From an uncultured Prevotellaceae bacterium (GTDB lineage: Bacteria; Bacteroidota; Bacteroidia; Bacteroidales; Bacteroidaceae): DNA of 64,000 nt. The stretch is taken from assembly GCA_947167515.1 (NCBI GenBank), contig CAMVIM010000006.1:78691-142690 (forward strand), read 5' to 3'. Shown here piece after piece: positions 1 through 64,000 of this stretch (its first letter is position 1; each line of letters begins with the position of its first letter). The notes below the pieces were generated by a model. It was not told where the DNA came from. It saw nothing but the letters and a program-made list of their open reading frames with translations, and searched no databases. The position numbers and the translations under genes were made by a program.

Positions 1-432
1 CCTCGCTTTCACCCACACGGATGTATTCGCCCGTCTCCAGCACACGCAGCAGTCGCGCTTGAGTGGCCAAAGGCAGTTCGCCGACTTCATCCAGGAACAG
101 GGTGCCGTTGTTCGCCACGCTGAAATAGCCCTCACGGTCGTCCAAAGCCCCCGTGAAAGAACCTTTCTTGTGACCAAACAGTTCAGAGTCAATCGTCCCT
201 TCGGGCAGTGATCCGCAGTTGATGGCGAAATACTTATTGTGTTTACGAGCCGAATTGTCGTGAATCACTCTTGGCAACACTTCCTTACCCACACCGCTCT
301 CACCATAAATCAGCACCGACAGTTCCGTCGGTGCCACCTGAATGGCGATGTCGATGCTGCGGTTCAGCCCCTCGTAGTTGCCCACGATGCCATATCTCTG
401 TTTTACTTGCTGTATTACTTTCTCGTTCATGT
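1..432 (-). CDS. Sigma-54-dependent transcriptional activator (NtrC-like AAA+ domain), 3' part outside window
   Basis: The protein starts at the ATG at 432 and runs off the left edge, so only 144 codons are visible. It opens almost directly with the sigma-54 activator AAA+ domain and has no receiver domain. Visible motifs are Walker A GESGVGKE (residues 43-50), the sigma-54 contact loop as GSFTGA instead of the usual GAFTGA (90-95), and Walker B in GTLFLDEVGELP (109-120). Such proteins use ATP hydrolysis to remodel RNA polymerase-sigma-54 into an open complex. The C-terminal DNA-binding domain is not in the window, so the regulon cannot be inferred. Confidence 0.93.
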
Positions 433-528
433 CATATCAAAAATCGTGACAAAATTAGCGATTGTTTTTCACATCACAATGACTTTTTGTCAGTTTTTAA
501 CAATTGCCCACACAAAAAGTGCGAGCGG

Positions 529-561
529 TTTGCAGATTCTCAATGAAAATCCTTACATTTG
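529..561 (+). promoter_or_regulatory. Bacteroidota-type promoter for the secreted protein gene
   Basis: TTTG at 529-532 and TACATTTG at 554-561 are separated by 21 bases, matching the Bacteroidota sigma-A consensus. The gene starts about 40 bases downstream. Confidence 0.6.
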
Positions 562-601
562 CCACATCTTTTCAATCCAACCTCTAACCATTAAAAACTC
601 C

Positions 602-1372
602 ATGACAATGAAAAAAACGTTTATCTGCCTATTGGCGCTGCTTGTGTGCTCCTTCGTTGAGGCACAGAGATTGGTTCCATTCAAGGGATATGGAACCAGT
701 TGGGACAAGTCAATGGTTTCTTCCAAGAACAAACCCAACGGTTACATCTACCGCCTGCGTGAGGATGTGCAATGCACGGATTTGCCCAAGGTGTCAGCAG
801 CGGAAGATCATGAACTCTTCATCGCTGAACCTATCGACATGGGATGGCTCGCCTTCTACCGGCTCCCCACGAGTGCTGACGACTACGACTTCATCGTGGT
901 GCTCTACAATCATGAGAAGCAACCCGTCGAAACCGTGAATCTTGGCTATGTGACAGACAACCACTACTGCGAGGTGCAGGATGTGCGTTGGGACAGCGAC
1001 AACCAGTGCATCCTCTTCAACATGGCATGTCCCAGTTATGCCGACCAAATTGATGGAAAGGGTAGCAAGCTCTACAGCTACAGCATCAAGGACAAGCGTA
1101 TCGTATGGGAAACAGACTATCTCGTCAGTAATGACATCTTCATCCTTAACGACAAGTACGTCTTCTGCTCCTACGGTTTCACCAGCGAGAAGAAGTTCCT
1201 CTTCATGCTCGACAAGAAGACCGGCAAGCAGTACAGCAAGATTCCGATGGTGTACAAAGTGGAGTACATGGAACTCCAGAAGAAAGGCAACGTGGAGAAA
1301 CTCTTCGTAGTGGATTATAACGAAAGCCTCTATGAATACAACGTCGTCAACACACCTGCAAGAAGGAAGTAA
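602..1372 (+). CDS. Secreted protein of unknown function, 256 aa
   Basis: The start is set at ATG 602 (ATG 608 is also possible) because the first residues form a classical signal peptide, with a short basic stretch, a hydrophobic core CLLALLVCS and cleavage near VEAQ. A longer upstream extension in this frame overlaps the divergent regulator and is rejected. The mature part is rich in aromatic and beta-prone residues (repeats of the type LYSYSIKDKRIVWE, LFMLDKKTGKQYSKI), which resembles beta-propeller blades. The family is not recognised. A promoter lies at 529-561. Confidence 0.75.
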   Translation: MTMKKTFICLLALLVCSFVEAQRLVPFKGYGTSWDKSMVSSKNKPNGYIYRLREDVQCTDLPKVSAAEDHELFIAEPIDMGWLAFYRLPTSADDYDFIVVLYNHEKQPVETVNLGYVTDNHYCEVQDVRWDSDNQCILFNMACPSYADQIDGKGSKLYSYSIKDKRIVWETDYLVSNDIFILNDKYVFCSYGFTSEKKFLFMLDKKTGKQYSKIPMVYKVEYMELQKKGNVEKLFVVDYNESLYEYNVVNTPARRK

Positions 1373-1392
1373 ATGAAAAATTGTGTATTTCT

Positions 1393-1422
1393 TTTGTGGG
1401 TGAAAAATAATACGTACCTTTG
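1393..1422 (+). promoter_or_regulatory. Promoter of the DUF3791 operon
   Basis: TTTG at 1393-1396, 18 bases, TACCTTTG at 1415-1422. The DUF3791 gene begins 27 bases downstream. Confidence 0.6.
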
Positions 1423-1449
1423 TGGTCAAGTTATCATTATAAATAAGAT

Positions 1450-1665
1450 ATGAGCAAGTACGAGATTCCATTCTTCATTGCATGCATCAAAGCTTTCGGA
1501 CAACGCTTCTCTATGACACGACAAGCAGCGTTCCGCTATCTGCATGAGCATAAGGGCTTGGCATTCTTGATAGAATTCTTTGATGTGGAGCATCTGCAAT
1601 CAATGGATGAGACGATAGATGACCTGCTCATTATCTGCCAAAAGAATGGAGGGACACTGGCATGA
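1450..1665 (+). CDS. DUF3791 domain protein, 71 aa
   Basis: A short acidic all-helical protein that matches DUF3791 in length and pattern (aromatic N-terminus, a segment ending LAFLIEFFDVEH, then a C-terminal helix). In Bacteroidota and Firmicutes, DUF3791 genes commonly precede a DUF3990 gene and a third small gene, an arrangement that looks like toxin-antitoxin. Here the next reading frame begins with an ATGA overlap at 1662-1665, as expected for that operon, but it is truncated (see 1662-1736). The function of DUF3791 is unknown to me; antitoxin or chaperone-like is a guess. Confidence 0.7.
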   Translation: MSKYEIPFFIACIKAFGQRFSMTRQAAFRYLHEHKGLAFLIEFFDVEHLQSMDETIDDLLIICQKNGGTLA

Positions 1666-1736
1666 CACTCTATCACGAGATTCCCCAAGCGTATGAACGA
1701 GCCCACACATCATCAAATAGCGAACTATCTGATTGA
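1662..1736 (+). pseudogene. Remnant of a DUF3990-like gene (24 codons)
   Basis: The frame starts with ATGA overlap on the DUF3791 stop and reads MTLYHEIPQAYERAHTSSN and five more residues before TGA. DUF3990 proteins, which I recall as ADP-ribosyltransferase-like, normally start with a MxLYHGS-type motif and are well over 100 residues long. Only this beginning survives, and the third operon gene (1693) starts inside it. The simplest reading is an internal deletion that removed the central gene. The assignment rests on position, overlap and about four residues, so it is tentative. Confidence 0.4.
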
Positions 1737-1926
1737 CCATGCGCTGAGTGAACTGGTCAAATACGTGATAGAGGATACGGGCTGTACTGTCGAGCAGGCA
1801 ATGGAACGTGTCTATAATTCACCATTGATGCCGCTCTTACAAGATGAGGAAGGGGAACTCTACGTACAAAGCCCAGCGTATTTGTATGAATTGATGAATA
1901 ATTTGTCAACATACAAGTTCCTGTGA
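1693..1926 (+). CDS. Small helical protein, third member of a DUF3791/DUF3990-type operon, 77 aa
   Basis: The protein has a predicted helical N-terminus (ANYLIDHALSELVKYVIED) and a C-terminal segment of the type ERVYNSPLMPLLQ...GELYVQSPAYLYELM. This resembles the small protein that usually follows DUF3990, which recognises a 'YNS...L...TGLYxxSPxYxY' pattern. It overlaps the remnant at 1662-1736 in another frame, and its N-terminus may have been created by the deletion. No function is known. Confidence 0.6.
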   Translation: MNEPTHHQIANYLIDHALSELVKYVIEDTGCTVEQAMERVYNSPLMPLLQDEEGELYVQSPAYLYELMNNLSTYKFL

Positions 1927-1958
1927 GAAGAAATTAAACAACAAGGTAGGAGTTATAA

Positions 1959-1998
1959 ACAGACACCCGTAAAGCTTGTGAGCCTTACGGGTGTCTGT
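1959..1998 (+). terminator. Hairpin after the DUF3791 operon
   Basis: Arms ACAGACACCCGTAAAG and CCTTACGGGTGTCTGT (revcomp match with one mismatch) enclose an 8-base loop. No T-run follows, so termination is probable rather than certain. Confidence 0.6.
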
Positions 1999-2087
1999 AT
2001 GAAGTTGGTTTATTTGATAATGATTGTATGAATTGCGGATGAATGTAGAGGAGATGGTATGTTTGGCTACTTTTTGAGGAAAAACAA

Positions 2088-2122
2088 TGAGGGTGTGTCA
2101 AAATAGGCACATCCTCTTTTTT
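2088..2122 (+). terminator. Hairpin plus T-run, possibly a relic of an insertion sequence end
   Basis: GAGGGTGTGTC pairs with GGCACATCCTC (9 of 11) around a short loop, followed by seven T. A second small hairpin with AAAGCCC/GGGCTTT arms follows at about 2129-2160. 'GAGGGTGTGTCAAAA' sequences are familiar from insertion-sequence ends in Bacteroidota, but no transposase is present. Confidence 0.4.
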
Positions 2123-2191
2123 TGCGCAAAGCCCCGACTTTCTCAAGCCAGGGCTTTGTTATGTCGTAAAGTTTTTGTACCTTTACAAAAC

Positions 2192-2323
2192 ATGGAAAAA
2201 GTTGAAAAAGTTTCAATGCTGTGTGTGAAGCGAATCAAAAAAAGAAAAGGGGCAAAACACCGCACTAACAAAGGTAATTACGATACACGGTGCAGGATAA
2301 TTTGCCCACAGGATGAAAGGTAA
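2192..2323 (+). CDS. Doubtful 43-aa basic ORF
   Basis: A short lysine-rich ORF preceded by a TACCTTTA -7-like box at about 2179. No family is recognised and its C-terminal part looks non-coding. It may be the leftover 5' end of a mobile-element gene. Confidence 0.15.
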   Translation: MEKVEKVSMLCVKRIKKRKGAKHRTNKGNYDTRCRIICPQDER

Positions 2324-2351
2324 TGTGGCATTACTAATATTCTCCAAAGAA

Positions 2352-2526
2352 TTTAGCTTTGGAACTAAAATCATTTTAGCCTTTGGACATGATTCAATTT
2401 GGCATTGGAATAAATAGTGATTTAGCGTTGGGACACAAACGTATTCCAACGCTAAATTGAATCGTGTCCCAACGCTAAATGAAAATTCATAATAACGCTA
2501 AATCATTTCTTATTCCAAGGCTAAAT
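2352..2526. repeat. Cluster of seven copies of a TTTAGCGTTGGGA-type motif in both orientations
   Basis: Forward copies are at 2352-2365, 2374-2388 and 2421-2436; inverted copies at 2443-2457, 2464-2480, 2494-2503 and 2512-2526. A weaker copy lies near 2396-2411. The copy TTTAGCGTTGGGACAC (2421-2436) is an exact reverse complement of 2465-2480 and also pairs over 11 bases with 2447-2457, so alternative hairpins can form. The rest of the 1927-2670 gap holds nothing else I can identify. Confidence 0.8.
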
Positions 2527-2670
2527 GGATTAATGATTGTGAAATACACATCATGAGGACGCACCAAAACACTACGTAAGGACAGTGAAAGAGTGGGATA
2601 ATACACAAAAGAAGCACATCCATATGGACGTGCCTCTTGATTCCAAACTCCTCATTTCTCGTTAAACTTA

Positions 2671-3324
2671 CTATGTAGTTCTCATGTAGGGATTGTAGAG
2701 CTTTTCCCTCCCGATGGTGGTGGAGGGGCCATGTCCGCAGAAGACTTGGATGTGGTCGGGCAGGGTGGAGAGGCTGTGCATGCTGGTGATTATGTCGCTG
2801 TAGTTGCCTCCCTCCAAGTCTGTGCGTCCGCAACTGCCGCAGAAGAGTGTGTCGCCCGAAAAGAGAACCCCATCGGCCTCAGAATAGAAGCAGATGCTGC
2901 CACGAGAATGCCCTGGGGTGGCGAGCACTTTCAGCGTAGTGTGGCCAAAAGTGACTTCGCTGCCATCGAGCAGGGAGGTGCCGAGTGGCGGCATGGGTGG
3001 GTGGGGAATGCACACTCCCACCACCGAGCGAATCTGCTCATCCATGTTTTCGTAAAGCTGCAGGTCTTCGTAGTTCGCTTCGGGGCGTAATCCCAAGTCG
3101 CGATAGACGAGAGCGGTGCCCCACACATGGTCGAAGTGTAGGTGAGTGTTGAGCAGATGCTTCACTTGCAGGTCGTTGCTCGCTATATATTTCTTGATGT
3201 CAGCCCATTCGCTTTCAGACGAGCAACCGCAGTCGATGATGACCGCTTCTTTTGTGTCGTCGCTCACCACATAGCAGTTTTCTGCCAATGGGTTCACCTC
3301 AAAAGTCTTGATTGTCATGCTCAT
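2671..3324 (-). CDS. MBL-fold metallo-hydrolase (glyoxalase II-like), 217 aa
   Basis: A metallo-beta-lactamase fold hydrolase with the zinc-binding THLHFDH motif (about residues 60-66), a histidine in TPGHSRGSICFY, the bridging aspartate in FSGDTLF, and a terminal histidine in FCGHGPSTTIGREK. Members typically hydrolyse thioesters such as hydroxyacyl-glutathione or related substrates; Bacteroidota lack glutathione as a rule, so the substrate is open. The ATG overlaps the rsmG stop (ATGA at 3321-3324), which indicates translational coupling in one minus-strand operon. Confidence 0.9.
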   Translation of the reverse strand: MSMTIKTFEVNPLAENCYVVSDDTKEAVIIDCGCSSESEWADIKKYIASNDLQVKHLLNTHLHFDHVWGTALVYRDLGLRPEANYEDLQLYENMDEQIRSVVGVCIPHPPMPPLGTSLLDGSEVTFGHTTLKVLATPGHSRGSICFYSEADGVLFSGDTLFCGSCGRTDLEGGNYSDIITSMHSLSTLPDHIQVFCGHGPSTTIGREKLYNPYMRTT

Positions 3325-3953
3325 TTCTTATTTACGATGGTCACGTGTACCACTTTCTTCGTCTTAAAGTACTCTTCCTTGAAAAAGTCGCTCAGTTCCC
3401 ACACTGTTGCGATGTTCTTCATCGAGGCAATCTCGCCATTCAGCTCACCGCCTTTCAGGGCGATGATGCCATTCGGCAACGCATTGTGCTGCTCCTTCCT
3501 GATGTTCTTCCGCGCCACCTTCATCAAATCCACCATAGGCATCACGGCGCGAGTCACCACAAAGTCATACCGCTCCTTTATCTCCTCTGCTCTTGCATGG
3601 CTGAACTTCACGTTTTTCAGTCCGATAGCCGTTGCCACCTCTTGTGCCACTCTAACTTTTTTCCCGATGCTGTCAACCAAATGGAACTGCACTTCAGGAA
3701 ATAGAATCGCCAGCGGAATGCCAGGAAAACCACCTCCCGTTCCGAGATCCATCACCGTTGTCCCTTCCTTGAATTTCACCACTTTGGCGATGCCCAGCGA
3801 GTGCAGCACATGATGCTCGTAGAGGTTCTGAATGTCCTTTCTGGAAATCACGTTGATTTTAGCGTTCCAGTCATTATAAAGAGCCTCAAGCTGAGCAAAC
3901 TGCTCAACTTGAGTCTCCGTTAGATTTTTGAAATACTTCTGAATGATTTCCAT
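3321..3953 (-). CDS. rsmG: 16S rRNA (guanine527-N7)-methyltransferase RsmG
   Basis: The enzyme uses S-adenosylmethionine to methylate N7 of G527 in the 530 loop of 16S rRNA. The 210-residue length is normal. The SAM-binding segment reads VMDLGTGGGFPGIPLA (about residues 67-82), followed by FHLVDSIGKKVRVAQEV and the catalytic-region VVTRAVMPM, all typical of RsmG/GidB. It is followed without a gap by the MBL hydrolase and preceded by the DUF4301 gene on the same strand. Confidence 0.96.
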   Translation of the reverse strand: MEIIQKYFKNLTETQVEQFAQLEALYNDWNAKINVISRKDIQNLYEHHVLHSLGIAKVVKFKEGTTVMDLGTGGGFPGIPLAILFPEVQFHLVDSIGKKVRVAQEVATAIGLKNVKFSHARAEEIKERYDFVVTRAVMPMVDLMKVARKNIRKEQHNALPNGIIALKGGELNGEIASMKNIATVWELSDFFKEEYFKTKKVVHVTIVNKK

Positions 3954-3993
3954 TCAAATTCGTTTTATTCGATAAATTCGTAGTTGAAAAAAA

Positions 3994-5481
3994 TTATTGG
4001 TGCTGTGGACGCAGCAAGTCATTCACCGTCTTCACAGGATTGAACGTACCCAGCGACACCTCCACAAAGATGGTGTTCCAGTCGCTCATGGCGCCGTTCC
4101 ACAGTCCTGGCAATTCGAGTGCCTTCAATTCCTTGCCGTCCTTGCTCTTGCTGGAAATGAAGCCTGTCTGGTGATCCACATATTTGGTCAGGTCAAACTT
4201 GTTGCCCTGATAGTCCTTCACTGCACAAACCAAGTCAACGGGGTTGAAGTGTGTGCCGTTCTGGAACATTTGCAGATATTCGGCGTTCTCCTTGTCTATC
4301 TGGCTGCTCTCCAGAATCTGCAAGCTGATGGTGCCGTCCTGATTGTAGGCCAAGAAGGGACCGCCGCCTGGTTCGCCCACATTCTTTACCATACCGCACA
4401 CGCGCATGGGTCGGTTCAGCTTCTTCTTCAGGTAGATGGCGAGTTCGGCATCCTCCAAGTCCTTCAGTTCGGGGTTGCGGCAGCAGAGCTCGTCGCGCAG
4501 GAAGCGGATGATTTCCTCCAGTTGAGCGTGAGTGTATTTTCCGCTGTCCAGCAGTTCGAGATATTGGAAAGCCTTCTTCTGCTTGCTCACCAGCACACCG
4601 GCAATCAGTTTCTTGTATTCCACGGTCTCAGCCTTCAGACGGTCGGGCACCACATTGTCGATGTTCTTGATGAAGATGACATCGGCATCCAGGTCGTTCA
4701 GGTTTTCAATCAGCGCGCCGTGACCGCCTGGGCGGAACAGAATCTTTCCATCCTTTCCGCGGAAAGGTGTGTTGTCGGGATTGGCTGCCACCGTATCAGT
4801 GCTGGCTTTCTGCTCTGAGAAACTCACGGAATACTTTACGCCGAATTTCTTTTCATACTTAGGAACTACCTTGGCCACCAAGGCCTCAAAAAGCGGGCGA
4901 TGCTCTGGGCTTACTGTGAAGTGTACCGTCACCTGACCGTTCTTGCCGCCAGCATAGAGTGCGCCTTCCACCAGATGCTCCTCCACGGGAGTGCGGGCAC
5001 CATCCTCATACTTGTGGAACTTCAGCAGACCCTTTGGCAGTTTGCCGTATGAAAGGCCTTCCTCGCCCAGCAGGGTGGCAATGGCGGTCTTCACGCTTCC
5101 GTCGCCTCCGTTCTTGGCGATGGCTGCCTTCAAGTCATCGATGAAAGCGAACTTCTCCAGATTCGTCTCAAACTTTTCAATGAAGTCAGTCTTCTCCTCC
5201 GTGTCGAGAAACTCAAACAGGTTCTTGAACATGCGGCTGGCTGCTCCCGAAGCAGGCACAAACTTCAGCACCTTGCCCGTCCCGTCCAGATAGGCATCCC
5301 AAGCGGCAAGATAGTCCTTCTTCTCTGCTTCAGTTGGGATGGTGATGCCATTGCCCGGCGATGCAGCCCCGGCCAGTTTCAGCCAAGGGAACCCTGTCTT
5401 GAAACAATTCAACTGCGCATTCAGTTTCTCTTCCGTGATGCCTTTCTTTGCCAGAAAGTCTTTGTCTCCTTGTGTAAGCAT
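3994..5481 (-). CDS. DUF4301 family protein, 495 aa
   Basis: The start is ATG 5481 (MLTQGDKDFLAKKG), because a promoter sits at 5533-5563 and the longer 545-codon frame would begin upstream of it. Sequence features match DUF4301, a Bacteroidota family of about 500 residues: a glycine-rich PASGAASRMFKNLFEFL segment at about 85-101, RPGGHGALIENLNDLDADVIFIKNIDN in the middle, and GEPGGGPFLA near the C-terminus. These glycine-rich motifs suggest a nucleotide-binding or nucleotidyl-transfer fold, but the activity is unknown. It is probably the first gene of an operon with rsmG and the MBL hydrolase. Confidence 0.85.
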   Translation of the reverse strand: MLTQGDKDFLAKKGITEEKLNAQLNCFKTGFPWLKLAGAASPGNGITIPTEAEKKDYLAAWDAYLDGTGKVLKFVPASGAASRMFKNLFEFLDTEEKTDFIEKFETNLEKFAFIDDLKAAIAKNGGDGSVKTAIATLLGEEGLSYGKLPKGLLKFHKYEDGARTPVEEHLVEGALYAGGKNGQVTVHFTVSPEHRPLFEALVAKVVPKYEKKFGVKYSVSFSEQKASTDTVAANPDNTPFRGKDGKILFRPGGHGALIENLNDLDADVIFIKNIDNVVPDRLKAETVEYKKLIAGVLVSKQKKAFQYLELLDSGKYTHAQLEEIIRFLRDELCCRNPELKDLEDAELAIYLKKKLNRPMRVCGMVKNVGEPGGGPFLAYNQDGTISLQILESSQIDKENAEYLQMFQNGTHFNPVDLVCAVKDYQGNKFDLTKYVDHQTGFISSKSKDGKELKALELPGLWNGAMSDWNTIFVEVSLGTFNPVKTVNDLLRPQHQ

Positions 5482-5532
5482 GATAAAATATGGTTTTATG
5501 GTTATGATTCTATAATTACTGTATTTTCTATG

Positions 5533-5563
5533 CAAAGATACCACTTTTCTTTCACAACACAAA
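5533..5563 (-). promoter_or_regulatory. Promoter of the DUF4301-rsmG-hydrolase operon
   Basis: On the minus strand TTTG (5560-5563) and TATCTTTG (5533-5540) are 19 bases apart, an almost ideal Bacteroidota promoter. Confidence 0.7.
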
Positions 5564-5721
5564 TTATTGCAAATTATTTTTGGCAAATTTCTTGTATTCA
5601 CGTTCTGAAAGAGTGGCACTGTAGATGCCATCCAAAAGGGAACTCGCTTTTCGTGTCAGCTGCTGTTCCCTCACCTCCATCAATCGTCCCATATCGTACA
5701 AATTGACCAATAGAAAATGCT

Positions 5722-5799
5722 CCAAAATCGGTGTGAGTCACACCTACCTCATCGGTGTGAGTCACACCCCCTGTTGTGGTGTGAGTCACACCGATTTTG
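5722..5799. repeat. Three identical palindromes spaced exactly 24 bp inside a larger inverted repeat
   Basis: GGTGTGAGTCACACC occurs at 5730-5744, 5754-5768 and 5778-5792. Start-to-start spacing is 24 bp both times. The outer flanks CAAAATC (5723-5729) and GATTTTG (5793-5799) are reverse complements, so the whole array is symmetrical. The core TGTGA-N-TCACA looks like a CRP-type half-site pair with only one base between halves. It lies between the DUF4301 promoter and the 3' end of trmD. A minus-strand ORF through it has VTHT repeats but no other sign of coding. Confidence 0.85.
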
Positions 5800-5853
5800 A
5801 GGTAATGGGCGTGTACAAAATGACCAAAAGGAGTAGGGGAGGATTGTTGACGC

Positions 5854-6555
5854 TCATTCCTCTTTCAGCAGGTCTGGACGTAAGGCTTTTGTGCGAGCAA
5901 GAGCCTGCTCATATTCCCATTCCTTAATCTTCGCTTCATGGCCCGACAGCAGAATCTCTGGCACTGTCCAGGTTTCATCAGGACTGCTGACGGGATGATA
6001 CTCTGCCGGTCGTGTATAGACGGGTGGTTCCAAGAGGTTGTCCTGAAACGAGTCGCTGAGCGCACTCTCCACATCACCTATCACGCCTGGAATGACCCTC
6101 ACAATGGCATCAGCCATCACTGCCGCCGCCAGTTCGCCACCCGTCAGCACGTAGTCGCCGATGCTAACTTCCTTCGTGATGAGGTGCTCCCTGATGCGGT
6201 AGTCGATGCCCTTGTAGTGTCCGCAGATGATGATGATATTCTCCTTCAGGCTCAATTCGTTAGCCATTGGCTGGTCGAACTTCTCGCCGTCTGGAGCCGT
6301 GAAGATGATTTCGTCATAGTCGCGCTCCGCCTTCAGCGCAGCGATGCAAGCATCCAGCGGTTGGCACTGAATCAGCATGCCAGCCGCACCGCCAAACGGG
6401 TAGTCATCCACCCGCCGATGCTTGTCGGTGGTGTAGTCCCTCAGGTTATGTACATGTATTTCTGCCAGTCCTTTCTTCTGAGCACGTCCGAGAATGCTCT
6501 CTTGTGTAAACGGTTCTATCAGTTCAGGAAGAACCGTGATGATGTCAATGCGCAT
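5854..6555 (-). CDS. trmD: tRNA (guanine37-N1)-methyltransferase TrmD
   Basis: This SPOUT-class enzyme methylates N1 of G37 next to the anticodon, which prevents +1 frameshifting. ATG 6555 gives [16 protein letters not shown], a standard TrmD start, and a normal length of 233 residues; a promoter lies just upstream. Key motifs are the [11 protein letters not shown] segment, the trefoil-knot region [15 protein letters not shown] followed by [14 protein letters not shown], and the C-terminal [20 protein letters not shown] variant of the YTRP/LLSGxH region. The gene appears to be transcribed alone. Confidence 0.96.
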
Positions 6556-6581
6556 AAATGACCTTTTTCTATTTTCTGTGG

Positions 6582-6613
6582 CAAAGTTAGTGCAAATCGA
6601 GCGAAATACAAAA
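6582..6613 (-). promoter_or_regulatory. Promoter of trmD
   Basis: Minus-strand TTTTG (6609-6613) and TAACTTTG (6582-6589), 19 bases apart, end 27 bases before the trmD start. Confidence 0.65.
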
Positions 6614-6747
6614 TGAAAAAACATTTTTTCATTTTTATTTCCGAGATGCAGCCTAAGTTCGACGTAGCCAACGTACGAATAAGCGAGGATAACACAACTG
6701 TCCTCCGACTTTTTTCTTCCATTAGACTCTTGAGTGTGCTTCAATAG

Positions 6748-6817
6748 AGTCTCTTCCGTAACCTCTAAACCGACCTCGACGACATCTAGCGCTCCTTGGG
6801 TTCGTAGTAGTAAGGTT
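6748..6817. repeat. Left copy of a repeat flanking the DinJ-PIN cassette
   Basis: Three segments recur in the same order at 7696-7845: a 22-base segment at 6748-6769 (identical at 7696-7717), the 17-base CCGACCTCGACGACATC at 6770-6786 (identical at 7741-7757), and TTCGTAGTAGTAAGGTT at 6801-6817 (16 of 17 at 7829-7845). Confidence 0.85.
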
Positions 6818-6909
6818 GAAGTTGATGGCAAAATAATAAAAAATTAAGTCAAGATGATGGCAGATTGGGATAAAATACTTAACTTTGTGGCATCAAAAAG
6901 AATAAGATT

Positions 6910-7218
6910 ATGGCACAAGTATCTATGACAGTCCGTATGGACTCAGGCATTAAGGCAGCTTTTGACAAACTCTGTGCTCAGTTTGGTATGAGTGCAAATG
7001 CCGCAATGAACATCTTTGCGAATGCAGTGGTCATGCAACGCAGAATTCCTTTTGAGATCAAGGCCGCTCCTGAGCAGAAATCTATGAGTGCGTTGGAGGC
7101 ATTCCATGCCCTTAGGACAGAGGCGCAAGAGAATGGATTGCAAGAGATGACACTAGATGAGATTAATGAAGAAATCCGTCTTGCCCGTGAAGAAAGACGC
7201 TCAAAAATACAGAAGTGA
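6910..7218 (+). CDS. RelB/DinJ family antitoxin, 102 aa
   Basis: The N-terminus MAQVSMTVRMDSGIKAAFD, with its following CAQFGMSANAAMNIF segment, is the ribbon-helix-helix DNA-binding half of DinJ/RelB antitoxins. The acidic, charged C-terminus (LDEINEEIRLAREERRS) would wrap the toxin. Antitoxins of this family repress their own promoter; a weak -7 box TAACTTTG is at 6880-6887. The stop overlaps the start of the PIN toxin, so the pair is coupled. DinJ normally pairs with YafQ/RelE-type toxins, so pairing with a PIN protein is noteworthy. Confidence 0.88.
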   Translation: MAQVSMTVRMDSGIKAAFDKLCAQFGMSANAAMNIFANAVVMQRRIPFEIKAAPEQKSMSALEAFHALRTEAQENGLQEMTLDEINEEIRLAREERRSKIQK

Positions 7219-7628
7219 TGATTTACGCTGTCATTGACACGAACGTTTTTGTCTCTGCTTTGTTCTCCAAAAACATCAACGCTGCCACTGTAAAAGTGTT
7301 GGACGCGATATTTCAAGGGGATATTGTACCTTTGTTCAACGACGAGATTATCGCAGAATATGAAGATGTCCTTCGACGTTCGAAATTTCATTTCACACCC
7401 TCTTTGGTCAATAAGTATTTGAAAAGTATCTGCAAATTGGGAATTTCTTCAGAACGTGTTAAGAGTGATGAAGTTTTTCCAGATAAAGATGATGTGGTGT
7501 TTTATGGGGTTGCCCTTTCTAAAGAGGATGCTTACCTTATAACTGGCAATATAAAACACTTCCCTAAGACTCCAATTGTTGTCACGCCTGCTGAGATGAT
7601 TGAGATTCTGCTGAGGGATAAACGATAA
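7218..7628 (+). CDS. PIN-domain toxin (putative endoribonuclease), 136 aa
   Basis: A PIN domain of the 'putative toxin-antitoxin, PIN family' type (COG1569-like). The acidic metal-binding residues are visible: D in VIDTNVFVSALF, E in EIIAEYEDVLRR, and D in FPDKDDVVFYGVAL, followed by the family motif YLITGNIKHFP. PIN toxins cleave RNA with Mg or Mn ions. ATG 7218 overlaps the antitoxin stop as TGATG; GTG 7215 is an alternative start. Confidence 0.9.
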   Translation: MIYAVIDTNVFVSALFSKNINAATVKVLDAIFQGDIVPLFNDEIIAEYEDVLRRSKFHFTPSLVNKYLKSICKLGISSERVKSDEVFPDKDDVVFYGVALSKEDAYLITGNIKHFPKTPIVVTPAEMIEILLRDKR

Positions 7629-7695
7629 CCTTTATTTAACCCATGAAGCCTGTCCATTTGGATGGGCTTCTTTGTTTGTGGATTCTTCATTTGAA

Positions 7696-7866
7696 AGTCT
7701 CTTCCGTAACCTCTAAATCGACGTCGTCAACATCGACCAACCGACCTCGACGACATCGATTTGGTGGAGATTGTTTTCTCCCCCCTTGACCTTTGGTGTT
7801 CCTTTCCTCTTCCTTACTTGCTCCTGGACTCGTAGTAGTAAGGTTGTAGGTTCGTAGTGGTAAGGT
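7696..7866. repeat. Right copy of the repeat flanking the DinJ-PIN cassette, plus further short repeats
   Basis: This repeats the three segments of 6748-6817 in direct orientation, and adds a further partial unit TTCGTAGTGGTAAGGT at 7851-7866. Between 7890 and 8140 lie more low-complexity repeats of the CTGTCAATTGTCAACTGTCA kind that are common in Bacteroidota intergenic DNA. I see no gene between 7629 and 8506. Confidence 0.8.
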
Positions 7867-8175
7867 GGTAGGTTGTTTGTAGTTGTTAACTGTCAACTCA
7901 AATAGTTCTTCCATTTTTTTATCTCGCGATTCTTGCATCCCGCATGGCAACTCCTAATTCCTAATTGGCTTCGCCGAAGATGCTCACGCTCGGCATAGTT
8001 CAAACAAGTTTGACCTCTGCACTCGCTCAACCGCATCTTTCCTAACTCCTGAGAACTAAACTGTCAATTGTCAACTGTCAATTAGCTAACTCCTAACTGC
8101 AAAGGTTAAAGTTAATAGGTTAATTGGTTAATTTCATTTGCTTCCCTTCGCTTTTTTTCATTTTTTCCTTCTCTC

Positions 8176-8208
8176 TTTCTTTCATTTAAAAATTATTGTG
8201 TACCTTTG
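8176..8208 (+). promoter_or_regulatory. Promoter of the structured RNA and helicase/methyltransferase operon
   Basis: TACCTTTG at 8201-8208 is a strong -7 box; the -33 partner (TTTC at 8176-8179, 21 bases away) is weaker. Transcription would start near 8211-8216, at the UGAGU that also begins the second RNA (57491-57765). Confidence 0.6.
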
Positions 8209-8210
8209 CG

Positions 8211-8433
8211 ATTGAGTTGCCTGCCTCTTGGCGAAGAGCGGCAGCCCCTTATTGGAAATAATAACAGCATTAGCTGATTATTCGGTACATCTTGAAACGT
8301 AGGAAATTTCAAAGATAATTCATACCTTGATAGTCACTAATGTCTGCACCGTTAGGTGTGGACATGACTTATCTTGTATGAATGGGCAATTCCTACGGCC
8401 TCAAGATGTGGATAAGACGGTTCACGCCTTTTT
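8211..8433 (+). ncRNA. Structured RNA, copy 1, upstream of the helicase/Eco57I methyltransferase operon
   Basis: Helices read from the sequence: CTGCC/GGCAG (8221-8244, with an inner TCTT/AAGA); AATAA+CAGC/GCTG+TTATT (8260-8282, loop ATTA) followed by CGG; an outer helix 8288-8295 with 8401-8408 and 8298-8305 with 8390-8397 (8+8 bp); 8318-8325 with 8376-8383 (8 bp); 8329-8336 with 8365-8373 (8 bp, bulged U); 8341-8350 with 8355-8364 (10 bp, tandem G-U pairs) closed by the loop GTTA. A weak hairpin (8408-8413 with 8420-8425) and five T (8429-8433) end it. The same helices form at 57503-57765 with different bases. I do not recognise a named RNA class. It may be a leader or a separate RNA. Confidence 0.8.
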
Positions 8434-8466
8434 CTATGTCTTGAAGCCATGCGGTTTTGCCTGTTA

Positions 8467-8508
8467 ATGCACCTGATAGGTCAGCAATGCCCAAAACCTA
8501 TCGTGCAT
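8467..8508 (+). promoter_or_regulatory. Hairpin that buries the helicase start codon
   Basis: ATGCAC (8467-8472) pairs with GTGCAT (8503-8508) and GATAGGT (8475-8481) with ACCTATC (8496-8502), giving 13 bp with a 2-base bulge. The first two bases of the ATG at 8507 are inside the stem, so translation would be hindered unless the hairpin opens. Confidence 0.7.
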
Positions 8509-11500
8509 GAATAATACACCAATCTCTTCCCATTTCTTCACTAACCGAGAAGGGAACACTTTAATGAGTGAATTTGAGGGCATTCTATCCAATAACCCCC
8601 AAGTGAAAAATCTTGATGCCGTCGTGGGCTTCCTACGTGCATCAGGCTATTTTACCTTGCGTCCTTTTCTTGACGGCATCAACAAGGTGCGTGTGCTCAT
8701 TGGCATCGATGTCGATAAGTACATTGCACGTGCTGCCCAACGTGGTGTGCTCTTTATGGGTGAAGAAGAGAAGGTGAAAGAGGACTGCATGCGCCAATTT
8801 CGGGAAGACATAGAGAGTTCAGATTACACCAAACAGGTGGAAGATGGCATGTTGCAGATGTTTCAGGATTTGTTGGATGGCAAACTGGAACTTCGTGCCC
8901 ATCCTTCCAAGAAGATACATGCCAAGTTCTACATTCTTTATCCAGACAATTTCAACCAGCATTCGTTTGGTGCAGCCATAACCGGTAGCAGCAACCTGAG
9001 CGGCAATGGATTGGGCATCACGAAAGAAAAGCAGTACGAGTTCAACGTGAAGCTCACTCGCTACGATGATGTGCAGTTTGCCAAAGAAGAGTTTGAACTG
9101 CTTTGGGAAGAAGCTAAGGATGTACCCATCACGGCAGTTGATTTCAAACAGGCAATGGATGACACCTACCTGAAAGGTGATGTGACTCCTTATGAACTAT
9201 ACATGAAGATGCTGATGGAGTTTTTCAGTGACCGAGTGCTGGCTATTGATATGGATGACCCCTTCGACATGCCAGAGGGTTATGACAAATATGAGTATCA
9301 GATGGATGCTGTGATAGAGGGCTATCAGAAACTGCTTCGCTATGATGGCTTCTTCTTGGCAGATGTGGTGGGTCTTGGAAAAACAGTGATTGCCACCATG
9401 ATAGCCAAAAAGTTTCTGATAGAGAATGGACGTGACAACACAAAGATTCTGGTGGTATATCCTCCTGCTGTCGAACAGAACTGGAAAGCCACGTTTAGGG
9501 ATTTCGGCATTGATAAATACACGCAGTTTGTTTCCAATGGCAGTTTGAGCAAGATTCTCGACACCAACAACTATGACTACTGGAATGCAGATGATTTCGA
9601 CCTTATACTGGTGGATGAAGCACACAAATTCCGCAACCACACCACTGGTGCTTTCAAAGACCTTCAGGAAATATGCAAGATGCCCCGTGTGGAAACTGGT
9701 TACATTCCTGGCTACAAGAAGAAGGTGATGCTGATTTCTGCCACACCTATGAACAACTCGCTGTCTGACATCTACTATCAGATTACAATGTTCCAAGACC
9801 CCCGTCAATGCACCATCGATGGCGTACCCAATCTGACCAGCTTTTTTGCGCCTCTCGAAGTGATGTTCAAGAAACTGCGGAAGGACAAGGAGTTCGATGT
9901 GGCAAAATTCAAGAAACTGTCAGAGAAGGTGCGTGAAACCATCATCAAGCCCATCACGGTTCGCCGTACACATTCCGACATTGAAAGTGTGGAACGATAC
10001 AGCAAAGATGTCAAGAGATTTCCCAAAGTGGCAGAACCTATCAAGAAGGAATATGAACTGAATGACCACATGGCGAGCCTTTTTGATGAAGCCATGCAAA
10101 CGCTTGACAAAAAACTGACTTATGCCCGCTATCAAGCCATTGCTTATCTGAAAGACGATGCTGCACCCGGTCTTTACGACAATGCCGAAACCATCAGCCG
10201 CAGTTTGGCTGGTATCCGAAAGAATGGCTTGGTGAAGCGGTTGGAGAGCAGTTTTCATGCCTTCAAGATTTCTGTGGATAATTTCCGCCAAGCCAACCAG
10301 AACATGCTTACGATGTGGGAGAATGACCGCATCTTCATTGCACCGGACATGGACATCAATCAATTGTATGCCCAAGGTTACACGGATGATGAAATAGAGG
10401 AAAAACTGAACGAGAAAGCGGAAGTCAACCCCAAGAATGCAGTCTTTTCTCGCAAGGATTTCAAACCTGAATACATCGACCTGCTCCGTCAAGACCAGCA
10501 ACTGCTCGATGAGATGTGGTTGGAATGGGAATATATTGATGATAAGGATGACTCAAAGTTTGCCAAGTTTGAAGACTTGCTGAAACACGAACTCTTCAAA
10601 AAAGAACAGAATCCCGAGGGAAAACTGGTCATCTTCTCTGAATCTGTGGACACGATAGAATATCTGGCGCGACGCATCAATCGCCCTGATGTGATGGTCA
10701 TTTCTGCCCGCAATCGCAATCAGGAATTCAAGACCATCCGTGAGAACTTCGATGCCAACTGGAAAACGAAGAAGGATGAATACAACATCATCCTGACTTC
10801 CGATGTGTTGGCTGAAGGCGTCAACTTGCACCGCTCCAACATCATCATCAATTATGACACCCCTTGGAACGCCACAAGGCTTATGCAGCGCATCGGTCGT
10901 GTGAACCGTATTGGTTCCAAATCAGACACCATCTATAATTACGTGTTCTATCCTTCCTCCAAAGGAAATGAGCAAATCAACCTGAAACAAATATCGCTCA
11001 GTAAGATTCAGACCTTCCACACCACATTCGGCGAGGACAATCAGATTTACTCCACAGAAGAAATCATTGACCGCGACCTCGACAAACTCTTCAAGCAGGG
11101 AATGAAGGAAGAAGAGGAAGACCGTAACTTGGAACTTCCTTTCTATGAGGAACTACGTGCCCTCTACCAGCAAAACCGCAAGGAGTACAAACGCATAGAG
11201 AAAATATCTCTGCGCAGTCGCACCGGCAGAGAGAAACGTGATGTGGAAGGTGTCACCCTTTCTGGCGATACGATGGTGTTCCTCAAAACCAACTTCCGCA
11301 AAATCTTCTATCTCGTGTCATACGAACAAGTGCGCGACCTTTCTGTGCTCGATGCCCTCAACTATTTCAAGGCATCACCTGAAGAAAAGGCTGTGCCTCG
11401 CATCGAACAACATCATGACCATGTGGAACGTGCCGTCAAGGAATTCCAGCAGAGCAAGGTGCGTGAGATTCAGGAGGAGGAAGCCTCACAACGGCAAAGG

Positions 11501-11824
11501 AATAATTTCGGAGCCCAAGTGACGACGGCTGTCAGCTTGCTCAATAAAATCATGCCATTCTTTGCAGAAGACCCTGACACGCAAGTGAAAGTAAACCAAC
11601 TGAAATCATTGGTGGAACGAGGCACTATCACAGACATCGCCAAACGCTTGCAACGAATTCAGAAAGACCTCCAGCGTCAAGGTGGCAAGGTGAAAATTAC
11701 CTTCGAAGAAGCGAAAGCGGAAATCCAAGCGATGGCGAACAAATACAACGCCTACTACCGAGACACTCAGCATGCAGAGGAAGAGTCGGATGCAAACATC
11801 ATCCTTTCAGAAAGTTTTCAATAA
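8507..11824 (+). CDS. SNF2/HepA-like helicase with N-terminal phospholipase D domain, 1105 aa
   Basis: The N-terminal PLD-type domain carries the catalytic signature H138-x-K140 (KIHAKFYI) with GSSN at 160-163, so it may be a nuclease of the PLD superfamily. It is followed by a superfamily 2 helicase core: VGLGKT (288-293, Walker A), DEAH (370-373), SATPMNNS (about 412), and motifs V-VI in LTSDVLAEGVNLHRSN and MQRIGRVNRIGSK. PLD-plus-SNF2 proteins are typical of restriction and other defence loci. The 22-base gap to the methyltransferase gene implies one operon. The start ATG 8507 lies in a hairpin; ATG 8564 is an alternative. I infer that this protein translocates on or cuts unmodified DNA. 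Confidence 0.93.
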   Translation: MNNTPISSHFFTNREGNTLMSEFEGILSNNPQVKNLDAVVGFLRASGYFTLRPFLDGINKVRVLIGIDVDKYIARAAQRGVLFMGEEEKVKEDCMRQFREDIESSDYTKQVEDGMLQMFQDLLDGKLELRAHPSKKIHAKFYILYPDNFNQHSFGAAITGSSNLSGNGLGITKEKQYEFNVKLTRYDDVQFAKEEFELLWEEAKDVPITAVDFKQAMDDTYLKGDVTPYELYMKMLMEFFSDRVLAIDMDDPFDMPEGYDKYEYQMDAVIEGYQKLLRYDGFFLADVVGLGKTVIATMIAKKFLIENGRDNTKILVVYPPAVEQNWKATFRDFGIDKYTQFVSNGSLSKILDTNNYDYWNADDFDLILVDEAHKFRNHTTGAFKDLQEICKMPRVETGYIPGYKKKVMLISATPMNNSLSDIYYQITMFQDPRQCTIDGVPNLTSFFAPLEVMFKKLRKDKEFDVAKFKKLSEKVRETIIKPITVRRTHSDIESVERYSKDVKRFPKVAEPIKKEYELNDHMASLFDEAMQTLDKKLTYARYQAIAYLKDDAAPGLYDNAETISRSLAGIRKNGLVKRLESSFHAFKISVDNFRQANQNMLTMWENDRIFIAPDMDINQLYAQGYTDDEIEEKLNEKAEVNPKNAVFSRKDFKPEYIDLLRQDQQLLDEMWLEWEYIDDKDDSKFAKFEDLLKHELFKKEQNPEGKLVIFSESVDTIEYLARRINRPDVMVISARNRNQEFKTIRENFDANWKTKKDEYNIILTSDVLAEGVNLHRSNIIINYDTPWNATRLMQRIGRVNRIGSKSDTIYNYVFYPSSKGNEQINLKQISLSKIQTFHTTFGEDNQIYSTEEIIDRDLDKLFKQGMKEEEEDRNLELPFYEELRALYQQNRKEYKRIEKISLRSRTGREKRDVEGVTLSGDTMVFLKTNFRKIFYLVSYEQVRDLSVLDALNYFKASPEEKAVPRIEQHHDHVERAVKEFQQSKVREIQEEEASQRQRNNFGAQVTTAVSLLNKIMPFFAEDPDTQVKVNQLKSLVERGTITDIAKRLQRIQKDLQRQGGKVKITFEEAKAEIQAMANKYNAYYRDTQHAEEESDANIILSESFQ

Positions 11825-11846
11825 CTAACATCAATCATCATCCATC

Positions 11847-14800
11847 ATGAACTACAAGGAAATCATCGAATCACGCTATAACCGCCAGAACTGGCAGACA
11901 CTCCTTCACGATATATTTGGAGGCAAGGTGAAGTTTTGGAGCGCTCCCTACGAAATCGACACCAACAGCAACCTATCAAAGCAAACCCTATGGTTGGGCA
12001 CTATTACATTGACAGATGGTGAAACCATTTCAATCTATGAAGTGGAATTGGCCGAAAGCGTTGACATAGAGCGCAATCGTCGAGGCATTCGCGACATGCT
12101 GCTGACCGATTGGAGAACCAGCGGCAGTGCAGGAGCTTTCATGTTCTGTTACCGCAAGAATGAGAGTGTGCTTCGTTTCTCGTATGTCAGCGAATCTTGG
12201 AACTTTGCAGAGGATGGTACATACAAGAAAGAATCAACCGACACCAAGCGTTTCACTTACCTCTTAGGTGAAGGGCATCGAAGTCGCACAGCCATTCAGC
12301 AATTCGAGAAACTGCGTGACAGCAGCCAGACATTGAAAGACCTCACAAAAGCCTTCTCGGTTGATGCTGTCAGCGATATGTTCTTCAAAGGCTACAAGCA
12401 GCAGTATGAGGACATTATCTTCTATGTGACTGGCAAACGGATGGTGAAGGTGGCAAACAAGTGGGAAGAACGACAAGAGGGCAAGCCTTGTGGTTCAATC
12501 TTGCAACAATTCTCCCATTTTGCTAACCCTGAAAAGGCTGTTCGTGATTACGTGAAGAAGTTGATGGGAAGACTGGTGTTCCTTCAGTTCTTGCAAAAGA
12601 AAGGTTGGTTGGGCGTACCAGCCAATGCTGCATGGGGCGATGGCGATACAGAATTCATTCAGAATCTGTTTGCACAATGCCAAGACAAAGACCACTTCGT
12701 AGATAACGTCCTCGAACCGCTCTTCTATGACCTGAACACCGAACGTGAAGGTGACTTCTCTAAACTCTTAACTCTCAAGTCCCAACAAATAAAGGTACCC
12801 TACTTGAACGGTGGACTTTTCGAGCGTGAGGCAACAGACGAGGCAAACTTCCCCTTGCCTGCTAAGTATATGAAGAGTCTGCTCGACTTCTTCACCTCCT
12901 ACAACTTCACCATCGACGAGAACGACCCTGACGATGCCGAAGTGGGCGTTGACCCAGAAATGTTGGGACGCATCTTCGAGAACCTGCTGGAAGACAACAA
13001 GGACAAAGGAGCATTCTATACACCCAAGGAAATTGTCAGTTACATGTGTCGTGAAAGCCTCATCGCCTATTTGCAGACAGGCATTGAGGACGAAGCCACC
13101 AAAGAAGCCATTCGTCAGTTTGTCACCACACACGACGTTGAGACTCTTGGCACGAATGACAAATTCCGCCAACAGGTGGACGAGGCACTGAAAAATGTCA
13201 AGATTTGTGACCCCGCCATTGGCTCTGGTGCCTTCCCTATGGGCTTGCTCAAAGAACTTTTCCTCTGCCGCACCGCCCTCGAAGGCATCAGTCAACACCA
13301 AGCCGCAGCCATCAAGAAGCACATCATCCAGCAGAACATCTATGGTGTTGACATTGAGCGTGGTGCTGTTGACATCGCCCGTCTTCGTTTCTGGCTTTCC
13401 CTGATTGTGGATGAAGAAACGCCACAAGCATTGCCCAACCTCGACTTCAAAATCATGCAGGGAAATTCGTTGTTGGAGCAATACAAAGGTGTTGACTTTT
13501 CAAAAATTACGGAGTTGAAATCAGAGAAGGAAGAAGGCGTACAACTCTCCTGGTTTGAAGAGGCGTTGGATGTTCTTCGCCTTGACTTACGCAAGAAGTT
13601 GGACGAATACTACAACTGCACCGACCATCACGAAAAACAAGCACTTCGCAAAGACATCATAAATAATGTGAAGCAGCAACTCCGCGAACAAAGCATCAAC
13701 ATCAACTTTGGTGACCTCGACCTCTCAGGTAACAACCAGTTCTTCCTCTGGCACACTTGGTTCTATGATGTGTTCTCACAAGGTGGTTTTGATATAGTGA
13801 TTGGGAATCCACCGTATGTTCGTAGAACATCATTGCCTGATGAAGACAAACATCGCTATGAGAAGATATATACAAGTGCAACAAAACAATATGACTTGTA
13901 TCTACTTTTTATTGAAAAGGGGCTTAAAACACTTGCCATTAATGGAAGTTTATGCTATATAAATCCCATTCGTTTCTTTAATTCCGATTATGGGCAAGGT
14001 TGTCGAAAATACATAGTTAAAAATCATAAACTTAAAGCAATTTTAGACGTATCGCAAATTCCGGTATTTCGGAATGCGATGACATATCCCTGTGTACTCA
14101 TGTTACAAGAAGGAAAAGATACAAACAACAATAATGACATATTGTATCGAAGACTTTTTGATTTAAAGAATCTACAAGTAATTGATAAGGTTACACCAAT
14201 TTTCACTAAGCAGAAAGAAATTGAAACAGATAGAGAGTTCAGGTTTATCGTTGATGTTAAACCAGAACTACGCTTATTAATAGAGAAGATTGATTCCAAA
14301 GGACACCCCATATCGTCCTTATTTGACATCGCGCGTGGCCTTGCAAATAGCAAGGTCGATTTTGAAGGGAGAATGTACCAAGCACTAAAATCGACAAATG
14401 TGAGAAGGTACTTCATTGAAGGTGAACCTAAAAGAATAAATACTGATTATGCTTATATTTTCAAATACCCAATGATAATCCTTCCACGGACAGTCGAATA
14501 TCTCCAAGCCATGATAAAGGAAGAGAACATTATCTGTCTTGATAGAATATACTATCTAACTCCTAAGGTTAAGATGAATTTACTATATGCTTTAGGTATC
14601 ATTAACTCATCTTTGACCAATTTTTGGTTTGAGTATTACTATAAAACGACAAAAGTATCAGGAAATTTTTTTGATTTGAATGGCAACCAAATTGGTTCGA
14701 TTCCAATACCTTTTGCTTCATCTTCTCAACAACAACCAATCATTAATTGGGTCAACCAGATTCTTTCTGCCAAGAAAGAAAATCCTTCAGCCGACACCTC

Positions 14801-14888
14801 CTCACTCGAATCCGAAATCGACTGTCTTGTCTATCAACTCTACGGCTTGACAGAAGAAGAAATCAAAATAGTAGATGGGGAATATTAA
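11847..14888 (+). CDS. Eco57I-type class II restriction-modification DNA methyltransferase, 1013 aa
   Basis: A gamma-type N6-adenine methyltransferase. The SAM-binding motif DPAIGSGAFPMG starts at residue 455 and is preceded by GAFYTPKEIVSYM; the catalytic NPPYVRRTS starts at residue 654. The N-terminal 380 residues are helical and contain no obvious PD-(D/E)xK site to my eye. The C-terminal half after NPPY should be the target-recognition domain. From about 13785 to 14730 the DNA is visibly more AT-rich than the flanking coding sequence, and normal composition returns for the last 50 codons. This suggests exchange of the specificity domain. Together with the upstream helicase it forms a two-gene restriction-like system. 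Confidence 0.94.
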   Translation: MNYKEIIESRYNRQNWQTLLHDIFGGKVKFWSAPYEIDTNSNLSKQTLWLGTITLTDGETISIYEVELAESVDIERNRRGIRDMLLTDWRTSGSAGAFMFCYRKNESVLRFSYVSESWNFAEDGTYKKESTDTKRFTYLLGEGHRSRTAIQQFEKLRDSSQTLKDLTKAFSVDAVSDMFFKGYKQQYEDIIFYVTGKRMVKVANKWEERQEGKPCGSILQQFSHFANPEKAVRDYVKKLMGRLVFLQFLQKKGWLGVPANAAWGDGDTEFIQNLFAQCQDKDHFVDNVLEPLFYDLNTEREGDFSKLLTLKSQQIKVPYLNGGLFEREATDEANFPLPAKYMKSLLDFFTSYNFTIDENDPDDAEVGVDPEMLGRIFENLLEDNKDKGAFYTPKEIVSYMCRESLIAYLQTGIEDEATKEAIRQFVTTHDVETLGTNDKFRQQVDEALKNVKICDPAIGSGAFPMGLLKELFLCRTALEGISQHQAAAIKKHIIQQNIYGVDIERGAVDIARLRFWLSLIVDEETPQALPNLDFKIMQGNSLLEQYKGVDFSKITELKSEKEEGVQLSWFEEALDVLRLDLRKKLDEYYNCTDHHEKQALRKDIINNVKQQLREQSININFGDLDLSGNNQFFLWHTWFYDVFSQGGFDIVIGNPPYVRRTSLPDEDKHRYEKIYTSATKQYDLYLLFIEKGLKTLAINGSLCYINPIRFFNSDYGQGCRKYIVKNHKLKAILDVSQIPVFRNAMTYPCVLMLQEGKDTNNNNDILYRRLFDLKNLQVIDKVTPIFTKQKEIETDREFRFIVDVKPELRLLIEKIDSKGHPISSLFDIARGLANSKVDFEGRMYQALKSTNVRRYFIEGEPKRINTDYAYIFKYPMIILPRTVEYLQAMIKEENIICLDRIYYLTPKVKMNLLYALGIINSSLTNFWFEYYYKTTKVSGNFFDLNGNQIGSIPIPFASSSQQQPIINWVNQILSAKKENPSADTSSLESEIDCLVYQLYGLTEEEIKIVDGEY

Positions 14889-14947
14889 CACAAAAGAGGA
14901 TGTTGTCTATTTTGAAGTTCTCCCAAAGACACATCCCGATAACGTCA

Positions 14948-15814
14948 TTAAAAATCAAGGCTCAGTTGCTGCGAAGTACCCTTTGGTGGATAAAATACTC
15001 CAATTATTACAAAGGGATTCGTGCCATTCATCTTTTGCCATTTATATACTGTCCCTAAAAACAAGAAAATATCACATTCTTCAGCTATCTTCATGTATTT
15101 ATCACGAACTTTTTGACAAGCGACTTGTTCTGAATCACCTCCATTGATGCAATTACGATACAATTCTACAATCTCCCAATCTTCAATCATTAATGTACGC
15201 CATTTACCATCATCAGTTCGGAATTTGTAACTAAACTTATAAGGAATCTTTTCTGCGAATTTAAAATGCTCACTCAAATGATTTACATCATCCCACAAAG
15301 AAAGTTGAGTTTGTTCTGCATTATATTTTGCCTGAAGTTCTGAAAGTTTCTTTTGGTGCTTGGTCAAATCCTCTTCTGAATATTTTTCGCAAACAACGCT
15401 TTCTATTTGATTAGGCTTTAAAACAGCGAGTGATAACTTATTGTCTTTAGCCAATTGTATAAGATCAGACATATTAGTATAGATGGTCTTATTTTTCTTA
15501 ACATAATGCCATCTGTTATTCCAGCCATTTGCTTTCGTTCCAATTTTTGTTCCCAATTTCAGCGTATCTATATTTTTTATTCGAAAACTTTCAGGGCGGT
15601 CATCCCTCTCTGGACGATGTACTAAATCGACCTCTATCCATTGCCATTTACTATAAGCATAAGACTTTTCCTCTTGCAGCCGCATCAAACGATGTGGGAC
15701 AGGAAAAATTCGAACCCAACTACCGTCTTCACGAAATCCTGCAGTACAAACAGTTTCATAATAACTTTCAGATAGTGTGGGATACGTCATGACACTTATT
15801 AGAATCTTTTCCAT
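14948..15814 (-). CDS. Dual OB-fold type protein encoded with DUF488, 288 aa
   Basis: The protein starts MEKILISVMTYPTLSESY and continues ETVCTAGFREDGSWVRIFPV, a pattern I associate with the dual OB-containing domain found beside DUF488 genes. The middle part is charged and helical (about 150-185) and the C-terminal part reads CDIFLFLGTVYKWQ, NPFVIIGVFYPP. It lies 3 bases downstream of the DUF488 gene on the same strand, so the two are almost certainly co-transcribed. It converges on the methyltransferase gene. Function is unknown; the location in a defence island suggests a nucleic-acid-related role. Confidence 0.65.
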   Translation of the reverse strand: MEKILISVMTYPTLSESYYETVCTAGFREDGSWVRIFPVPHRLMRLQEEKSYAYSKWQWIEVDLVHRPERDDRPESFRIKNIDTLKLGTKIGTKANGWNNRWHYVKKNKTIYTNMSDLIQLAKDNKLSLAVLKPNQIESVVCEKYSEEDLTKHQKKLSELQAKYNAEQTQLSLWDDVNHLSEHFKFAEKIPYKFSYKFRTDDGKWRTLMIEDWEIVELYRNCINGGDSEQVACQKVRDKYMKIAEECDIFLFLGTVYKWQKMNGTNPFVIIGVFYPPKGTSQQLSLDF

Positions 15815-15817
15815 AGG

Positions 15818-16720
15818 TTAGAGATGTGTAAGTTTGTATTGAACATCGGGCATTATCATTAATCGCTTTGCAATTCTGCTACGATGGCATTGTCTAAAGT
15901 CCTTCTCAAAACAGGTTAGTGCCACGCGTACACCTTCGTCAACCACTTGTTTTAAAACAGTAAGTTGTTCTTTACTTTTTTCCAATGTCGTATGCTCATA
16001 TTGAAGGAATAGTTTGTCGTAGTCATCTTGCGTTTTAAGTTTCTTTCGGAATTCGCTTTCTATACCAAGTTCTGGCATGTGTATATATGTGATACAAACA
16101 TTTTCACATGCTTTTGAGAGAATGCTTTTCGAGAAACCATACTTCATGCTATACGCATTTTTTCGTACATCGACAAGGACATGAACATCTTCTTTGATAA
16201 GCCGCATAATATACTGTTCCAAAGATATACCTTCATAACCTATGGTAAAAAGCATTGGTTCTGTCTTCTTGAACTTCTCTGCAAAATTCTGTACCTTATT
16301 GTACTCATCATCTGTCAGGATATCCTTTGCCATCTTACTTCTTATGGCAAAAAAAGGGTAGTTTACATATACATAGCGAACGAGGTCGTTTTGAGAACGT
16401 GTACCAAATTTTCTTTTTAATCGCGACAAATACTCCCGTTCAAAAATATCTAATGTATCTATATACCCACAGCCCTGAAGCTTGTATAGTCTTCCGTTTT
16501 CTATCTCTGAAACATATCCTTGCTTTTCAAGAACACGCATGTCTCGGTTTGCCTTAAACGAGAAACACCCATAACGATAAGGAGCAAATTCATACAAACC
16601 ACTTTCAAAAGAACACTCCTGCATATAGAGGAACAAGTATTTTTGAAAGCTAATCGGTGACAACTCTCCATTAAAAAGTTCGAGCAATGCCAGCAATATG
16701 TTTTGTCGATGTAATATCAT
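15818..16720 (-). CDS. DUF488 protein with an N-terminal Panacea/SocA-like domain, 300 aa
   Basis: The N-terminal about 140 residues (SFQKYLFLYMQE, FAPYRYGCFSFKANRDM) resemble the DUF4065/SocA-type fold; the C-terminal half is DUF488, with FTIGYEGISLEQYI, LVDVRKNAYSMKYGFSKS, YIHMPELGI and the cysteine-histidine motif LTCFEKDFRQCHRSRIA. ATG 16720 is preferred because a -7 box TATCTTTG lies at 16739-16746 on the minus strand and would place the RNA start near 16732; ATG 16732 or TTG 16741 would be leaderless. It forms an operon with the dual-OB protein. The enzymatic role is unknown. Confidence 0.82.
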   Translation of the reverse strand: MILHRQNILLALLELFNGELSPISFQKYLFLYMQECSFESGLYEFAPYRYGCFSFKANRDMRVLEKQGYVSEIENGRLYKLQGCGYIDTLDIFEREYLSRLKRKFGTRSQNDLVRYVYVNYPFFAIRSKMAKDILTDDEYNKVQNFAEKFKKTEPMLFTIGYEGISLEQYIMRLIKEDVHVLVDVRKNAYSMKYGFSKSILSKACENVCITYIHMPELGIESEFRKKLKTQDDYDKLFLQYEHTTLEKSKEQLTVLKQVVDEGVRVALTCFEKDFRQCHRSRIAKRLMIMPDVQYKLTHL

Positions 16721-16828
16721 ATAACATGCCATTTTGTGCAAAGATACAACATTTTTTTCAATTTACGCTAATTATACGATAAAAGTTGAAAGAAAAAAGT
16801 GTGAAAGTCTAAACTATTTCGTTATAGA

Positions 16829-16852
16829 TTAAGTAGGTTTAATCCACCTTAA
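16829..16852 (-). terminator. Small hairpin in the gap between the 182-aa operon and DUF488
   Basis: TTAAG...GG/CC...CTTAA arms around a TTTAAT loop. It could end transcripts coming from 17686. The stem is short and there is no clear T-run. Confidence 0.3.
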
Positions 16853-16936
16853 TTTGTATTTTGTTTTTAATTATATGAATATCAATATTATTTAACAAGT
16901 CTCTGTTACATTACTCACTGCGCAACTTCAAATTAT

Positions 16937-17089
16937 TCACATTATTTCTGTACCTGTAACTAATGTTGTATTGGCTTTGTCCATACTTATGTTGCTATTT
17001 AGAAAATCTTCGTGCTCCTTAATGTCCTTGTGAGCCAGATCTGCCAATGTCTTTATTTCTTTAAGTCCTCCTATACCCGCTTTGAACAT
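16937..17089 (-). CDS. Small ORF (50 aa), or 3' part of a gene cut off by the TAA at 17138
   Basis: From ATG 17089 it reads MFKAGIGGLKEIKTLADLAH and on to TGTEIM, an amphipathic protein-like composition. The same frame is open upstream all the way to the TAA at 17138-17140 that ends the 182-aa gene (adding FLISKFKAELGYCHIA). It is therefore either an independent small gene with start 17089, or a piece that once continued through what is now a stop codon. No family is recognised. Confidence 0.35.
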   Translation of the reverse strand: MFKAGIGGLKEIKTLADLAHKDIKEHEDFLNSNISMDKANTTLVTGTEIM

Positions 17090-17137
17090 GGCGATATGGC
17101 AATAGCCAAGTTCTGCCTTAAACTTACTTATGAGAAA

Positions 17138-17686
17138 TTATTCCATAGAACTTACATCTCCGTTTTTCTCCACTAATTCCTTTTCTAATTCGTCGAGGTT
17201 CTGTTTGTAGAAGTTTCTTACATCCATTATGTTTATTGCATCACAGACCGTTTTTCCAAGAAGGATTATACAAGTGGCAGCTTTGACAATGCCATTCTTT
17301 GTCAAATCATTAGCGCGTGAAACAATGTCTTCTGGAGACAATTTTGTCAGGTCCTTACATGAGGGTAAATCTTTGAATGCTATGGATTTGACAGTTATTC
17401 CTCTTAAATTGAGAAGCATATCATAGATTATCCAAAAGGCCGCATCTATGTTTGTGTCGTCTGATTTATAAAAGTCAGAGACTATAGAAATACAGCGCTT
17501 GGCTCCCAATAGGCTAGTTTCAAAACAATCGTTCAACAAAGATATAACATCATGGCAATAATTCCTAAGGATGGCTCTTTGCTGCTTATCTGATCCTGCT
17601 TTCTTCTGACTATACTTTTCACATAAGTTGTCTATTTGGGCAACGACTGTATCTTTATCTTTAACGATAACAAATATTCCATTCAT
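17138..17686 (-). CDS. Protein of unknown function, 182 aa
   Basis: A mostly helical soluble protein that begins MNGIFVIVKDKDTVVAQID and contains several cysteines. No known domain is recognised. It lies 49 bases downstream of the Panacea antitoxin on the same strand and may be its operon partner. The reading frame remains open past the TAA for a further 66 codons. Confidence 0.6.
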   Translation of the reverse strand: MNGIFVIVKDKDTVVAQIDNLCEKYSQKKAGSDKQQRAILRNYCHDVISLLNDCFETSLLGAKRCISIVSDFYKSDDTNIDAAFWIIYDMLLNLRGITVKSIAFKDLPSCKDLTKLSPEDIVSRANDLTKNGIVKAATCIILLGKTVCDAINIMDVRNFYKQNLDELEKELVEKNGDVSSME

Positions 17687-17735
17687 ATTATTACTCTTTT
17701 CAAAATCAATATTTCTTCACCTTTTTTCCTTGCTA

Positions 17736-18719
17736 TTATATTGCCTTTAGCGTATATGCCATATCAAAGTTAATCATCTGTCCGCTATCCACGTACTTCT
17801 GCCATGCGTCTTCATTGTGGCTGATATCAGAAATCTTGGTGGAATTGTCTGACTTGAAACGCTGAAAGACGGATTCAAGAATACCGAGTTCTTCTTCCGT
17901 AAATTCAGCAAGATCAGGAGAGAGAGTAGAAACGAGTTTGGTTCCCTCGGCACCTGAATCAAAATGTACGATTTCCTGCTGGATGTCGTCATAGAAACTG
18001 TAAATTCTGTCCCAACGGACGGGTACAGGTCCACGTTGAATGGCTTTATAGGCAAGTCCGCTCATGCCCTTGCTCGTCATCTTGTAACTATAAAAATCGG
18101 TATAGAACAGCAGTTTGTTCATCATGGTGAAGAACACGCCGTTGTATCTTTCGATATAGAACAGGATGATGTTCTTGAGTTTGCTAATGGACTGAGTAGC
18201 ATAGCCATTGAAAATGTCTCTGCGACAGCCATTGAATACATACTTCTTGGCGAACACTTCATCAGTGTCCATCTTTACAGCCTTCACCTTGTTCAGTATT
18301 TTTACGAAATCTTCTTCGTCAAACTGGTTTCTGGCATTGATGACAAAACTCTCAAAGATGTGAGGATTCTGGATGGACATTAGGATTTTTCCGTTGGCCT
18401 CGCTGGGCATATCCCCGTTTTCATATAGCCTATATTGGTTGTCACCAAATCCAAGAATCTGCGACATCTTGGATGCAGACAGTCCATAACGCTGACGAAT
18501 TCGCTTGATTTCGTCAGGGAAGGGAATGCCATACTTGGCCCGGTACTGGTTATATACTTGACCAACATTTACTTCGTCAAGTGCCGTTGTGGTGAAACGT
18601 TCCTTTGTTTCATCACATTCATAAAACTGATGCACGTATTGGAACTTTTCCTTACGGAAGGTCAGTTCGGCTAACTCGTTGCGGAGGGTTGCATGCCCTC
18701 CCGTGAATGGGCTTTGCAT
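17736..18719 (-). CDS. Panacea (DUF4065) antitoxin with MqsA-like HTH, 327 aa
   Basis: Residues about 30-125 hold an MqsA/YgiT-type segment and helix-turn-helix (FPDEIKRIRQRYGLSASKMS, GFGDNQYRLYENGDMPSE). The C-terminal half is the Panacea/DUF4065 domain (MMNKLLFYTDFYSYKM, GMSGLAYKAIQRGPVPVRWD). Panacea is known as a domain that neutralises many unrelated toxins. The zinc-binding cysteines of true MqsA are absent here. It follows the MqsR-like toxin gene by 9 bases, so the toxin is encoded first. The HTH suggests autoregulation at the promoter at 19101-19130. Confidence 0.88.
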   Translation of the reverse strand: MQSPFTGGHATLRNELAELTFRKEKFQYVHQFYECDETKERFTTTALDEVNVGQVYNQYRAKYGIPFPDEIKRIRQRYGLSASKMSQILGFGDNQYRLYENGDMPSEANGKILMSIQNPHIFESFVINARNQFDEEDFVKILNKVKAVKMDTDEVFAKKYVFNGCRRDIFNGYATQSISKLKNIILFYIERYNGVFFTMMNKLLFYTDFYSYKMTSKGMSGLAYKAIQRGPVPVRWDRIYSFYDDIQQEIVHFDSGAEGTKLVSTLSPDLAEFTEEELGILESVFQRFKSDNSTKISDISHNEDAWQKYVDSGQMINFDMAYTLKAI

Positions 18720-18728
18720 AATCGTTCT

Positions 18729-19073
18729 TTATTTAAATGGATAATTCATTGGGTGTTCTGCAATATGGAAGGAAATACATAACGCACTCGTTCCCCTACC
18801 TAATGTGATTTTAATATAAACTTCCTGTTCTTTCACGTCTTTTCCAAAAATCCACATTTCACCGCATTGGTTGAGTGTGTCAATGACGGGACCTTCAGAG
18901 TAGTCTTCGACTTCAAGATTAATGATGACGGTGTCACGGTACTTAGGAGTGATTTCCAAATCGACCAGTGTTTGGGCATTCTTCCCTCTGTCATCTCTAT
19001 AGATGATTCCGAAGACTTTGATCTTTTCCATCATTTGATTAAGGAACCTTTGCACTTCTTCTTTTGTCGCCAT
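18729..19073 (-). CDS. MqsR-like toxin, 114 aa
   Basis: The small protein has the pattern I associate with Bacteroidota toxins annotated as MqsR family: an N-terminal helix followed by VFGIIYRDDRGKNAQTL, then LEVEDYSEGPVIDTL, MWIFGKDVKEQEVYIKI and a C-terminal ISFHIAEHPMNYPF. MqsR-type toxins are RelE-fold mRNA interferases. Genetic linkage to the Panacea antitoxin supports the call. A promoter lies just upstream at 19101-19130. Confidence 0.72.
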   Translation of the reverse strand: MATKEEVQRFLNQMMEKIKVFGIIYRDDRGKNAQTLVDLEITPKYRDTVIINLEVEDYSEGPVIDTLNQCGEMWIFGKDVKEQEVYIKITLGRGTSALCISFHIAEHPMNYPFK

Positions 19074-19100
19074 TTTAATGTAATACGTCTATTTCTGCTG

Positions 19101-19130
19101 CAAAATTAAATTTTATAGTTGGAATTTCAA
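19101..19130 (-). promoter_or_regulatory. Promoter of the MqsR-like toxin/Panacea operon
   Basis: Minus-strand TTG (19128-19130) and TAATTTTG (19101-19108) are 19 bases apart. Confidence 0.55.
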
Positions 19131-19143
19131 AGAAAAGCAACAA

Positions 19144-19347
19144 TTATTTTGCGATAAAGTTGAAAAAGCGTCTGATTCTATCACTTGGGATTCCCAAACA
19201 GATAGCCTCATTTATCAACTCTATATCCCTGCGAGATTGGAGTTTTGCGTTTACATCTACGCCTTCACCATTGAAGACCATGTAGCAAGCATGTATCATG
19301 CCTTGCAAAAATCTTACTTCTTCATTAAGGAAAAGAATAGATGACAC
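19144..19347 (-). CDS. Small protein of unknown function, 67 aa
   Basis: The start is GTG 19347, and a -7 box TATCTTTG lies upstream at 19370-19377 on the minus strand. The sequence (MSSILFLNEEVRFLQGMIHA and on) looks helical; the end RIRRFFNFIAK is basic. It may be a small regulator or a remnant of a larger gene. No family is recognised. Confidence 0.45.
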   Translation of the reverse strand: MSSILFLNEEVRFLQGMIHACYMVFNGEGVDVNAKLQSRRDIELINEAICLGIPSDRIRRFFNFIAK

Positions 19348-19474
19348 GTTAGGGGTGTATATGACTATGCAAAGATACTAATTTGAAAGCAAATCACAAC
19401 AACAGATTTTGTCGAACATCGTTGTTATGTGGTGGAATAGAAGAAATTAAGGTGCCTTTATCATCAAACATGGG

Positions 19475-19553
19475 CACTCAGCGCAAAATAACACGCGCTG
19501 TAAGAACGAAATATTATGCGCTGAGTGTGTGAAATGTGATGCGCACGGTGCGC
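19475..19553. repeat. Inverted repeat with a second small palindrome in a gene-free gap
   Basis: CACTCAGCGCA (19475-19485) is an exact reverse complement of TGCGCTGAGTG (19517-19527); GCGCACGGTGCGC (19541-19553) is a separate palindrome. They lie between the 67-aa gene and yoeB. The nearest transcription that could end here comes from neither neighbour clearly. Confidence 0.6.
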
Positions 19554-19592
19554 ACGTAGGGGAATAATCTCAATTCTGTGAGCTGATGGCAA

Positions 19593-19859
19593 TTATTCGT
19601 AATGAGACTTCAAAGAATACAGATAAATGTAAATTCGACCACTACTGATAGAGTAAATCATACGATGTTCGTCAGTAATGCGGCGAGACCATTTACCCTG
19701 ATGGTTCCCTTTCAAGGGCTCTGGCTTTCCAATGCCTGTAAAAGGATGCTTTTGAATATCATTAAGCAGAGCTGTAATGCGCTTCATGATTCGCACATTG
19801 CCTGTCTTCTTCCAATATTCGTGGTCTTCCCGTGCCTTTTTCAACAGAATTACTTCCAT
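19593..19859 (-). CDS. yoeB: Txe/YoeB family toxin (mRNA interferase), 88 aa
   Basis: A RelE-fold ribosome-dependent mRNA endonuclease. Family hallmarks are visible: EDHEYWKKTG at the N-terminus, a central DIQKHPFTGIGKPEPLK, WSRRITDEHRMIYSI with the catalytic-region arginines, and the terminal SHYE with the conserved His-Tyr pair. The gene overlaps the preceding antitoxin by 10 bases, typical of a type II pair. Confidence 0.94.
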   Translation of the reverse strand: MEVILLKKAREDHEYWKKTGNVRIMKRITALLNDIQKHPFTGIGKPEPLKGNHQGKWSRRITDEHRMIYSISSGRIYIYLYSLKSHYE

Positions 19860-20095
19860 AAGTCTTCAATGGCGATGGGTTTAAGGTTTCCCTTGGCGAT
19901 TTCCTCATCACCCTCTCGAAGAATTCTGTCAAGTTCTGCTGATGACATGAGGTTCTTTTCTGCGTCTTTAGCGATTTTCAATGTCGCAAGGCGTTTTAGG
20001 GATTTTACAGCCTTCTTCATCAAACCCTCGTCTCCAGAGATTACTTGGAGAGCACCAAAAAGGTCAGAATTTAATTGTAATTGCATTGCTGTCAT
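19850..20095 (-). CDS. Antitoxin partner of YoeB, 81 aa
   Basis: The protein begins MTAMQLQLNSDLFGALQVIS and has an acidic C-terminal region (LDRILREGDEEIAKG...IAIEDLWK). It differs from classical YefM/Phd and resembles a Bacteroidota antitoxin type with the 'MQLQLNSDLF..L' start. Its identity as an antitoxin is inferred from size, the overlap with yoeB and position as first gene. A -7 box TAATTTTG is at 20118-20125 on the minus strand. Confidence 0.8.
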   Translation of the reverse strand: MTAMQLQLNSDLFGALQVISGDEGLMKKAVKSLKRLATLKIAKDAEKNLMSSAELDRILREGDEEIAKGNLKPIAIEDLWK

Positions 20096-20173
20096 GTTCG
20101 TCTCATTTTTGTCGCTGCAAAATTACACTTTTTTCTTTTATTAGAACTCATTTTTACCATTAATTACACAAAG

Positions 20174-20374
20174 ATGTGTGAAAGAGTCCTTATTTTAGCA
20201 CTTTTAGCAAGCCCGTTTATTTATTTGCATGCACAAGTGACGTTCCAAGAAGCCAATGAACAATTCGAGAATTTGGTACACGCGTGTGCCAAATCTTGGT
20301 TGGTCACACTACCGTACATTGCTCTCCGTTGCGAACGAGGATACACGCTGCTGGTATATTCAAGAGGCTGCTGA
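20174..20374 (+). CDS. Orphan signal-peptide ORF, 66 aa, probably a gene fragment
   Basis: ATG 20174 gives MCERVLILALLASPFIYLHA, a convincing signal peptide, followed by about 45 residues that lose protein-like character. From about 20280 the DUF1016 remnant runs in another frame. This looks like the 5' end of a secreted-protein gene fused by rearrangement to unrelated DNA. Confidence 0.25.
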   Translation: MCERVLILALLASPFIYLHAQVTFQEANEQFENLVHACAKSWLVTLPYIALRCERGYTLLVYSRGC

Positions 20375-20498
20375 TAGCGCGTGGAGCACCAGACAGATGG
20401 ATCGTCAGACTTCCACACTCTACTATGAATGTATTCTTGCCAGCAGAGATAAGGAGACTGTTCTGACCCAGCGGAAGAATCAGGGGACGGTTCTTTGA
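20256..20498 (+). pseudogene. Fragment of a DUF1016 (YhcG-type) nuclease gene
   Basis: The frame encodes PNLGWSHYRTLLSVANED, WYIQEAADSAWSTRQMDRQ and TLYYECILASRDKETVL. This is the conserved core of the DUF1016 N-terminal domain (L-WSHYR-LL, EAA--WS-R-L-RQI, YE-IL-S-DK). Normal proteins exceed 300 residues and end in a PD-(D/E)xK nuclease domain. Only about 80 residues remain, and a repeat GGGACGGTTCTTTGATC starts at the break (20484). The gene is clearly truncated at both ends. Confidence 0.82.
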
Positions 20499-21220
20499 TC
20501 CGACAGTTTCTACAGCAACACATAGGGTTGAAGATAGAAGATTTATCATTCTTGGACTTGCACAATTTGGAATGTTTAATCCTTTAAGTAGCCTATGGGG
20601 ATGACATATACTCCTTCTTGTCCGAGGGACGGGTGGGGAGCGCTCGGGGTGTTCAGGGGGTGAAAAGGGGGTGTTTTTTAGGTATGACACCCCACCTTTT
20701 TTCTTCTGATTGACAGCCATTTATCTTATCAGAGGGGGTGAAGGGGGTGTTTTTCTTCAAAAACTATCTGATTTTTTATTTCTCAAAAACTTATTTTTTT
20801 ACACCACTTTCACCCCCTTCACCACCTGATTGCTTCGTTATGCTATGTATATCAGTGCCTTACACCCTATTTTAAGAGGCTCAAAAACACCCCCTTTTCA
20901 CCACCTCGTCCCCCCTTTTCACCACCTCGTCACCCCCTTTTCACCCCCTCGTCAAGACTTCAAGTCGGGTCGGGAAACCACCTGATGGTGCTTCATGCAG
21001 CCCATATCACCCCAAGTTCTTCCGCCGCCCCTCAAACCGCAGGGGAGGCAGCGTGAGGCTTCTCCCTTCTTTCATCTTCCCTTTGCGGGGGAAAGGCGGT
21101 GCCTCGTGTTGTGGAGCGTCGCTGGGTGTATGAGCTTTATGTCGTAAGGCTCGTGAGGGTAGCGTCGTAAAGCTCACGAGGGTAGCGACGAACGGATTGA
21201 ATTGGGACGGTTCTTTGATC
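20484..21220 (+). repeat. GGGACGGTTCTTTGATC repeat bounding a repeat-rich block
   Basis: The same 17-mer occurs at 20484-20500 and 21204-21220. Between them lie C-rich and G-rich repeats of a CACCCCCTTTTCACCACCTCGT type: three tandem units at 20888-20909, 20910-20930 and 20931-20952, inverted G-rich copies at 20647-20677 and 20731-20754, and another C-rich one at 20801-20829. A two-copy 23-bp tandem (20 of 23 identical) is at about 21139-21184. No plausible gene lies between 20500 and 21434; a 78-codon ORF at 21202-21438 starts inside the repeat and is doubtful. Confidence 0.8.
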
Positions 21221-21434
21221 TGTTCCCCAAAGATGAGAATAGAGAAACGGTAATAGAAAAACCGCCAATTAAGAAGTCATGTTATTGGCAGACGAACTTT
21301 GTGACAAAAAGTCCCGAGACATACGGGGATGATCTGTTCTCCCGTCTGAGTCCACAGTTTTCGAGCAAAAGTTTTGAAGGTTGTGTGAAAATAACTATCT
21401 ATGCCCCAGATTATTTAGGTTTGAGATTCACGTT

Positions 21435-22301
21435 ATGAAGAATATGGTGAAACGGAGTTTATGGATATTGGCTGCCATCCTGACAATAGGCAGCTCGACA
21501 ATCTTGACGTCGTGTAGCAAGGATGACCTTGAAATTCCACAGCCAAAACCACAGCCAGTCATTCTTAAAGGCGAAGCTGCCGTGGCGTGGACAAAGGAAC
21601 ATCTTGACTCGCTGGTGAACGTATATATGGCCGAATGTGGGAATCTACTGGATCCCGATATGACAAGAGACCTGCTGAAGTGCATCGGCTACACACGCCT
21701 GAATGTGCTCGATTATAGGGAGGCTGGCTGGATGATAGACAGTGTTGTATTCATCCGGCTGATGGACCGTGCCGCTGAGGCTAACAACAAGACTATTCTC
21801 TTCACGATGGGTATGTACGGATGCGGCAAGACGACAAGCATTAACAACAATCCGGAACTGAAGAAGTTAGCCGATGAGGCAGGTGTAATCTCCGAAGGTG
21901 CTTACAACAATGTGAAATACTTTGACGAGATGGTGGTCAAAAGCGGCAAGAGGGGATTTGAGCCCCAACTCCTTTATGTATATAACGATGCTGAGACTGG
22001 CTATACCAACTGCATGGAGCGACTGATTCATTCGAACCGTGCCGTGACTTGTGAGGCATATATCTCGGTCTTCCCACAGTTCGATGGCAGGGTGGAGTAC
22101 ATCGAAGAACATTATCCCGATATGAAGTTCTACTGTGTTGACAACAGCCACAACAATGGTGGCAAACTCGTGACTAATGAAGAAGCTAAGTTGTGGGATT
22201 ACTCGATGACCGAAGACTTACAGCAGAAACTCTATGCCATCAAACAGTCTTATATTGACGCTGGCAAACTGACCACCGAGCAGATTATAGCTTTACAGTG
22301 A
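21435..22301 (+). CDS. Lipoprotein with a zeta-toxin-like P-loop domain, 288 aa
   Basis: ATG 21435 is chosen because it yields a lipoprotein signal peptide with the lipobox LTSC followed by SKDD. The mature part carries a P-loop GMYGCGKTTS in a TILFTMGMYGCGKT strand-loop, as in zeta-toxin/AAA-like small kinases, followed by LADEAGVISEGAYNN, a second conserved region KRGFEPQLLYVYND and ERLIHSNRAVTCEAYISV. Zeta toxins phosphorylate UDP-N-acetylglucosamine or similar substrates in the cytoplasm, but this one would be anchored outside the inner membrane. The zeta assignment is structural inference; a generic P-loop NTPase is the alternative. It shows no antitoxin neighbour. Confidence 0.72.
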   Translation: MKNMVKRSLWILAAILTIGSSTILTSCSKDDLEIPQPKPQPVILKGEAAVAWTKEHLDSLVNVYMAECGNLLDPDMTRDLLKCIGYTRLNVLDYREAGWMIDSVVFIRLMDRAAEANNKTILFTMGMYGCGKTTSINNNPELKKLADEAGVISEGAYNNVKYFDEMVVKSGKRGFEPQLLYVYNDAETGYTNCMERLIHSNRAVTCEAYISVFPQFDGRVEYIEEHYPDMKFYCVDNSHNNGGKLVTNEEAKLWDYSMTEDLQQKLYAIKQSYIDAGKLTTEQIIALQ

Positions 22302-22375
22302 ATTTGTGCCATTTTCTGTATTTGGGCGCTTTCCACTAACCTAAGATGCTCTATGCATGATGGTAAAAACAAAGC

Positions 22376-22405
22376 AAGCGGCACACCATAATGGGTATGC
22401 CGCTT
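22376..22405. terminator. Bidirectional terminator hairpin between the P-loop lipoprotein gene and carB
   Basis: AAGCGGCACACC and GGTATGCCGCTT form a 12-bp stem with one mismatch around a short loop, between two convergent genes. Confidence 0.7.
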
Positions 22406-22452
22406 ACTTTATATAGGAGAATGTTCTTTATTTGCGAGAGTGCTCTTTCTCA

Positions 22453-25400
22453 TCAGAACTCGCTCCATGCCTTGATTTCGATGTCGTCGAGGCTCTTCGT
22501 GCAGAAGGCGTTGATGAAGGCGGAGGCAAGGCGGGAGTTGGTGATGAGAGGAATGTTGAGGTCGATGGCAGCACGGCGAATCTTGTAGCCGTTGGTGAGT
22601 TCGCCCACCGAGAGATTCTTGGGCACGTTGACCACCATGTCGATGTCGTGGCTGTGGAGCAGGTCGAGCGCCTGTGGCTGCTGTCCTTCCTCACTGGGCC
22701 AGTGGACGAGGGTGTTCGTGATGCCGTTCTCTGCCAGATAGCGGGATGTGCCGCCTGTGGCATAGAGTTGATAGCCGTGTTCGATGAGTTGTTGTGCCGC
22801 ACGGAGCATGTCAGCCTTTTGTTTGCCAGGGCCAGTGGAGAGCAGCACACCTTTCTTTGGAATGCGATGGCCCACAGAGAGCATGGCGCAGAGCAGGGCT
22901 GAAGCGGTGTCGTCGCCGATGCACCCCACTTCGCCTGTTGAGGCCATATCGACACCCAGGACGGGGTCGGCCTTCTGCAAACGGTTGAAGGAGAACTGGC
23001 TGGCCTTGATGCCCACGTAGTCGAGGTCGAAGAGGTTCTTTTCGGGTCGTTCGAAGGGAAGGCCCAGCATAATCTTGGTGGCCAACTCGATGAGGTTGAG
23101 TTTGAGCACTTTGCTGACGAAGGGGAATGAGCGTGAGGCTCGGAGGTTGCACTCGATGACACGCAGATGGTTCTGCTCGGCCAGGAACTGGATGTTGAAC
23201 GGGCCAGAGATGTTCAGTTCTTTCGCTATTTTCTTCGACACCTTCTTGATTTGCCGAACCGTCTCGATGTAAATCTTCTGTGGCGGGAACTGGATGGTGG
23301 CATCGCCAGAGTGAACACCGGCAAACTCGATGTGCTCGCTGATGGCATAGGCTATGATTTCACCGTCTTTTGCCACGGCGTCCATCTCTATCTCCTTGTT
23401 GTGTTCGTGGAACTTGCTGACTACCACGGGGTGCTTCTTGCTGATGTTGGCCGCCAGTTGGAGGAATCGTTCCAGTTCCTCTTGGTTGGAGCATACGTTC
23501 ATGGCTGCACCTGAGAGTACATAACTGGGACGCACGAGCACAGGGAACCCTACCTTCTCGATGAACTGGTTGATGTCGTCCATCGAGGTGAGGGCTGCCC
23601 ATGCTGGCTGATCCACTCCGATGCGGTCGCACATGGCGGAAAACTTGTCGCGGTCTTCCGCATTGTCGATGCTCTTGGCTGAAGTGCCGAGGATTGGGAC
23701 ACGCTCGCTGTCGAGACGCATGGCAAGGTTGTTGGGGATTTGTCCTCCCGTCGAAACAATCACGCCATGTGGGTTCTCCAGTTCGATGATGTCCATCACA
23801 CGTTCGAAGGTGAGTTCGTCGAAGTAGAGGCGGTCGCACATGTCGTAGTCGGTGGAGACAGTCTCAGGATTGTAGTTAATCATCACCGAACGGTAGCCAT
23901 TCTTCCTGATGGTGTTAAGTGCCTGAACACCACACCAGTCGAACTCTACACTTGAACCAATGCGATAGGCACCTGAACCGAGGACGATGATGGAGCGGCG
24001 GTCGTTCTCGTAGGTGATGTCGTGGCTGGTTTGCTTTGTAGTGATGGCATCGCTGCATACGGAACCGCAGCCTTGGTAGGTGAGGTAGAGGTAGTTCGTT
24101 TGTGCGGGATATTCGGCAGCGAGGGTGTCGATTTGTTTGACCGAGGGGAGAATGCCCATCTGCTTGCGCAGTTCACGCACCAGTTTGGTGGCAATTTCTG
24201 GGTCGATGAGGGCTTCGAGACCTACGGCACGGGAGATTTGGAAATCAGTGAAACCCTGCACCTTGGCACGCAGCATGAGGTCTTTGCTTACGTGTTGGAT
24301 GGCTCCTGCCTGCTGCAACTCTACATAGGTGTTGAGGATGTTCTGCAACTTGTAGAGGAACCACTTATCTATCTTGGTGAGGGCGTGAATCTGCTCGACC
24401 GTGTAGCCCATGTGGAGAGCCTTTTCCACCACCAACACTCGCTTGTCGGTGGGGGCTTTGAGGGCGGCATCCACATCATCAATCTCCAGTTCGTGATTGC
24501 CGACAAAGCCGTGCAGACCTTGTCCAATCATGCGGAGACCTTTCTGGATGGCCTCTTCGAAAGTGCGTCCAATTGCCATCACTTCGCCCACCGACTTCAT
24601 GGAAGAACCCAATTCACGGTCAACACCACGGAACTTGCCGAGGTCCCAACGGGGTATCTTGCACACCACATAGTCGAGGGCTGGCTCGAAGAAGGCAGAG
24701 GTGGTCTTGGTGACAGAGTTCTTCAGGTCGAAGAGTCCGTAGCCGAGACCGAGTTTGGCTGCAACAAAGGCGAGCGGATAGCCCGTGGCTTTCGATGCCA
24801 AAGCGGAGGAACGCGAAAGACGGGCATTCACCTCAATGACACGGTAATCCTCGCTTTCGGGGTCGAAAGCATACTGCACATTGCACTCGCCGACGATGCC
24901 GATGTGGCGAATGATCTTGATAGCGAGGGCACGGAGTTTATGGTATTCGCTGTTGGTGAGTGTCTGCGATGGAGCGATGACGATGCTCTCACCCGTATGG
25001 ATGCCGAGGGGGTCGAAATTCTCCATGTTGCAGACGGTGATGCAGTTGTCAAAGCGGTCGCGTACCACCTCGTACTCAATCTCTTTCCAGCCTTTCAGCG
25101 ACTTTTCGACGAGCACTTGGGGAGAGAACGAGAAGGCTTTCTCTGCCAACTTGTTCAGTTCCTCTTCATTGTCGCAGAAGCCGGAGCCGAGGCCACCCAA
25201 TGCGTAGGCAGCACGGATGATGACGGGATAGCCAAGGTCAGAAGCGGCTTGGCGAGCCTCTTCGATGGTTTCGCAAGCGTGGCTCTTGATGGTTTTCACG
25301 TCTATCTCGTCCAGTTTCTTCACGAAAAGTTCGCGGTCTTCGGTGTCGATAATCGCCTGAACGGGAGTGCCGAGCACCTTGACATTGTATTTCTCCAGTA

Positions 25401-25716
25401 TGTGCTGTTGGTAAAGTTCCACACCGCAGTTGAGAGCGGTTTGTCCGCCGAACGCCAAGAGGATGCCTTGTGGTCGTTCCTTCTGAATCACTTTCTCTAC
25501 GAAGAAGGGGGTGACGGGCAGAAAGTAAATCTTGTCGGCCACGCCTTCGGAGGTCTGCACTGTGGCAATATTGGGGTTGATGAGCACGGTCTCGATGCCC
25601 TCTTCCTTCAGGGCTTTCAGGGCTTGGCTGCCAGAGTAGTCGAACTCGCCTGCCTCACCAATCTTTAAGGCTCCAGAGCCTAAGAGAAGAACTTTTTGAA
25701 TGCTTTTATCTATCAT
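22453..25716 (-). CDS. carB: Carbamoyl-phosphate synthase large subunit
   Basis: The large subunit takes ammonia from CarA and makes carbamoyl phosphate for pyrimidine and arginine synthesis, using two ATP. The 1087 residues match the family (about 1073). Duplicated ATP-grasp halves are visible: KVLLLGSGALKIGEAGEFDY at the N-terminus and the second-half start SIIVLGSGAYRIGSSVEFDW; EVNARLSRSSALASKATGYP and ECNLRASRSFPFVSKVL mark the two active sites. An MGS-like allosteric domain ends the protein. It lies 12 bases downstream of carA. Confidence 0.98.
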   Translation of the reverse strand: MIDKSIQKVLLLGSGALKIGEAGEFDYSGSQALKALKEEGIETVLINPNIATVQTSEGVADKIYFLPVTPFFVEKVIQKERPQGILLAFGGQTALNCGVELYQQHILEKYNVKVLGTPVQAIIDTEDRELFVKKLDEIDVKTIKSHACETIEEARQAASDLGYPVIIRAAYALGGLGSGFCDNEEELNKLAEKAFSFSPQVLVEKSLKGWKEIEYEVVRDRFDNCITVCNMENFDPLGIHTGESIVIAPSQTLTNSEYHKLRALAIKIIRHIGIVGECNVQYAFDPESEDYRVIEVNARLSRSSALASKATGYPLAFVAAKLGLGYGLFDLKNSVTKTTSAFFEPALDYVVCKIPRWDLGKFRGVDRELGSSMKSVGEVMAIGRTFEEAIQKGLRMIGQGLHGFVGNHELEIDDVDAALKAPTDKRVLVVEKALHMGYTVEQIHALTKIDKWFLYKLQNILNTYVELQQAGAIQHVSKDLMLRAKVQGFTDFQISRAVGLEALIDPEIATKLVRELRKQMGILPSVKQIDTLAAEYPAQTNYLYLTYQGCGSVCSDAITTKQTSHDITYENDRRSIIVLGSGAYRIGSSVEFDWCGVQALNTIRKNGYRSVMINYNPETVSTDYDMCDRLYFDELTFERVMDIIELENPHGVIVSTGGQIPNNLAMRLDSERVPILGTSAKSIDNAEDRDKFSAMCDRIGVDQPAWAALTSMDDINQFIEKVGFPVLVRPSYVLSGAAMNVCSNQEELERFLQLAANISKKHPVVVSKFHEHNKEIEMDAVAKDGEIIAYAISEHIEFAGVHSGDATIQFPPQKIYIETVRQIKKVSKKIAKELNISGPFNIQFLAEQNHLRVIECNLRASRSFPFVSKVLKLNLIELATKIMLGLPFERPEKNLFDLDYVGIKASQFSFNRLQKADPVLGVDMASTGEVGCIGDDTASALLCAMLSVGHRIPKKGVLLSTGPGKQKADMLRAAQQLIEHGYQLYATGGTSRYLAENGITNTLVHWPSEEGQQPQALDLLHSHDIDMVVNVPKNLSVGELTNGYKIRRAAIDLNIPLITNSRLASAFINAFCTKSLDDIEIKAWSEF

Positions 25717-25728
25717 CGTCTTGAAGTC

Positions 25729-26829
25729 TTAAAGGAGTTTGACAAAATCATCGAACAGGAATTCCGTATCGACAGGACCGCTGGCGGCTTCGGGGTGAAA
25801 CTGTGCTGAGAACCACGGGAAGTGCTTGTGGCGGATGCCTTCATTAGAGCCGTCGTTCATGTTGATGAAGAGGGGTTCCCAATCCGATGGTAGGGTAGTG
25901 CTGTCAACGGCATAACCATGATTCTGCGAAGTAATGAAGCAGCGGTTGGTGCCCACTTGCTGCACAGGTTGGTTGTGCGAACGATGCCCGTATTTCAGTT
26001 TGTAGATGGTGGCACCTGCTGCCTTGGAGAGAAGTTGGTTGCCCATGCAAATGCCCATGCATGGACGCGCCTTGCCACCCTTGTCTGCTTTGGCTTTTTC
26101 GGTAGCCAAGAACTTCTTGATGTGGGTGACTGTATCGACTGCGGTATCAGGATCGCCAGGGCCGTTGGCGAGAAAGAGGCCGTCGAAGTCAAGCGTGTTG
26201 AAGTCATAGTTCCATGGAACTCTAATGACTTCAACGCCACGCTTGAGGAGGCATCTGATGATGTTGTTTTTTACGCCACAATCGACGAGAACAACTTTTT
26301 TGTCCTTTCCTTCACCATAGCGAATCACTTCCTTGCAGGAGACTTGGGCGATGTAGTTCACTCCCTCGTATTGTGCAGAAGGGATATTGTCGGGTTGGTC
26401 GTCGAAGAGAATCTTTCCCATCATGACACCATGCTCGCGCAGAATCTTGGTGAGTTGGCGAGTGTCGATGCCTGTGATGCCTGGCACTTGTTCACGTTTC
26501 AGCCAATTGGCAAGGCTCTCTTTGGCGTTCCAGTGGGAGAACTCGGTGCTGTAGTCGCTCACGATGATGGCACCGGCATGAATCTTCTCACTCTCCATGA
26601 AGGTGGCAATGCCATTCGCTTCGATGCTGAAAGGAGGCACGCCATAATTGCCGACAAGAGGGTAGGTGAGTGCCATGAGTTGACCTGCATAGGAAGGGTC
26701 TGTCAGGCTCTCAGGATAACCCATCATGGCAGTATTGAAGACGACTTCTCCCGCTACAGGTTTCTCATATCCAAATGATTGTCCACGGAACGCGGTGCCG
26801 TCTTCCAAAAGAAGTGTTACGTCTTTCAT
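25729..26829 (-). CDS. carA: Carbamoyl-phosphate synthase small (glutaminase) subunit
   Basis: It hydrolyses glutamine and channels ammonia to CarB. The N-terminal CPSase_sm domain starts MKDVTLLLEDGTAFRGQSFG. The class I amidotransferase domain has the nucleophile cysteine in CMGICMGNQLL and the His-Glu pair in FSAQFHPEAASGP. At 366 residues the length is normal. It sits between glmS (17 bases upstream) and carB (12 bases downstream) in one operon. Confidence 0.98.
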   Translation of the reverse strand: MKDVTLLLEDGTAFRGQSFGYEKPVAGEVVFNTAMMGYPESLTDPSYAGQLMALTYPLVGNYGVPPFSIEANGIATFMESEKIHAGAIIVSDYSTEFSHWNAKESLANWLKREQVPGITGIDTRQLTKILREHGVMMGKILFDDQPDNIPSAQYEGVNYIAQVSCKEVIRYGEGKDKKVVLVDCGVKNNIIRCLLKRGVEVIRVPWNYDFNTLDFDGLFLANGPGDPDTAVDTVTHIKKFLATEKAKADKGGKARPCMGICMGNQLLSKAAGATIYKLKYGHRSHNQPVQQVGTNRCFITSQNHGYAVDSTTLPSDWEPLFINMNDGSNEGIRHKHFPWFSAQFHPEAASGPVDTEFLFDDFVKLL

Positions 26830-26846
26830 TTATCTGTGTTTGTTTT

Positions 26847-28691
26847 TTATTCGACTGTGACCGATTTAGCCAAGTTGCGCGGTTGGTCCACATCCTTTCC
26901 TTTTGCTACAGCAATGTAGTAGGCCAGCATCTGCAAGGGGATGGATGCCAGGAGCGGTTCGAGGCATTCTTCGGTGTGGGGCAGTTCGATGACGCTGTCT
27001 GCCATCTTGCGGATGGTTTCGTCGCCTTCGCTTACGATGGCAATGACACGTGCCTTTCTGGCCTTGATTTCCTGAATGTTGCTGACCACTTTCTCGTAGA
27101 GCACGTTTCGGGTGGCCACCACCACTACGGGCATCTCGTCGTCAATCAGAGCGATGGGGCCGTGTTTCATCTCGGCAGCAGGATAACCTTCGGCATGGAT
27201 GTAGGAGATTTCTTTCAGTTTCAGTGCACCCTCCAGAGCCACGGGGTAGTTGTAGCCACGACCCAGATAGAGGAAGTTGTGGGCGTAGGTGAAGATGCGG
27301 CTGATGTCCTTGATGGCATCTCCCTGTTTGAGCAGTTCTTCCATCTTTTCGGGGATGGCATTCAGTTCTGTCAACACTTTGGAATAGCGCACATTGTCGA
27401 TGGTGCCGCGTTCCTTGCCCAAAGCCAGCGCCAGCATGGTGAGCACGGTCACTTGACCCGTGAAGGCCTTTGTGGATGCTACGCCAATTTCTGGCCCCAC
27501 GTGGATGTAGGAACCCGTGTTGGTGGCACGAGGAATGGAGGAACCAATGGCGTTGCAGATTCCATAGATGAAGGCACCTTTTGATTTGGCCAGTTCGATG
27601 GCTGCCAAGGTGTCGGCTGTTTCGCCCGACTGGCTGATGGCAATCACCACGTCTTGTTCGTTGATGACGGGTTTGCTATATCGGAACTCTGAAGCATACT
27701 CCACTTCGACAGGAATCTGGCAGAAGTCCTCAATCAGTTGCTTGCCAATCAGCCCGGCATGCCATGAGGTTCCGCATGCTACGATGATGATGCGGCGAGG
27801 ATTGATGAGGTGCTTCCGATAGTCGATGATGGCAGAAAGTGTGACATTGTTGGCTTCGACATTCACGCGTCCCCTCATGCAGTCTTTCAGACAATCGGGC
27901 TGCTCAAAGATTTCCTTCAGCATGAAGTGAGGGAAACCGCCTTTCTCAATCTGAGCCAAATTGAGGTCAACCTTCGTCACCTCATGCTCCATCTTCTCGT
28001 TGTTGAAATCGACCACTTCCACATCTTTCCCACGGCGAATCACGGCGATGTCCTTGTCGTCCAGATAAATGACCTTATCGGTGTATTCGATGATGGGGCT
28101 TGCGTCAGAACCAAGAAAGAACTCTTCCTCGCCGATGCCCACCACCAGCGGACTACTCTTTCTGGCGGCTATAATCTGGTCGGGGTCGTTCTTGTCGAGA
28201 ATGGCGATGGCGTAAGCACCAATGACGGAGCGCAGGGCGATACGCACGGCTGTGAGCAAATCCACGTTTTTCTTCGTGCGTACATATTCTATCAGTTGCA
28301 CCAGCACTTCGGTGTCGGTGTTGCTCTTAAATTCGATGCCTTTCTCCTGCAACTGCTTCTTCAGCACAGCATAGTTTTCAATGATGCCGTTGTGGATGAT
28401 GGCCAGATTTCCCGTGAAAGAAATGTGTGGGTGCGCATTGGTGGAGTTTGGCTCTCCGTGCGTGGCCCATCGTGTGTGGGCAATGCCGACCGTTCCAGTC
28501 GTGTCTTTGTCAGATGAAAAGTTCTCCAGGTCGGCCACCTTGCCCTTGGTCTTATACACTCTCAAATCACCATCTTTTGTCAGCAGGGCAACTCCGGCAC
28601 TGTCATAGCCTCTATATTCCAATCTCTTGAGTCCCTTAATCAGAACGGGGTAAGCATTACGCTTGCCTAAATAACCAACGATTCCACACAT
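26847..28691 (-). CDS. glmS: Glutamine--fructose-6-phosphate aminotransferase (isomerizing)
   Basis: It makes glucosamine-6-phosphate from fructose-6-phosphate and glutamine, the first step of UDP-GlcNAc synthesis. Cys2 of MCGIVGYLGKRNAYP is the glutaminase nucleophile; RLEYRGYDSAGVALL and the THTRWATHGEPN-type segment (HTRWATHGEPNSTNAHPH) follow. Two SIS domains hold SQSGETADTLAAI and the lid EGYPAAEMKHGPIALID; the C-terminus ends in the conserved LAKSVTVE. The first gene of an operon with carAB, so three glutamine-using proteins are made together. No glmS ribozyme-like leader is seen; the 5' region is short. Confidence 0.98.
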   Translation of the reverse strand: MCGIVGYLGKRNAYPVLIKGLKRLEYRGYDSAGVALLTKDGDLRVYKTKGKVADLENFSSDKDTTGTVGIAHTRWATHGEPNSTNAHPHISFTGNLAIIHNGIIENYAVLKKQLQEKGIEFKSNTDTEVLVQLIEYVRTKKNVDLLTAVRIALRSVIGAYAIAILDKNDPDQIIAARKSSPLVVGIGEEEFFLGSDASPIIEYTDKVIYLDDKDIAVIRRGKDVEVVDFNNEKMEHEVTKVDLNLAQIEKGGFPHFMLKEIFEQPDCLKDCMRGRVNVEANNVTLSAIIDYRKHLINPRRIIIVACGTSWHAGLIGKQLIEDFCQIPVEVEYASEFRYSKPVINEQDVVIAISQSGETADTLAAIELAKSKGAFIYGICNAIGSSIPRATNTGSYIHVGPEIGVASTKAFTGQVTVLTMLALALGKERGTIDNVRYSKVLTELNAIPEKMEELLKQGDAIKDISRIFTYAHNFLYLGRGYNYPVALEGALKLKEISYIHAEGYPAAEMKHGPIALIDDEMPVVVVATRNVLYEKVVSNIQEIKARKARVIAIVSEGDETIRKMADSVIELPHTEECLEPLLASIPLQMLAYYIAVAKGKDVDQPRNLAKSVTVE

Positions 28692-28717
28692 AATTGTAGT
28701 CTTTTATTTTGTTGGTG

Positions 28718-28750
28718 CAAAGGTACGGATTTATTCTCTTTTTATTACAA
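28718..28750 (-). promoter_or_regulatory. Promoter of the glmS-carA-carB operon
   Basis: Minus-strand TTG (28748-28750) and TACCTTTG (28718-28725) are 22 bases apart; the glmS start is 27 bases downstream. Confidence 0.65.
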
Positions 28751-28780
28751 TAAAGCAAAGTTTTTTCAATATTTGAAAGT

Positions 28781-28819
28781 AAAAAAGCGGTTTCGATGAC
28801 GAAATGTCACGAAACCGCT
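28781..28819 (-). terminator. Intrinsic terminator of htpG
   Basis: On the minus strand AGCGGTTTCG plus TGAC pairs with GTCA plus CGAAACCGCT (28786-28819, one bulged base), followed by six T (28781-28786). Confidence 0.85.
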
Positions 28820-28861
28820 CGTTTTTATTTTATCTTTTTTATTTAACAAGTTCGATGTTTC

Positions 28862-30718
28862 TTAGATAAGCTCGATGCTACGCTTTACGAACTTGTTGAG
28901 TGCCTCGCCACGGAGCAGACCGTTCTGCAGGAGTGCCAGGTCTATGAGCTGGCTGACCACTTCTGCCTTAGCATCTTTGATATTGGCCTTGATGAGCGGG
29001 TGGTCGGTGTTGAGCACGAGGTTAAGCATCGTGGGCATTTCGCCATAGAAGGCCATGCCGGGTTGCAGACGTGACATGTCTTTCATGCGGCGCATGTATT
29101 CGCTTTGGGTCATGATGACAGGGGCTGCGGTTTCACCGAGGGCTTGTGGCTCCACGTTGAACTCGATTTTGTCAATCTTCGGCAGAGCGTTCTTGAAGGT
29201 TTCGGTGAGTGACTTCTTGTCATCCTCTGGCAGTTCTTCCTTCTTTTCATCACTCTTCACGATGAGTTTATCGACCACATCGGAATCGACGCGGGTGAAT
29301 CTGCTCTTCTCAAACTTCTCCTCATAGAGGTTGCACATGGCAGGGTCGAGTTGACCGTCCATCAGCAGCACATTGTAGCCCTTCGCATTGGCTGCATCGA
29401 TGTAGCTGTACTGGTCGTCCTTGTTGTTGGCGTAGAGGTAGATGAGGTTGCCGTCCTTGTCGGTCTGCTCACCCTTGATGAGGGTCTGATATTCCTCGAA
29501 AGTGTAGAACTTACCTTCGGTGTCCTTCAGCAGGGCGAAGGCTTTGGCCTTGTCGTAAAAGTCGCTCTCGCTGAGCATGCCGTAGTTGATGAAGATCTTG
29601 ATGTCATCCCACTTTTCCTCAAACTGCTTGCGGTCGTTCTTGAAGATGGAAGCGAGGCGGTCGCTCACCTTCTTGGAGATGTAGGTGGAAATCTTCTTCA
29701 CGTTCGAGTCGCTCTGCAAGTAACTGCGGCTCACGTTCAGTGGAATGTCTGGCGAGTCTATCACACCGTGCAGGAGGGTCATGAAGTCGGGCACGATGCC
29801 TTCCACATTGTCGGTCACGAACACTTGGTTGCAGTAGAGGTTAATCTTGTTCTTCTGAATGTCGAGGTTCGACTTCACCTTGGGGAAGTAGAGAATACCC
29901 GTGAGGTTGAAGGGATAATCCACGTTGAGGTGAATCCAGAACAGTGGCTCATCGCTCATTGGGTAGAGTTTCTTGTAGAACTCCTTGTAGTCCTCGTCTT
30001 TCAGTTCGCTGGGCTTGCGTGTCCAGAGTGGGGTGGTGTCGTTGATGACATCGTCCTCGTCGGTCTCCACGCTCTTTTTCTCCTTGTCGTCCCACTTAGT
30101 CTTCTTGCCGAATGCGACGGGCACGGGAAGGAATCGGCAGTATTTGTTGAGCAACTCGCTCACTTTGTACTTCTCGAGAAAGTCCTTGCAGTCATCGTCG
30201 ATGTACATCACGATGTCTGTACCACGGTCGGTCTTCTCTGCATCTTCGATGGTGAAAGATGGGCTGCCGTCACAACTCCACTTGACGGCCTTGGAGCCTT
30301 CCTGCCAACTCTTTGTGATGATTTCCACCTTCTTGCTCACCATGAAGGCTGAGTAGAAGCCTAAGCCGAAGTGGCCGATGATGGCGTTGGCATCCTCCTT
30401 ATACTTGTCGAGAAAGTCGTTGGCTCCCGAGAAGGCTATCTGATTGATGTATTTGTCAATCTCTTCTTCAGTCATGCCGATACCACGGTCGCTCACGGTC
30501 AGGGTGCCCTTGTCCTTGTCGATGCTGACGTGTACGGTCAAGTCGCCAGCCTCTTCCTTCAACTCGCCCTTGCTGGCAAGAGTCTTCAACTTCTGCGTGG
30601 CATCAACGGCGTTACTTACGATTTCACGGATGAAGATGTCATGGTCACTATAGAGAAACTTTTTGATGACGGGGAAGATGTTCTCGGTCGTAACCCCGAT
30701 GTTGCCTTGTTGAGCCAT
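28862..30718 (-). CDS. htpG: Molecular chaperone HtpG (Hsp90)
   Basis: ATG 30718 gives MAQQGNIGVTTENIFPVIKK and 618 residues, close to the usual size; the longer in-frame extension crosses the clpC terminator and is rejected. The GHKL ATPase pocket is clear: REIVSNAVDAT (N-box), SDRGIGM (G1) and IGHFGLGFYSAFMV (lid/G2). The middle domain carries the catalytic arginine region PLNVSRSYLQ. It assists folding of clients under stress. It lies just downstream of clpC, with a terminator between, so both stress genes are near each other but separate. Confidence 0.97.
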   Translation of the reverse strand: MAQQGNIGVTTENIFPVIKKFLYSDHDIFIREIVSNAVDATQKLKTLASKGELKEEAGDLTVHVSIDKDKGTLTVSDRGIGMTEEEIDKYINQIAFSGANDFLDKYKEDANAIIGHFGLGFYSAFMVSKKVEIITKSWQEGSKAVKWSCDGSPSFTIEDAEKTDRGTDIVMYIDDDCKDFLEKYKVSELLNKYCRFLPVPVAFGKKTKWDDKEKKSVETDEDDVINDTTPLWTRKPSELKDEDYKEFYKKLYPMSDEPLFWIHLNVDYPFNLTGILYFPKVKSNLDIQKNKINLYCNQVFVTDNVEGIVPDFMTLLHGVIDSPDIPLNVSRSYLQSDSNVKKISTYISKKVSDRLASIFKNDRKQFEEKWDDIKIFINYGMLSESDFYDKAKAFALLKDTEGKFYTFEEYQTLIKGEQTDKDGNLIYLYANNKDDQYSYIDAANAKGYNVLLMDGQLDPAMCNLYEEKFEKSRFTRVDSDVVDKLIVKSDEKKEELPEDDKKSLTETFKNALPKIDKIEFNVEPQALGETAAPVIMTQSEYMRRMKDMSRLQPGMAFYGEMPTMLNLVLNTDHPLIKANIKDAKAEVVSQLIDLALLQNGLLRGEALNKFVKRSIELI

Positions 30719-30773
30719 ATCTTTGTTGTTTAGTTTGTTTTTTGAAAGTTGTTTCCGAGTTTTGTATGTGGGC

Positions 30774-30808
30774 AAAAAAAATGCCAGCCACTTTCGTGAC
30801 TGACATTT
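30774..30808 (-). terminator. Intrinsic terminator of clpC
   Basis: Minus-strand ATGTCAGTCAC pairs with GTGGCTGGCAT (with G-U pairs) around GAAA and is followed by seven or more T. The region 30719-30827 otherwise holds the htpG 5' region, where I see no clear promoter box. Confidence 0.8.
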
Positions 30809-30827
30809 TGTCGGTGTTGTGGGGCAC

Positions 30828-33368
30828 TTATTTCTTCTCAATGACAATCTTGTCACCTTTCAGTGCTGCCAAGATGGTGTCGCCCTCGTGTACTTGCTCT
30901 TCCACGATGAGTTCGCTGATGCCGTCTTCCAGATGCTGCTGGATGGCACGGCGCAGTGGGCGGGCGCCAAACTGCTTGTCGTAACCTTTTTCGGCAATGA
31001 ACCGCTGGGCTTCGTCGGTGATTTCAAGGGTCATGCCAAGGTCTTCGATGCGCTTATACAGGCCTCGGAGCTCGATGCCGATGATTTGCAGGATGGCGTC
31101 GAGTTCCAGCTGGTCGAAGGTGATGATTTCGTCGATGCGGTTCAGGAACTCTGGCGAGAACTGCTTGTTGAGGGCTTTCTGGATGACGGAACGGCTCACT
31201 TCCTTGTCATCCATTCCGACCATTGCGGAGAAACCGACGCCACGGCCAAACTCTTTCAGCTGGCGTGTGCCCACATTGCTGGTCATGATGATGACAGTGT
31301 TGCGGAAATCTATTGTTCTGCCCTGCGTATCGGTCAGACGGCCGTCATCCATCACCTGCAGCAGCAGGTTGAACACGTCAGAGTGCGCCTTCTCGATTTC
31401 GTCGAGAAGAACGATGGAGTAGGGCTTGCGGCGCACTTTCTCGGTCAGCATACCCCCTTCTTCGTAGCCTACATATCCTGGAGGCGCACCGACCAGTCGG
31501 CTGACGGTGAACTTCTCCATGTATTCGCTCATGTCGATGCGGATAAGGGCATCGGTGGAGCCAAACATGTGTTCGGCCAGTTTTTTTGCGAGGTAGGTTT
31601 TGCCTACACCTGTAGGTCCCAAGAACATGAAGGTACCAATGGGGCGGCTGGGGTCTTTCAGCCCAACACGGCTGCGCTGGATGGCATTGACCAGTTTGTC
31701 AACGGCTGTATCCTGAGCAATGACATTGCTTTTCAGTTCTTGGCGCATGCCCTTCATGCGGATGCCTTCAGCATTAGCCATCTTGTTCACAGGTATGCCT
31801 GTCATCATTGAAACCGTCTGTGCCACAGCTTCTTCTGTCACTTTCTGCCGCTTATCCACAAGTGTGGCCTCCCATTGCTTCTTCATCCGTTCCAGTTCGT
31901 CACTTGCAGTCTTTGCGCGGTCGCGATAGGTGCCAGCCAATGCGTAGTTCTCGTCTTTGACGGCATTTTCTTTCTGTTTGTTCAGATTGACCACTTCTAG
32001 CTCCTTGTCCTCAATCTCTTTCGGCACACTGATGTTCTTGATGCGGACACGGCTGCCCACCTCGTCCAGCACGTCGATGGCCTTGTCGGGGAAGCTGCGG
32101 TCGGTCACGTATCGTTCTGTCAGTTTAACACAGGCCTTCAAGGCTTCGTCGGTGTAGCAGACGTTGTGATGCTCTTCGTAGCGGTCTTTGATATTGTTCA
32201 AGATGGTCAGCGTTTCCTCGGGAGTGGTCTGTTCCACTATCACCTTCTGGAAACGGCGTTCGAGTGCGCCATCCTTTTCAATGCTCTTTCGGTATTCATC
32301 GAGTGTGGTGGCACCGATGCACTGCAACTCGCCTCGTGCCAAAGCTGGCTTCATCATGTTGGCAGCATCCATCTGACCTGCCTGATTGCCTGCACCGACG
32401 AGGGTGTGTATTTCATCAATGAAAACGATGATGTCGGGGTTGGAGCGCAGTTCGTTGATGATGCTGCGCATACGTTCCTCAAACTGGCCGCGATATTTCG
32501 TCCCAGCTACCACACTTGACATGTCGAGGCTGACAATGCGCTTGCCAAACAGCACCCGTGCCACCTTGCGCTCGTTGATGCGCATGGCCAAACCCTCCAC
32601 GATTGCACTCTTGCCCACGCCTGGCTCACCAATCAGCACGGGGTTGTTCTTCTTTCGGCGTGAAAGAATCTGTGCCAATCGTTCTATCTCCGTCTCACGA
32701 CCCACCACGGGGTCGAGCTTGCCCTCACTGGCTGCACGGGTCAGGTCGAAGCCAAACTTGTCGATGGCAGGCGTGTCGGTATTGCCTTTTTTCGTTGTCT
32801 TTGAAGTGGTGGCATTGCTGGCATTGGCAGATGCACTGCCGCCCAAGGAGTTGCTGCCCGATGATGGAGGCGGCGTGTTCTCTTCGTCCTCGTCCTCCTC
32901 GTCGAAATCCACGCTGTTCTCTATCTGAGTGGCAGCTGGTTGTGTAGTTAACGAGTCGTAGAGGTCCTTGTAAGTGACATCGCAGTCGTTCAGGATTCTT
33001 GCCACCAAGTTGTCGTGTTGTTTCAGCATGGCCAGCAGCATGTGCTCGGCATCGCTCTCCTCGCTCTTGAGCAGACGAGCCTCCAGCACCGTCAGGCGCA
33101 TGATGGTGGTTGATTTCTGATTCAGCGTGATGTCGGTCGATAGCAGTCTTACGCCTTCGTCCCTCACCGAACGCTCCAGCACTTCTTTCACGGATGACAA
33201 GTTGACATAGAACTTCCGTTTCAGCAAATCGACTGCACGGCTCTCTCCATCACGGATTATCCCCAACATCAAGTGTTCTGGACCGATGTAGTCATTGTTG
33301 AGCCTCAACGCCTCTTCTTTGCTGTAACCAAGAATTCTTGTTACTCTTTCGGAATATTTATAGTTCAT
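30828..33368 (-). CDS. clpC: ATP-dependent Clp protease ATP-binding subunit ClpC
   Basis: A Hsp100 unfoldase that feeds ClpP. ATG 33368 ([15 protein letters not shown]) gives 846 residues. Order: two Clp_N repeats (1-140), an unusually long acidic and Ser/Asn/Gly-rich linker (about 142-200), AAA1 with Walker A GEPGVGKS at about 247-254 and [14 protein letters not shown], a UVR-type coiled-coil segment ([18 protein letters not shown]), AAA2 with [16 protein letters not shown], and the C-terminal D2-small domain. The family is identified by the UVR segment and the two P-loops. The long linker is the odd feature. Confidence 0.96.
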
Positions 33369-33458
33369 TTTTACGGAAAAATCGTTTAACTTGTGGGGTG
33401 ACATAGCAAGATGATGTCATGCCCCTTTATCATCATGACAAACAAGATGCCGAAAAAC

Positions 33459-34757
33459 TCATTTCAGCCACTTTGTCAGTCTGTTGATGATGTCCTTCCT
33501 CATATCGTCGGGCATGGTGTTGATGCGTGTCGTGTGGCTGCCCCGTGGCTGCACATACACACGCATATTCTCCTTCTTCTTGCAGTTGAGCCATGTACAC
33601 ACACCGCTGGAACTCCACGGGTCAATCTCTCCATATATAAATATATGTGTAGGGTCTTCCTCCTTGAGGAACTTCACGGTGCGCTTGTAGAGGGTGGGGT
33701 CGAAGTCGTAGTGGCGCAGGCTGTCGGGCAGCATGATTTGTTTCAGATAGCCCTTGGTGCTCTTCAGCGATGTCCACTTCTTGATGGGCTTGAGCGAATA
33801 GCCGTAGTAGCCCAACTCCTTGATGGCCTGCACGTCGAAAGGCGCATATTGGTTCGGATAACTGAAATAGTCGGGACTTGCCACCTCCGTCAAGTTGCTG
33901 AACCACGTCGCGTTATCGGCATCGATTGATGGAATGGTGTTCACAGGAGTGCCCCATTGCCACAGGGCGAAGGGATATTCCAGCACACAATAGTCGTAGA
34001 TGTCTTCTTCGGGCAAGTAAAACTGATAGTTGTGCTTGACGCAAAAATCATGGAAGAGGGGCATCAGTTCAGACTTGCGCTTCATCAGTTCCTGCATGGC
34101 TTTCTCTATCGTCTTACGTTCCTCTTTTGTGCCCACTTGCTTGGCAAGGAACTTCTCGTGGCGACCGTCCTCGATGGCGCGGTTGAGCGGTGCCACATAG
34201 CTGACACTGACATCGACATCGTCGGGGTAGGTGGCTCGGTAGAACATCGTGGTTTGACCGCCCTTGCTGATGCCTGTGCTAATCCATTTGCCCGTGAAGA
34301 GATGTCCAAACACCTGACGCACATGGTGATAGTCTGCCAGCGAATTATCTACGGTCATGTAGTCCCAGTTGGTGGGCACAGGAACGCTCTCCGCAAAATA
34401 GCGGTATTCGCACAAGATGACGTTGGCATCGAAGAGTCGGCTCAGTTCCTCCTCATAGTCTGGACGCAATCCATAGTAGGCAAAATAGCCTTCAGTCACG
34501 ATGACCGTCGGCTTGTCCAAACCCTTCAAGCCCACGATGATGCGCTCACCGAAGGTGCCTTTTGAACAGGTCTTCCAATCGACCTGCTGCTCCAGTTTCA
34601 TCACATACTTTTCCTGAAACCTTGTGCTTTCCAAAGGTTCCACCTTGCTCACACCCTCCAGTGCGCAGAGTTGGCGCATGAAAAGTGTCGAGTCGTTTTG
34701 TGCCGACAGGCAGAGGGCTACAAGCCCCATGATGAAGAAAAGTGTCGCTCTTTTCAT
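33459..34757 (-). CDS. Secreted S37-type (PS-10-like) tripeptidyl aminopeptidase, 432 aa
   Basis: ATG 34757 gives a signal peptide (MKRATLFFIMGLVALCLSAQ); the longer frame upstream is rejected. The mature protein is an alpha/beta hydrolase with the nucleophile serine in STGISKGGQTTMFYRATYPD, an aspartate in IYGEIDPWSSSG and a histidine in QPRGSHTTRI, matching the S37 family of Streptomyces and Bacteroidota. Such enzymes remove peptides from protein N-termini. It should act in the periplasm or outside the cell. Confidence 0.88.
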   Translation of the reverse strand: MKRATLFFIMGLVALCLSAQNDSTLFMRQLCALEGVSKVEPLESTRFQEKYVMKLEQQVDWKTCSKGTFGERIIVGLKGLDKPTVIVTEGYFAYYGLRPDYEEELSRLFDANVILCEYRYFAESVPVPTNWDYMTVDNSLADYHHVRQVFGHLFTGKWISTGISKGGQTTMFYRATYPDDVDVSVSYVAPLNRAIEDGRHEKFLAKQVGTKEERKTIEKAMQELMKRKSELMPLFHDFCVKHNYQFYLPEEDIYDYCVLEYPFALWQWGTPVNTIPSIDADNATWFSNLTEVASPDYFSYPNQYAPFDVQAIKELGYYGYSLKPIKKWTSLKSTKGYLKQIMLPDSLRHYDFDPTLYKRTVKFLKEEDPTHIFIYGEIDPWSSSGVCTWLNCKKKENMRVYVQPRGSHTTRINTMPDDMRKDIINRLTKWLK

Positions 34758-34822
34758 TGTGCTTTTGCCCCTTGCGGGGATATGAAATGTTCGCATGAAG
34801 TGAAACGTCGTGCAGATTATAA

Positions 34823-34886
34823 ATGTAACGCCGTTCAATTCACATATTGTACGCCGTACAAATTAAATATGCAACGGCGTTGCGTA
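34823..34886 (-). repeat. Dispersed intergenic repeat, copy 1 (homologous to 56344-56412)
   Basis: Read on the minus strand it aligns over about 65 bases with the plus strand of 56344-56412. Shared pieces include GCCGTTGCATATT and GTTACAT, interspersed with variable bases. It contains the palindrome TTGTACGCCGTACAA (centre G/C variable) and GCAACGGCGTTGC. Confidence 0.75.
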
Positions 34887-34888
34887 TA

Positions 34889-34920
34889 GTGTCGGAGTGG
34901 CGCATTGCTTTCTCCGACAC
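34889..34920 (-). terminator. Terminator of proS
   Basis: GTGTCGGAG (34889-34897) and CTCCGACAC (34912-34920) form a perfect 9-bp stem just after the proS stop. Confidence 0.65.
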
Positions 34921-34933
34921 TTCCGCTTTGTCA

Positions 34934-36412
34934 TTAGTAGGCTCTGGCAATCAAGACACGCGCCTTGGCTGGCTTGCCGCTCACCATGTCGGTGCCTTCG
35001 GTCTGCTCGAACATGAACGGTACGCAGCGGATGGTTGCTTGGGTGTCTTCCTTAATCTTAGCTTCGGTCTCTTCGGTACCATCCCAGTGGCAGAGGAAGA
35101 AACCGCCGTCTTTGATGCGCTCCTTGAACTCATCGTAGTTGTCGCATTCGTAAATATGCGCATCGCGGAACTTGATGGCTTTTTGGTAAATGTTTTGCTG
35201 GATCTCATCGAGCAGCTGCTTGATGTAAGCCTCGATTCCATCGATGGAAACGTTCTCTTTCTCCAAGGTGTCGCGGCGCATCACCTCCACAAGTCCCTTC
35301 TCCAAGTCGCGCGCACCCAACACGAGGCGTACAGGCACACCCTTCAGCTCGTAGTCGGCAAACTTGAAGCCCGGACGCTTGTTGTCGGCATTGTCGTACT
35401 TCACGCTGATGCCCATAGCCTTGAGGTTCTTCACGATGGAATCGGCCTTCTCGTCGAGCATCGCCATCTGGTCGGCCTTGCCGATGGGGATGATGACCAC
35501 CTGCAGCGGAGCCAACCGTGGAGGCAGCACCAGACCATTGTCGTCGGAGTGCGTCATGATGAGGGCACCCATCAGACGGGTCGAAACGCCCCATGAAGTC
35601 GCCCATGCGTATTCAGGCTTGTTGTCCTTGTTGAGGAACTGCACATCGAATGCCTTGCCAAAGTTCTGACCGAGAAAGTGGCTCGTACCGCTCTGAAGAG
35701 CCTTACCGTCCTGCATCATGGCTTCAATCGTGTAGGTGTCGAGGGCACCGGCGAAACGCTCCGTTTCACTCTTCACGCCCTGAATCACAGGCACAGCCAT
35801 GTATTCTTCAGCAAATTTGGCATAGACTTTCAGCATCTGCTTGGCACGTTCTTCGGCCTCTTCGCGAGTGGCGTGAGCGGTGTGGCCTTCCTGCCATAGG
35901 AACTCTGAAGTGCGGAGGAACAGGCGAGTGCGCATCTCCCAGCGCATCACGTTGCACCACTGGTTGCACAGAATAGGCAGGTCGCGATAGGATTTAATCC
36001 AACCCTTATAAGTGTTCCAGATAATCGTTTCAGAAGTAGGACGGATGATGAGTTCTTCCTCCAGTTTTGCAGCAGGGTCAACCACAACGCCGTCGTGGGT
36101 GTCGTTGGTCTTCAGACGGTAGTGGGTCACCACCGCACATTCCTTGGCAAAACCTTCCACGTGTTCTGCCTCGCGGCTCAAGAAACTCTTCGGAATGAGC
36201 AGTGGGAAATAGGCGTTCTGAACCCCTGTTTCCTTAAACATGTCATCAAGCACACGCTGCATCTTTTCCCAGATGGCATAGCCATAAGGACGAATGACCA
36301 TACATCCTCTCACATCGGCTTGTTCAGCCAGCTCTGCTTTCACCACCAGCTCGTTATACCATTTGGAGTAGTCCTCTGACCGTTTGGTCAGGTCTTTCAA
36401 TTCTGTTGCCAT
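34934..36412 (-). CDS. proS: Prolyl-tRNA synthetase (archaeal/eukaryal-type, no editing insert)
   Basis: It charges tRNA-Pro. At 492 residues and starting [20 protein letters not shown] it belongs to the short ProRS type used by Bacteroidota, without the INS editing domain. Class II motifs are visible: [20 protein letters not shown] (motif 1 region), RPTSETIIW (motif 2 start), and [20 protein letters not shown] (motif 3 region). The anticodon-binding domain follows. A minus-strand TAATTTTG -7 box lies about 45 bases upstream of the start. Confidence 0.97.
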
Positions 36413-36520
36413 ATTTAGTCTTTTGTTTCTTTTGTTTTTTAGTTACAAGAGTGCAAAATTACGCAAAAATCCCGAAACGGTGGAGAAAAAAGCCTGTTTT
36501 TTTCATTTTCTTGTATGGAA

Positions 36521-36554
36521 GTGTGGCATATATCAAGTGATTTTACTACTTTTG
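36521..36554 (+). promoter_or_regulatory. Promoter of the OmpA-like lipoprotein/mtgA pair
   Basis: TTG at 36521-36523 and TACTTTTG at 36547-36554 are 23 bases apart. Confidence 0.5.
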
Positions 36555-36622
36555 CACATGACTTCATGACAAGTGAACATGTCAAGAACCTATTTTATTC
36601 ACGTTAAAAAAATAAGCAGATT

Positions 36623-37342
36623 ATGAAGAAAATGAAATTTGGAGCTGTTGTTATGGCAGCGCTCATTATCCTTTCGGGTTGTGGTATGAGCAACACAGCA
36701 AAGGGCGGCCTCATCGGCGGTGGTGCTGGTGCAGGTATTGGTGCTTTGGTTGGTAACCTGATTGGCAGAAATGCTGGTGGAACATTGGCAGGTGCCGCTA
36801 TCGGTGCCGCAGTGGGTACTGGTGCAGGTTTGCTGATTGGCAAGAAGATGGACAAGATGAAGAAGGCTGCCGAGCAGGTGCAGAATGCTCAGGTGGAGAC
36901 CGTGAAAGACGCCAATGGTCTCGATGCTGTCAAAATGACATTCGATTCAGGCATTCTTTTCAACTCGGGCAAAGCCACTCTTAGCGGCACAGCTATGAAC
37001 AGCTTGAAGGATTTTGCAACCAATGTGCTGATTCCTAATCCCGACTGCGACGTTTCCATTCAAGGTTATACCGACAACACGGGTTTCAAGGGTTCTACTG
37101 TCGAAGAGAGTATTCAGAAGAACATCACGCTCAGCCAGCAACGCGCTGACGCTGTGAAGTCCTACATTTTGGCTCAGGGAGCTGCTCCTTCTCAAATCAA
37201 GAGCAGTGTGGGCTTTGGAGAGAACAATCCTGTGGCCAGCAACGAAACAGCCGAGGGACGTCAGCAGAACCGCCGTGTGGAGGTTTACCTCTATGCTTCA
37301 GAATCTATGATTCAGGCAGCTGAGGCTGGAACACTTCAATAA
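36623..37342 (+). CDS. OmpA-family lipoprotein with glycine-zipper segment, 239 aa
   Basis: The signal peptide ends in lipobox LSGC (residue about 20). Residues about 26-75 are a glycine-zipper stretch (GGLIGGGAGAGIGALVG and GAAIGAAVGTGAGLLIG). The C-terminal 120 residues form the OmpA peptidoglycan-binding domain, with MTFDSGILFNSGKATL, the diaminopimelate-contact region GYTDNTGFKG, LSQQRADAVKSYIL and GRQQNRRVEVYL. It anchors the outer membrane to the wall. The mtgA ATG shares its stop (TAATG), so the pair is coupled and functionally linked to the cell wall. Confidence 0.92.
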   Translation: MKKMKFGAVVMAALIILSGCGMSNTAKGGLIGGGAGAGIGALVGNLIGRNAGGTLAGAAIGAAVGTGAGLLIGKKMDKMKKAAEQVQNAQVETVKDANGLDAVKMTFDSGILFNSGKATLSGTAMNSLKDFATNVLIPNPDCDVSIQGYTDNTGFKGSTVEESIQKNITLSQQRADAVKSYILAQGAAPSQIKSSVGFGENNPVASNETAEGRQQNRRVEVYLYASESMIQAAEAGTLQ

Positions 37343-38091
37343 TGGGAAAATTCTTTTCTAAATTAGGAAACTTTATCAAGTGGGTGCTCATCGTCGTTGT
37401 GGCGGGGAGCATCCTGCTTGTTTTATGGTTCCGTTTCTTTCCTGTCTATACCTCGCCGCTCATGTTCATCCGTGCATACGAACAGGTGAGCCGTGGCGAG
37501 AAAATCCGTTGGCACCATCAGTGGATGCCGCTTGACAGCATCTCTCCCGAATTGCCGTTGGCTGTCATGTCTTGTGAAGATCAAAACTTCCTTATCCACA
37601 ATGGATTTGACTGGGAGGCCATCCAGAAGGTGATTGAAGAAAGAACAGAGGGAGAACGTTTCCGTGGAGGCTCCACCATCAGTCAGCAGACAGCTAAGAA
37701 CGTCTTTCTTTTCCCCACCACCTCGTCGGGTAAATTGGCATGGTTCCGCAAAGGTGTGGAGGCGTATTTCACGGTGCTGATGGAATTCATGTGGGACAAG
37801 CATCGCATCATGGAGGTCTATCTCAACACGATTGAAATGGGAGATGGTATCTATGGTGCCGAAGCGGTTGCACAGGAACATTTTGGCTGTACGGCCAAGT
37901 ATCTCACACGCAATCAATGTGCCATGATTGCCATCACGCTGCCTAACCCCATCAAGATGAACTCCGCTTCACCCACCAACTACATGTATAAAAGACAGTC
38001 GTGGTGCCTGCGGCAGATGAAATGGATTGGACATTTCCCCACACGAGAAGAAATGAAGGAAAAAAACGAGGGGAAAGAAGAGGGTAAATGA
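37342..38091 (+). CDS. mtgA: Monofunctional biosynthetic peptidoglycan transglycosylase
   Basis: It polymerises lipid II into glycan strands at the inner membrane. One N-terminal membrane span (IKWVLIVVVAGSILLVLWF) precedes a GT51 domain with SCEDQNFLIHNGFD (catalytic glutamate), GGSTISQQTAKNVFL and the second-glutamate region VYLNTIEMGDGIYGAEA. The 249-residue length is typical. The start overlaps the lipoprotein stop by one base. Confidence 0.95.
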   Translation: MGKFFSKLGNFIKWVLIVVVAGSILLVLWFRFFPVYTSPLMFIRAYEQVSRGEKIRWHHQWMPLDSISPELPLAVMSCEDQNFLIHNGFDWEAIQKVIEERTEGERFRGGSTISQQTAKNVFLFPTTSSGKLAWFRKGVEAYFTVLMEFMWDKHRIMEVYLNTIEMGDGIYGAEAVAQEHFGCTAKYLTRNQCAMIAITLPNPIKMNSASPTNYMYKRQSWCLRQMKWIGHFPTREEMKEKNEGKEEGK

Positions 38092-38162
38092 GAAGGAAAT
38101 ACCAGAAAGAGGGAATGGACAAGAGGGGACAAGGAAGAAAACATCTGAAGGTAAGAATGCAT

Positions 38163-38194
38163 GAAGGCGCTTCATTTCACAATGAAACGCCTTC
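38163..38194 (+). terminator. Terminator after mtgA
   Basis: GAAGGCG-TTCATT pairs with AATGAA-CGCCTTC around TCAC (one mismatch). It is followed by a T-rich stretch. Confidence 0.7.
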
Positions 38195-38372
38195 GTCCTT
38201 TGTTAGTAAGGTACTAGTTTTTTAAGGTAAAAAGATTGTTTTCAGGATAACTGTGGCAAAGTTAGGGGATATTTTTGAAATAACTTCTTTGAAGAAATGT
38301 GTTTTTTAACATAAATTGCCGTTTTTCTTCATTTTTATGTACTAACATATTTCAAACAAGGAAAAATCTTCG

Positions 38373-38420
38373 TAATTTTGCACCCAATATTCCGCTTGTG
38401 GAGACTTCTCTACACAGCGG
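38373..38420 (+). promoter_or_regulatory. glnS promoter and leader hairpin
   Basis: TAATTTTG (38373-38380) is the -7 box. The leader carries a stem at 38392-38420 (CCGC...AGA / TCT...GCGG with a CTTC loop). Nearly 90 bases of leader precede the ATG at 38476. Confidence 0.5.
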
Positions 38421-38475
38421 TTAAACCACGAATAGAAACGATTCAATCACATATTTATAAATATAAAAGAAAAAC

Positions 38476-40257
38476 ATGAGCGTAGAAATGACGGAAGAGA
38501 TAAAGGGAGAAGAAGGCAAGAAAGAATCTCTCAACTTTATCGAAGAACAGCTGGTGAAAGATTTGGCTGAAGGTAAGAACGGTCGAAGAATGCAGACGCG
38601 TTTTCCACCTGAACCCAACGGCTATCTGCATATAGGACACGCAAAGGCCATCGCCCTCGATTTTGGTATGGCTCAGAAATATGGTGGCGTGTGCAATCTG
38701 CGCATGGATGACACCAACCCGCAGAAGGAGGATACGGAATATGTGGAAGCCATCAAGCGCGACATTGAGTGGCTGGGCTTCAAGTGGGGCAACATTTACT
38801 ATGCCAGCGACTACTTTCAGCAGTTGTGGGACTTTGCGGTGGCACTCATCAAGCAAGGGAGAGCCTATATTGACGAACAGACAGCCGAGCAGATTGCCGA
38901 GCAGAAGGGTACGCCTACACAGTCAGGTACCAACTCGCCTTATCGCGACCGCCCTGTTGAGGAGAGTCTCAAACTTTTTGAAGAGATGAATTCTGGCAAG
39001 ATGGAGCCCGGCAAGATGGTGCTCCGTGCCAAGATTGACATGGCAAGCCCCAACATGCACTTCCGTGACCCCATCATGTACCGTGTGCTCAATATGCCAC
39101 ACTGGCGCACAGGCAACAAGTGGAATGCTTACCCGATGTATGACTTCACGCATGGTCAGTGTGACTACTGGGAAGGTGTCACCCACTCATGGTGTACTTT
39201 GGAGTTTGTCAGCCACCGTCCTCTCTACGACCTCTTTGTCGATTGGGCCAAAGAGACTGATGGAACGGATCATCCCATTGATGACAATCGTCCGCGTCAG
39301 ACAGAGTTCAACAAACTCAACCTCACGCATATTCTCCTGTCGAAGCGTAACCTGCTCATCCTTGTGCAGGAGAAAGTGGTGAACGGGTGGGATGACCCTC
39401 GTATGCCGACCATCTGTGGTTTCCGCCGTCGCGGCTATAGCCCAGAAGGAATCCTATCGTTCATCAACAAGATTGGTTATACCAAGTTCGATGCACTCAA
39501 TCAGATGTCGCTCTTCGAGGCAGCTGTACGCGACGACCTGAACAAGCGAGCACAGCGTGTCAGTGCGGTCATCAATCCTGTCAAGCTGGTCATCACCAAC
39601 TTCCCTGAAGGAGAAACTGAAATCTATACCGCTATCAACAATCCCGAAAATGAGGCAGATGGTACGCATGAGATTGAGTTCAGCCGTGAGCTTTGGATTG
39701 AGCGTGATGACTTCATGGAGGATGCTCCCAAGAAGTTCTTCCGTCTGGGTCCTGGCAAGCAGGTGCGCCTGAAGAACTCCTACATCATCCAGTGTCCTGA
39801 AAATATAGAAGATTGTGTGGTGAAGGATGCCGAAGGTAACATCGTGGAGATTCATGCAGAACTGATACCTGAAACGAAGACAGGACAAGCTCATAGTGAC
39901 ATGAAAATCAAGGGAAAGACCATCCACTGGGTGAGCTGCAACCATTGTCTTGAAGCCGAGGTGCGTAACTACGACCGCCTCTGGATGGTGGAGAATCCTC
40001 GTGACGAAGTGGCCAACTACTCGAAAGAGCATGGCGATGTACGCGGCATTGATGCCATGCGCCCATTCCTCAATCCCAACAGTCTTGAGATTAAGAAGGC
40101 TTACGTGGAAAAATGGCTTGCCACACGCAAGCCGATGGATTACTTGCAGTTCCAGCGTATCGGCTACTACAATGTCGATCCCGACTCCACACCTGAGCAC
40201 TTGGTGTTCAACCGCACAGTGGGCTTGACTGATGTTTGGAAAAAGATGAACAAATAA
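38476..40257 (+). CDS. glnS: Glutaminyl-tRNA synthetase
   Basis: It charges tRNA-Gln directly. Class I motifs are seen: PPEPNGYLHIGHAKA (HIGH, about residues 45-60) and LSKRNLL (KMSKS-like). The segment LRMDDTNPQKEDTEYVEAI and CDYWEGVTHSWCTLEF are typical of GlnRS. At 593 residues it has the two C-terminal anticodon-binding beta-barrels. Confidence 0.97.
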   Translation: MSVEMTEEIKGEEGKKESLNFIEEQLVKDLAEGKNGRRMQTRFPPEPNGYLHIGHAKAIALDFGMAQKYGGVCNLRMDDTNPQKEDTEYVEAIKRDIEWLGFKWGNIYYASDYFQQLWDFAVALIKQGRAYIDEQTAEQIAEQKGTPTQSGTNSPYRDRPVEESLKLFEEMNSGKMEPGKMVLRAKIDMASPNMHFRDPIMYRVLNMPHWRTGNKWNAYPMYDFTHGQCDYWEGVTHSWCTLEFVSHRPLYDLFVDWAKETDGTDHPIDDNRPRQTEFNKLNLTHILLSKRNLLILVQEKVVNGWDDPRMPTICGFRRRGYSPEGILSFINKIGYTKFDALNQMSLFEAAVRDDLNKRAQRVSAVINPVKLVITNFPEGETEIYTAINNPENEADGTHEIEFSRELWIERDDFMEDAPKKFFRLGPGKQVRLKNSYIIQCPENIEDCVVKDAEGNIVEIHAELIPETKTGQAHSDMKIKGKTIHWVSCNHCLEAEVRNYDRLWMVENPRDEVANYSKEHGDVRGIDAMRPFLNPNSLEIKKAYVEKWLATRKPMDYLQFQRIGYYNVDPDSTPEHLVFNRTVGLTDVWKKMNK

Positions 40258-40307
40258 ACGTCCATTTTGTGCTCTTCTTTTCTTAAAGTTTAAGCCTCTT
40301 TTCGCTC

Positions 40308-41888
40308 ATGTCAAAAGACTATTTCCAGTCACAGGAATTTCTCGAACTGCTGCAATCCTATGAGGAACAGCGGCGGAAGGGAGAAAGCGTCTATTTGGAT
40401 GCCGACGACTTTGCCGATATTGCAGATTACTATCTCAACATCGACCGCCCCCGTTTGGCGATGAAGGCGATAGAAGAGGGGCTTTCCCTGCATCCCGACG
40501 ACGAAGTGCTGCTCATAGTGGAGGGCGCGGCTTATATTTATCAGCGGAAGTTCGTCGAAGCCGAACAGGTGCTGAAGACCTTGGATGACCAAAATTCAGA
40601 CGTGCAATACCAGCTTGCCCAAATCCAATATGCCAAATATCATAACACGGAAAAGGCGGAGAGGATATGGCGTGAGTGGATGAAACTTGAGAGCGGAAAC
40701 AATCCGTCGGAAGAACAGCAACGTGAGTGTTACATTCACATCCTTTCCTCGATGACGGATCTGCTACCAGAGCAGCAATGCGACATGGATGCTGTTCGCA
40801 GGTGGATTAGGGAATACATTGACAGATTCCAGCCGCTTGGTCGATATGATGAGGACGTGCAACTGGCAGACATCTGTCGTGATAACGAACAGGCCGACCT
40901 GATGTGTGAGGTGCTGGCGCAAGTGCTGGAAGAACAGCCTTATCTGCCTAAAGGATGGTCAAATCTTGCCTTAGCACAATATATGCAGCAGCACTATGAT
41001 CAGGCATTGGAATCATGTGATTTTGCCTTAGCTGTCAATCCTCAAGACCTCGATGCTTTGTTGACCAAGGCACATTCGCTGTATTCGATGGGGGAGAAAC
41101 GTGCGTGTAAACCCTGCTTCAAGGAGTATCTGGACAAGGGTGGGGATGCTGTGCAGATTATTCCCTATGCCGAATCCCTTTTTTTTGACGGAGAAAAGGA
41201 GGAAGCCCAAAAACAACTGGAAAAGCTTTATTCGCATTACGAAAAGAAGCGGATGGACATGATGGCTGGAGTTGCCGATGGGAAGACCACGTCTTTGTCG
41301 GATAAAAAGGCACGGAGGAAAAAGAAAGAACGTGACGAGTTTCTCAGCCTTTATGGAAAGGTTCTGACAGACATCAGTGATCTCTATCACCAAAATGAGC
41401 TTTTTGAAATGAGCATCCTCATCAATGAACAGTTGACAAAGGTGTTCAAACACAATGCAGAGGCTTATTTCATGTTGGGAGTCAATCATTTGGCACTTTC
41501 TCAGTATGAAGATGCCTCGCGAAACTTTGCCAATGCGCTTCAGTATGCTGATGACCAAGTGATGATGGGGCTTGACATCGCCCTCACTTTTGTGCTCAAT
41601 GGTTTCGACAAGTTTGCGCTCGAAGTGCTGAATGCCGTATGCCAGATAGCCGACTCCAGCGACAGCCCTTTTGTCAAGAACATCCCTGCTGCTAAATCGC
41701 TGGCGTATCTGAAGTTGGGTTATACTGACCAATTCCTGAAGAACTTCAAGATTGCCTGTCAGGAAACCCCTCAACTCGTGGAATCTGTCTATGAAGGATA
41801 TTTTCCTGCAAACCTCCCCGTAACCCAGTGGAGTGACTATGCAGAGAAAGAAGTGGACACGTTGATGGCAAAATTTTCCACTAAATGA
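40308..41888 (+). CDS. Tetratricopeptide repeat protein, 526 aa
   Basis: A soluble protein with many TPR-like helical pairs (for example DYYLNIDRPRLAMKAIEEGL, AYFMLGVNHLALSQYEDASR). No signal peptide or enzyme motif. It begins 50 bases after glnS. Probably a scaffold or interaction protein of unknown partner. Confidence 0.82.
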   Translation: MSKDYFQSQEFLELLQSYEEQRRKGESVYLDADDFADIADYYLNIDRPRLAMKAIEEGLSLHPDDEVLLIVEGAAYIYQRKFVEAEQVLKTLDDQNSDVQYQLAQIQYAKYHNTEKAERIWREWMKLESGNNPSEEQQRECYIHILSSMTDLLPEQQCDMDAVRRWIREYIDRFQPLGRYDEDVQLADICRDNEQADLMCEVLAQVLEEQPYLPKGWSNLALAQYMQQHYDQALESCDFALAVNPQDLDALLTKAHSLYSMGEKRACKPCFKEYLDKGGDAVQIIPYAESLFFDGEKEEAQKQLEKLYSHYEKKRMDMMAGVADGKTTSLSDKKARRKKKERDEFLSLYGKVLTDISDLYHQNELFEMSILINEQLTKVFKHNAEAYFMLGVNHLALSQYEDASRNFANALQYADDQVMMGLDIALTFVLNGFDKFALEVLNAVCQIADSSDSPFVKNIPAAKSLAYLKLGYTDQFLKNFKIACQETPQLVESVYEGYFPANLPVTQWSDYAEKEVDTLMAKFSTK

Positions 41889-41910
41889 GTTACCTTTCAC
41901 ATAATTTTAT

Positions 41911-41918
41911 TACCTTTG
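41911..41918 (+). promoter_or_regulatory. -7 box of dapA
   Basis: TACCTTTG at 41911-41918 would start an RNA near 41925, which supports ATG 41958 as the dapA start rather than the in-frame ATG at 41916. Confidence 0.5.
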
Positions 41919-41957
41919 CACTCGAAAAGGAACAATAGAACACGTTTTCATCATTAT

Positions 41958-42860
41958 ATGGTACACAACAAATTCAAAGGATTGGGCATCGCGCTCATCA
42001 CTCCCTTCAACAAGGATGGGCAAGTAGATTTCACCGCACTTCGCCGTTTGCTCGATTACCAACTCTCCAACGGAGTGGACTTCATCTGTCTGCTCGGAAC
42101 CACCGCCGAAACGCCCACACTCTCAGCTGAAGAGCGTCAGCAAGTGAAAGACCTTGTGGTTGAGAAGGTGAACGGTCAAGTGCCCATTCTCATGGGATGT
42201 GGAGGCAACAACACCGCTGCCGTGGTGGAGCAGATTCAGAAGGGCGATTTCAAGGGCATCGAAGGCATCCTTAGCGTTTGCCCTTACTATAACAAACCTT
42301 CACAAGAGGGTCTTTATCATCACTTTAAGGCCATAGCAGCCGCAGCTGCCACCCGCAACCTTTCAGTAGTGCTTTACAATGTGCCTGGTCGTGTAGGCGT
42401 CAACATGACCGCCGAAACCACCCTCCGTTTGGCCAATGAATGCGAGAACATCGTAGCCATCAAGGAGGCTTCTGGCAACTTCACCCAGATAGATGACATC
42501 ATCAAGAACAAGCCTGCTAACTTCGACGTGATTTCAGGTGATGATGGCATCACCTTCCCACTCATCACATTAGGTGCCGTGGGTGTCATTTCCGTGATAG
42601 GCAATGCTTTGCCCAAAGAGTTTAGCCGCATGGTGCGTCTGGCCCTTAACGGCGACTATCAGAATGCGTTGACCATCCACCACAAGTTCACCGAACTGTT
42701 CAAACTTCTCTTTGTCGATGGCAACCCTGCTGGCGTGAAGGCCATGCTGAACTCTATGGGACTTATTGAGAACGAACTCCGTCTTCCACTGGTTCCATCA
42801 CGCATCTCCACGTTTGAAAAAATTTCCGGCATCATCAAGGAACTTAATATCAAGTGCTGA
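41958..42860 (+). CDS. dapA: 4-hydroxy-tetrahydrodipicolinate synthase
   Basis: It condenses pyruvate with aspartate semialdehyde in lysine and diaminopimelate synthesis. ATG 41958 (MVHNKFKGLGIALITPF) gives 300 residues. Motifs: LLGTTAETPTLS (the TT pair), VVLYNVPGRVGVNM (Tyr and Arg of the active site) and the Schiff-base lysine in IVAIKEASGNF. The gene is probably transcribed alone. Confidence 0.97.
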   Translation: MVHNKFKGLGIALITPFNKDGQVDFTALRRLLDYQLSNGVDFICLLGTTAETPTLSAEERQQVKDLVVEKVNGQVPILMGCGGNNTAAVVEQIQKGDFKGIEGILSVCPYYNKPSQEGLYHHFKAIAAAAATRNLSVVLYNVPGRVGVNMTAETTLRLANECENIVAIKEASGNFTQIDDIIKNKPANFDVISGDDGITFPLITLGAVGVISVIGNALPKEFSRMVRLALNGDYQNALTIHHKFTELFKLLFVDGNPAGVKAMLNSMGLIENELRLPLVPSRISTFEKISGIIKELNIKC

Positions 42861-43010
42861 AAAACTGTTTCAAAAGTATATTAAAGGAAAGGCAAATGAA
42901 TGTTTGCTTTTCCTTTTTTCTTTTTTTAAGAAAAATTTTGAATTGTTCATTTTTTTGTTTACCTTTACAAACAGAAACCTTTAGTAATCATTAAAACTAA
43001 ACTTTATTAT

Positions 43011-44213
43011 ATGATAACAAAATCTATGAGCAAAAATCTTGTTGCCAGCCTTTGCCTTTTGTTGGTATCTACCACAGGTGTGGCACAAACTGAAAAAGGA
43101 TAGGGAAATCTCTTTAAGAAAATCGAATCTATTGCCTCCAGAAATATGGTGCACGGAGTGGACACTAACTATGTCAAGACGCCATCTCGTCCTTGGCAAG
43201 TCAGCATCAGAACTCGTGTGGCACAGACGGATTTGGATATGCACTCGCGCATTGATGGCGAGAGGGTGTTCGATGGAACGTTCCTCAATCCTCTAGTCAA
43301 GGGTACTGGCGTTTTGGAAACAGATCCCCGTTTCATTACCCAAGTGTCCACATCGTTGGGCTTGAAGGTGGGTTACAGGGGACTTAGTGCCAGTTACTCG
43401 TTCCACATCGGAGGTCAGAAGGGACAGAGCATCGCATTGAAGAGTGCAGGCAGTTGGTACAGCTTGAACATGCGTTGGCATAGATTTAAAATGAACACAC
43501 CCACCATCCGTTTTGCGGGTCAAATGTTAGTGAGAGATGATGAGCAGTCTCCTTGGTCAGAAGTGCCGGAATCTTATGAATTTAAGGATAAGATGCCCTT
43601 GGAAAGCCCAATCAAAATCAGCACGTTGATGTTCGATGGCTTCTACATCTTCAACCGCAAGAAATTCTCCTACGCAGCTGCATACACTCAAAAGACCTTC
43701 CAAGTGCGTTCGGCAGGTTCCTTCCTTGCGGGCCTCACAGCTTACTATGCCGACTTCGACTATAGCAATAAACGGAATGCGGATTTCTTTGCAGCAATGG
43801 ACGACATTGGCCGCCTCCGTCAGTATCAGGTGAGTGTTGGAGCAGGTTACGCTTATAACTTCGTTCCAGCTAAAGGCTGGATACTCAGTGCCATGTTCAT
43901 GCCGACGATGACAGTGCTGAATCGTACCAAAGTCAATAGCTACCAAACTAATTATAAAGAAGTTGATGAAAGACATGAATTGGATTACGAAGTGGATTAT
44001 GCTGATGAGTATGAGGTGATTAGCAAAGAGTCTCATTCGCACAACAACAGGATTGCTCTGAACTTCAATGCGCGCGTCTCCATCACCTACAATTGGGATC
44101 GCTACTTCATCAATGCCAACGGACAGTTCGACAATAATAACTTTAGACATTCTGGTTTGCGTGGTCATTTGAATGATTGGTATATCAACGCTTCGGTGGG
44201 CGTGAGACTCTAA
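43011..44213 (+). pseudogene. DUF4421 family protein gene with one in-frame amber codon
   Basis: From ATG 43011 the frame encodes a signal peptide (NLVASLCLLLVSTTGVAQ) and TEKG, then TAG at 43101-43103, then continues without frame change as GNLFKKIESIASRN and through the DUF4421 domain (MVHGVDTNYVKTPSRPWQ, beta-strand rich, ending WYINASVGVRL). Total length would be 400 codons. DUF4421 proteins are Bacteroidota secreted or outer-membrane beta-barrel-like proteins. A single change TGG to TAG would explain the break. An internal start at 43146 would lack the signal peptide. A TTACCTTTA-like -7 box is near 42959. Confidence 0.85.
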
Positions 44214-44233
44214 CACCGACCTCCCCTTTTAAG

Positions 44234-44290
44234 CACCTCCACTGGCGTAATTACGATAACAACACTACCGTAATTACGCCAGTGGAGGTG
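44234..44290. repeat. Perfect 22-bp inverted repeat with 13-base loop
   Basis: 44234-44255 is an exact reverse complement of 44269-44290; each arm contains GGCGTAATTACG. It lies between convergent genes and may end transcription from both sides, but T-runs are absent. Its core is related to the repeats at 56475-56553. Confidence 0.9.
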
Positions 44291-44397
44291 CCGTAATTAT
44301 GGTAGTGACGGTATGGTTGGGGTGATATAGCAATAGAGAAAGTGAAAGTAGGGGCGGAATGGCTTTTCCTCTCTTGCCGTAGAGATTCTATGATATT

Positions 44398-44805
44398 CTA
44401 CTGGCTGCATTTGGGACAGATTCCCTTCACGATGTATTCGACTTCGTGGGTCTTGAATCCGTCTGGTAGAGTGACGAGAGGAATGGTGTGGTCTTCAAGG
44501 CAGTATGTTTTGCCGCATTGGGAGCATGCGAAATGGAGGTGGTTTAGATGCTGGCTTCCTTCACATCGGCAAACACAATATTTCTCCACACCTGAGCCAT
44601 CGTCTATCTCGTGCAGGATTTGGTGCTGCGCAAAGAGGCGAAGTGTACGGAAGATGCTGGAACGATCCATCTCGGGCAACCAATCTTCCACATCGGCCAG
44701 CGAAAATGCTTCCGAACGGTGGTCGATGGCTCGAAAGACGAGAATGCGTACAGCCGTGGGGCGGATGCCGTGATGTTGAAGCGTTTGCTCAAATTCTTTC
44801 TCCAT
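44398..44805 (-). CDS. Fur family metal-responsive repressor, 135 aa
   Basis: A winged-helix regulator with the Fur-type recognition region LPEMDRSSIFRTLRLF and the C-terminal metal domain containing HLHFACSQCGKTYCLED and a second CxxC (ICPKC). The cysteine pairs suggest a structural zinc site as in Fur, Zur and PerR, so the sensed signal (iron, zinc or peroxide) cannot be told. It overlaps the M15 peptidase stop (TAATG), so expression is coupled to it. Confidence 0.9.
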   Translation of the reverse strand: MEKEFEQTLQHHGIRPTAVRILVFRAIDHRSEAFSLADVEDWLPEMDRSSIFRTLRLFAQHQILHEIDDGSGVEKYCVCRCEGSQHLNHLHFACSQCGKTYCLEDHTIPLVTLPDGFKTHEVEYIVKGICPKCSQ

Positions 44806-45518
44806 TATTTCTCAAAATGCTGATAGTCTTTTACCGTGCGCCATGCGCCTCCCCATCGGAATCCATGCTGAATGAAGAGACGGTAGCAAAGGTCGTGCGC
44901 GTCAATGATGGGCACTTTGACGTTGCGCAGGTTGGCTCGATTGTATGCATAGGGTTTCCCTGTGGCGGGTTCCACTTTGCCGTTGTTCAGATGGATGTAG
45001 GGGTTGTAGAGGGGATTGATGTCGATGGCGAGTCCTTGGGAGTGCTTGGAGAGTTTCGTGGTGCCAGACACGACTCTGAAGTTGAAGCAGGAGGTGTTGT
45101 TGGCGCGCATGGAGGTTTCATCATCGGCGTTGTAGTTGTCGATGAGGATGATGCGCTCTATCTTGTAATTGGCTTCGTAGAGTTTGCGGAAGATGTCAAG
45201 CAGGTCGGCTGCGATGGATTGATTGCAGACGATTTCTCCCAGTTGGGTTTTGCCCTCCACGTTGCGATGCAGCACACGTAGATAGCGCAAAGAGGAACGA
45301 GGCATGGTGCAGTTCTTCTTGAATGACTTCCCATCCATTCTGGCAAAGATGGCGTCGTTGATGGGGTAGGCTTTGAAGCAGGAGTCTATGCCGTATGCCA
45401 TGATGGATTCGTCGCTCACGACTGCGGCTGGTGTCCATTCGCTGAGAGCCTTTTGCTCGTCGAGGGTGGTGAGTGTGCTGACGAGTGTGAGAAGAAACGA
45501 GAGTAATAAAGTGTTCAT
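44805..45518 (-). CDS. M15 family D-alanyl-D-alanine carboxypeptidase-like protein, 237 aa
   Basis: ATG 45518 (MNTLLLSFLLTLVSTLT) supplies a signal peptide; the longer frame begins upstream of the promoter. Zinc ligands of the VanY/M15 type are in SKHSQGLAIDINP and WRTVKDYQHFE. Such enzymes trim peptidoglycan stem peptides in the periplasm. It is the first gene of a two-gene operon with fur. Confidence 0.88.
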   Translation of the reverse strand: MNTLLLSFLLTLVSTLTTLDEQKALSEWTPAAVVSDESIMAYGIDSCFKAYPINDAIFARMDGKSFKKNCTMPRSSLRYLRVLHRNVEGKTQLGEIVCNQSIAADLLDIFRKLYEANYKIERIILIDNYNADDETSMRANNTSCFNFRVVSGTTKLSKHSQGLAIDINPLYNPYIHLNNGKVEPATGKPYAYNRANLRNVKVPIIDAHDLCYRLFIQHGFRWGGAWRTVKDYQHFEK

Positions 45519-45545
45519 TTTGACTCTTTTTATGTTTTCGATGTG

Positions 45546-45577
45546 CAAATTTACGAAAAAAGACTGATTTTGTGCAA
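45546..45577 (-). promoter_or_regulatory. Promoter of the M15 peptidase-fur operon
   Basis: Minus-strand TTG (45575-45577) and TAAATTTG (45546-45553), 21 bases apart. It lies back to back with the V-ATPase promoter. Confidence 0.65.
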
Positions 45578-45586
45578 GGGGTGTGG

Positions 45587-45615
45587 TTGTATGTGCTTTT
45601 TTTTTCTTAATTTTG
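45587..45615 (+). promoter_or_regulatory. Promoter of the V-ATPase operon
   Basis: TTG (45587-45589) and TAATTTTG (45608-45615), 18 bases apart; the first gene starts 31 bases downstream. Confidence 0.65.
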
Positions 45616-45646
45616 TACCCAAATATGTATAAACATTCTTTATAAT

Positions 45647-46237
45647 ATGGAAAATAAAATTCAAGAACTGACCGAGAAACTCCTGAAAGAGGGAGTGGAG
45701 AAAGGCAATGCTGAAGCGGAGAAAATCATCGCTGCTGCGAATGAGAAAGCCGCTCAGATTGTTGCTGACGCTAAGGCACAGGCCGAAGAGATTGAGGCTG
45801 CGGCCCAAAAGAACACGAAAGGGATGGAGGCGAACATGAAGAGCGAGGTGAAGATGTATGCTGCACAGGCTCTGAATGCCCTGAAGAGTGAAATCGCCAA
45901 TGTGGTGGGAGACAAGGTGGTGAAGGAAGCAACGGCAGACATCGTCGGCGACAAGGACTTCATGAATGAGTTTGTGCTGAAATTGGCTGAGAAATGGGGT
46001 GCAGGCGAGGATATCGTCATTTCCACCTCTGACGCCAAGAGCTTGAAGGCACTTTTTGCAAAGAAGGCAAAAGCATTGCTCGACAAGGGCGTGACGATAG
46101 AGGAGGTGAACGGACAGAAAGCGCTGTTCACAATTCAACCCGCAGACGGTTCATACAAGGTGAATTTTGGCGAGGCAGAGTTTGAGGAATATTTCAAGAG
46201 TTTCTTGCGTCCACAGCTGGTGGAAATGATTTTCTAA
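45647..46237 (+). CDS. atpE: V-type ATP synthase subunit E
   Basis: The 196-residue protein is a long, charged N-terminal helix (alanine- and glutamate-rich, KGNAEAEKIIAAANEKAAQI) with a small alpha/beta C-terminal domain. It forms part of the peripheral stalk. It is the first gene of the ATPase operon (E, C-like, A, B, D, I, K). Confidence 0.9.
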   Translation: MENKIQELTEKLLKEGVEKGNAEAEKIIAAANEKAAQIVADAKAQAEEIEAAAQKNTKGMEANMKSEVKMYAAQALNALKSEIANVVGDKVVKEATADIVGDKDFMNEFVLKLAEKWGAGEDIVISTSDAKSLKALFAKKAKALLDKGVTIEEVNGQKALFTIQPADGSYKVNFGEAEFEEYFKSFLRPQLVEMIF

Positions 46238-46240
46238 ACT

Positions 46241-47113
46241 ATGGGAAATTATTATTGTTTAATGGCAGGTCTGCCTGACATCACGTTGGAAAACACAAAG
46301 CATGGTGTCAATATTCCTGACTTGCGCGAGGAACTGGATGCTATCTTGTCGGATAGTGACAAGAAGGTCATCTATTACTTCTTCTTGAAGAATGACTGCA
46401 TGAATCTTGTCAAACTCCTGAAGAATCCGAACGCAGAGATTGACGACCACGGGAACCTGTCCATGGAACAGTATGTCGATTTGATGACTTCGGCGCATGA
46501 GATGAACTTCAACGTGCACCGTTATCCTGCCTTTATGAGTATGTTTGCGCGCGAGTACGCATATAATAAGGACAAGGAAGGCTACTTCCCCGAGGATGAC
46601 ATGCTCTACAAGTTCTATCAGTATGCCATCGAGACGTGCCCGAACAAGATGGTGCGCCAATGGTATAAGCTGAATCTCGACATCACGAACATCCTGACGG
46701 CGTTTCTGGCCAGGAAGAACGGCTGGAATGTGGCTGACTACATCCAGGGTGAGGATGAGGTGACGGAGATGATTTTGACGAACAACACGAAGGACTTCAA
46801 CTTGACGGCTGAATATGACTATGTGGCTGACCTGATGAAGATTGTGGAGTGTGAGGACCCGGTGGAGAAGGAGAAGAAGATGGATGCGTTCAAGTGGCTG
46901 TGGCTGGAGGAGAAGACTTTCTTCAACATCTTCTCGATGGAGGCGGTGTTCGCTTATCTCTGCAAACTGGACATGCTGGCACGTTGGGACAAGCTTGACG
47001 TGGAAACGGGCAAGGAGACTTTCCGACAGATCATCGAGAATCTGAGAGGAGAGGCACGGGTGCCCGAGGAGTTCGTGGCGAAGGCTGCGCATGTGAGGAA
47101 TTTGATGGGATGA
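46241..47113 (+). CDS. DUF2764 family protein (V-ATPase subunit C-like), 290 aa
   Basis: The family DUF2764 sits in this position in Bacteroidota V-ATPase operons and probably replaces subunit C/d. The protein starts MGNYYCLMAGLPDITLE and is helical with many acidic residues. The gap to atpE is 3 bases. Confidence 0.88.
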   Translation: MGNYYCLMAGLPDITLENTKHGVNIPDLREELDAILSDSDKKVIYYFFLKNDCMNLVKLLKNPNAEIDDHGNLSMEQYVDLMTSAHEMNFNVHRYPAFMSMFAREYAYNKDKEGYFPEDDMLYKFYQYAIETCPNKMVRQWYKLNLDITNILTAFLARKNGWNVADYIQGEDEVTEMILTNNTKDFNLTAEYDYVADLMKIVECEDPVEKEKKMDAFKWLWLEEKTFFNIFSMEAVFAYLCKLDMLARWDKLDVETGKETFRQIIENLRGEARVPEEFVAKAAHVRNLMG

Positions 47114-47145
47114 AGAAGAAATGAATATAAAATAAAATAGATAAA

Positions 47146-48888
47146 ATGACAAAAGGAACTGTTAGTGGCGTGATTGCCAACATGGTGACGCTGGCTGTCG
47201 ATGGACCTGTGCAGCAGGGTGAAATCTGCTACATCGAGACGGGTGGCGACAAGCTGATGAGTGAGGTCATCAAGGTGTTGGGCAGTGACGTGTATGTTCA
47301 GGTGTTCGAATCGACACGTGGACTCAGGGTTGGTGCGCCAGCCGAATTTACGGGACACATGCTGGAAGTGCAGCTGGGTCCTGGTATGCTGTCGAAGAAC
47401 TACGACGGTCTGCAGAATGACCTCGACAAGATGGAGGGTGTCTTCCTGAAGCGTGGTCAGTACACGGAGCCGCTCGACAAGGAGCGTGAGTGGGACTTCA
47501 TTCCGCTTGCCAAGGTTGGCGACGAGGTGGAAGGCTCTGCATGGCTGGGCGAGGTGGAAGAGAACTCGCAGAAATTGAAAATCATGGCTCCCTTCCAGAT
47601 GGAGGGCAAGGCGAAGGTGAAGAGCATCGTGCCTGCTGGCAAGTACAAGATTCACGATGTGGTGGCTGTGCTCGTGAAGGAGGACGGCACCGAGGTGAAG
47701 GTGGACATGGTGCAGCATTGGCCTGTGAAGTTTGCTATGACGAACTATAAGGAAAAGCCACGTCCCTTCAAGCTGTTGGAGACGGGTGTGCGCACGATTG
47801 ACACGTTCAACCCCATCGTGGAGGGTGGTACGGGTTTCATCCCGGGTCCTTTCGGTACGGGTAAGACGGTGTTGCAGCACGCCATCTCGAAGCAGGCTGA
47901 GGCCGACATCGTGATTATCGCTGCCTGTGGTGAACGTGCCAACGAGGTGGTGGAAATCTTCACAGAGTTCCCCGAACTGGATGACCCCCACACGGGTCGC
48001 AAGCTGATGGAGCGCACCATCATCATCGCCAACACGTCGAACATGCCTGTGGCTGCTCGTGAGGCTTCGGTCTACACGGCTATGACGATGGCTGAGTATT
48101 ACCGCTCGATGGGTCTGCGTGTGCTCCTGATGGCCGACTCCACTTCACGTTGGGCTCAGGCGTTGCGTGAGATGTCGAACCGTATGGAGGAGTTGCCTGG
48201 TCCTGATGCATTCCCGATGGACCTGGGTGCCCTCATCTCAAACTTCTACGGACGTGCAGGTTATGTGTATCTGAACAACGGCGAGGTGGGCAGCATCACC
48301 TTCATCGGTACGGTGTCGCCTGCCGGTGGTAACCTGAAGGAGCCTGTGACGGAGAACACGAAGAAGGTGGCTCGCTGCTTCTACGGTCTGGAGCAAGACC
48401 GTGCGGACAAGAAGCGCTATCCTGCCGTGAATCCTATCGACTCCTATTCGAAGTATCTGGAATATCCTGAGTTTGCTGACTATATCGCGAAGAAGATTAA
48501 CGACAAGTGGATTCCGAAGGTGCAGGCGCTGAAGACCCGTATGCAGCGTGGTAAGGAGATTGCCGAGCAAATCAACATCCTGGGGGATGATGGTGTGCCA
48601 GTAGATTACCACGTGGTGTTCTGGAAGTCGGAAATCATCGACTTCGTGCTCTTGCAGCAGGATGCCTTCGATGAGGTGGATGCCGTGACCTCGCTGGAGC
48701 GTCAGGAGGCTATCCTCGACCTCGTGACAGAAATCTGCGAGACAGACTTCCAGTTTGACCACTTCGAGGACTGCGTGGCATTCTTCCGCAAGCTCATCAA
48801 CCTCTGCAAGCAGATGAACTACTCGCAGTTCCAGAGCGAACAATACAACGACTTTGTTTCACAAATCAAGGCAATGCTTGCCGCATAA
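47146..48888 (+). CDS. atpA: V-type ATP synthase subunit A (catalytic)
   Basis: The catalytic subunit. Walker A GPFGTGKTVLQHAIS and the family segment VEGGTGFIPGP, then ADSTSRWAQALREM. At 580 residues it has the usual V-type non-homologous insert. Its TAA is followed at once by the atpB ATG. Confidence 0.97.
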   Translation: MTKGTVSGVIANMVTLAVDGPVQQGEICYIETGGDKLMSEVIKVLGSDVYVQVFESTRGLRVGAPAEFTGHMLEVQLGPGMLSKNYDGLQNDLDKMEGVFLKRGQYTEPLDKEREWDFIPLAKVGDEVEGSAWLGEVEENSQKLKIMAPFQMEGKAKVKSIVPAGKYKIHDVVAVLVKEDGTEVKVDMVQHWPVKFAMTNYKEKPRPFKLLETGVRTIDTFNPIVEGGTGFIPGPFGTGKTVLQHAISKQAEADIVIIAACGERANEVVEIFTEFPELDDPHTGRKLMERTIIIANTSNMPVAAREASVYTAMTMAEYYRSMGLRVLLMADSTSRWAQALREMSNRMEELPGPDAFPMDLGALISNFYGRAGYVYLNNGEVGSITFIGTVSPAGGNLKEPVTENTKKVARCFYGLEQDRADKKRYPAVNPIDSYSKYLEYPEFADYIAKKINDKWIPKVQALKTRMQRGKEIAEQINILGDDGVPVDYHVVFWKSEIIDFVLLQQDAFDEVDAVTSLERQEAILDLVTEICETDFQFDHFEDCVAFFRKLINLCKQMNYSQFQSEQYNDFVSQIKAMLAA

Positions 48889-50235
48889 ATGACTATGGCT
48901 ACAGCTTTTCAGAAGATATACACTAAGATTGGCCAGATTACGAAGGCCACGGTCTCCCTCAAGGCGAAGGGAGTGGGATATGACGAGCTTGCCACCATTA
49001 ACGGCAAGCTGGCTCAGGTAGTGAAAATTGCAGGCGACGATGTGACCCTGCAGGTGTTTGAAGGTACGGGGGGCATTCCCACGAATGCTGAAGTGGTGTT
49101 CTTGGGCAAGGCTCCATCGCTGAAGGTGAGTGAGCAGTTGGCTGGACGCTTCTTCAACGCCTACGGAGACCCCATCGATGGTGGTCCGGAGATTGAGGGT
49201 AAGGAGGTGGAGATTGGCGGTCCTTCGGTGAACCCTGTGCGTCGTAAGCAACCTTCGGAACTGATTGCAACGGGTATTGCAGGTATCGACCTGAACAACA
49301 CGTTGGTGTCGGGTCAGAAGATTCCGTTCTTTGCAGACCCCGACCAACCCTTCAACGAGGTGATGGCGCTCGTGGCGCTCCGTGCGAAGGTGGACAAGAT
49401 CATCCTCGGTGGTATGGGTATGACCAACGACGACTACTATTTCTTCAAGAACACGTTCTCGAATGCAGGTGCGCTCGACCGTATCATCGCCTTCATGAAC
49501 ACCACCGAAGACCCTGCTGTGGAGCGTCTGCTGGTGCCAGATATGGCTTTGACGGCTGCCGAGTACTTTGCGGTGGAGAAACATGAGACGGTGCTGGTGC
49601 TCTTGACGGATATGACTTCTTATGCAGACTCACTCTCTATCGTGTCGAACCGTATGGACCAGATTCCTTCGAAGGACTCTATGCCTGGTTCGCTCTATTC
49701 GGACTTGGCCAAGATTTACGAGAAGGCCGTGCAGTTCCCGGAGAGTGCTGGTGGCGGCTCCATCACGATTATCGCTGTGACGACGCTGTCGGGTGGTGAC
49801 ATCACGCATGCTGTGCCCGACAATACTGGTTACATCACCGAGGGTCAGCTCTACCTGCGTCGTGACTCTGATGTGGGTAAGGTGATTGTTGACCCATTCC
49901 GTTCACTCTCTCGTCTGAAGCAGCTCGTGGCTGGAAAGAAGACGCGTAAGGACCACTCGCAGGTGATGAACGCTGCCATCCGTCTGTATTCTGATGCCGC
50001 CAATGCGAAGACGAAGATGGAGAATGGTTTCGATTTGACAGACTACGACAACCGCTGTCTCGACTTCGCGAAGGATTATGCCAGCAAGTTGCTCGCTATC
50101 GACGTGAATCTCGATACGACTGAAATGCTGGATGTTACGTGGTCGCTCTTCAAGAAGTACTTTAAGCTTGAAGAGGTCAACATCAAGAAAGAATTTACTG
50201 ACATCTATTGGACTAATTCAATGCATAATGCGTAA
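48889..50235 (+). CDS. atpB: V-type ATP synthase subunit B
   Basis: The non-catalytic nucleotide-binding subunit (lacking a P-loop), with ATGIAGIDLNNTLVSGQKIP, LLTDMTSYADSLSIVSNRM and TDYDNRCLDFAKDYASKLL. Start ATG 48889; ATG 48895 is also possible. The last codons, MHNA and the stop, are made by the left arm of an inverted repeat (50221-50251), so the C-terminus was altered by an insertion. Confidence 0.96.
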   Translation: MTMATAFQKIYTKIGQITKATVSLKAKGVGYDELATINGKLAQVVKIAGDDVTLQVFEGTGGIPTNAEVVFLGKAPSLKVSEQLAGRFFNAYGDPIDGGPEIEGKEVEIGGPSVNPVRRKQPSELIATGIAGIDLNNTLVSGQKIPFFADPDQPFNEVMALVALRAKVDKIILGGMGMTNDDYYFFKNTFSNAGALDRIIAFMNTTEDPAVERLLVPDMALTAAEYFAVEKHETVLVLLTDMTSYADSLSIVSNRMDQIPSKDSMPGSLYSDLAKIYEKAVQFPESAGGGSITIIAVTTLSGGDITHAVPDNTGYITEGQLYLRRDSDVGKVIVDPFRSLSRLKQLVAGKKTRKDHSQVMNAAIRLYSDAANAKTKMENGFDLTDYDNRCLDFAKDYASKLLAIDVNLDTTEMLDVTWSLFKKYFKLEEVNIKKEFTDIYWTNSMHNA

Positions 50236-50695
50236 TGCATAATGCATAATGAGGTTAACGCGTTGTATGAAAGAATCCAATGAGAATCTTGTCGCTATCA
50301 AATCAAAAGCTTTTGCTTTGAGGTGCATAAAGGCTTATCAGTATCTGACCACAGAAAAAAGAGAATTTGTTCTCTCAAAGCAATTGCTTAGAAGTGGAAC
50401 CAGTATTGGTGCCAATGTGAAAGAAGGTATGCGTGGACAGACAAAACCTGATTTTGCTGCAAAAATGAGCATCGCTTTGAAAGAGGCAAGCGAAACGGAA
50501 TATTGGATTGAGTTGTTGAAAGAATCGGGAATATTGTCAGAAACAGAATCAAACAGCTTGCTGGACGATTGTGTGGAGTTAATCAAGATATTGACATCCA
50601 TTGTGAAATCAGCATATGACGCTCTTAATAAAAAATAATAATCATTCGCGAGTGCATTTTAATTATGCATTATGCATTATGAATTATGCATTATG
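50221..50695. mobile_element. Insertion-like unit 1: four-helix-bundle gene bounded by long inverted repeats in the V-ATPase operon
   Basis: The left arm 50221-50251 is built of ATGCATAATG units and the right arm 50662-50695 of the complementary ATTATGCATT units. In the operon transcript they would form a stem of 20-30 bp enclosing the gene at 50267. The arms supply the stop of atpB and the start of atpD. No transposase is present. Confidence 0.65.
50267..50638 (+). CDS. Four-helix-bundle protein (23S rRNA intervening-sequence type), 123 aa
   Basis: The family hallmark pattern is present: KAFALRCIKAYQYL, SKQLLRSGTSIGANVKEG, FAAKMSIALKEASETEYWIELL, and a terminal helix. Proteins of this family are encoded inside intervening sequences of 23S rRNA genes and elsewhere, and they form pentameric bundles; Avd of diversity-generating retroelements is related. 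ATG 50267 is preferred; ATG 50249 is in the repeat arm. The sequence is unrelated to V-ATPase function. A second member lies at 53319. Confidence 0.9.
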   Translation: MKESNENLVAIKSKAFALRCIKAYQYLTTEKREFVLSKQLLRSGTSIGANVKEGMRGQTKPDFAAKMSIALKEASETEYWIELLKESGILSETESNSLLDDCVELIKILTSIVKSAYDALNKK

Positions 50696-51334
50696 ATAAA
50701 GTTTCAATATAACAAGACATCGCTTCAGCAGATTGAGAAGAACCTCAAGATGCGACAGCGCACCTTGCCTATCATCAAGAACAAGGAAACTGCGTTGCGT
50801 CTGGAGGTGAAACGAAGCAAGGAAGAAGCGGAGGCGTTGGAACAGAAACTGCAACAGCAGATTGGTGGCTACGAGTCGATGTATGCCCTGTGGGGTGAGT
50901 TCGACACCTCGCTGGTCAGTCTGAAGGATGTGCAGCTCGATGTGAAGAAGGTGGCAGGTGTGCGTGTGCCTGTGCTGAACAACATCGAACTGGACGTAAA
51001 GCCTTTCGGACTGTTCTCTGCCCCGAAGTGGTACTTCGACGGAATCAATTTGTTGCAGGGATTGGCCAAGACCGCTGTGGAACGTGAGTTCGTGCTTGCC
51101 AAGTTAGGACTTCTCGACCATGCACGTAGAAAGACCACGCAAAAGGTCAACCTCTTCGAGAAGGTGCAGATACCTGGCTATCAGGAGGCGATACGTAAAA
51201 TCAAGCGATTCATGGAGGATGAGGAGAACCTCTCCAAGTCTTCACAAAAGATTCTGAAGTCTCTGCAAGAGGCTCGGAAGAAAAAGGAGGAAGAGGAAGA
51301 CTCTTCGGCCAGAAAGGAGGCAGTTGCTGTATGA
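50693..51334 (+). CDS. atpD: V-type ATP synthase subunit D
   Basis: ATG 50693 (MIKFQYNKTSLQQIEKNLKM) is the native start; upstream in-frame ATGs lie in the repeat arm. The protein is a long coiled coil (RLEVKRSKEEAEALEQKLQQ) forming the central rotor shaft. It overlaps atpI by ATGA. Confidence 0.94.
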   Translation: MIKFQYNKTSLQQIEKNLKMRQRTLPIIKNKETALRLEVKRSKEEAEALEQKLQQQIGGYESMYALWGEFDTSLVSLKDVQLDVKKVAGVRVPVLNNIELDVKPFGLFSAPKWYFDGINLLQGLAKTAVEREFVLAKLGLLDHARRKTTQKVNLFEKVQIPGYQEAIRKIKRFMEDEENLSKSSQKILKSLQEARKKKEEEEDSSARKEAVAV

Positions 51335-53217
51335 TACAAGACATGAAGAAACTCACGTTCCTTGTTACGGCAAGTGAATACGACCAGTTCATTAGCGACA
51401 TCCGCGAACTGGGTGTCATCCATGTGGAGGAACTGCAGCAGGGTGTCACCAGCGATGAGTTGCAAGCGAGTCTGGACTTGGCGGTGCGCTATAAGGAGGC
51501 GCTCCAAGCACTCGACTTTGCTGTTGAGTCTTATGAGTCCACAGCCACTTACACTCCTCAGCCAGCCGATGCCTCCAGGGGTGTGGCGCTGATTGAGACG
51601 GTGGAGCGTCTGCTGAAAGATGAGAACAGCGTGAAGCACAGCATCGATGCCACAGAGGATGCCATCCAGCAGTTGGAACCATTTGGCGAATTCAGTTGGG
51701 ACAGCATCCGTCAGTTGGAGAAGTCGGGCTACAAGCCTTACTTCTATGCTGTCAATAGTAAGATGTACAAGGCAGAGTGGGGCGAGAAGTATTTCGCCAC
51801 AGCTATCAACGAAATCAATAAGAAGACGTATTTCGTGGCCTTCTCCAACGAGGAGACGGAGCCAGAAATCACGGCAGAACGTCTGTTCTTGCCCGAGGAA
51901 TCGCTTTCCTTCTATCAGGAAAAGCAGAAGACGCTGGGCGAGCAGTTGGAAAGCATCCACGAGCAGATGCTGCAGGTGAATGCTGTGGACCGCGCTTCCA
52001 TCGAGGCGGGACAGGTGGCCAATGAGAACGACATTCAGCTCTCGAAGGTGCACCTCAGCAACGAGAACCTTGCAGGTGGTGCCGTGAAGCTGATGATTGG
52101 CTGGACGCTGAAGGAGAAGGCTGACCAGGTGGTCGCTTACCTCGAAAAGGAGCACATCTTCTATGAATTGGAAGACCCTGCTTTTGAGGACAATGTGCCC
52201 ATCCAAATCAAGAACGACAAGTTCTCGACGCTCTTCGAACCCATCCTGCGCATGTACTCGTTGCCGAACTATCACGACATCGACCCCTTGCCGTTCTTTG
52301 CCCCATTCTTCATGCTCTTCTTCGGATTGTGCATGGGCGATATGGGCTACGGACTGCTCATTTTGGGTGTCAGCATCGCGCTTATCTTTGCAAAGCCCAA
52401 CCTTGCGGCATACGGCAAACTGGGTGCGCTGTTGGGTGGCATGACCGCCATCTGCGGCTTTGTCACAGGCACGTTCTTCGGTATCGACTTGGCTACGGTG
52501 GATTGGGAGTTCATCAAGCCCATGCAGCCTTACTTCATCAACGACTCGATGAAGGAGAGCTTCTTTGGCTACTCGCCCATGATGGTCATTTCTGTCATCA
52601 TCGGTCTCATTCAGGTGTTGCTCGGTATGACTTTGGCAGGTTGCAAGGCTGTGAAGAACTATGGCTTTGTCTATGGTGTGGGCAAGTTCTCGTGGGTGGT
52701 GGCCTTGCTCAGTGCAACCATCCTGTTCGGACTTCCACTCTTTGGTGCAGAACTCTCGCAACCCGTACAATATGTGCTTTATGGTTTGATTGCCATCGCT
52801 GCCTTTGGCATCTTCTTCCTCAACAATCCGAATGCCTACAAGAAGGATTCTGCTTTGGGCAAGGCACTTGGTGTGGGAAGCAACCTGGGCGGCGGACTCT
52901 GGGCTACTTACGGTATGTCCACAGGTTTGTTGGGTGACCTCCTGTCATACATCCGACTCTTTGCACTCGGATTGACGGGTGGTGTGCTGGGTTCTGTGTT
53001 CAACCAGTTGGCAATGGAGATGAGTCCAGATGTGCCTGTGGTGCACGAGCTGGTGATGATTATCATCCTGCTCTTCGGCCACGGCATCAACTTCGGCCTC
53101 TGTATGATCTCATCGTTCGTACACCCGATGCGACTCACCTTCGTCGAGTACTTCAAGAATGCCGACTTCGAAGGAAACGGCACACCTTATGTGCCTTTTC
53201 GGGCGCATAAGGTGTGA
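51331..53217 (+). CDS. atpI: V-type ATP synthase subunit I (a subunit)
   Basis: The N-terminal about 310 residues are a cytoplasmic stalk with coiled coils; the C-terminal half has about seven membrane helices (for example FFAPFFMLFFGLCMGDMGYG and LVMIIILLFGHGINFGLCM). It carries ions through half-channels next to the K ring. Length 628. Confidence 0.95.
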   Translation: MIQDMKKLTFLVTASEYDQFISDIRELGVIHVEELQQGVTSDELQASLDLAVRYKEALQALDFAVESYESTATYTPQPADASRGVALIETVERLLKDENSVKHSIDATEDAIQQLEPFGEFSWDSIRQLEKSGYKPYFYAVNSKMYKAEWGEKYFATAINEINKKTYFVAFSNEETEPEITAERLFLPEESLSFYQEKQKTLGEQLESIHEQMLQVNAVDRASIEAGQVANENDIQLSKVHLSNENLAGGAVKLMIGWTLKEKADQVVAYLEKEHIFYELEDPAFEDNVPIQIKNDKFSTLFEPILRMYSLPNYHDIDPLPFFAPFFMLFFGLCMGDMGYGLLILGVSIALIFAKPNLAAYGKLGALLGGMTAICGFVTGTFFGIDLATVDWEFIKPMQPYFINDSMKESFFGYSPMMVISVIIGLIQVLLGMTLAGCKAVKNYGFVYGVGKFSWVVALLSATILFGLPLFGAELSQPVQYVLYGLIAIAAFGIFFLNNPNAYKKDSALGKALGVGSNLGGGLWATYGMSTGLLGDLLSYIRLFALGLTGGVLGSVFNQLAMEMSPDVPVVHELVMIIILLFGHGINFGLCMISSFVHPMRLTFVEYFKNADFEGNGTPYVPFRAHKV

Positions 53218-53220
53218 TGT

Positions 53221-54197
<977 letters not shown>

Positions 54198-54232
54198 GCT
54201 TCTCCACTGGCATATAAATCATCAAAAACAGT

Positions 54233-54266
54233 AAAAGGCTGGCACTCAAAAATGCCAGCCTTTTTT
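54233..54266 (+). terminator. Intrinsic terminator of the V-ATPase operon
   Basis: AAAGGCTGGCA and TGCCAGCCTTT form an 11-bp perfect stem followed by a T-run. Confidence 0.92.
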
Positions 54267-54306
54267 GTTGTCATCTGGAAGAATCCTATGGTCGTTGCGC
54301 TGAATG

Positions 54307-55182
54307 TTAGTAAAACATTTTCCGCTCTTCTTCCGTCATCTCGCGTTTGGGTTGCAGCGCCTTCAAATATTTATAAACAGCATAGAGATTTTTGCCGCCC
54401 CATTTTGAAGGAGGATAGCTGTTGCAGCTGAAGGATGCATCGGTAAAACGGACACTGGCGCTGCTGTGGGGAGCATCCAGAACAAGTATGACTTCGTCAT
54501 ACAACTTGGGCATCTTATAGACCTCACCATCGATAAGCATCTGGCGGATGGTGTCAACTTGTGCCTGAGTGACCGCAATGGTATCAAGCTTGTTGAAAGA
54601 GTAGGTGTCCAGTGTGGCAATGTAGCTGCCATCCTTTTGGCGCATCAGTTCCGCATGACTGGCTGGGCGTCTCACCATGCCTCCGCCACTATGGTATTCG
54701 AAGTAAGTGAGTTCGCCTTGCGGAACTTTATACTCCTGCTTATTCTTTGACTCGATGAGTGGAGGCAGCACTTTCATCATCTGGTCATACATCTGCTGGG
54801 CTTCTTTGGCTGATGCAAATTTCTTCTTTGCCTTTTCTGTGTCCTTGAAATAACTGCTCAAGTTGCTCTCCGCCTTCTTCGACCCCGGCTTAGAGTAGAT
54901 TTGCTTTTCCAACTGAAGAATTTGCTGGTTCTCCTTATACGATTTCTCTGACCAATTCAACACATCCTCAAGCTCTTCGGGGCAGCGGTCATAGATAGTG
55001 GACATGTAGTAAGAGAATGTGTTCGCATTCTCCATCCATTTCACGTGGCTCACTCCAAACCGCCAATCCGTTTCTATCGAATTGACGATATTGGCAATTT
55101 CTTCTTTGGAAAGCTGATTCTGCGCGAATCCCGTTGACATGAATCCCAAAAGTGTCATAACAGAAACTAAGAATCTTTTCAT
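54307..55182 (-). CDS. Secreted protein of unknown function, 291 aa
   Basis: Signal peptide MKRFLVSVMTLLGFMSTGFA followed by a helical, charged N-terminal half (about 60-140: KAESNLSSYFKDTEKAKKKF) and a beta-rich C-terminal half (GELTYFEYHSGGG, TIAVTQAQVDTIRQML). I do not recognise the family. It is convergent with the V-ATPase operon. Confidence 0.75.
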   Translation of the reverse strand: MKRFLVSVMTLLGFMSTGFAQNQLSKEEIANIVNSIETDWRFGVSHVKWMENANTFSYYMSTIYDRCPEELEDVLNWSEKSYKENQQILQLEKQIYSKPGSKKAESNLSSYFKDTEKAKKKFASAKEAQQMYDQMMKVLPPLIESKNKQEYKVPQGELTYFEYHSGGGMVRRPASHAELMRQKDGSYIATLDTYSFNKLDTIAVTQAQVDTIRQMLIDGEVYKMPKLYDEVILVLDAPHSSASVRFTDASFSCNSYPPSKWGGKNLYAVYKYLKALQPKREMTEEERKMFY

Positions 55183-55235
55183 ATCGGTTTGTTGATTACA
55201 AAATAAACTAAATGCTTATAGAATAGAGGTATCCG

Positions 55236-56144
55236 TTAGCGAACCTTCAGCAAATCGCCAGTCACGGGGATGTAGCTGTCATCCTTGAAGTTCATCTTGT
55301 AGAGAGCCGCCAGCTGAATGCCATAGAACTGGCAGATGGTGTACATGGATTCGCCCTGCTTCACCTTGTGCCAAGTGTCCTTATATTTCACATCCGCCTT
55401 CTTCGCCTTCTTCTCCAGGAAGATGTTAGTACCCACAGGTGGCACAAAATCTTCATCCACCTCATTCAGATGCAGCAATTTCTTTTTGGAGATTTTCAGT
55501 TCCTTTGCCAACGAATCCCAAGTGTCACCAGCACGAACCACCACACATTGCTTGCCGTTCACCTGAATGACAGAATGTCTCATGTAGGCCGTGTAGTCAG
55601 GCTCCACATATTTCTTCTTCTTTTTCAGTCCGAAGCGATCCTCGTCCAAATCGTTCAACTCATAAGTTTCGATGATGGTAATGAGCCGATGCGCATAGGT
55701 TGGGGAAGTGGCATATCCGCAAGCTTTCAGCCCTCGCGCCCAAGCCTTATAGTCGAGCGGATTGAGGTCGAAGAGAGAGCGGTATCTGTTCTGCTGCAAA
55801 AAACGCGAGTGGTCCTCATAGCTTTCCGACACATTCTTGTACTTGCGGAAACGCTCATCCTTGCGGTCATCGTCGCGCAACACATAGGGTCCATCCCATC
55901 CCATGCCCACCTTGATGCCAAAGTGGTTGTTGGCACGTGTAGCCAGATAGCTCTGTCCGGCACCACTCTCAAACAAGGCCTGCGCCAAAGTGATGCTGGC
56001 AGGAATGTGGTAACGGCGCATCTGGTCGATGGCGACTTCCTTATACTCGTCGATGTATCGCTGATAGACGGCATTTTTCTGGGCAAAGGAAACAGCTGAC
56101 ATTGCGACAGCCCACGTCATCAAAAAAAATCTCAAATATCTCAT
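55236..56144 (-). CDS. Secreted glucosaminidase with two LysM domains, 302 aa
   Basis: ATG 56144 (MRYLRFFLMTWAVAMSAVSF) gives a signal peptide. The FlgJ-like glucosaminidase domain has ITLAQALFESGAGQSYLAT with its catalytic glutamate, NNHFGIKVG and AWARGLKACGYATSP. Two LysM-type segments follow (CVVVRAGDTWDSLAKELKIS and WHKVKQGESMYTICQFYGI). It hydrolyses peptidoglycan glycan bonds. Confidence 0.93.
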   Translation of the reverse strand: MRYLRFFLMTWAVAMSAVSFAQKNAVYQRYIDEYKEVAIDQMRRYHIPASITLAQALFESGAGQSYLATRANNHFGIKVGMGWDGPYVLRDDDRKDERFRKYKNVSESYEDHSRFLQQNRYRSLFDLNPLDYKAWARGLKACGYATSPTYAHRLITIIETYELNDLDEDRFGLKKKKKYVEPDYTAYMRHSVIQVNGKQCVVVRAGDTWDSLAKELKISKKKLLHLNEVDEDFVPPVGTNIFLEKKAKKADVKYKDTWHKVKQGESMYTICQFYGIQLAALYKMNFKDDSYIPVTGDLLKVR

Positions 56145-56343
56145 TAGAAAGGCATTGGTAAATAAATACTGTTGTAGAAGTTTAGATTGCAAATGTAAAG
56201 AAAATTTTTGAGAAACAAAGACTTCTGAAAAAAAAATGCCTTTTTTATGACGTAAAATACCATTTCAACAGCAAAAACTCTCTTTGTCTATCATGAGAAA
56301 GCAAGAACTGCGCCAACAAGTACGGCTCCATTTCCACTCTACA

Positions 56344-56553
56344 GGCAATGCCGTTGCATATTCAAATTGTACGCCGTGCAATATGTAATAGGTGTGCCGT
56401 TACATATACAATTTGAACGACGTTTCATAGACGCACAAATACCGCAATCCGTCTTTCCACCACCATAAAAACCTCAACGTCGTTACCGTGATTACGTTAA
56501 CGCCACTACCGTAATTACTCTAACGACGTTGCCGTAATTACGTTTACGACGTT
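56344..56553 (+). repeat. Dispersed repeats: homologue of 34823-34886, then GTAATTAC-type repeats related to 44221-44316
   Basis: 56344-56412 is homologous to the minus strand of 34823-34886 over about 65 bases. At 56475-56553 several ACCGTAATTAC / GCCGTAATTACG units occur; CACTACCGTAATTAC at 56504-56518 is identical to 44263-44277. The gap 56145-56670 has no other gene. Confidence 0.75.
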
Positions 56554-56613
56554 CCTGCAAGGGACGAAACAGGCCTATTTACCTCCCCTTGCTTAAAGAA
56601 ATTCCCCAAAAAG

Positions 56614-56645
56614 TTTGGAGGATAAAGGAAAATGTGCTTAATTTG
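56614..56645 (+). promoter_or_regulatory. Promoter of HEPN-MNT, nearly identical to the RNA promoter at 57466-57497
   Basis: TTTG (56614-56617) and TTAATTTG (56638-56645). The 39 bases 56614-56652 match 57466-57504 at 38 positions. Confidence 0.7.
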
Positions 56646-56670
56646 CAAATGAATAAGGAATAGAATCATT

Positions 56671-57081
56671 ATGGCAAACGAAGAAAGAGCGACAAAATGG
56701 CTTGCTATCGTGGCGGAAGACCTCAGTGTGGCAGAAGATTTGTACAAGACCAAGCATTGGTTGTATGTCGCATTCATGTGCCATCAGGTTGTGGAGAAGG
56801 TGTTGAAGGCATATTGGTGCGTGTGTCGCGATGATGATCCTCCTTTCATTCATGACCATAAGCGAATAGCTGAAGGGTGTGGGCTTTATACAAAGATGAG
56901 TGATGAACAGAAGGAATTCCTCACCCAAATTAGACAGATGAATATCGCGGCCCGTTATCAGGAATATAAAGACGAATTGGCCACTTCGCTTAACAGCGAG
57001 ATAGCGAAAAATATTTTAGAAACCACTAAACAGATGCATGCATGGATGCTCCAAAAGTTCTCCGAAAAGACGAAGCTCTGA
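56671..57081 (+). CDS. HEPN domain protein, 136 aa
   Basis: An all-helical HEPN domain: KWLAIVAEDLSVAEDLYKTK, MCHQVVEKVLKAYWCV and an RYQEYKDE segment. HEPN proteins paired with MNT nucleotidyltransferases are RNase-type toxins or related substrates of the partner. A canonical R-x4-6-H is not obvious here. It overlaps the MNT gene by 40 bases. Confidence 0.9.
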   Translation: MANEERATKWLAIVAEDLSVAEDLYKTKHWLYVAFMCHQVVEKVLKAYWCVCRDDDPPFIHDHKRIAEGCGLYTKMSDEQKEFLTQIRQMNIAARYQEYKDELATSLNSEIAKNILETTKQMHAWMLQKFSEKTKL

Positions 57082-57362
57082 ACCTTGTCCGCCGTTATAA
57101 GGAGATGATATCTCCTCGTTTCGGTTCAGAGATGAAGGTGATGATGTTTGGTTCCTACTCTAAGGGTAATGCCAATCCTTGGAGCGACATTGATGTAGCT
57201 GTTATAGTTCCCAAGATAGAAAAAGGCACGTGGTTTGACACCTCAGTATCCCTCGGTCGTGATGTTGATAAAGTAAGTCTACTTATCGAGCCCATTCTTT
57301 TGGAGAATGGAGAGGATTCACCTATCTATCGTGAAGTGATGCGTACAGGCATATCAGTTTGA
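57042..57362 (+). CDS. MNT-type minimal nucleotidyltransferase (antitoxin), 106 aa
   Basis: The Pol beta-type signature GSYSKGNANPWSDIDVAV (GSx10DxD) is at about residues 37-54. In known HEPN-MNT systems this enzyme adds AMP groups to the HEPN toxin. Overlap with the HEPN gene supports pairing. Confidence 0.9.
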   Translation: MDAPKVLRKDEALNLVRRYKEMISPRFGSEMKVMMFGSYSKGNANPWSDIDVAVIVPKIEKGTWFDTSVSLGRDVDKVSLLIEPILLENGEDSPIYREVMRTGISV

Positions 57363-57380
57363 AGTTCATACTATACAAAT

Positions 57381-57430
57381 CGCACGCCAAAAGCGTAAAC
57401 GAAGAGATTTGTTAACGCTTTTGGAGTGCG
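57381..57430 (+). terminator. Hairpin after MNT
   Basis: CGCACGCCAAAAGCGT (57381-57396) and ACGCTTTTGGAGTGCG (57415-57430) form a 16-bp stem with one mismatch. Confidence 0.7.
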
Positions 57431-57465
57431 GTTTCATGTTTTTCCCCAAAAAAGTTTTCTTTTTC

Positions 57466-57497
57466 TTTGGAAGATAAAGGAAAATGTGCTTAATTTG
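57466..57497 (+). promoter_or_regulatory. Promoter of structured RNA copy 2
   Basis: TTTG (57466-57469), 20 bases, TTAATTTG (57490-57497). It is a copy of the HEPN-MNT promoter. Confidence 0.65.
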
Positions 57498-57502
57498 CAA
57501 AT

Positions 57503-57765
57503 GAGTACTGGCAAATCGTCATTCGTGACGCCTGCATCAAAGCAGGGTCGAGCCTCAGCGGAGGTGCTGGTACGGACATAATTTTTTATAACAAGCGTTT
57601 GCTGTTATTCGGAAAGTTTTACGAATCTACCACATTCAAAAAGACATCAATCCGAAAGAATAAGTCGCAAGCGTCTGTGCGTTAGCATGGGCGTGACTTA
57701 TCTGGATTGGTGGGCTTGTGGTAGAGCCTGTAAAGCTTAGATGAGAATACCGTCTATGCTTTTTT
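57503..57765 (+). ncRNA. Structured RNA, copy 2, upstream of the MmeI-like methyltransferase operon
   Basis: Helices read from the sequence: 57505-57513 with 57565-57573 (9 bp, tandem G-U) closing three hairpins: CGTCA/TGACG (TTCG loop, 57517-57530), CCTGC/GCAGG (57531-57546), CCTC/GAGG (57553-57564). Then ATAACA+GC/GC+TGTTAT (57588-57608) followed by TCGG; TCTACCACA (57626-57634) with TGTGGTAGA (57717-57725); 57646-57653 with 57704-57711; 57658-57666 with 57695-57702; CGTCTGTGC/GCATGGGCG (57672-57680, 57685-57693) with loop GTTA. A terminator hairpin (57732-57762) ends it. The same stems form at 8211-8433 with different bases. Confidence 0.82.
57732..57765 (+). terminator. Intrinsic terminator directly before the methyltransferase gene
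   Basis: AAAGC-TAGATG pairs with CGTCTA-GCTTT (11 bp, one T-T mismatch, loop AGAATAC), and six T follow (57760-57765). It would end the RNA unless read through or remodelled. Confidence 0.85.
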
Positions 57766-57825
57766 GTGCTCTATGCCAAGCCTACCCAGCCCGAAGATAA
57801 GCAATACGCACAACATGCTACGCCT

Positions 57826-60585
57826 ATGGCAAAGAAATTGCAACTGGGCTATAGGGAGATTGAGGAACGCTTGCAAGTGTTCCATTGCGGACGTGTACCT
57901 GCCAGCGAAGTGGGCGAACGGCTGTTATTCTCCTTTGGCAAGAGTGAACGTGACATTGCACGTTATCGTGAGGGCAAGGGCACACTCAAGACTTTTAGTG
58001 CCGGCTTGCTCATCAAGGGTTTGTTGTGTTATCAGGCAACTACAAGCCAACGACTTTCTGACACGTTGGAACGGCTGAAACGGGACGAACAGGTGAAGAA
58101 GGCGGCTCCCAAGATTGTGGCGGTGAGCGATGGGCAGACCTTGCTTGCCTACGATATGCGAGAAAAGGACACCTACGAGAATCGCCTTGACCGTCTCTAC
58201 TGCGACTTCGCGTTCTTCTATCCCCTGATGGATGTGGAGCGTGTACACTATGTGGAGGAGAATCCTGCCGATGTGAAGGCTGCGGAGAAATTAGCGAAAC
58301 TGCACGACGAACTACGTGCCTACAACGAGTTCCGTAGCGACAGCGACCTGCACGACCTCAATATCTTCATCACCCGACTGCTCTTCTGCTTCTTTGCCGA
58401 AGACACAGGCATCTTCGAGGAAAACCTTTTCACCTCCTCCATTCAGCGTTTCACCAAGGAAGATGGCAGCGACCTCTCACAATATCTGGACGAGACCTTC
58501 AACGTGATGGACTTGTCTGTGCGTCGCATGGACATCCCCAGCATCGTGAAGCAGTTCCCCTACGTGAATGGTGGTTTGTTCTCCAAGCGCATCCAGATTC
58601 CACGCATGGGGCAGAAGGCGCGGAAACTTATTCTTGAATGTGGTGGATTGGATTGGAAGGACATCAACCCCGACATTTTCGGCTCGATGATTCAAGCGGT
58701 GGTCAATCCCGAGGAACGTGCGAATCAGGGCATGCACTACACGAGTGTGCCCAACATCATGAAGGTGATTAACCCGCTGTTCTTGGATGAATTGCGTGGA
58801 GAGTACAACAAACTGAACGAGCAGTACGAACAGCGCAAACAGATGTGGGACGTTGGTGGCATATCAGAAAAGCAATTCACAGACGATTGTCGTGCCATAA
58901 ACAAGAAGTGCGATGCCCTTTTGTTGCGCATGAGTCGTATGAAGTTCTTCGACCCTGCGTGTGGTAGTGGCAACTTCCTCATCATCACCTACAAGAGCCT
59001 TCGCTTCCTTGAAATGGACATTCTCAGTCTTCAGCGCAAATGCCATCGAGGTGGTGATATCATGTTTGTGGATAACAGCGTCATTTCACTCAACCAGTTC
59101 TACGGCATCGAGTTATTAGACTTCCCTCACGAAGTCGCTATGCTTTCCCTTTGGTTGGCTGAGCATCAAATGAACACCAAACTCAACGAAAACTTTGGTG
59201 TGAATGTCAAAGCCCTTCCCCTTAAAAACATCACCCAAATCGTTTGTGGAAATGCGTGCCGATTGGATTGGAATGTGGTGTGTCCCCATACGAAGGAGGA
59301 AGAAGTGTTCGTGTTCGGAAATCCTCCATACTTGGGGAGCAAACTTCAATCATCAGAACAAAAGAAAGATATCGGTTATGTCTTTGGAGGTGTCAAGAAT
59401 TGCAAGATTCTTGATTATATTAGCAACTGGTTTATGGAAGGGGCAAAGTACATAAAAGGTAGTCGTGCTAAGTATGCTTTTGTAACAACCAATTCCATCT
59501 GTCAAGGAGAGCAAGTGGGCGTACTATGGCCTGAAATATATAAATTAGGTTTGCATATTTGTTTTGCCCATAAGTCTTTCCGCTGGTCAAATAACGCAAA
59601 ATATAATGCTGCTGTGACTTGTGCTATCGTTGGAGTATCAGATGTGAGCGACAAAAATAAGAAATTGCTCTATGATGAAAAACAATGTATGGAAGTAACC
59701 TTCATCAATCCTTATTTGATGAGTAACTCGGAAACGATTGTATTCAAGAAACCACAAGACCCACCAGGATTGCCAAAATTGTGTTTTGGTTGTATGCCCT
59801 ACGACGATAGGAATCATAAATACTTGAGATTAGAAGAATACGAAAAACAACAATTGCTTAATGAATACCCTCAAGCACAACCTTTGATAAGGAAAATATA
59901 TGGTTCTGAGGAATTTATTAATGGCAAGAATGTTTATTGCTTGTGGATTGATGACGAACAATTACCATTAGCAATAAGTATTCCTCCTATTAAAAAACGT
60001 ATAGAAGGTAATAAGAATTTCAGATTACATGAATCAGAAGACGGTCAGGCTTTGGCTGATAGACCACATCAGTTTAGAGAGCATCCTGAAGATAAGGAAA
60101 AAGTGCTGATTCCGCGTGTTTCTTCGGAGAATAGGACATATATTCCAATGGGGTATTTAGGGTTGAAGGATATTGTGTCAGACTCGGCTTTTGCATTATA
60201 TGATGCTCCCACTTGGCTCTTTGGCATTCTTACCAGCAAATTACATATGGTATGGGTGAAAACTGTTGGCGGTAAACTTGAAACCCGTTATCGTTATTCA
60301 GCCCAACTTTGCTACAACACCTTCCCCTTCCCCAAAATCTCTCCCGACAAGAAAGCCGAGATAACAGAAGCGGCAGAGAATGTGTTGGTGACTCGTGAGT
60401 TCTATCCCGACAAGACTTTGGTAGACCTCTACGACCCCGACAAGATGCCTCAGGACTTGCGAGAGGCGCATGCACGACTGGATGACATTGTGGAAAGTTG
60501 CTACCCCGGCTATCCCTTCGCCAACGACGAAGCAAGGCTGGAGTGCTTATTCAAGTTGTACGAGAAAATGACAAAGAAAGGATAA
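57826..60585 (+). CDS. MmeI-like class I SAM-dependent DNA methyltransferase, 919 aa
   Basis: Start ATG 57826 (MAKKLQLGYREIEERLQVF); an upstream GTG at 57766 touches the terminator and is rejected. The protein has an MmeI-type helical spacer (LHDLNIFITRLLFCFFAEDT), SAM motif FDPACGSGNFLII (D at residue 376), NPPY at residue 499, and an MmeI-type C-terminus (YNTFPFPKISPDKKAEI, ANDEARLECLFKLYEKM). No PD-(D/E)xK is seen by eye at the N-terminus. From NPPY (about 59310) to about 60300 the DNA is markedly AT-rich, then returns to normal, as in the first methyltransferase: probable target-recognition-domain exchange. Confidence 0.93.
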   Translation: MAKKLQLGYREIEERLQVFHCGRVPASEVGERLLFSFGKSERDIARYREGKGTLKTFSAGLLIKGLLCYQATTSQRLSDTLERLKRDEQVKKAAPKIVAVSDGQTLLAYDMREKDTYENRLDRLYCDFAFFYPLMDVERVHYVEENPADVKAAEKLAKLHDELRAYNEFRSDSDLHDLNIFITRLLFCFFAEDTGIFEENLFTSSIQRFTKEDGSDLSQYLDETFNVMDLSVRRMDIPSIVKQFPYVNGGLFSKRIQIPRMGQKARKLILECGGLDWKDINPDIFGSMIQAVVNPEERANQGMHYTSVPNIMKVINPLFLDELRGEYNKLNEQYEQRKQMWDVGGISEKQFTDDCRAINKKCDALLLRMSRMKFFDPACGSGNFLIITYKSLRFLEMDILSLQRKCHRGGDIMFVDNSVISLNQFYGIELLDFPHEVAMLSLWLAEHQMNTKLNENFGVNVKALPLKNITQIVCGNACRLDWNVVCPHTKEEEVFVFGNPPYLGSKLQSSEQKKDIGYVFGGVKNCKILDYISNWFMEGAKYIKGSRAKYAFVTTNSICQGEQVGVLWPEIYKLGLHICFAHKSFRWSNNAKYNAAVTCAIVGVSDVSDKNKKLLYDEKQCMEVTFINPYLMSNSETIVFKKPQDPPGLPKLCFGCMPYDDRNHKYLRLEEYEKQQLLNEYPQAQPLIRKIYGSEEFINGKNVYCLWIDDEQLPLAISIPPIKKRIEGNKNFRLHESEDGQALADRPHQFREHPEDKEKVLIPRVSSENRTYIPMGYLGLKDIVSDSAFALYDAPTWLFGILTSKLHMVWVKTVGGKLETRYRYSAQLCYNTFPFPKISPDKKAEITEAAENVLVTREFYPDKTLVDLYDPDKMPQDLREAHARLDDIVESCYPGYPFANDEARLECLFKLYEKMTKKG

Positions 60586-60589
60586 TACT

Positions 60590-62587
60590 ATGGAACAAGC
60601 AAGCAATAACATCGTAGATATTCGCTATGAGCAGACAGGACAATCGAGTGCGACCGATGCGCTGGGTATGCGTGAGATGCAAGCTAAAGCTTACGAAGCA
60701 AGGAACAAACGCTTCTTGCTGATTAAGGCGCCACCAGCATCGGGCAAGAGCCGTGCGCTGATGTTCATCGCCTTGGACAAACTGATGCACCAAGGACTGA
60801 AGAAGGTAGTGGTGGCGGTGCCCGAAAAGAGCATCGGACGTTCCTTCAAGAACACGAACCTGATGGAGCATGGTTTCTTTGCCGACTGGCGTGTGACCCC
60901 CTACTATGACCTTTGCGATGTGAAGAACGAGAAGGACAAGAAGGGGCGTTTTCTGGAGTTCTTCCAACAAGAAGCCTCGAAGGTGCTGGTGTGTGCCCAC
61001 GCCACCTTGCGCAACGGCATGAAGGAACTACCCGATGATGCCTTTGATGACACGTTGTTGGCCATCGACGAGTTCCACCACACGAGTGCTGATGCCTCGT
61101 CCAATCTGGGTGACGTGGTTCGTCGTGTGATGAACAACTCCACAGGACACATCGTGGCGATGACTGGCTCATACTTCCGAGGCGATGGCATCCCCGTACT
61201 TCGCCAAGAGGATGAAGCAAGGTTTTATCCTGTCACCTACAACTATTATCAGCAACTGAATGGCTACAAGTATCTGAAGAACTTGGTACTGGGTTATCAT
61301 TTCTATCGCGGCAACTATCTTGACCACATCGATGAGGTGCTGGACACAACGAAGAAGACCATCATCCACATTCCAAGTGTGAATGCCAGAGCCTCGACGG
61401 GCATCGGCAAATATGCCGAGACAGATGACATCATGCGTGCCATCGGCACCATCGAGAGGAAGGACTACAATACGTGCATCTATGAGGTGCGCACGAAGGA
61501 CGGGCGACTGCTGAAAGTGGCTGACTTGGTGGAAGATGATCCGAAGGAAAGGAACATGGTGCAGGGCTATCTGCAACGTATGAAACGAGCAGAAGACATG
61601 GACATCATCATCGCTTTGGGCACAGCAAAGGAAGGGTTTGACTGGCAATGGTGTGAGATGTGCCTGACGGTGGGTGTGAGAGGCTCGTTGACTGAAGTGA
61701 TTCAGATTATCGGGCGTTGCACACGCGACTGTGAGGGCAAAGAAACGGCAAGATTCGTGAACATGATAGCGATGCCCGAAGCGGAACAGGCTGATGTGAA
61801 GGTGGCTGTGAACGACTTTCTGAAAGCCATCACCGCCTCGTTGCTGATGGAGCAAGTGATGGCTCCAAGTTGGAAGTTCAAGACGGTAAAAGATGAGACA
61901 GAACCTTCACCACGCACCTTGGTTGTAGAGGGTTTGAAACCGCTGTCGAGTGAGAAGACCAAACTGATTGTGCAGGAACAACTGGACGACTTGAAGGCTT
62001 CCATCTTGCAGAATGAACAAGTGGCGAAAGCCATCAGCGGCTCGACCACAGCAGAAACCATCACGCAGAACTTGATACCCAAAGTAATTCGTGAACGCTA
62101 CCCCGACTTGACAGAGGATGAGGTGGAAGAAGTGCGCCAAAGGGTGTTGCTCGACACGATGATAAAGGGTAATGACATTGTGGATGAACACGGGAATCTG
62201 GTCGATATCAAAGATGACCAAGAGAGCGATGGCAATCGCATGATTAAGATTGCCAACCGCTTCATCAACATCGACAAACTGAGCATCAACCTGATTGACA
62301 CCATCAACCCGTTCCAAAGGGCATACGAGGTGATGTCGAAGTCGGTGGATGCACCTACGTTGAAGATTATTCAGGACACGATTGCAGAACAGAAGTTCAA
62401 CCTGACTCTGGAGCAAGCCATCACTATATTCAAAGGGCCGTTGCAGGTGTATGTGAAGGAGCATAACGGAAAAGTGCCCAGCGCAGAAGACCCTGACCCA
62501 AAGGTGAGAGAGATGGCTGCCGCCTTGCAGATGATGAAGAATCTGAAAGCGAGGAAGATGGCAGGATTGGAATATGAAGGAGCGTGA
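60590..62587 (+). CDS. DEAD/DEAH-type helicase, 665 aa
   Basis: A superfamily 2 helicase with Walker A KAPPASGKSRALMFI, DEFH box (LLAIDEFHHTSAD), motif III-like VAMTGSYFRGDG, and motif VI IIGRCTRDC. It follows the methyltransferase by 4 bases. It likely moves along DNA in the restriction system. Confidence 0.92.
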   Translation: MEQASNNIVDIRYEQTGQSSATDALGMREMQAKAYEARNKRFLLIKAPPASGKSRALMFIALDKLMHQGLKKVVVAVPEKSIGRSFKNTNLMEHGFFADWRVTPYYDLCDVKNEKDKKGRFLEFFQQEASKVLVCAHATLRNGMKELPDDAFDDTLLAIDEFHHTSADASSNLGDVVRRVMNNSTGHIVAMTGSYFRGDGIPVLRQEDEARFYPVTYNYYQQLNGYKYLKNLVLGYHFYRGNYLDHIDEVLDTTKKTIIHIPSVNARASTGIGKYAETDDIMRAIGTIERKDYNTCIYEVRTKDGRLLKVADLVEDDPKERNMVQGYLQRMKRAEDMDIIIALGTAKEGFDWQWCEMCLTVGVRGSLTEVIQIIGRCTRDCEGKETARFVNMIAMPEAEQADVKVAVNDFLKAITASLLMEQVMAPSWKFKTVKDETEPSPRTLVVEGLKPLSSEKTKLIVQEQLDDLKASILQNEQVAKAISGSTTAETITQNLIPKVIRERYPDLTEDEVEEVRQRVLLDTMIKGNDIVDEHGNLVDIKDDQESDGNRMIKIANRFINIDKLSINLIDTINPFQRAYEVMSKSVDAPTLKIIQDTIAEQKFNLTLEQAITIFKGPLQVYVKEHNGKVPSAEDPDPKVREMAAALQMMKNLKARKMAGLEYEGA

Positions 62588-62592
62588 AGCGT

Positions 62593-62817
62593 ATGGAATG
62601 GCCAAAAGAATTGTTGGAACTGTTTGACGACCCATTATTGGATGGGGTACGTCCGAAGGTGGCAGCACCTACTGCTGATGACCGCATGTCGAGCAAGTTG
62701 GCAGAGGTGACCGCATGGATAGAGCAACATGGAAGAGAGCCACAAATGACGGGTGACTTGAAGGAGAAGATGATGTGTGCCGCCATGATAGGGTTAAGGA
62801 AAAAGAATCTGATGTAA
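62593..62817 (+). CDS. Small protein, 74 aa, related to the N-terminus of GIY-YIG partners
   Basis: ATG 62593 (GTG 62584 possible) gives MEWPKELLELFDDPLLDGVR, then a helical segment ADDRMSSKLAEVTAWIEQHG and REPQM. This resembles the beginning of longer GIY-YIG proteins found with such methyltransferase-helicase operons ('...RLI.SF.EI..F...NGREP'). Notably its start ELLELFDDPLLD is similar to the GIY-YIG protein start here (ELEGILNDPLLD). Confidence 0.6.
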   Translation: MEWPKELLELFDDPLLDGVRPKVAAPTADDRMSSKLAEVTAWIEQHGREPQMTGDLKEKMMCAAMIGLRKKNLM

Positions 62818-62821
62818 GCGT

Positions 62822-63742
62822 ATGGACATAGAGAAAGAACTGGAAGGCATCTTGAACGACCCGTTGCTGGATTTGTCGGAAGAGGAAGCAAGGCTGTTTG
62901 ACATTCCACAAGATATGCGCAAGGCAATGGCGAAAAAGAAAGCGGATTACGTTGCCCAGCATAAGTTGTGCGAAAACTTTGATGATTACCGAGACTTGTT
63001 TGCCAAGATTCATCAAGAACTGAAGCAAGGCAAACGCTCTTTGGTAAGAATCAATAAGACAGCCACCCTCGCCGCTGGAAGATTCTATTTTGTGGGTGGT
63101 CAGATGCTCTTGCTGGAACATATTGGAGAATTGAAGCGAAGCAGCAACTTCTTGCCTGATGCCCGAACACGTTGCATTTATGAGAACGGGACGGAATCGG
63201 ACATCTTGCTTCAAACACTTCGTAAGAATGTGGTGGGTGATGGTTATGCTGTTTCAGAATTGGAGGAAGAAACAGACAAACGATTCTTTCATAACTCAGA
63301 CATCACAGCAGACGACAAGGTGACAGGAACTGTCTATGTGTTGCAATCGCTGTCTAAAGACCCCGACATCTGTAGCCAGAAGAACTTGTACAAGATTGGC
63401 TTTACCACCAGCACGGTGGAAGAGCGCATCGCCAACGCTGAACATGAGCCCACCTATCTGATGGCACCTGTACGCATTGTGGCAACGTATAAGGTTGTCA
63501 ACCTCAATGCACAAAAGTTTGAGGACTTGGTGCATCAGGTGCTGAAGAATGTGCAATTTCAAGTGAAGGTGATAGACGACAACGGAATACAACACGAGCC
63601 GAAAGAATGGTTTATTGTACCTTTGCCCATCGTGGATACAATTATCCAAAGAATCATGGATGCATCTATTGTTCACTACACCTATAATGCACAAATGCAG
63701 TGCTTGGAAGAGTTGGCATTGCCCGCAAAAGCGTTTCCCTGA
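62822..63742 (+). CDS. GIY-YIG/T5orf172-type nuclease protein, 306 aa
   Basis: The C-terminal domain has the GIY-YIG family features: GTVYVLQSLS (first strand), NLYKIGFTTSTVEERIANAE (second strand with Y-IG) and a conserved glutamate in KFEDLVHQVL, as in T5orf172/MUG113 proteins. The N-terminal 150 residues are helical and charged. In this operon it is the likely nuclease for restriction, but that is inference. Confidence 0.85.
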   Translation: MDIEKELEGILNDPLLDLSEEEARLFDIPQDMRKAMAKKKADYVAQHKLCENFDDYRDLFAKIHQELKQGKRSLVRINKTATLAAGRFYFVGGQMLLLEHIGELKRSSNFLPDARTRCIYENGTESDILLQTLRKNVVGDGYAVSELEEETDKRFFHNSDITADDKVTGTVYVLQSLSKDPDICSQKNLYKIGFTTSTVEERIANAEHEPTYLMAPVRIVATYKVVNLNAQKFEDLVHQVLKNVQFQVKVIDDNGIQHEPKEWFIVPLPIVDTIIQRIMDASIVHYTYNAQMQCLEELALPAKAFP

Positions 63743-63773
63743 TTCAGGGAAGGTGGTATGTTTGAAAATACAG

Positions 63774-63813
63774 AAAAAGGAGCTGCACATGTTGTAAGGT
63801 GCAGCTCCTTTTT
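63774..63813 (+). terminator. Intrinsic terminator of the methyltransferase operon
   Basis: AAAAAGGAGCTGCAC and GTGCAGCTCCTTTTT form a 15-bp perfect stem including the T-run. Confidence 0.93.
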
Positions 63814-63961
63814 ATATAAATAATGTGTTGTCCAATCCACCGATGTCCGTCTGCTTTCTGTTTCGGCTATATTCTTTGCCTCACACAAAGCTACTTCCAT
63901 CCCCTGACGAAAAGAAAGACATTATCAATGTTTTTCTTTTGCGTCATTCACCGGTGTCCGG

Positions 63962-64000
63962 TTACCCTCCGAAGTTGTCGAAGCGGATCATGTCGTCTTC
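63962..64000 (-). CDS. C-terminal end of an unidentified protein
   Basis: Only the last 12 codons are visible (EDDMIRFDNFGG then TAA). The sequence is too short to identify. The region 63814-63961 has no other gene I can support. Confidence 0.5.
   Translation of the reverse strand, partial: EDDMIRFDNFGG

What the first reader, a model, noticed from the sequence alone, without database searches (positions are those of the whole stretch)
8211..8433. A structured RNA shared by two unrelated restriction-like operons (copy 1)
The leader of the helicase/Eco57I operon folds into a series of stems that also form, in the same order, upstream of the MmeI-like operon 49 kb away (57503-57765). Shared: UGAGU start just after a -7 box, an A-rich hairpin ending in UUAUUCGG, a long outer stem, two 8-bp inner helices with the strand GACUUAUC in common, and a GUUA-loop hairpin with GUCUG...UGG-C. 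Most paired bases differ but pairing is kept (for example CACC/GGTG versus TGC/GCA below the loop). Compensatory change of this type is strong evidence for a real RNA. I know no named class with this layout.
Basis: partly seen in the sequence, partly recalled or inferred. Interest (0 to 1): 0.93.

Follow-up and report, generated by a model that had tools for sequence, protein, structure and literature searches.

The report
RNA switch before restriction genes
A structured RNA that matches nothing in the Rfam library lies directly in front of the first gene of many DNA restriction-modification operons in rumen and other Bacteroidota; its paired strands change together across species and several of its strands can pair with one shared partner, so it is likely a switch that would set how much of these defence genes is made.

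Summary
Both leaders belong to a large RNA family without an Rfam match. A covariance model finds it in 40 of 45 genomes of the genus and 230 of 349 of the family. In 100 aligned copies, 49 of 52 pairs change on both sides. Covariation in 137 copies shows a four-way junction whose two small hairpins carry complementary 8-nt loops (P2, probably a kissing helix).

Of 69 non-redundant copies, 44 precede a restriction-modification gene. Many weaker copies precede surface or other genes, and most methylase genes checked have no such leader, so neither is exclusive to the other. A promoter-like box lies upstream in 113 of 136 copies (control 4 of 132).

One strand (B) has three possible partners: A upstream, M (followed by a T-run) and C downstream. 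Folding keeps P2 in 44 of 44 verified restriction leaders alone, in 0 of 44 with their own next 75 nt, and in 33 of 44 with other leaders' 75 nt.

Most likely a cis-acting attenuation switch; signal and direction are unknown. A folding test did not support translation control.

The parts
8201..8208 (+). promoter-like -7 box TACCTTTG, copy 1
   Evidence: read; the motif TAnnTTTG lies 20-200 nt upstream of the core in 113 of 136 copies, control windows 4 of 132
8213..8245 (+). 5' hairpin a, copy 1 (outer arms 8216-8221 and 8240-8245, inner hairpin 8225-8238 with GGCG loop)
   Evidence: by eye; an RGYG tetraloop closed by at least 4 bp lies upstream in 56 of 137 copies
8261..8285 (+). hairpin b and the strand UUAUUCGG, copy 1
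   Evidence: 83% of cells paired in helix 1; 75.9% and 91.8%
8262..8433 (+). core RNA, copy 1 (model R1 match, 156.1 bits)
8287..8294 (+). P1 5' strand (pairs with 8402-8409)
   Evidence: covariation z 5.7-15.7 over eight pairs
8294..8310 (+). hairpin 0: GAAA / UUUC with P2 5' strand 8298-8305 in its loop
   Evidence: pair -3:+11 z 5.2, A-T 97 and G-C 26 of 137
8318..8325 (+). P3 5' strand (pairs with 8376-8383)
   Evidence: helix 6: 97.4% of cells paired, six of six pairs covary
8329..8336 (+). P4 5' strand (pairs with 8365-8373, GACUUAUC)
   Evidence: helix 8: 89.5% of cells paired; A-C mismatches are as frequent as G-U here
8341..8364 (+). P5 hairpin with GUUA loop 8351-8354
   Evidence: helix 9; G-U 201 against A-C 3
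8384..8401 (+). hairpin G: GGGC / GCCU with P2 3' strand 8390-8397 in its loop
   Evidence: third stem pair C-G 67 and U-A 61 of 135 copies; 130 paired, best of 2000 shuffles 109
8402..8409 (+). P1 3' strand, which can also pair with strand C1
8410..8433 (+). strand M: GGATAAG...GGTTCACGCC (mimic of the P4 and P5 5' strands) followed by TTTTT
   Evidence: P5-3' x M -14.3 against P5 -14.7 kcal/mol on average; T-run in 59 of 69 copies, control 42 of 690 windows
8434..8482 (+). strand C of copy 1: C1 8434-8446, C2 TTTTGCCT 8455-8462, C3 GATAGGTC 8475-8482
   Evidence: own-partner test and fold flip
8507..11824 (+). PLD/SNF2-type helicase, first gene after copy 1
11847..14888 (+). Eco57I-type restriction-modification protein
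57589..57765 (+). core RNA, copy 2 (R1 match, 127.4 bits); P1 57615-57622 with 57730-57737, P2 57626-57633 with 57718-57725, hairpin 0 stem 57623-57625 with 57635-57637, hairpin G stem 57712-57715 with 57726-57729, M 3' arm 57752-57759, T-run 57760-57765
57503..57572 (+). 5' branched stem of copy 2, a different module from copy 1
57766..57801 (+). strand C of copy 2, ending CCGAAGATAAG
57826..60585 (+). MmeI-like restriction-modification protein, first gene after copy 2 (ATG 57826; the ORF list opens it at 57766)
60590..62587 (+). helicase, second gene after copy 2

Best explanation
The RNA is a conserved structured 5' leader, lying between a promoter-like box and the first gene in both operons of the window, that likely works as a cis-acting switch of transcription read-through for restriction-modification operons. 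Shown by sequence and covariation: P1, P2, P3 and P5; two small hairpins (0 and G) carrying the two strands of P2 in their loops, so that P1, P3 and these hairpins form a four-way junction; strand M, which imitates the P5 5' strand and is followed by a T-run; and, in the restriction leaders, strand C. Predicted by folding: while only the core exists, strand B pairs with A; once C exists, B pairs with C. Inferred: A:B (the folded junction, perhaps held by a ligand or protein) would keep B away from M, so that RNA polymerase reads on; when A:B is not held or is opened, B:M plus the T-run would act as a terminator and the operon stays low; after read-through, C would take B and make the choice final. 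The signal, and whether the folded state means on or off, are not known.
For: Covariation: 49 of 52 pairs changed on both sides, score 0.616 against 0.207 shuffled and at most 0.098 slid (this alignment was fitted to the model, so it leans towards it); ungapped covariation in 137 copies recovers P1, P2 and hairpin 0, and hairpin G has C-G 67 and U-A 61 of 135. Strand: G-U 305 against A-C 69 over P1-P5. P2 has no G-U at all in 798 cells, 775 of them Watson-Crick. Leader position: TAnnTTTG upstream in 113 of 136, control 4 of 132; 44 of 69 non-redundant copies have a restriction-modification gene on the same strand within 2.5 kb. Attenuator parts: T-run in 59 of 69 against 42 of 690 control windows, P5-3' x M nearly as stable as P5 itself; own M beats the mean of other copies' M in 61 of 69; helix III is followed by at least 5 T in 8 nt in 48 of 51 and 16 of 18 copies, and 95% / 86% of it forms when strand A is left out. 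Switch: P2 predicted in 44 of 44 verified restriction leaders as core, 0 of 44 with the own next 75 nt, 33 of 44 with 75 nt of other leaders; shuffled 75 nt leave P2 in 51 of 51 of a wider group.
Against: No expression data. Helix III costs about 14 kcal/mol against the core's best fold, so the terminator would not form by default and something must open A:B. M and C were not shown to act. C pairings are clear only in part: own P1-3' x C1 better than others in 43 of 69, G x C2 in 47 of 69, UUAUUCGG x C3 in 46 of 69, and S x C3 in 34 of 69, which is not significant. In the EcoRI-methylase class the C pairing runs in another register or is weak. P1 itself is predicted in the core in only 33 of 44 verified restriction leaders. 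Not every restriction gene has the leader: about 3 of 11 N6-methylase genes of this genome, and 5 (two more weakly) of 20 EcoRI-type methylase genes in 41 relatives. The R1 scan also finds copies before genes with no tie to restriction. The folding program cannot model the kissing helix.
Confidence: 0.55

Rival explanations
1. A leader that controls translation: C and the hairpin before the start codon would hide or free the ribosome site.
For: Several leaders have an inverted repeat right at the start codon, such as ATACGC...GCGTATG, and C3 lies next to it.
Against: In 26 leaders the mean unpaired probability of -18..+2 around the start is 0.45 in the free fold and 0.44 with A:B enforced (5 more open, 6 less open, p 0.98).
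Confidence: 0.17
2. A small RNA released from the leader (ending at the T-run) that acts in trans, with the operon as neighbour.
For: Own promoter-like box and T-run give a possible unit of about 220-260 nt.
Against: The restriction leaders carry conserved partner strands beyond the T-run and the core usually lies about 40-90 nt from the start codon.
Confidence: 0.12
3. A protein-binding scaffold or stability element of the mRNA, without a switch.
For: Highly structured domain before many unrelated genes; conserved tetraloops in the 5' hairpin.
Against: Does not explain why the own downstream strand undoes the core in 44 of 44 verified leaders while other leaders' strands leave it in 33 of 44.
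Confidence: 0.11
4. A DNA element: a small mobile element or recombination site with inverted repeats.
For: Many copies per genome, up to 13; hits of distant genomes often lie near contig ends.
Against: Strand-specific G-U pairs (305 against 69 A-C over P1-P5, though P4 alone is 46 against 51), fixed place between promoter-like box and start codon, no phage or plasmid match.
Confidence: 0.03

Closest known systems
Riboswitches (metabolite-sensing leaders)
   Same: A folded junction with long-range loop contacts, followed by strands that compete with its closing stem, in front of a gene.
   Different: No ligand is known; the genes under it (restriction enzymes, surface proteins) point to no common pathway; no Rfam class matches.
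Terminator/antiterminator attenuators (trp, pyr, T-box; recalled)
   Same: One strand shared by two exclusive hairpins, one of them followed by a T-run.
   Different: No conserved leader peptide was seen by eye and no tRNA-binding motif was identified; strand C adds a third exclusive partner after the T-run.
Bacteroidales-1, Bacteroides-1, Flavo-1 and other Bacteroidetes motifs of Weinberg 2010 (PMC2864571)
   Same: Structured RNAs of Bacteroidetes found by comparison; listed in that paper's Table 1 (passages seen).
   Different: Those with Rfam numbers are in the library that gave no match; 'restriction' occurs 0 times in that text.
Known control of restriction-modification systems (C proteins, antisense RNA, proteolysis; recalled)
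   Same: The purpose would be the same: to set restriction activity.
   Different: Here one RNA module is shared by type I, MmeI-like, Eco57I-like, EcoRI-like and D12 systems.

Membership tests
Any Rfam 15 family | score above the family's gathering threshold | tested here: not met
   0 matches in the whole window; 0 matches up to E 5 in 8150-8560; in 6 other loci the one match up to E 0.5 lies outside the RNA
Riboswitch | conserved folded domain upstream of genes | tested here: met
Riboswitch | alternative pairing of the closing stem with a downstream strand | tested here: met
   by folding and partner tests only; 25 copies without a verified restriction gene lose P2 in 12 of 25
Riboswitch | binds a specific small molecule | not testable with these tools
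   needs in-line probing or binding assays
Riboswitch | genes share a metabolic theme | tested here: not met
   restriction genes, LRR surface proteins, PAP2, acyltransferases, lipoproteins
Transcription attenuator | hairpin followed by a T-run, with an exclusive antiterminator | tested here: met
Transcription attenuator | shortened transcript made in a regulated way | not testable with these tools
   no RNA data available here
Leader-peptide attenuator | conserved short open frame over the 5' strand | tested here: not met
   the ATG at the P5 5' strand of copy 1 is replaced by ACG or CGC in other copies, by eye
T-box | specifier loop and tRNA-binding antiterminator bulge | not tested
   only the Rfam scan, which holds T-box (recalled) and did not match

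The most novel reading that the evidence does not exclude
A new class of signal-sensing RNA switch in Bacteroidota: a four-way junction closed by a kissing loop, used as a plug-in leader by restriction-modification systems of unrelated types and by surface genes, so that one cellular signal sets restriction and surface make-up together through a three-partner strand exchange.
Probability: 0.33. Interest if true: 0.92.

Novelty: new variant of a known kind. Interest (0 to 1): 0.8.

Why it matters
How restriction is kept in check, and when it is raised, is known for few systems and mostly through proteins. A shared RNA leader in front of type I, MmeI-like, Eco57I-like, EcoRI-like and D12 systems would mean that many Bacteroidota set restriction through one RNA module, which travels with the operons (for example MmeI-like operons in Prevotellaceae and in Parabacteroides distasonis). 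It gives a named place, strands and mutations for testing such control, and it bears on why DNA transfer into these bacteria is hard. The family itself, up to 13 copies per genome and with very strong covariation, is a target for ligand searches and structure work.

Tried and rejected
Restriction-specific RNA: rejected. Of 60 family-level and own loci, taken mostly from the top of the score list and not at random, I count 40 with a restriction-modification gene: 29 of 34 at 100 bits or more and 11 of 26 below (a few by eye, such as the C5-methylase-like L134). Of 53 first genes after pattern-found copies, 46 look like restriction-modification by N-terminal sequence; 12 of these 46 belong to a 330-aa family whose tested member has no Pfam match (L085) and whose next gene in L092 has Eco57I and ResIII domains. 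These records partly repeat genomes already sampled. In 36 first genes from order and phylum, methylase domains are a minority.

Translation control: tested, not supported. Leader peptide: not kept. Local hairpin in M alone as terminator: weak, -5.4 kcal/mol on average, weaker than P5-3' x M in 67 of 68. UUAUUCGG x C3 and S x C3: weak or not significant over all copies. The 'RM' group of 47 or 51 was assigned by default and holds genus loci that I had not checked (for example L031, followed by an acyltransferase); I therefore repeated the fold test on 44 leaders with a verified gene.

Phage, plasmid or viral carriage: blastn of copy 1 against 72,556 plasmid and 50,697 phage records, no match; exact pattern in viral contigs, 0. 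These are weak tests for a diverged RNA. An E. coli negative control for R2 was meant but did not run, the genome not being held. The broad scans give a rough guide instead: 315 of 345 phylum genomes have no R1 match at E <= 1e-4.

Print: eight text searches gave listings with no paper on such a leader. Passages seen: PMC8040213, PMC11109978, PMC8632094 (70, no occurrence of the terms), PMC2864571, PMC7366714. None of these passages describes an RNA before restriction genes. Supplements could not be read, and a 2017 motif paper (DOI recalled) is not held.

Full report
What was checked. The window's two leaders were read and folded: both are much more stable than shuffles (z -5.89, -5.45). Rfam has no match to them, by gathering score over the whole window or permissively in 8150-8560.

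Other copies. Copy 1 as DNA finds two more places in the genome: one before a 113-aa remnant of an MmeI-like gene (L004) and one before hsdM, hsdS, hsdR (L005). BLAST finds matches in 25 of 45 genus genomes. From 24 aligned copies I built model R1; 27 of its 52 pairs have changes on both sides. R1 finds 40 of 45 genus genomes and 230 of 349 family genomes at E <= 0.001, and 90 of 295 order and 30 of 345 phylum genomes at E <= 1e-4 (both samples include the window's own genome). A broader model R2 from 100 copies gives 18 places in the own genome at E <= 0.05: five above 100 bits and 13 between 34 and 63 bits. A 23-base pattern from hairpin b finds 64 stretches in named genomes, mostly rumen Prevotellaceae and Bacteroidaceae, with two Parabacteroides records; 59 of the 64 score above 100 bits with R1.

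Structure. On 100 copies 90.0% of cells pair, against 67.8% when shuffled and at most 45.9% when slid, and 49 of 52 pairs change on both sides. Because that alignment was fitted to the model, I also measured covariation without gaps around P2 in the 137 copies left from 186 rows after dropping those with a broken P2, short flanks or over 90% similarity. The strongest pairs are P1 (eight) and P2 (eight). Two further short helices appear: hairpin 0, GAAA/UUUC around the P2 5' strand (A-T 97, G-C 26 of 137 at its varying pair), and hairpin G, GGGC/GCCU around the P2 3' strand (C-G 67, U-A 61; 130 of 135 paired, best of 2000 shuffles 109). P1, hairpin 0, P3 and hairpin G therefore meet in a four-way junction, and P2 joins the loops of the two opposite small hairpins. 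P2 holds 775 Watson-Crick cells of 798 and no G-U, which fits a loop-loop helix. Over P1-P5, G-U outnumbers A-C 305 to 69, so the plus strand as RNA is under selection; P4 alone does not show this (46 to 51).

Place. TAnnTTTG, the Bacteroidota -7 motif (recalled), lies 20-200 nt upstream of the core in 113 of 136 copies and in 4 of 132 control windows. The core is followed by the first gene, usually 40-90 nt on. With a conservative test (tblastn of 17 reference restriction-modification proteins, same strand, within 2.5 kb), 44 of 69 non-redundant copies qualify. For scale, this genome has 11 N6-methylase genes in 3.68 Mb, so a random position would qualify for that one family in well under 1% of cases (my arithmetic). 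Families include MmeI-like, PLD/SNF2 helicase with Eco57I, HsdM, EcoRI-type methylase with a GmrSD/HNH partner, D12 pairs and others.

Limits of the link. About 3 of 11 N6-methylase genes of this genome have the leader, and 5 clearly plus 2 weakly of 20 EcoRI-type methylase genes in 41 relatives (only 1.5 kb of flank was searched, and copy 1's own leader lies beyond it). Weaker copies precede LRR (BspA-type) proteins, PAP2 enzymes, an SPFH protein, acyltransferases, lipoproteins and unknowns. The restriction leaders look like one branch of a wider family.

Rival pairings. Strand B (P5-3', ACUUAUC, P3-3', GGGC, P2-3', GCCU, P1-3') pairs with A in the core. Strand M repeats the order of the P4 and P5 5' strands (GAUAAG...GUCCACGC) and is followed by a T-run in 59 of 69 copies (control 42 of 690). 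M fits its own P5-3' better than the mean of other copies in 61 of 69, and about as stably as P5 (-14.3 against -14.7 kcal/mol). Helix III (P5-3' with M) costs about 14 kcal/mol in the whole core but forms readily if A is left out (95% and 86%). This is the layout of a terminator with an antiterminator, with read-through as the default unless A:B is opened.

The downstream strand C. In copy 1 and its relatives C pairs with P1-3', GGGC and ACUUAUC. Own-partner tests support the first two in 43 and 47 of 69 copies and do not support the third over all copies. Folding gives the clearest result: in 44 leaders with a verified restriction gene, P2 is predicted in 44 as core, in 0 with their own next 75 nt and in 33 with 75 nt of other leaders of the group; in the other 25 copies the numbers are 25, 13 and 25. 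Shuffled 75 nt leave P2 in 51 of 51 of the wider group. So the restriction leaders have kept a downstream strand matched to their own core.

Function. I take the element for an attenuation switch in cis. The start codon region is no more open in one state than in the other (0.45 and 0.44 in 26 leaders), which speaks against a simple translational switch. What holds or opens A:B is unknown. S-adenosylmethionine is a tempting guess for methylase genes, but the surface genes under weaker copies do not fit it; I have no evidence for any ligand.

Novelty. No Rfam match and nothing in eight text searches of an open library (listed in Tried and rejected); many subscription papers and all supplements were out of reach, so an unlisted earlier sighting is possible. 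The kind, a structured leader with competing folds, is known; its use as a shared leader of unrelated restriction systems is, as far as I could search, not described.

Noticed in passing
L004:5697-7255: Copy 3 leads a 113-aa remnant of an MmeI-like gene, followed by an acyltransferase gene and then an intact-looking helicase with a T5orf172-like end: a broken restriction operon that kept its leader.
   Followed up: partly
L212:3219-4467: A strong copy (151.6 bits) stands directly before an acyltransferase gene with no restriction gene between; L123 and L135 (by eye) look alike. O-antigen type acyltransferases could alter phage receptors.
   Followed up: partly
L007 and L008, 5' parts: Two nearly identical cores (97% to copy 1) carry different 5' hairpin modules, as if the front of the leader had been exchanged.
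   Followed up: no
window:8225-8238 and upstream parts of other copies: The 5' hairpin often has an AGCG, GGCG or AGTG tetraloop on a changing stem (RGYG closed by at least 4 bp in 56 of 137 copies, AGCG in 29): a possible contact site.
   Followed up: partly
L087:3574-5965 (also L179): A strong copy (138.9 bits) precedes a 454-aa protein without a Pfam match and a second gene; possibly an unrecognised defence pair.
   Followed up: no
window:56671-57362: A HEPN-domain gene and a small partner lie just upstream of copy 2, a likely toxin-antitoxin pair.
   Followed up: no
window:6910-7628: A RelB-like antitoxin gene with a following 137-aa ORF lies upstream of copy 1.
   Followed up: no
L310, L314-L317 (own genome): Weak copies with a longer P5 region precede secreted proteins; L083/L314's protein is related by BLAST to the LRR protein of L091.
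   Followed up: partly
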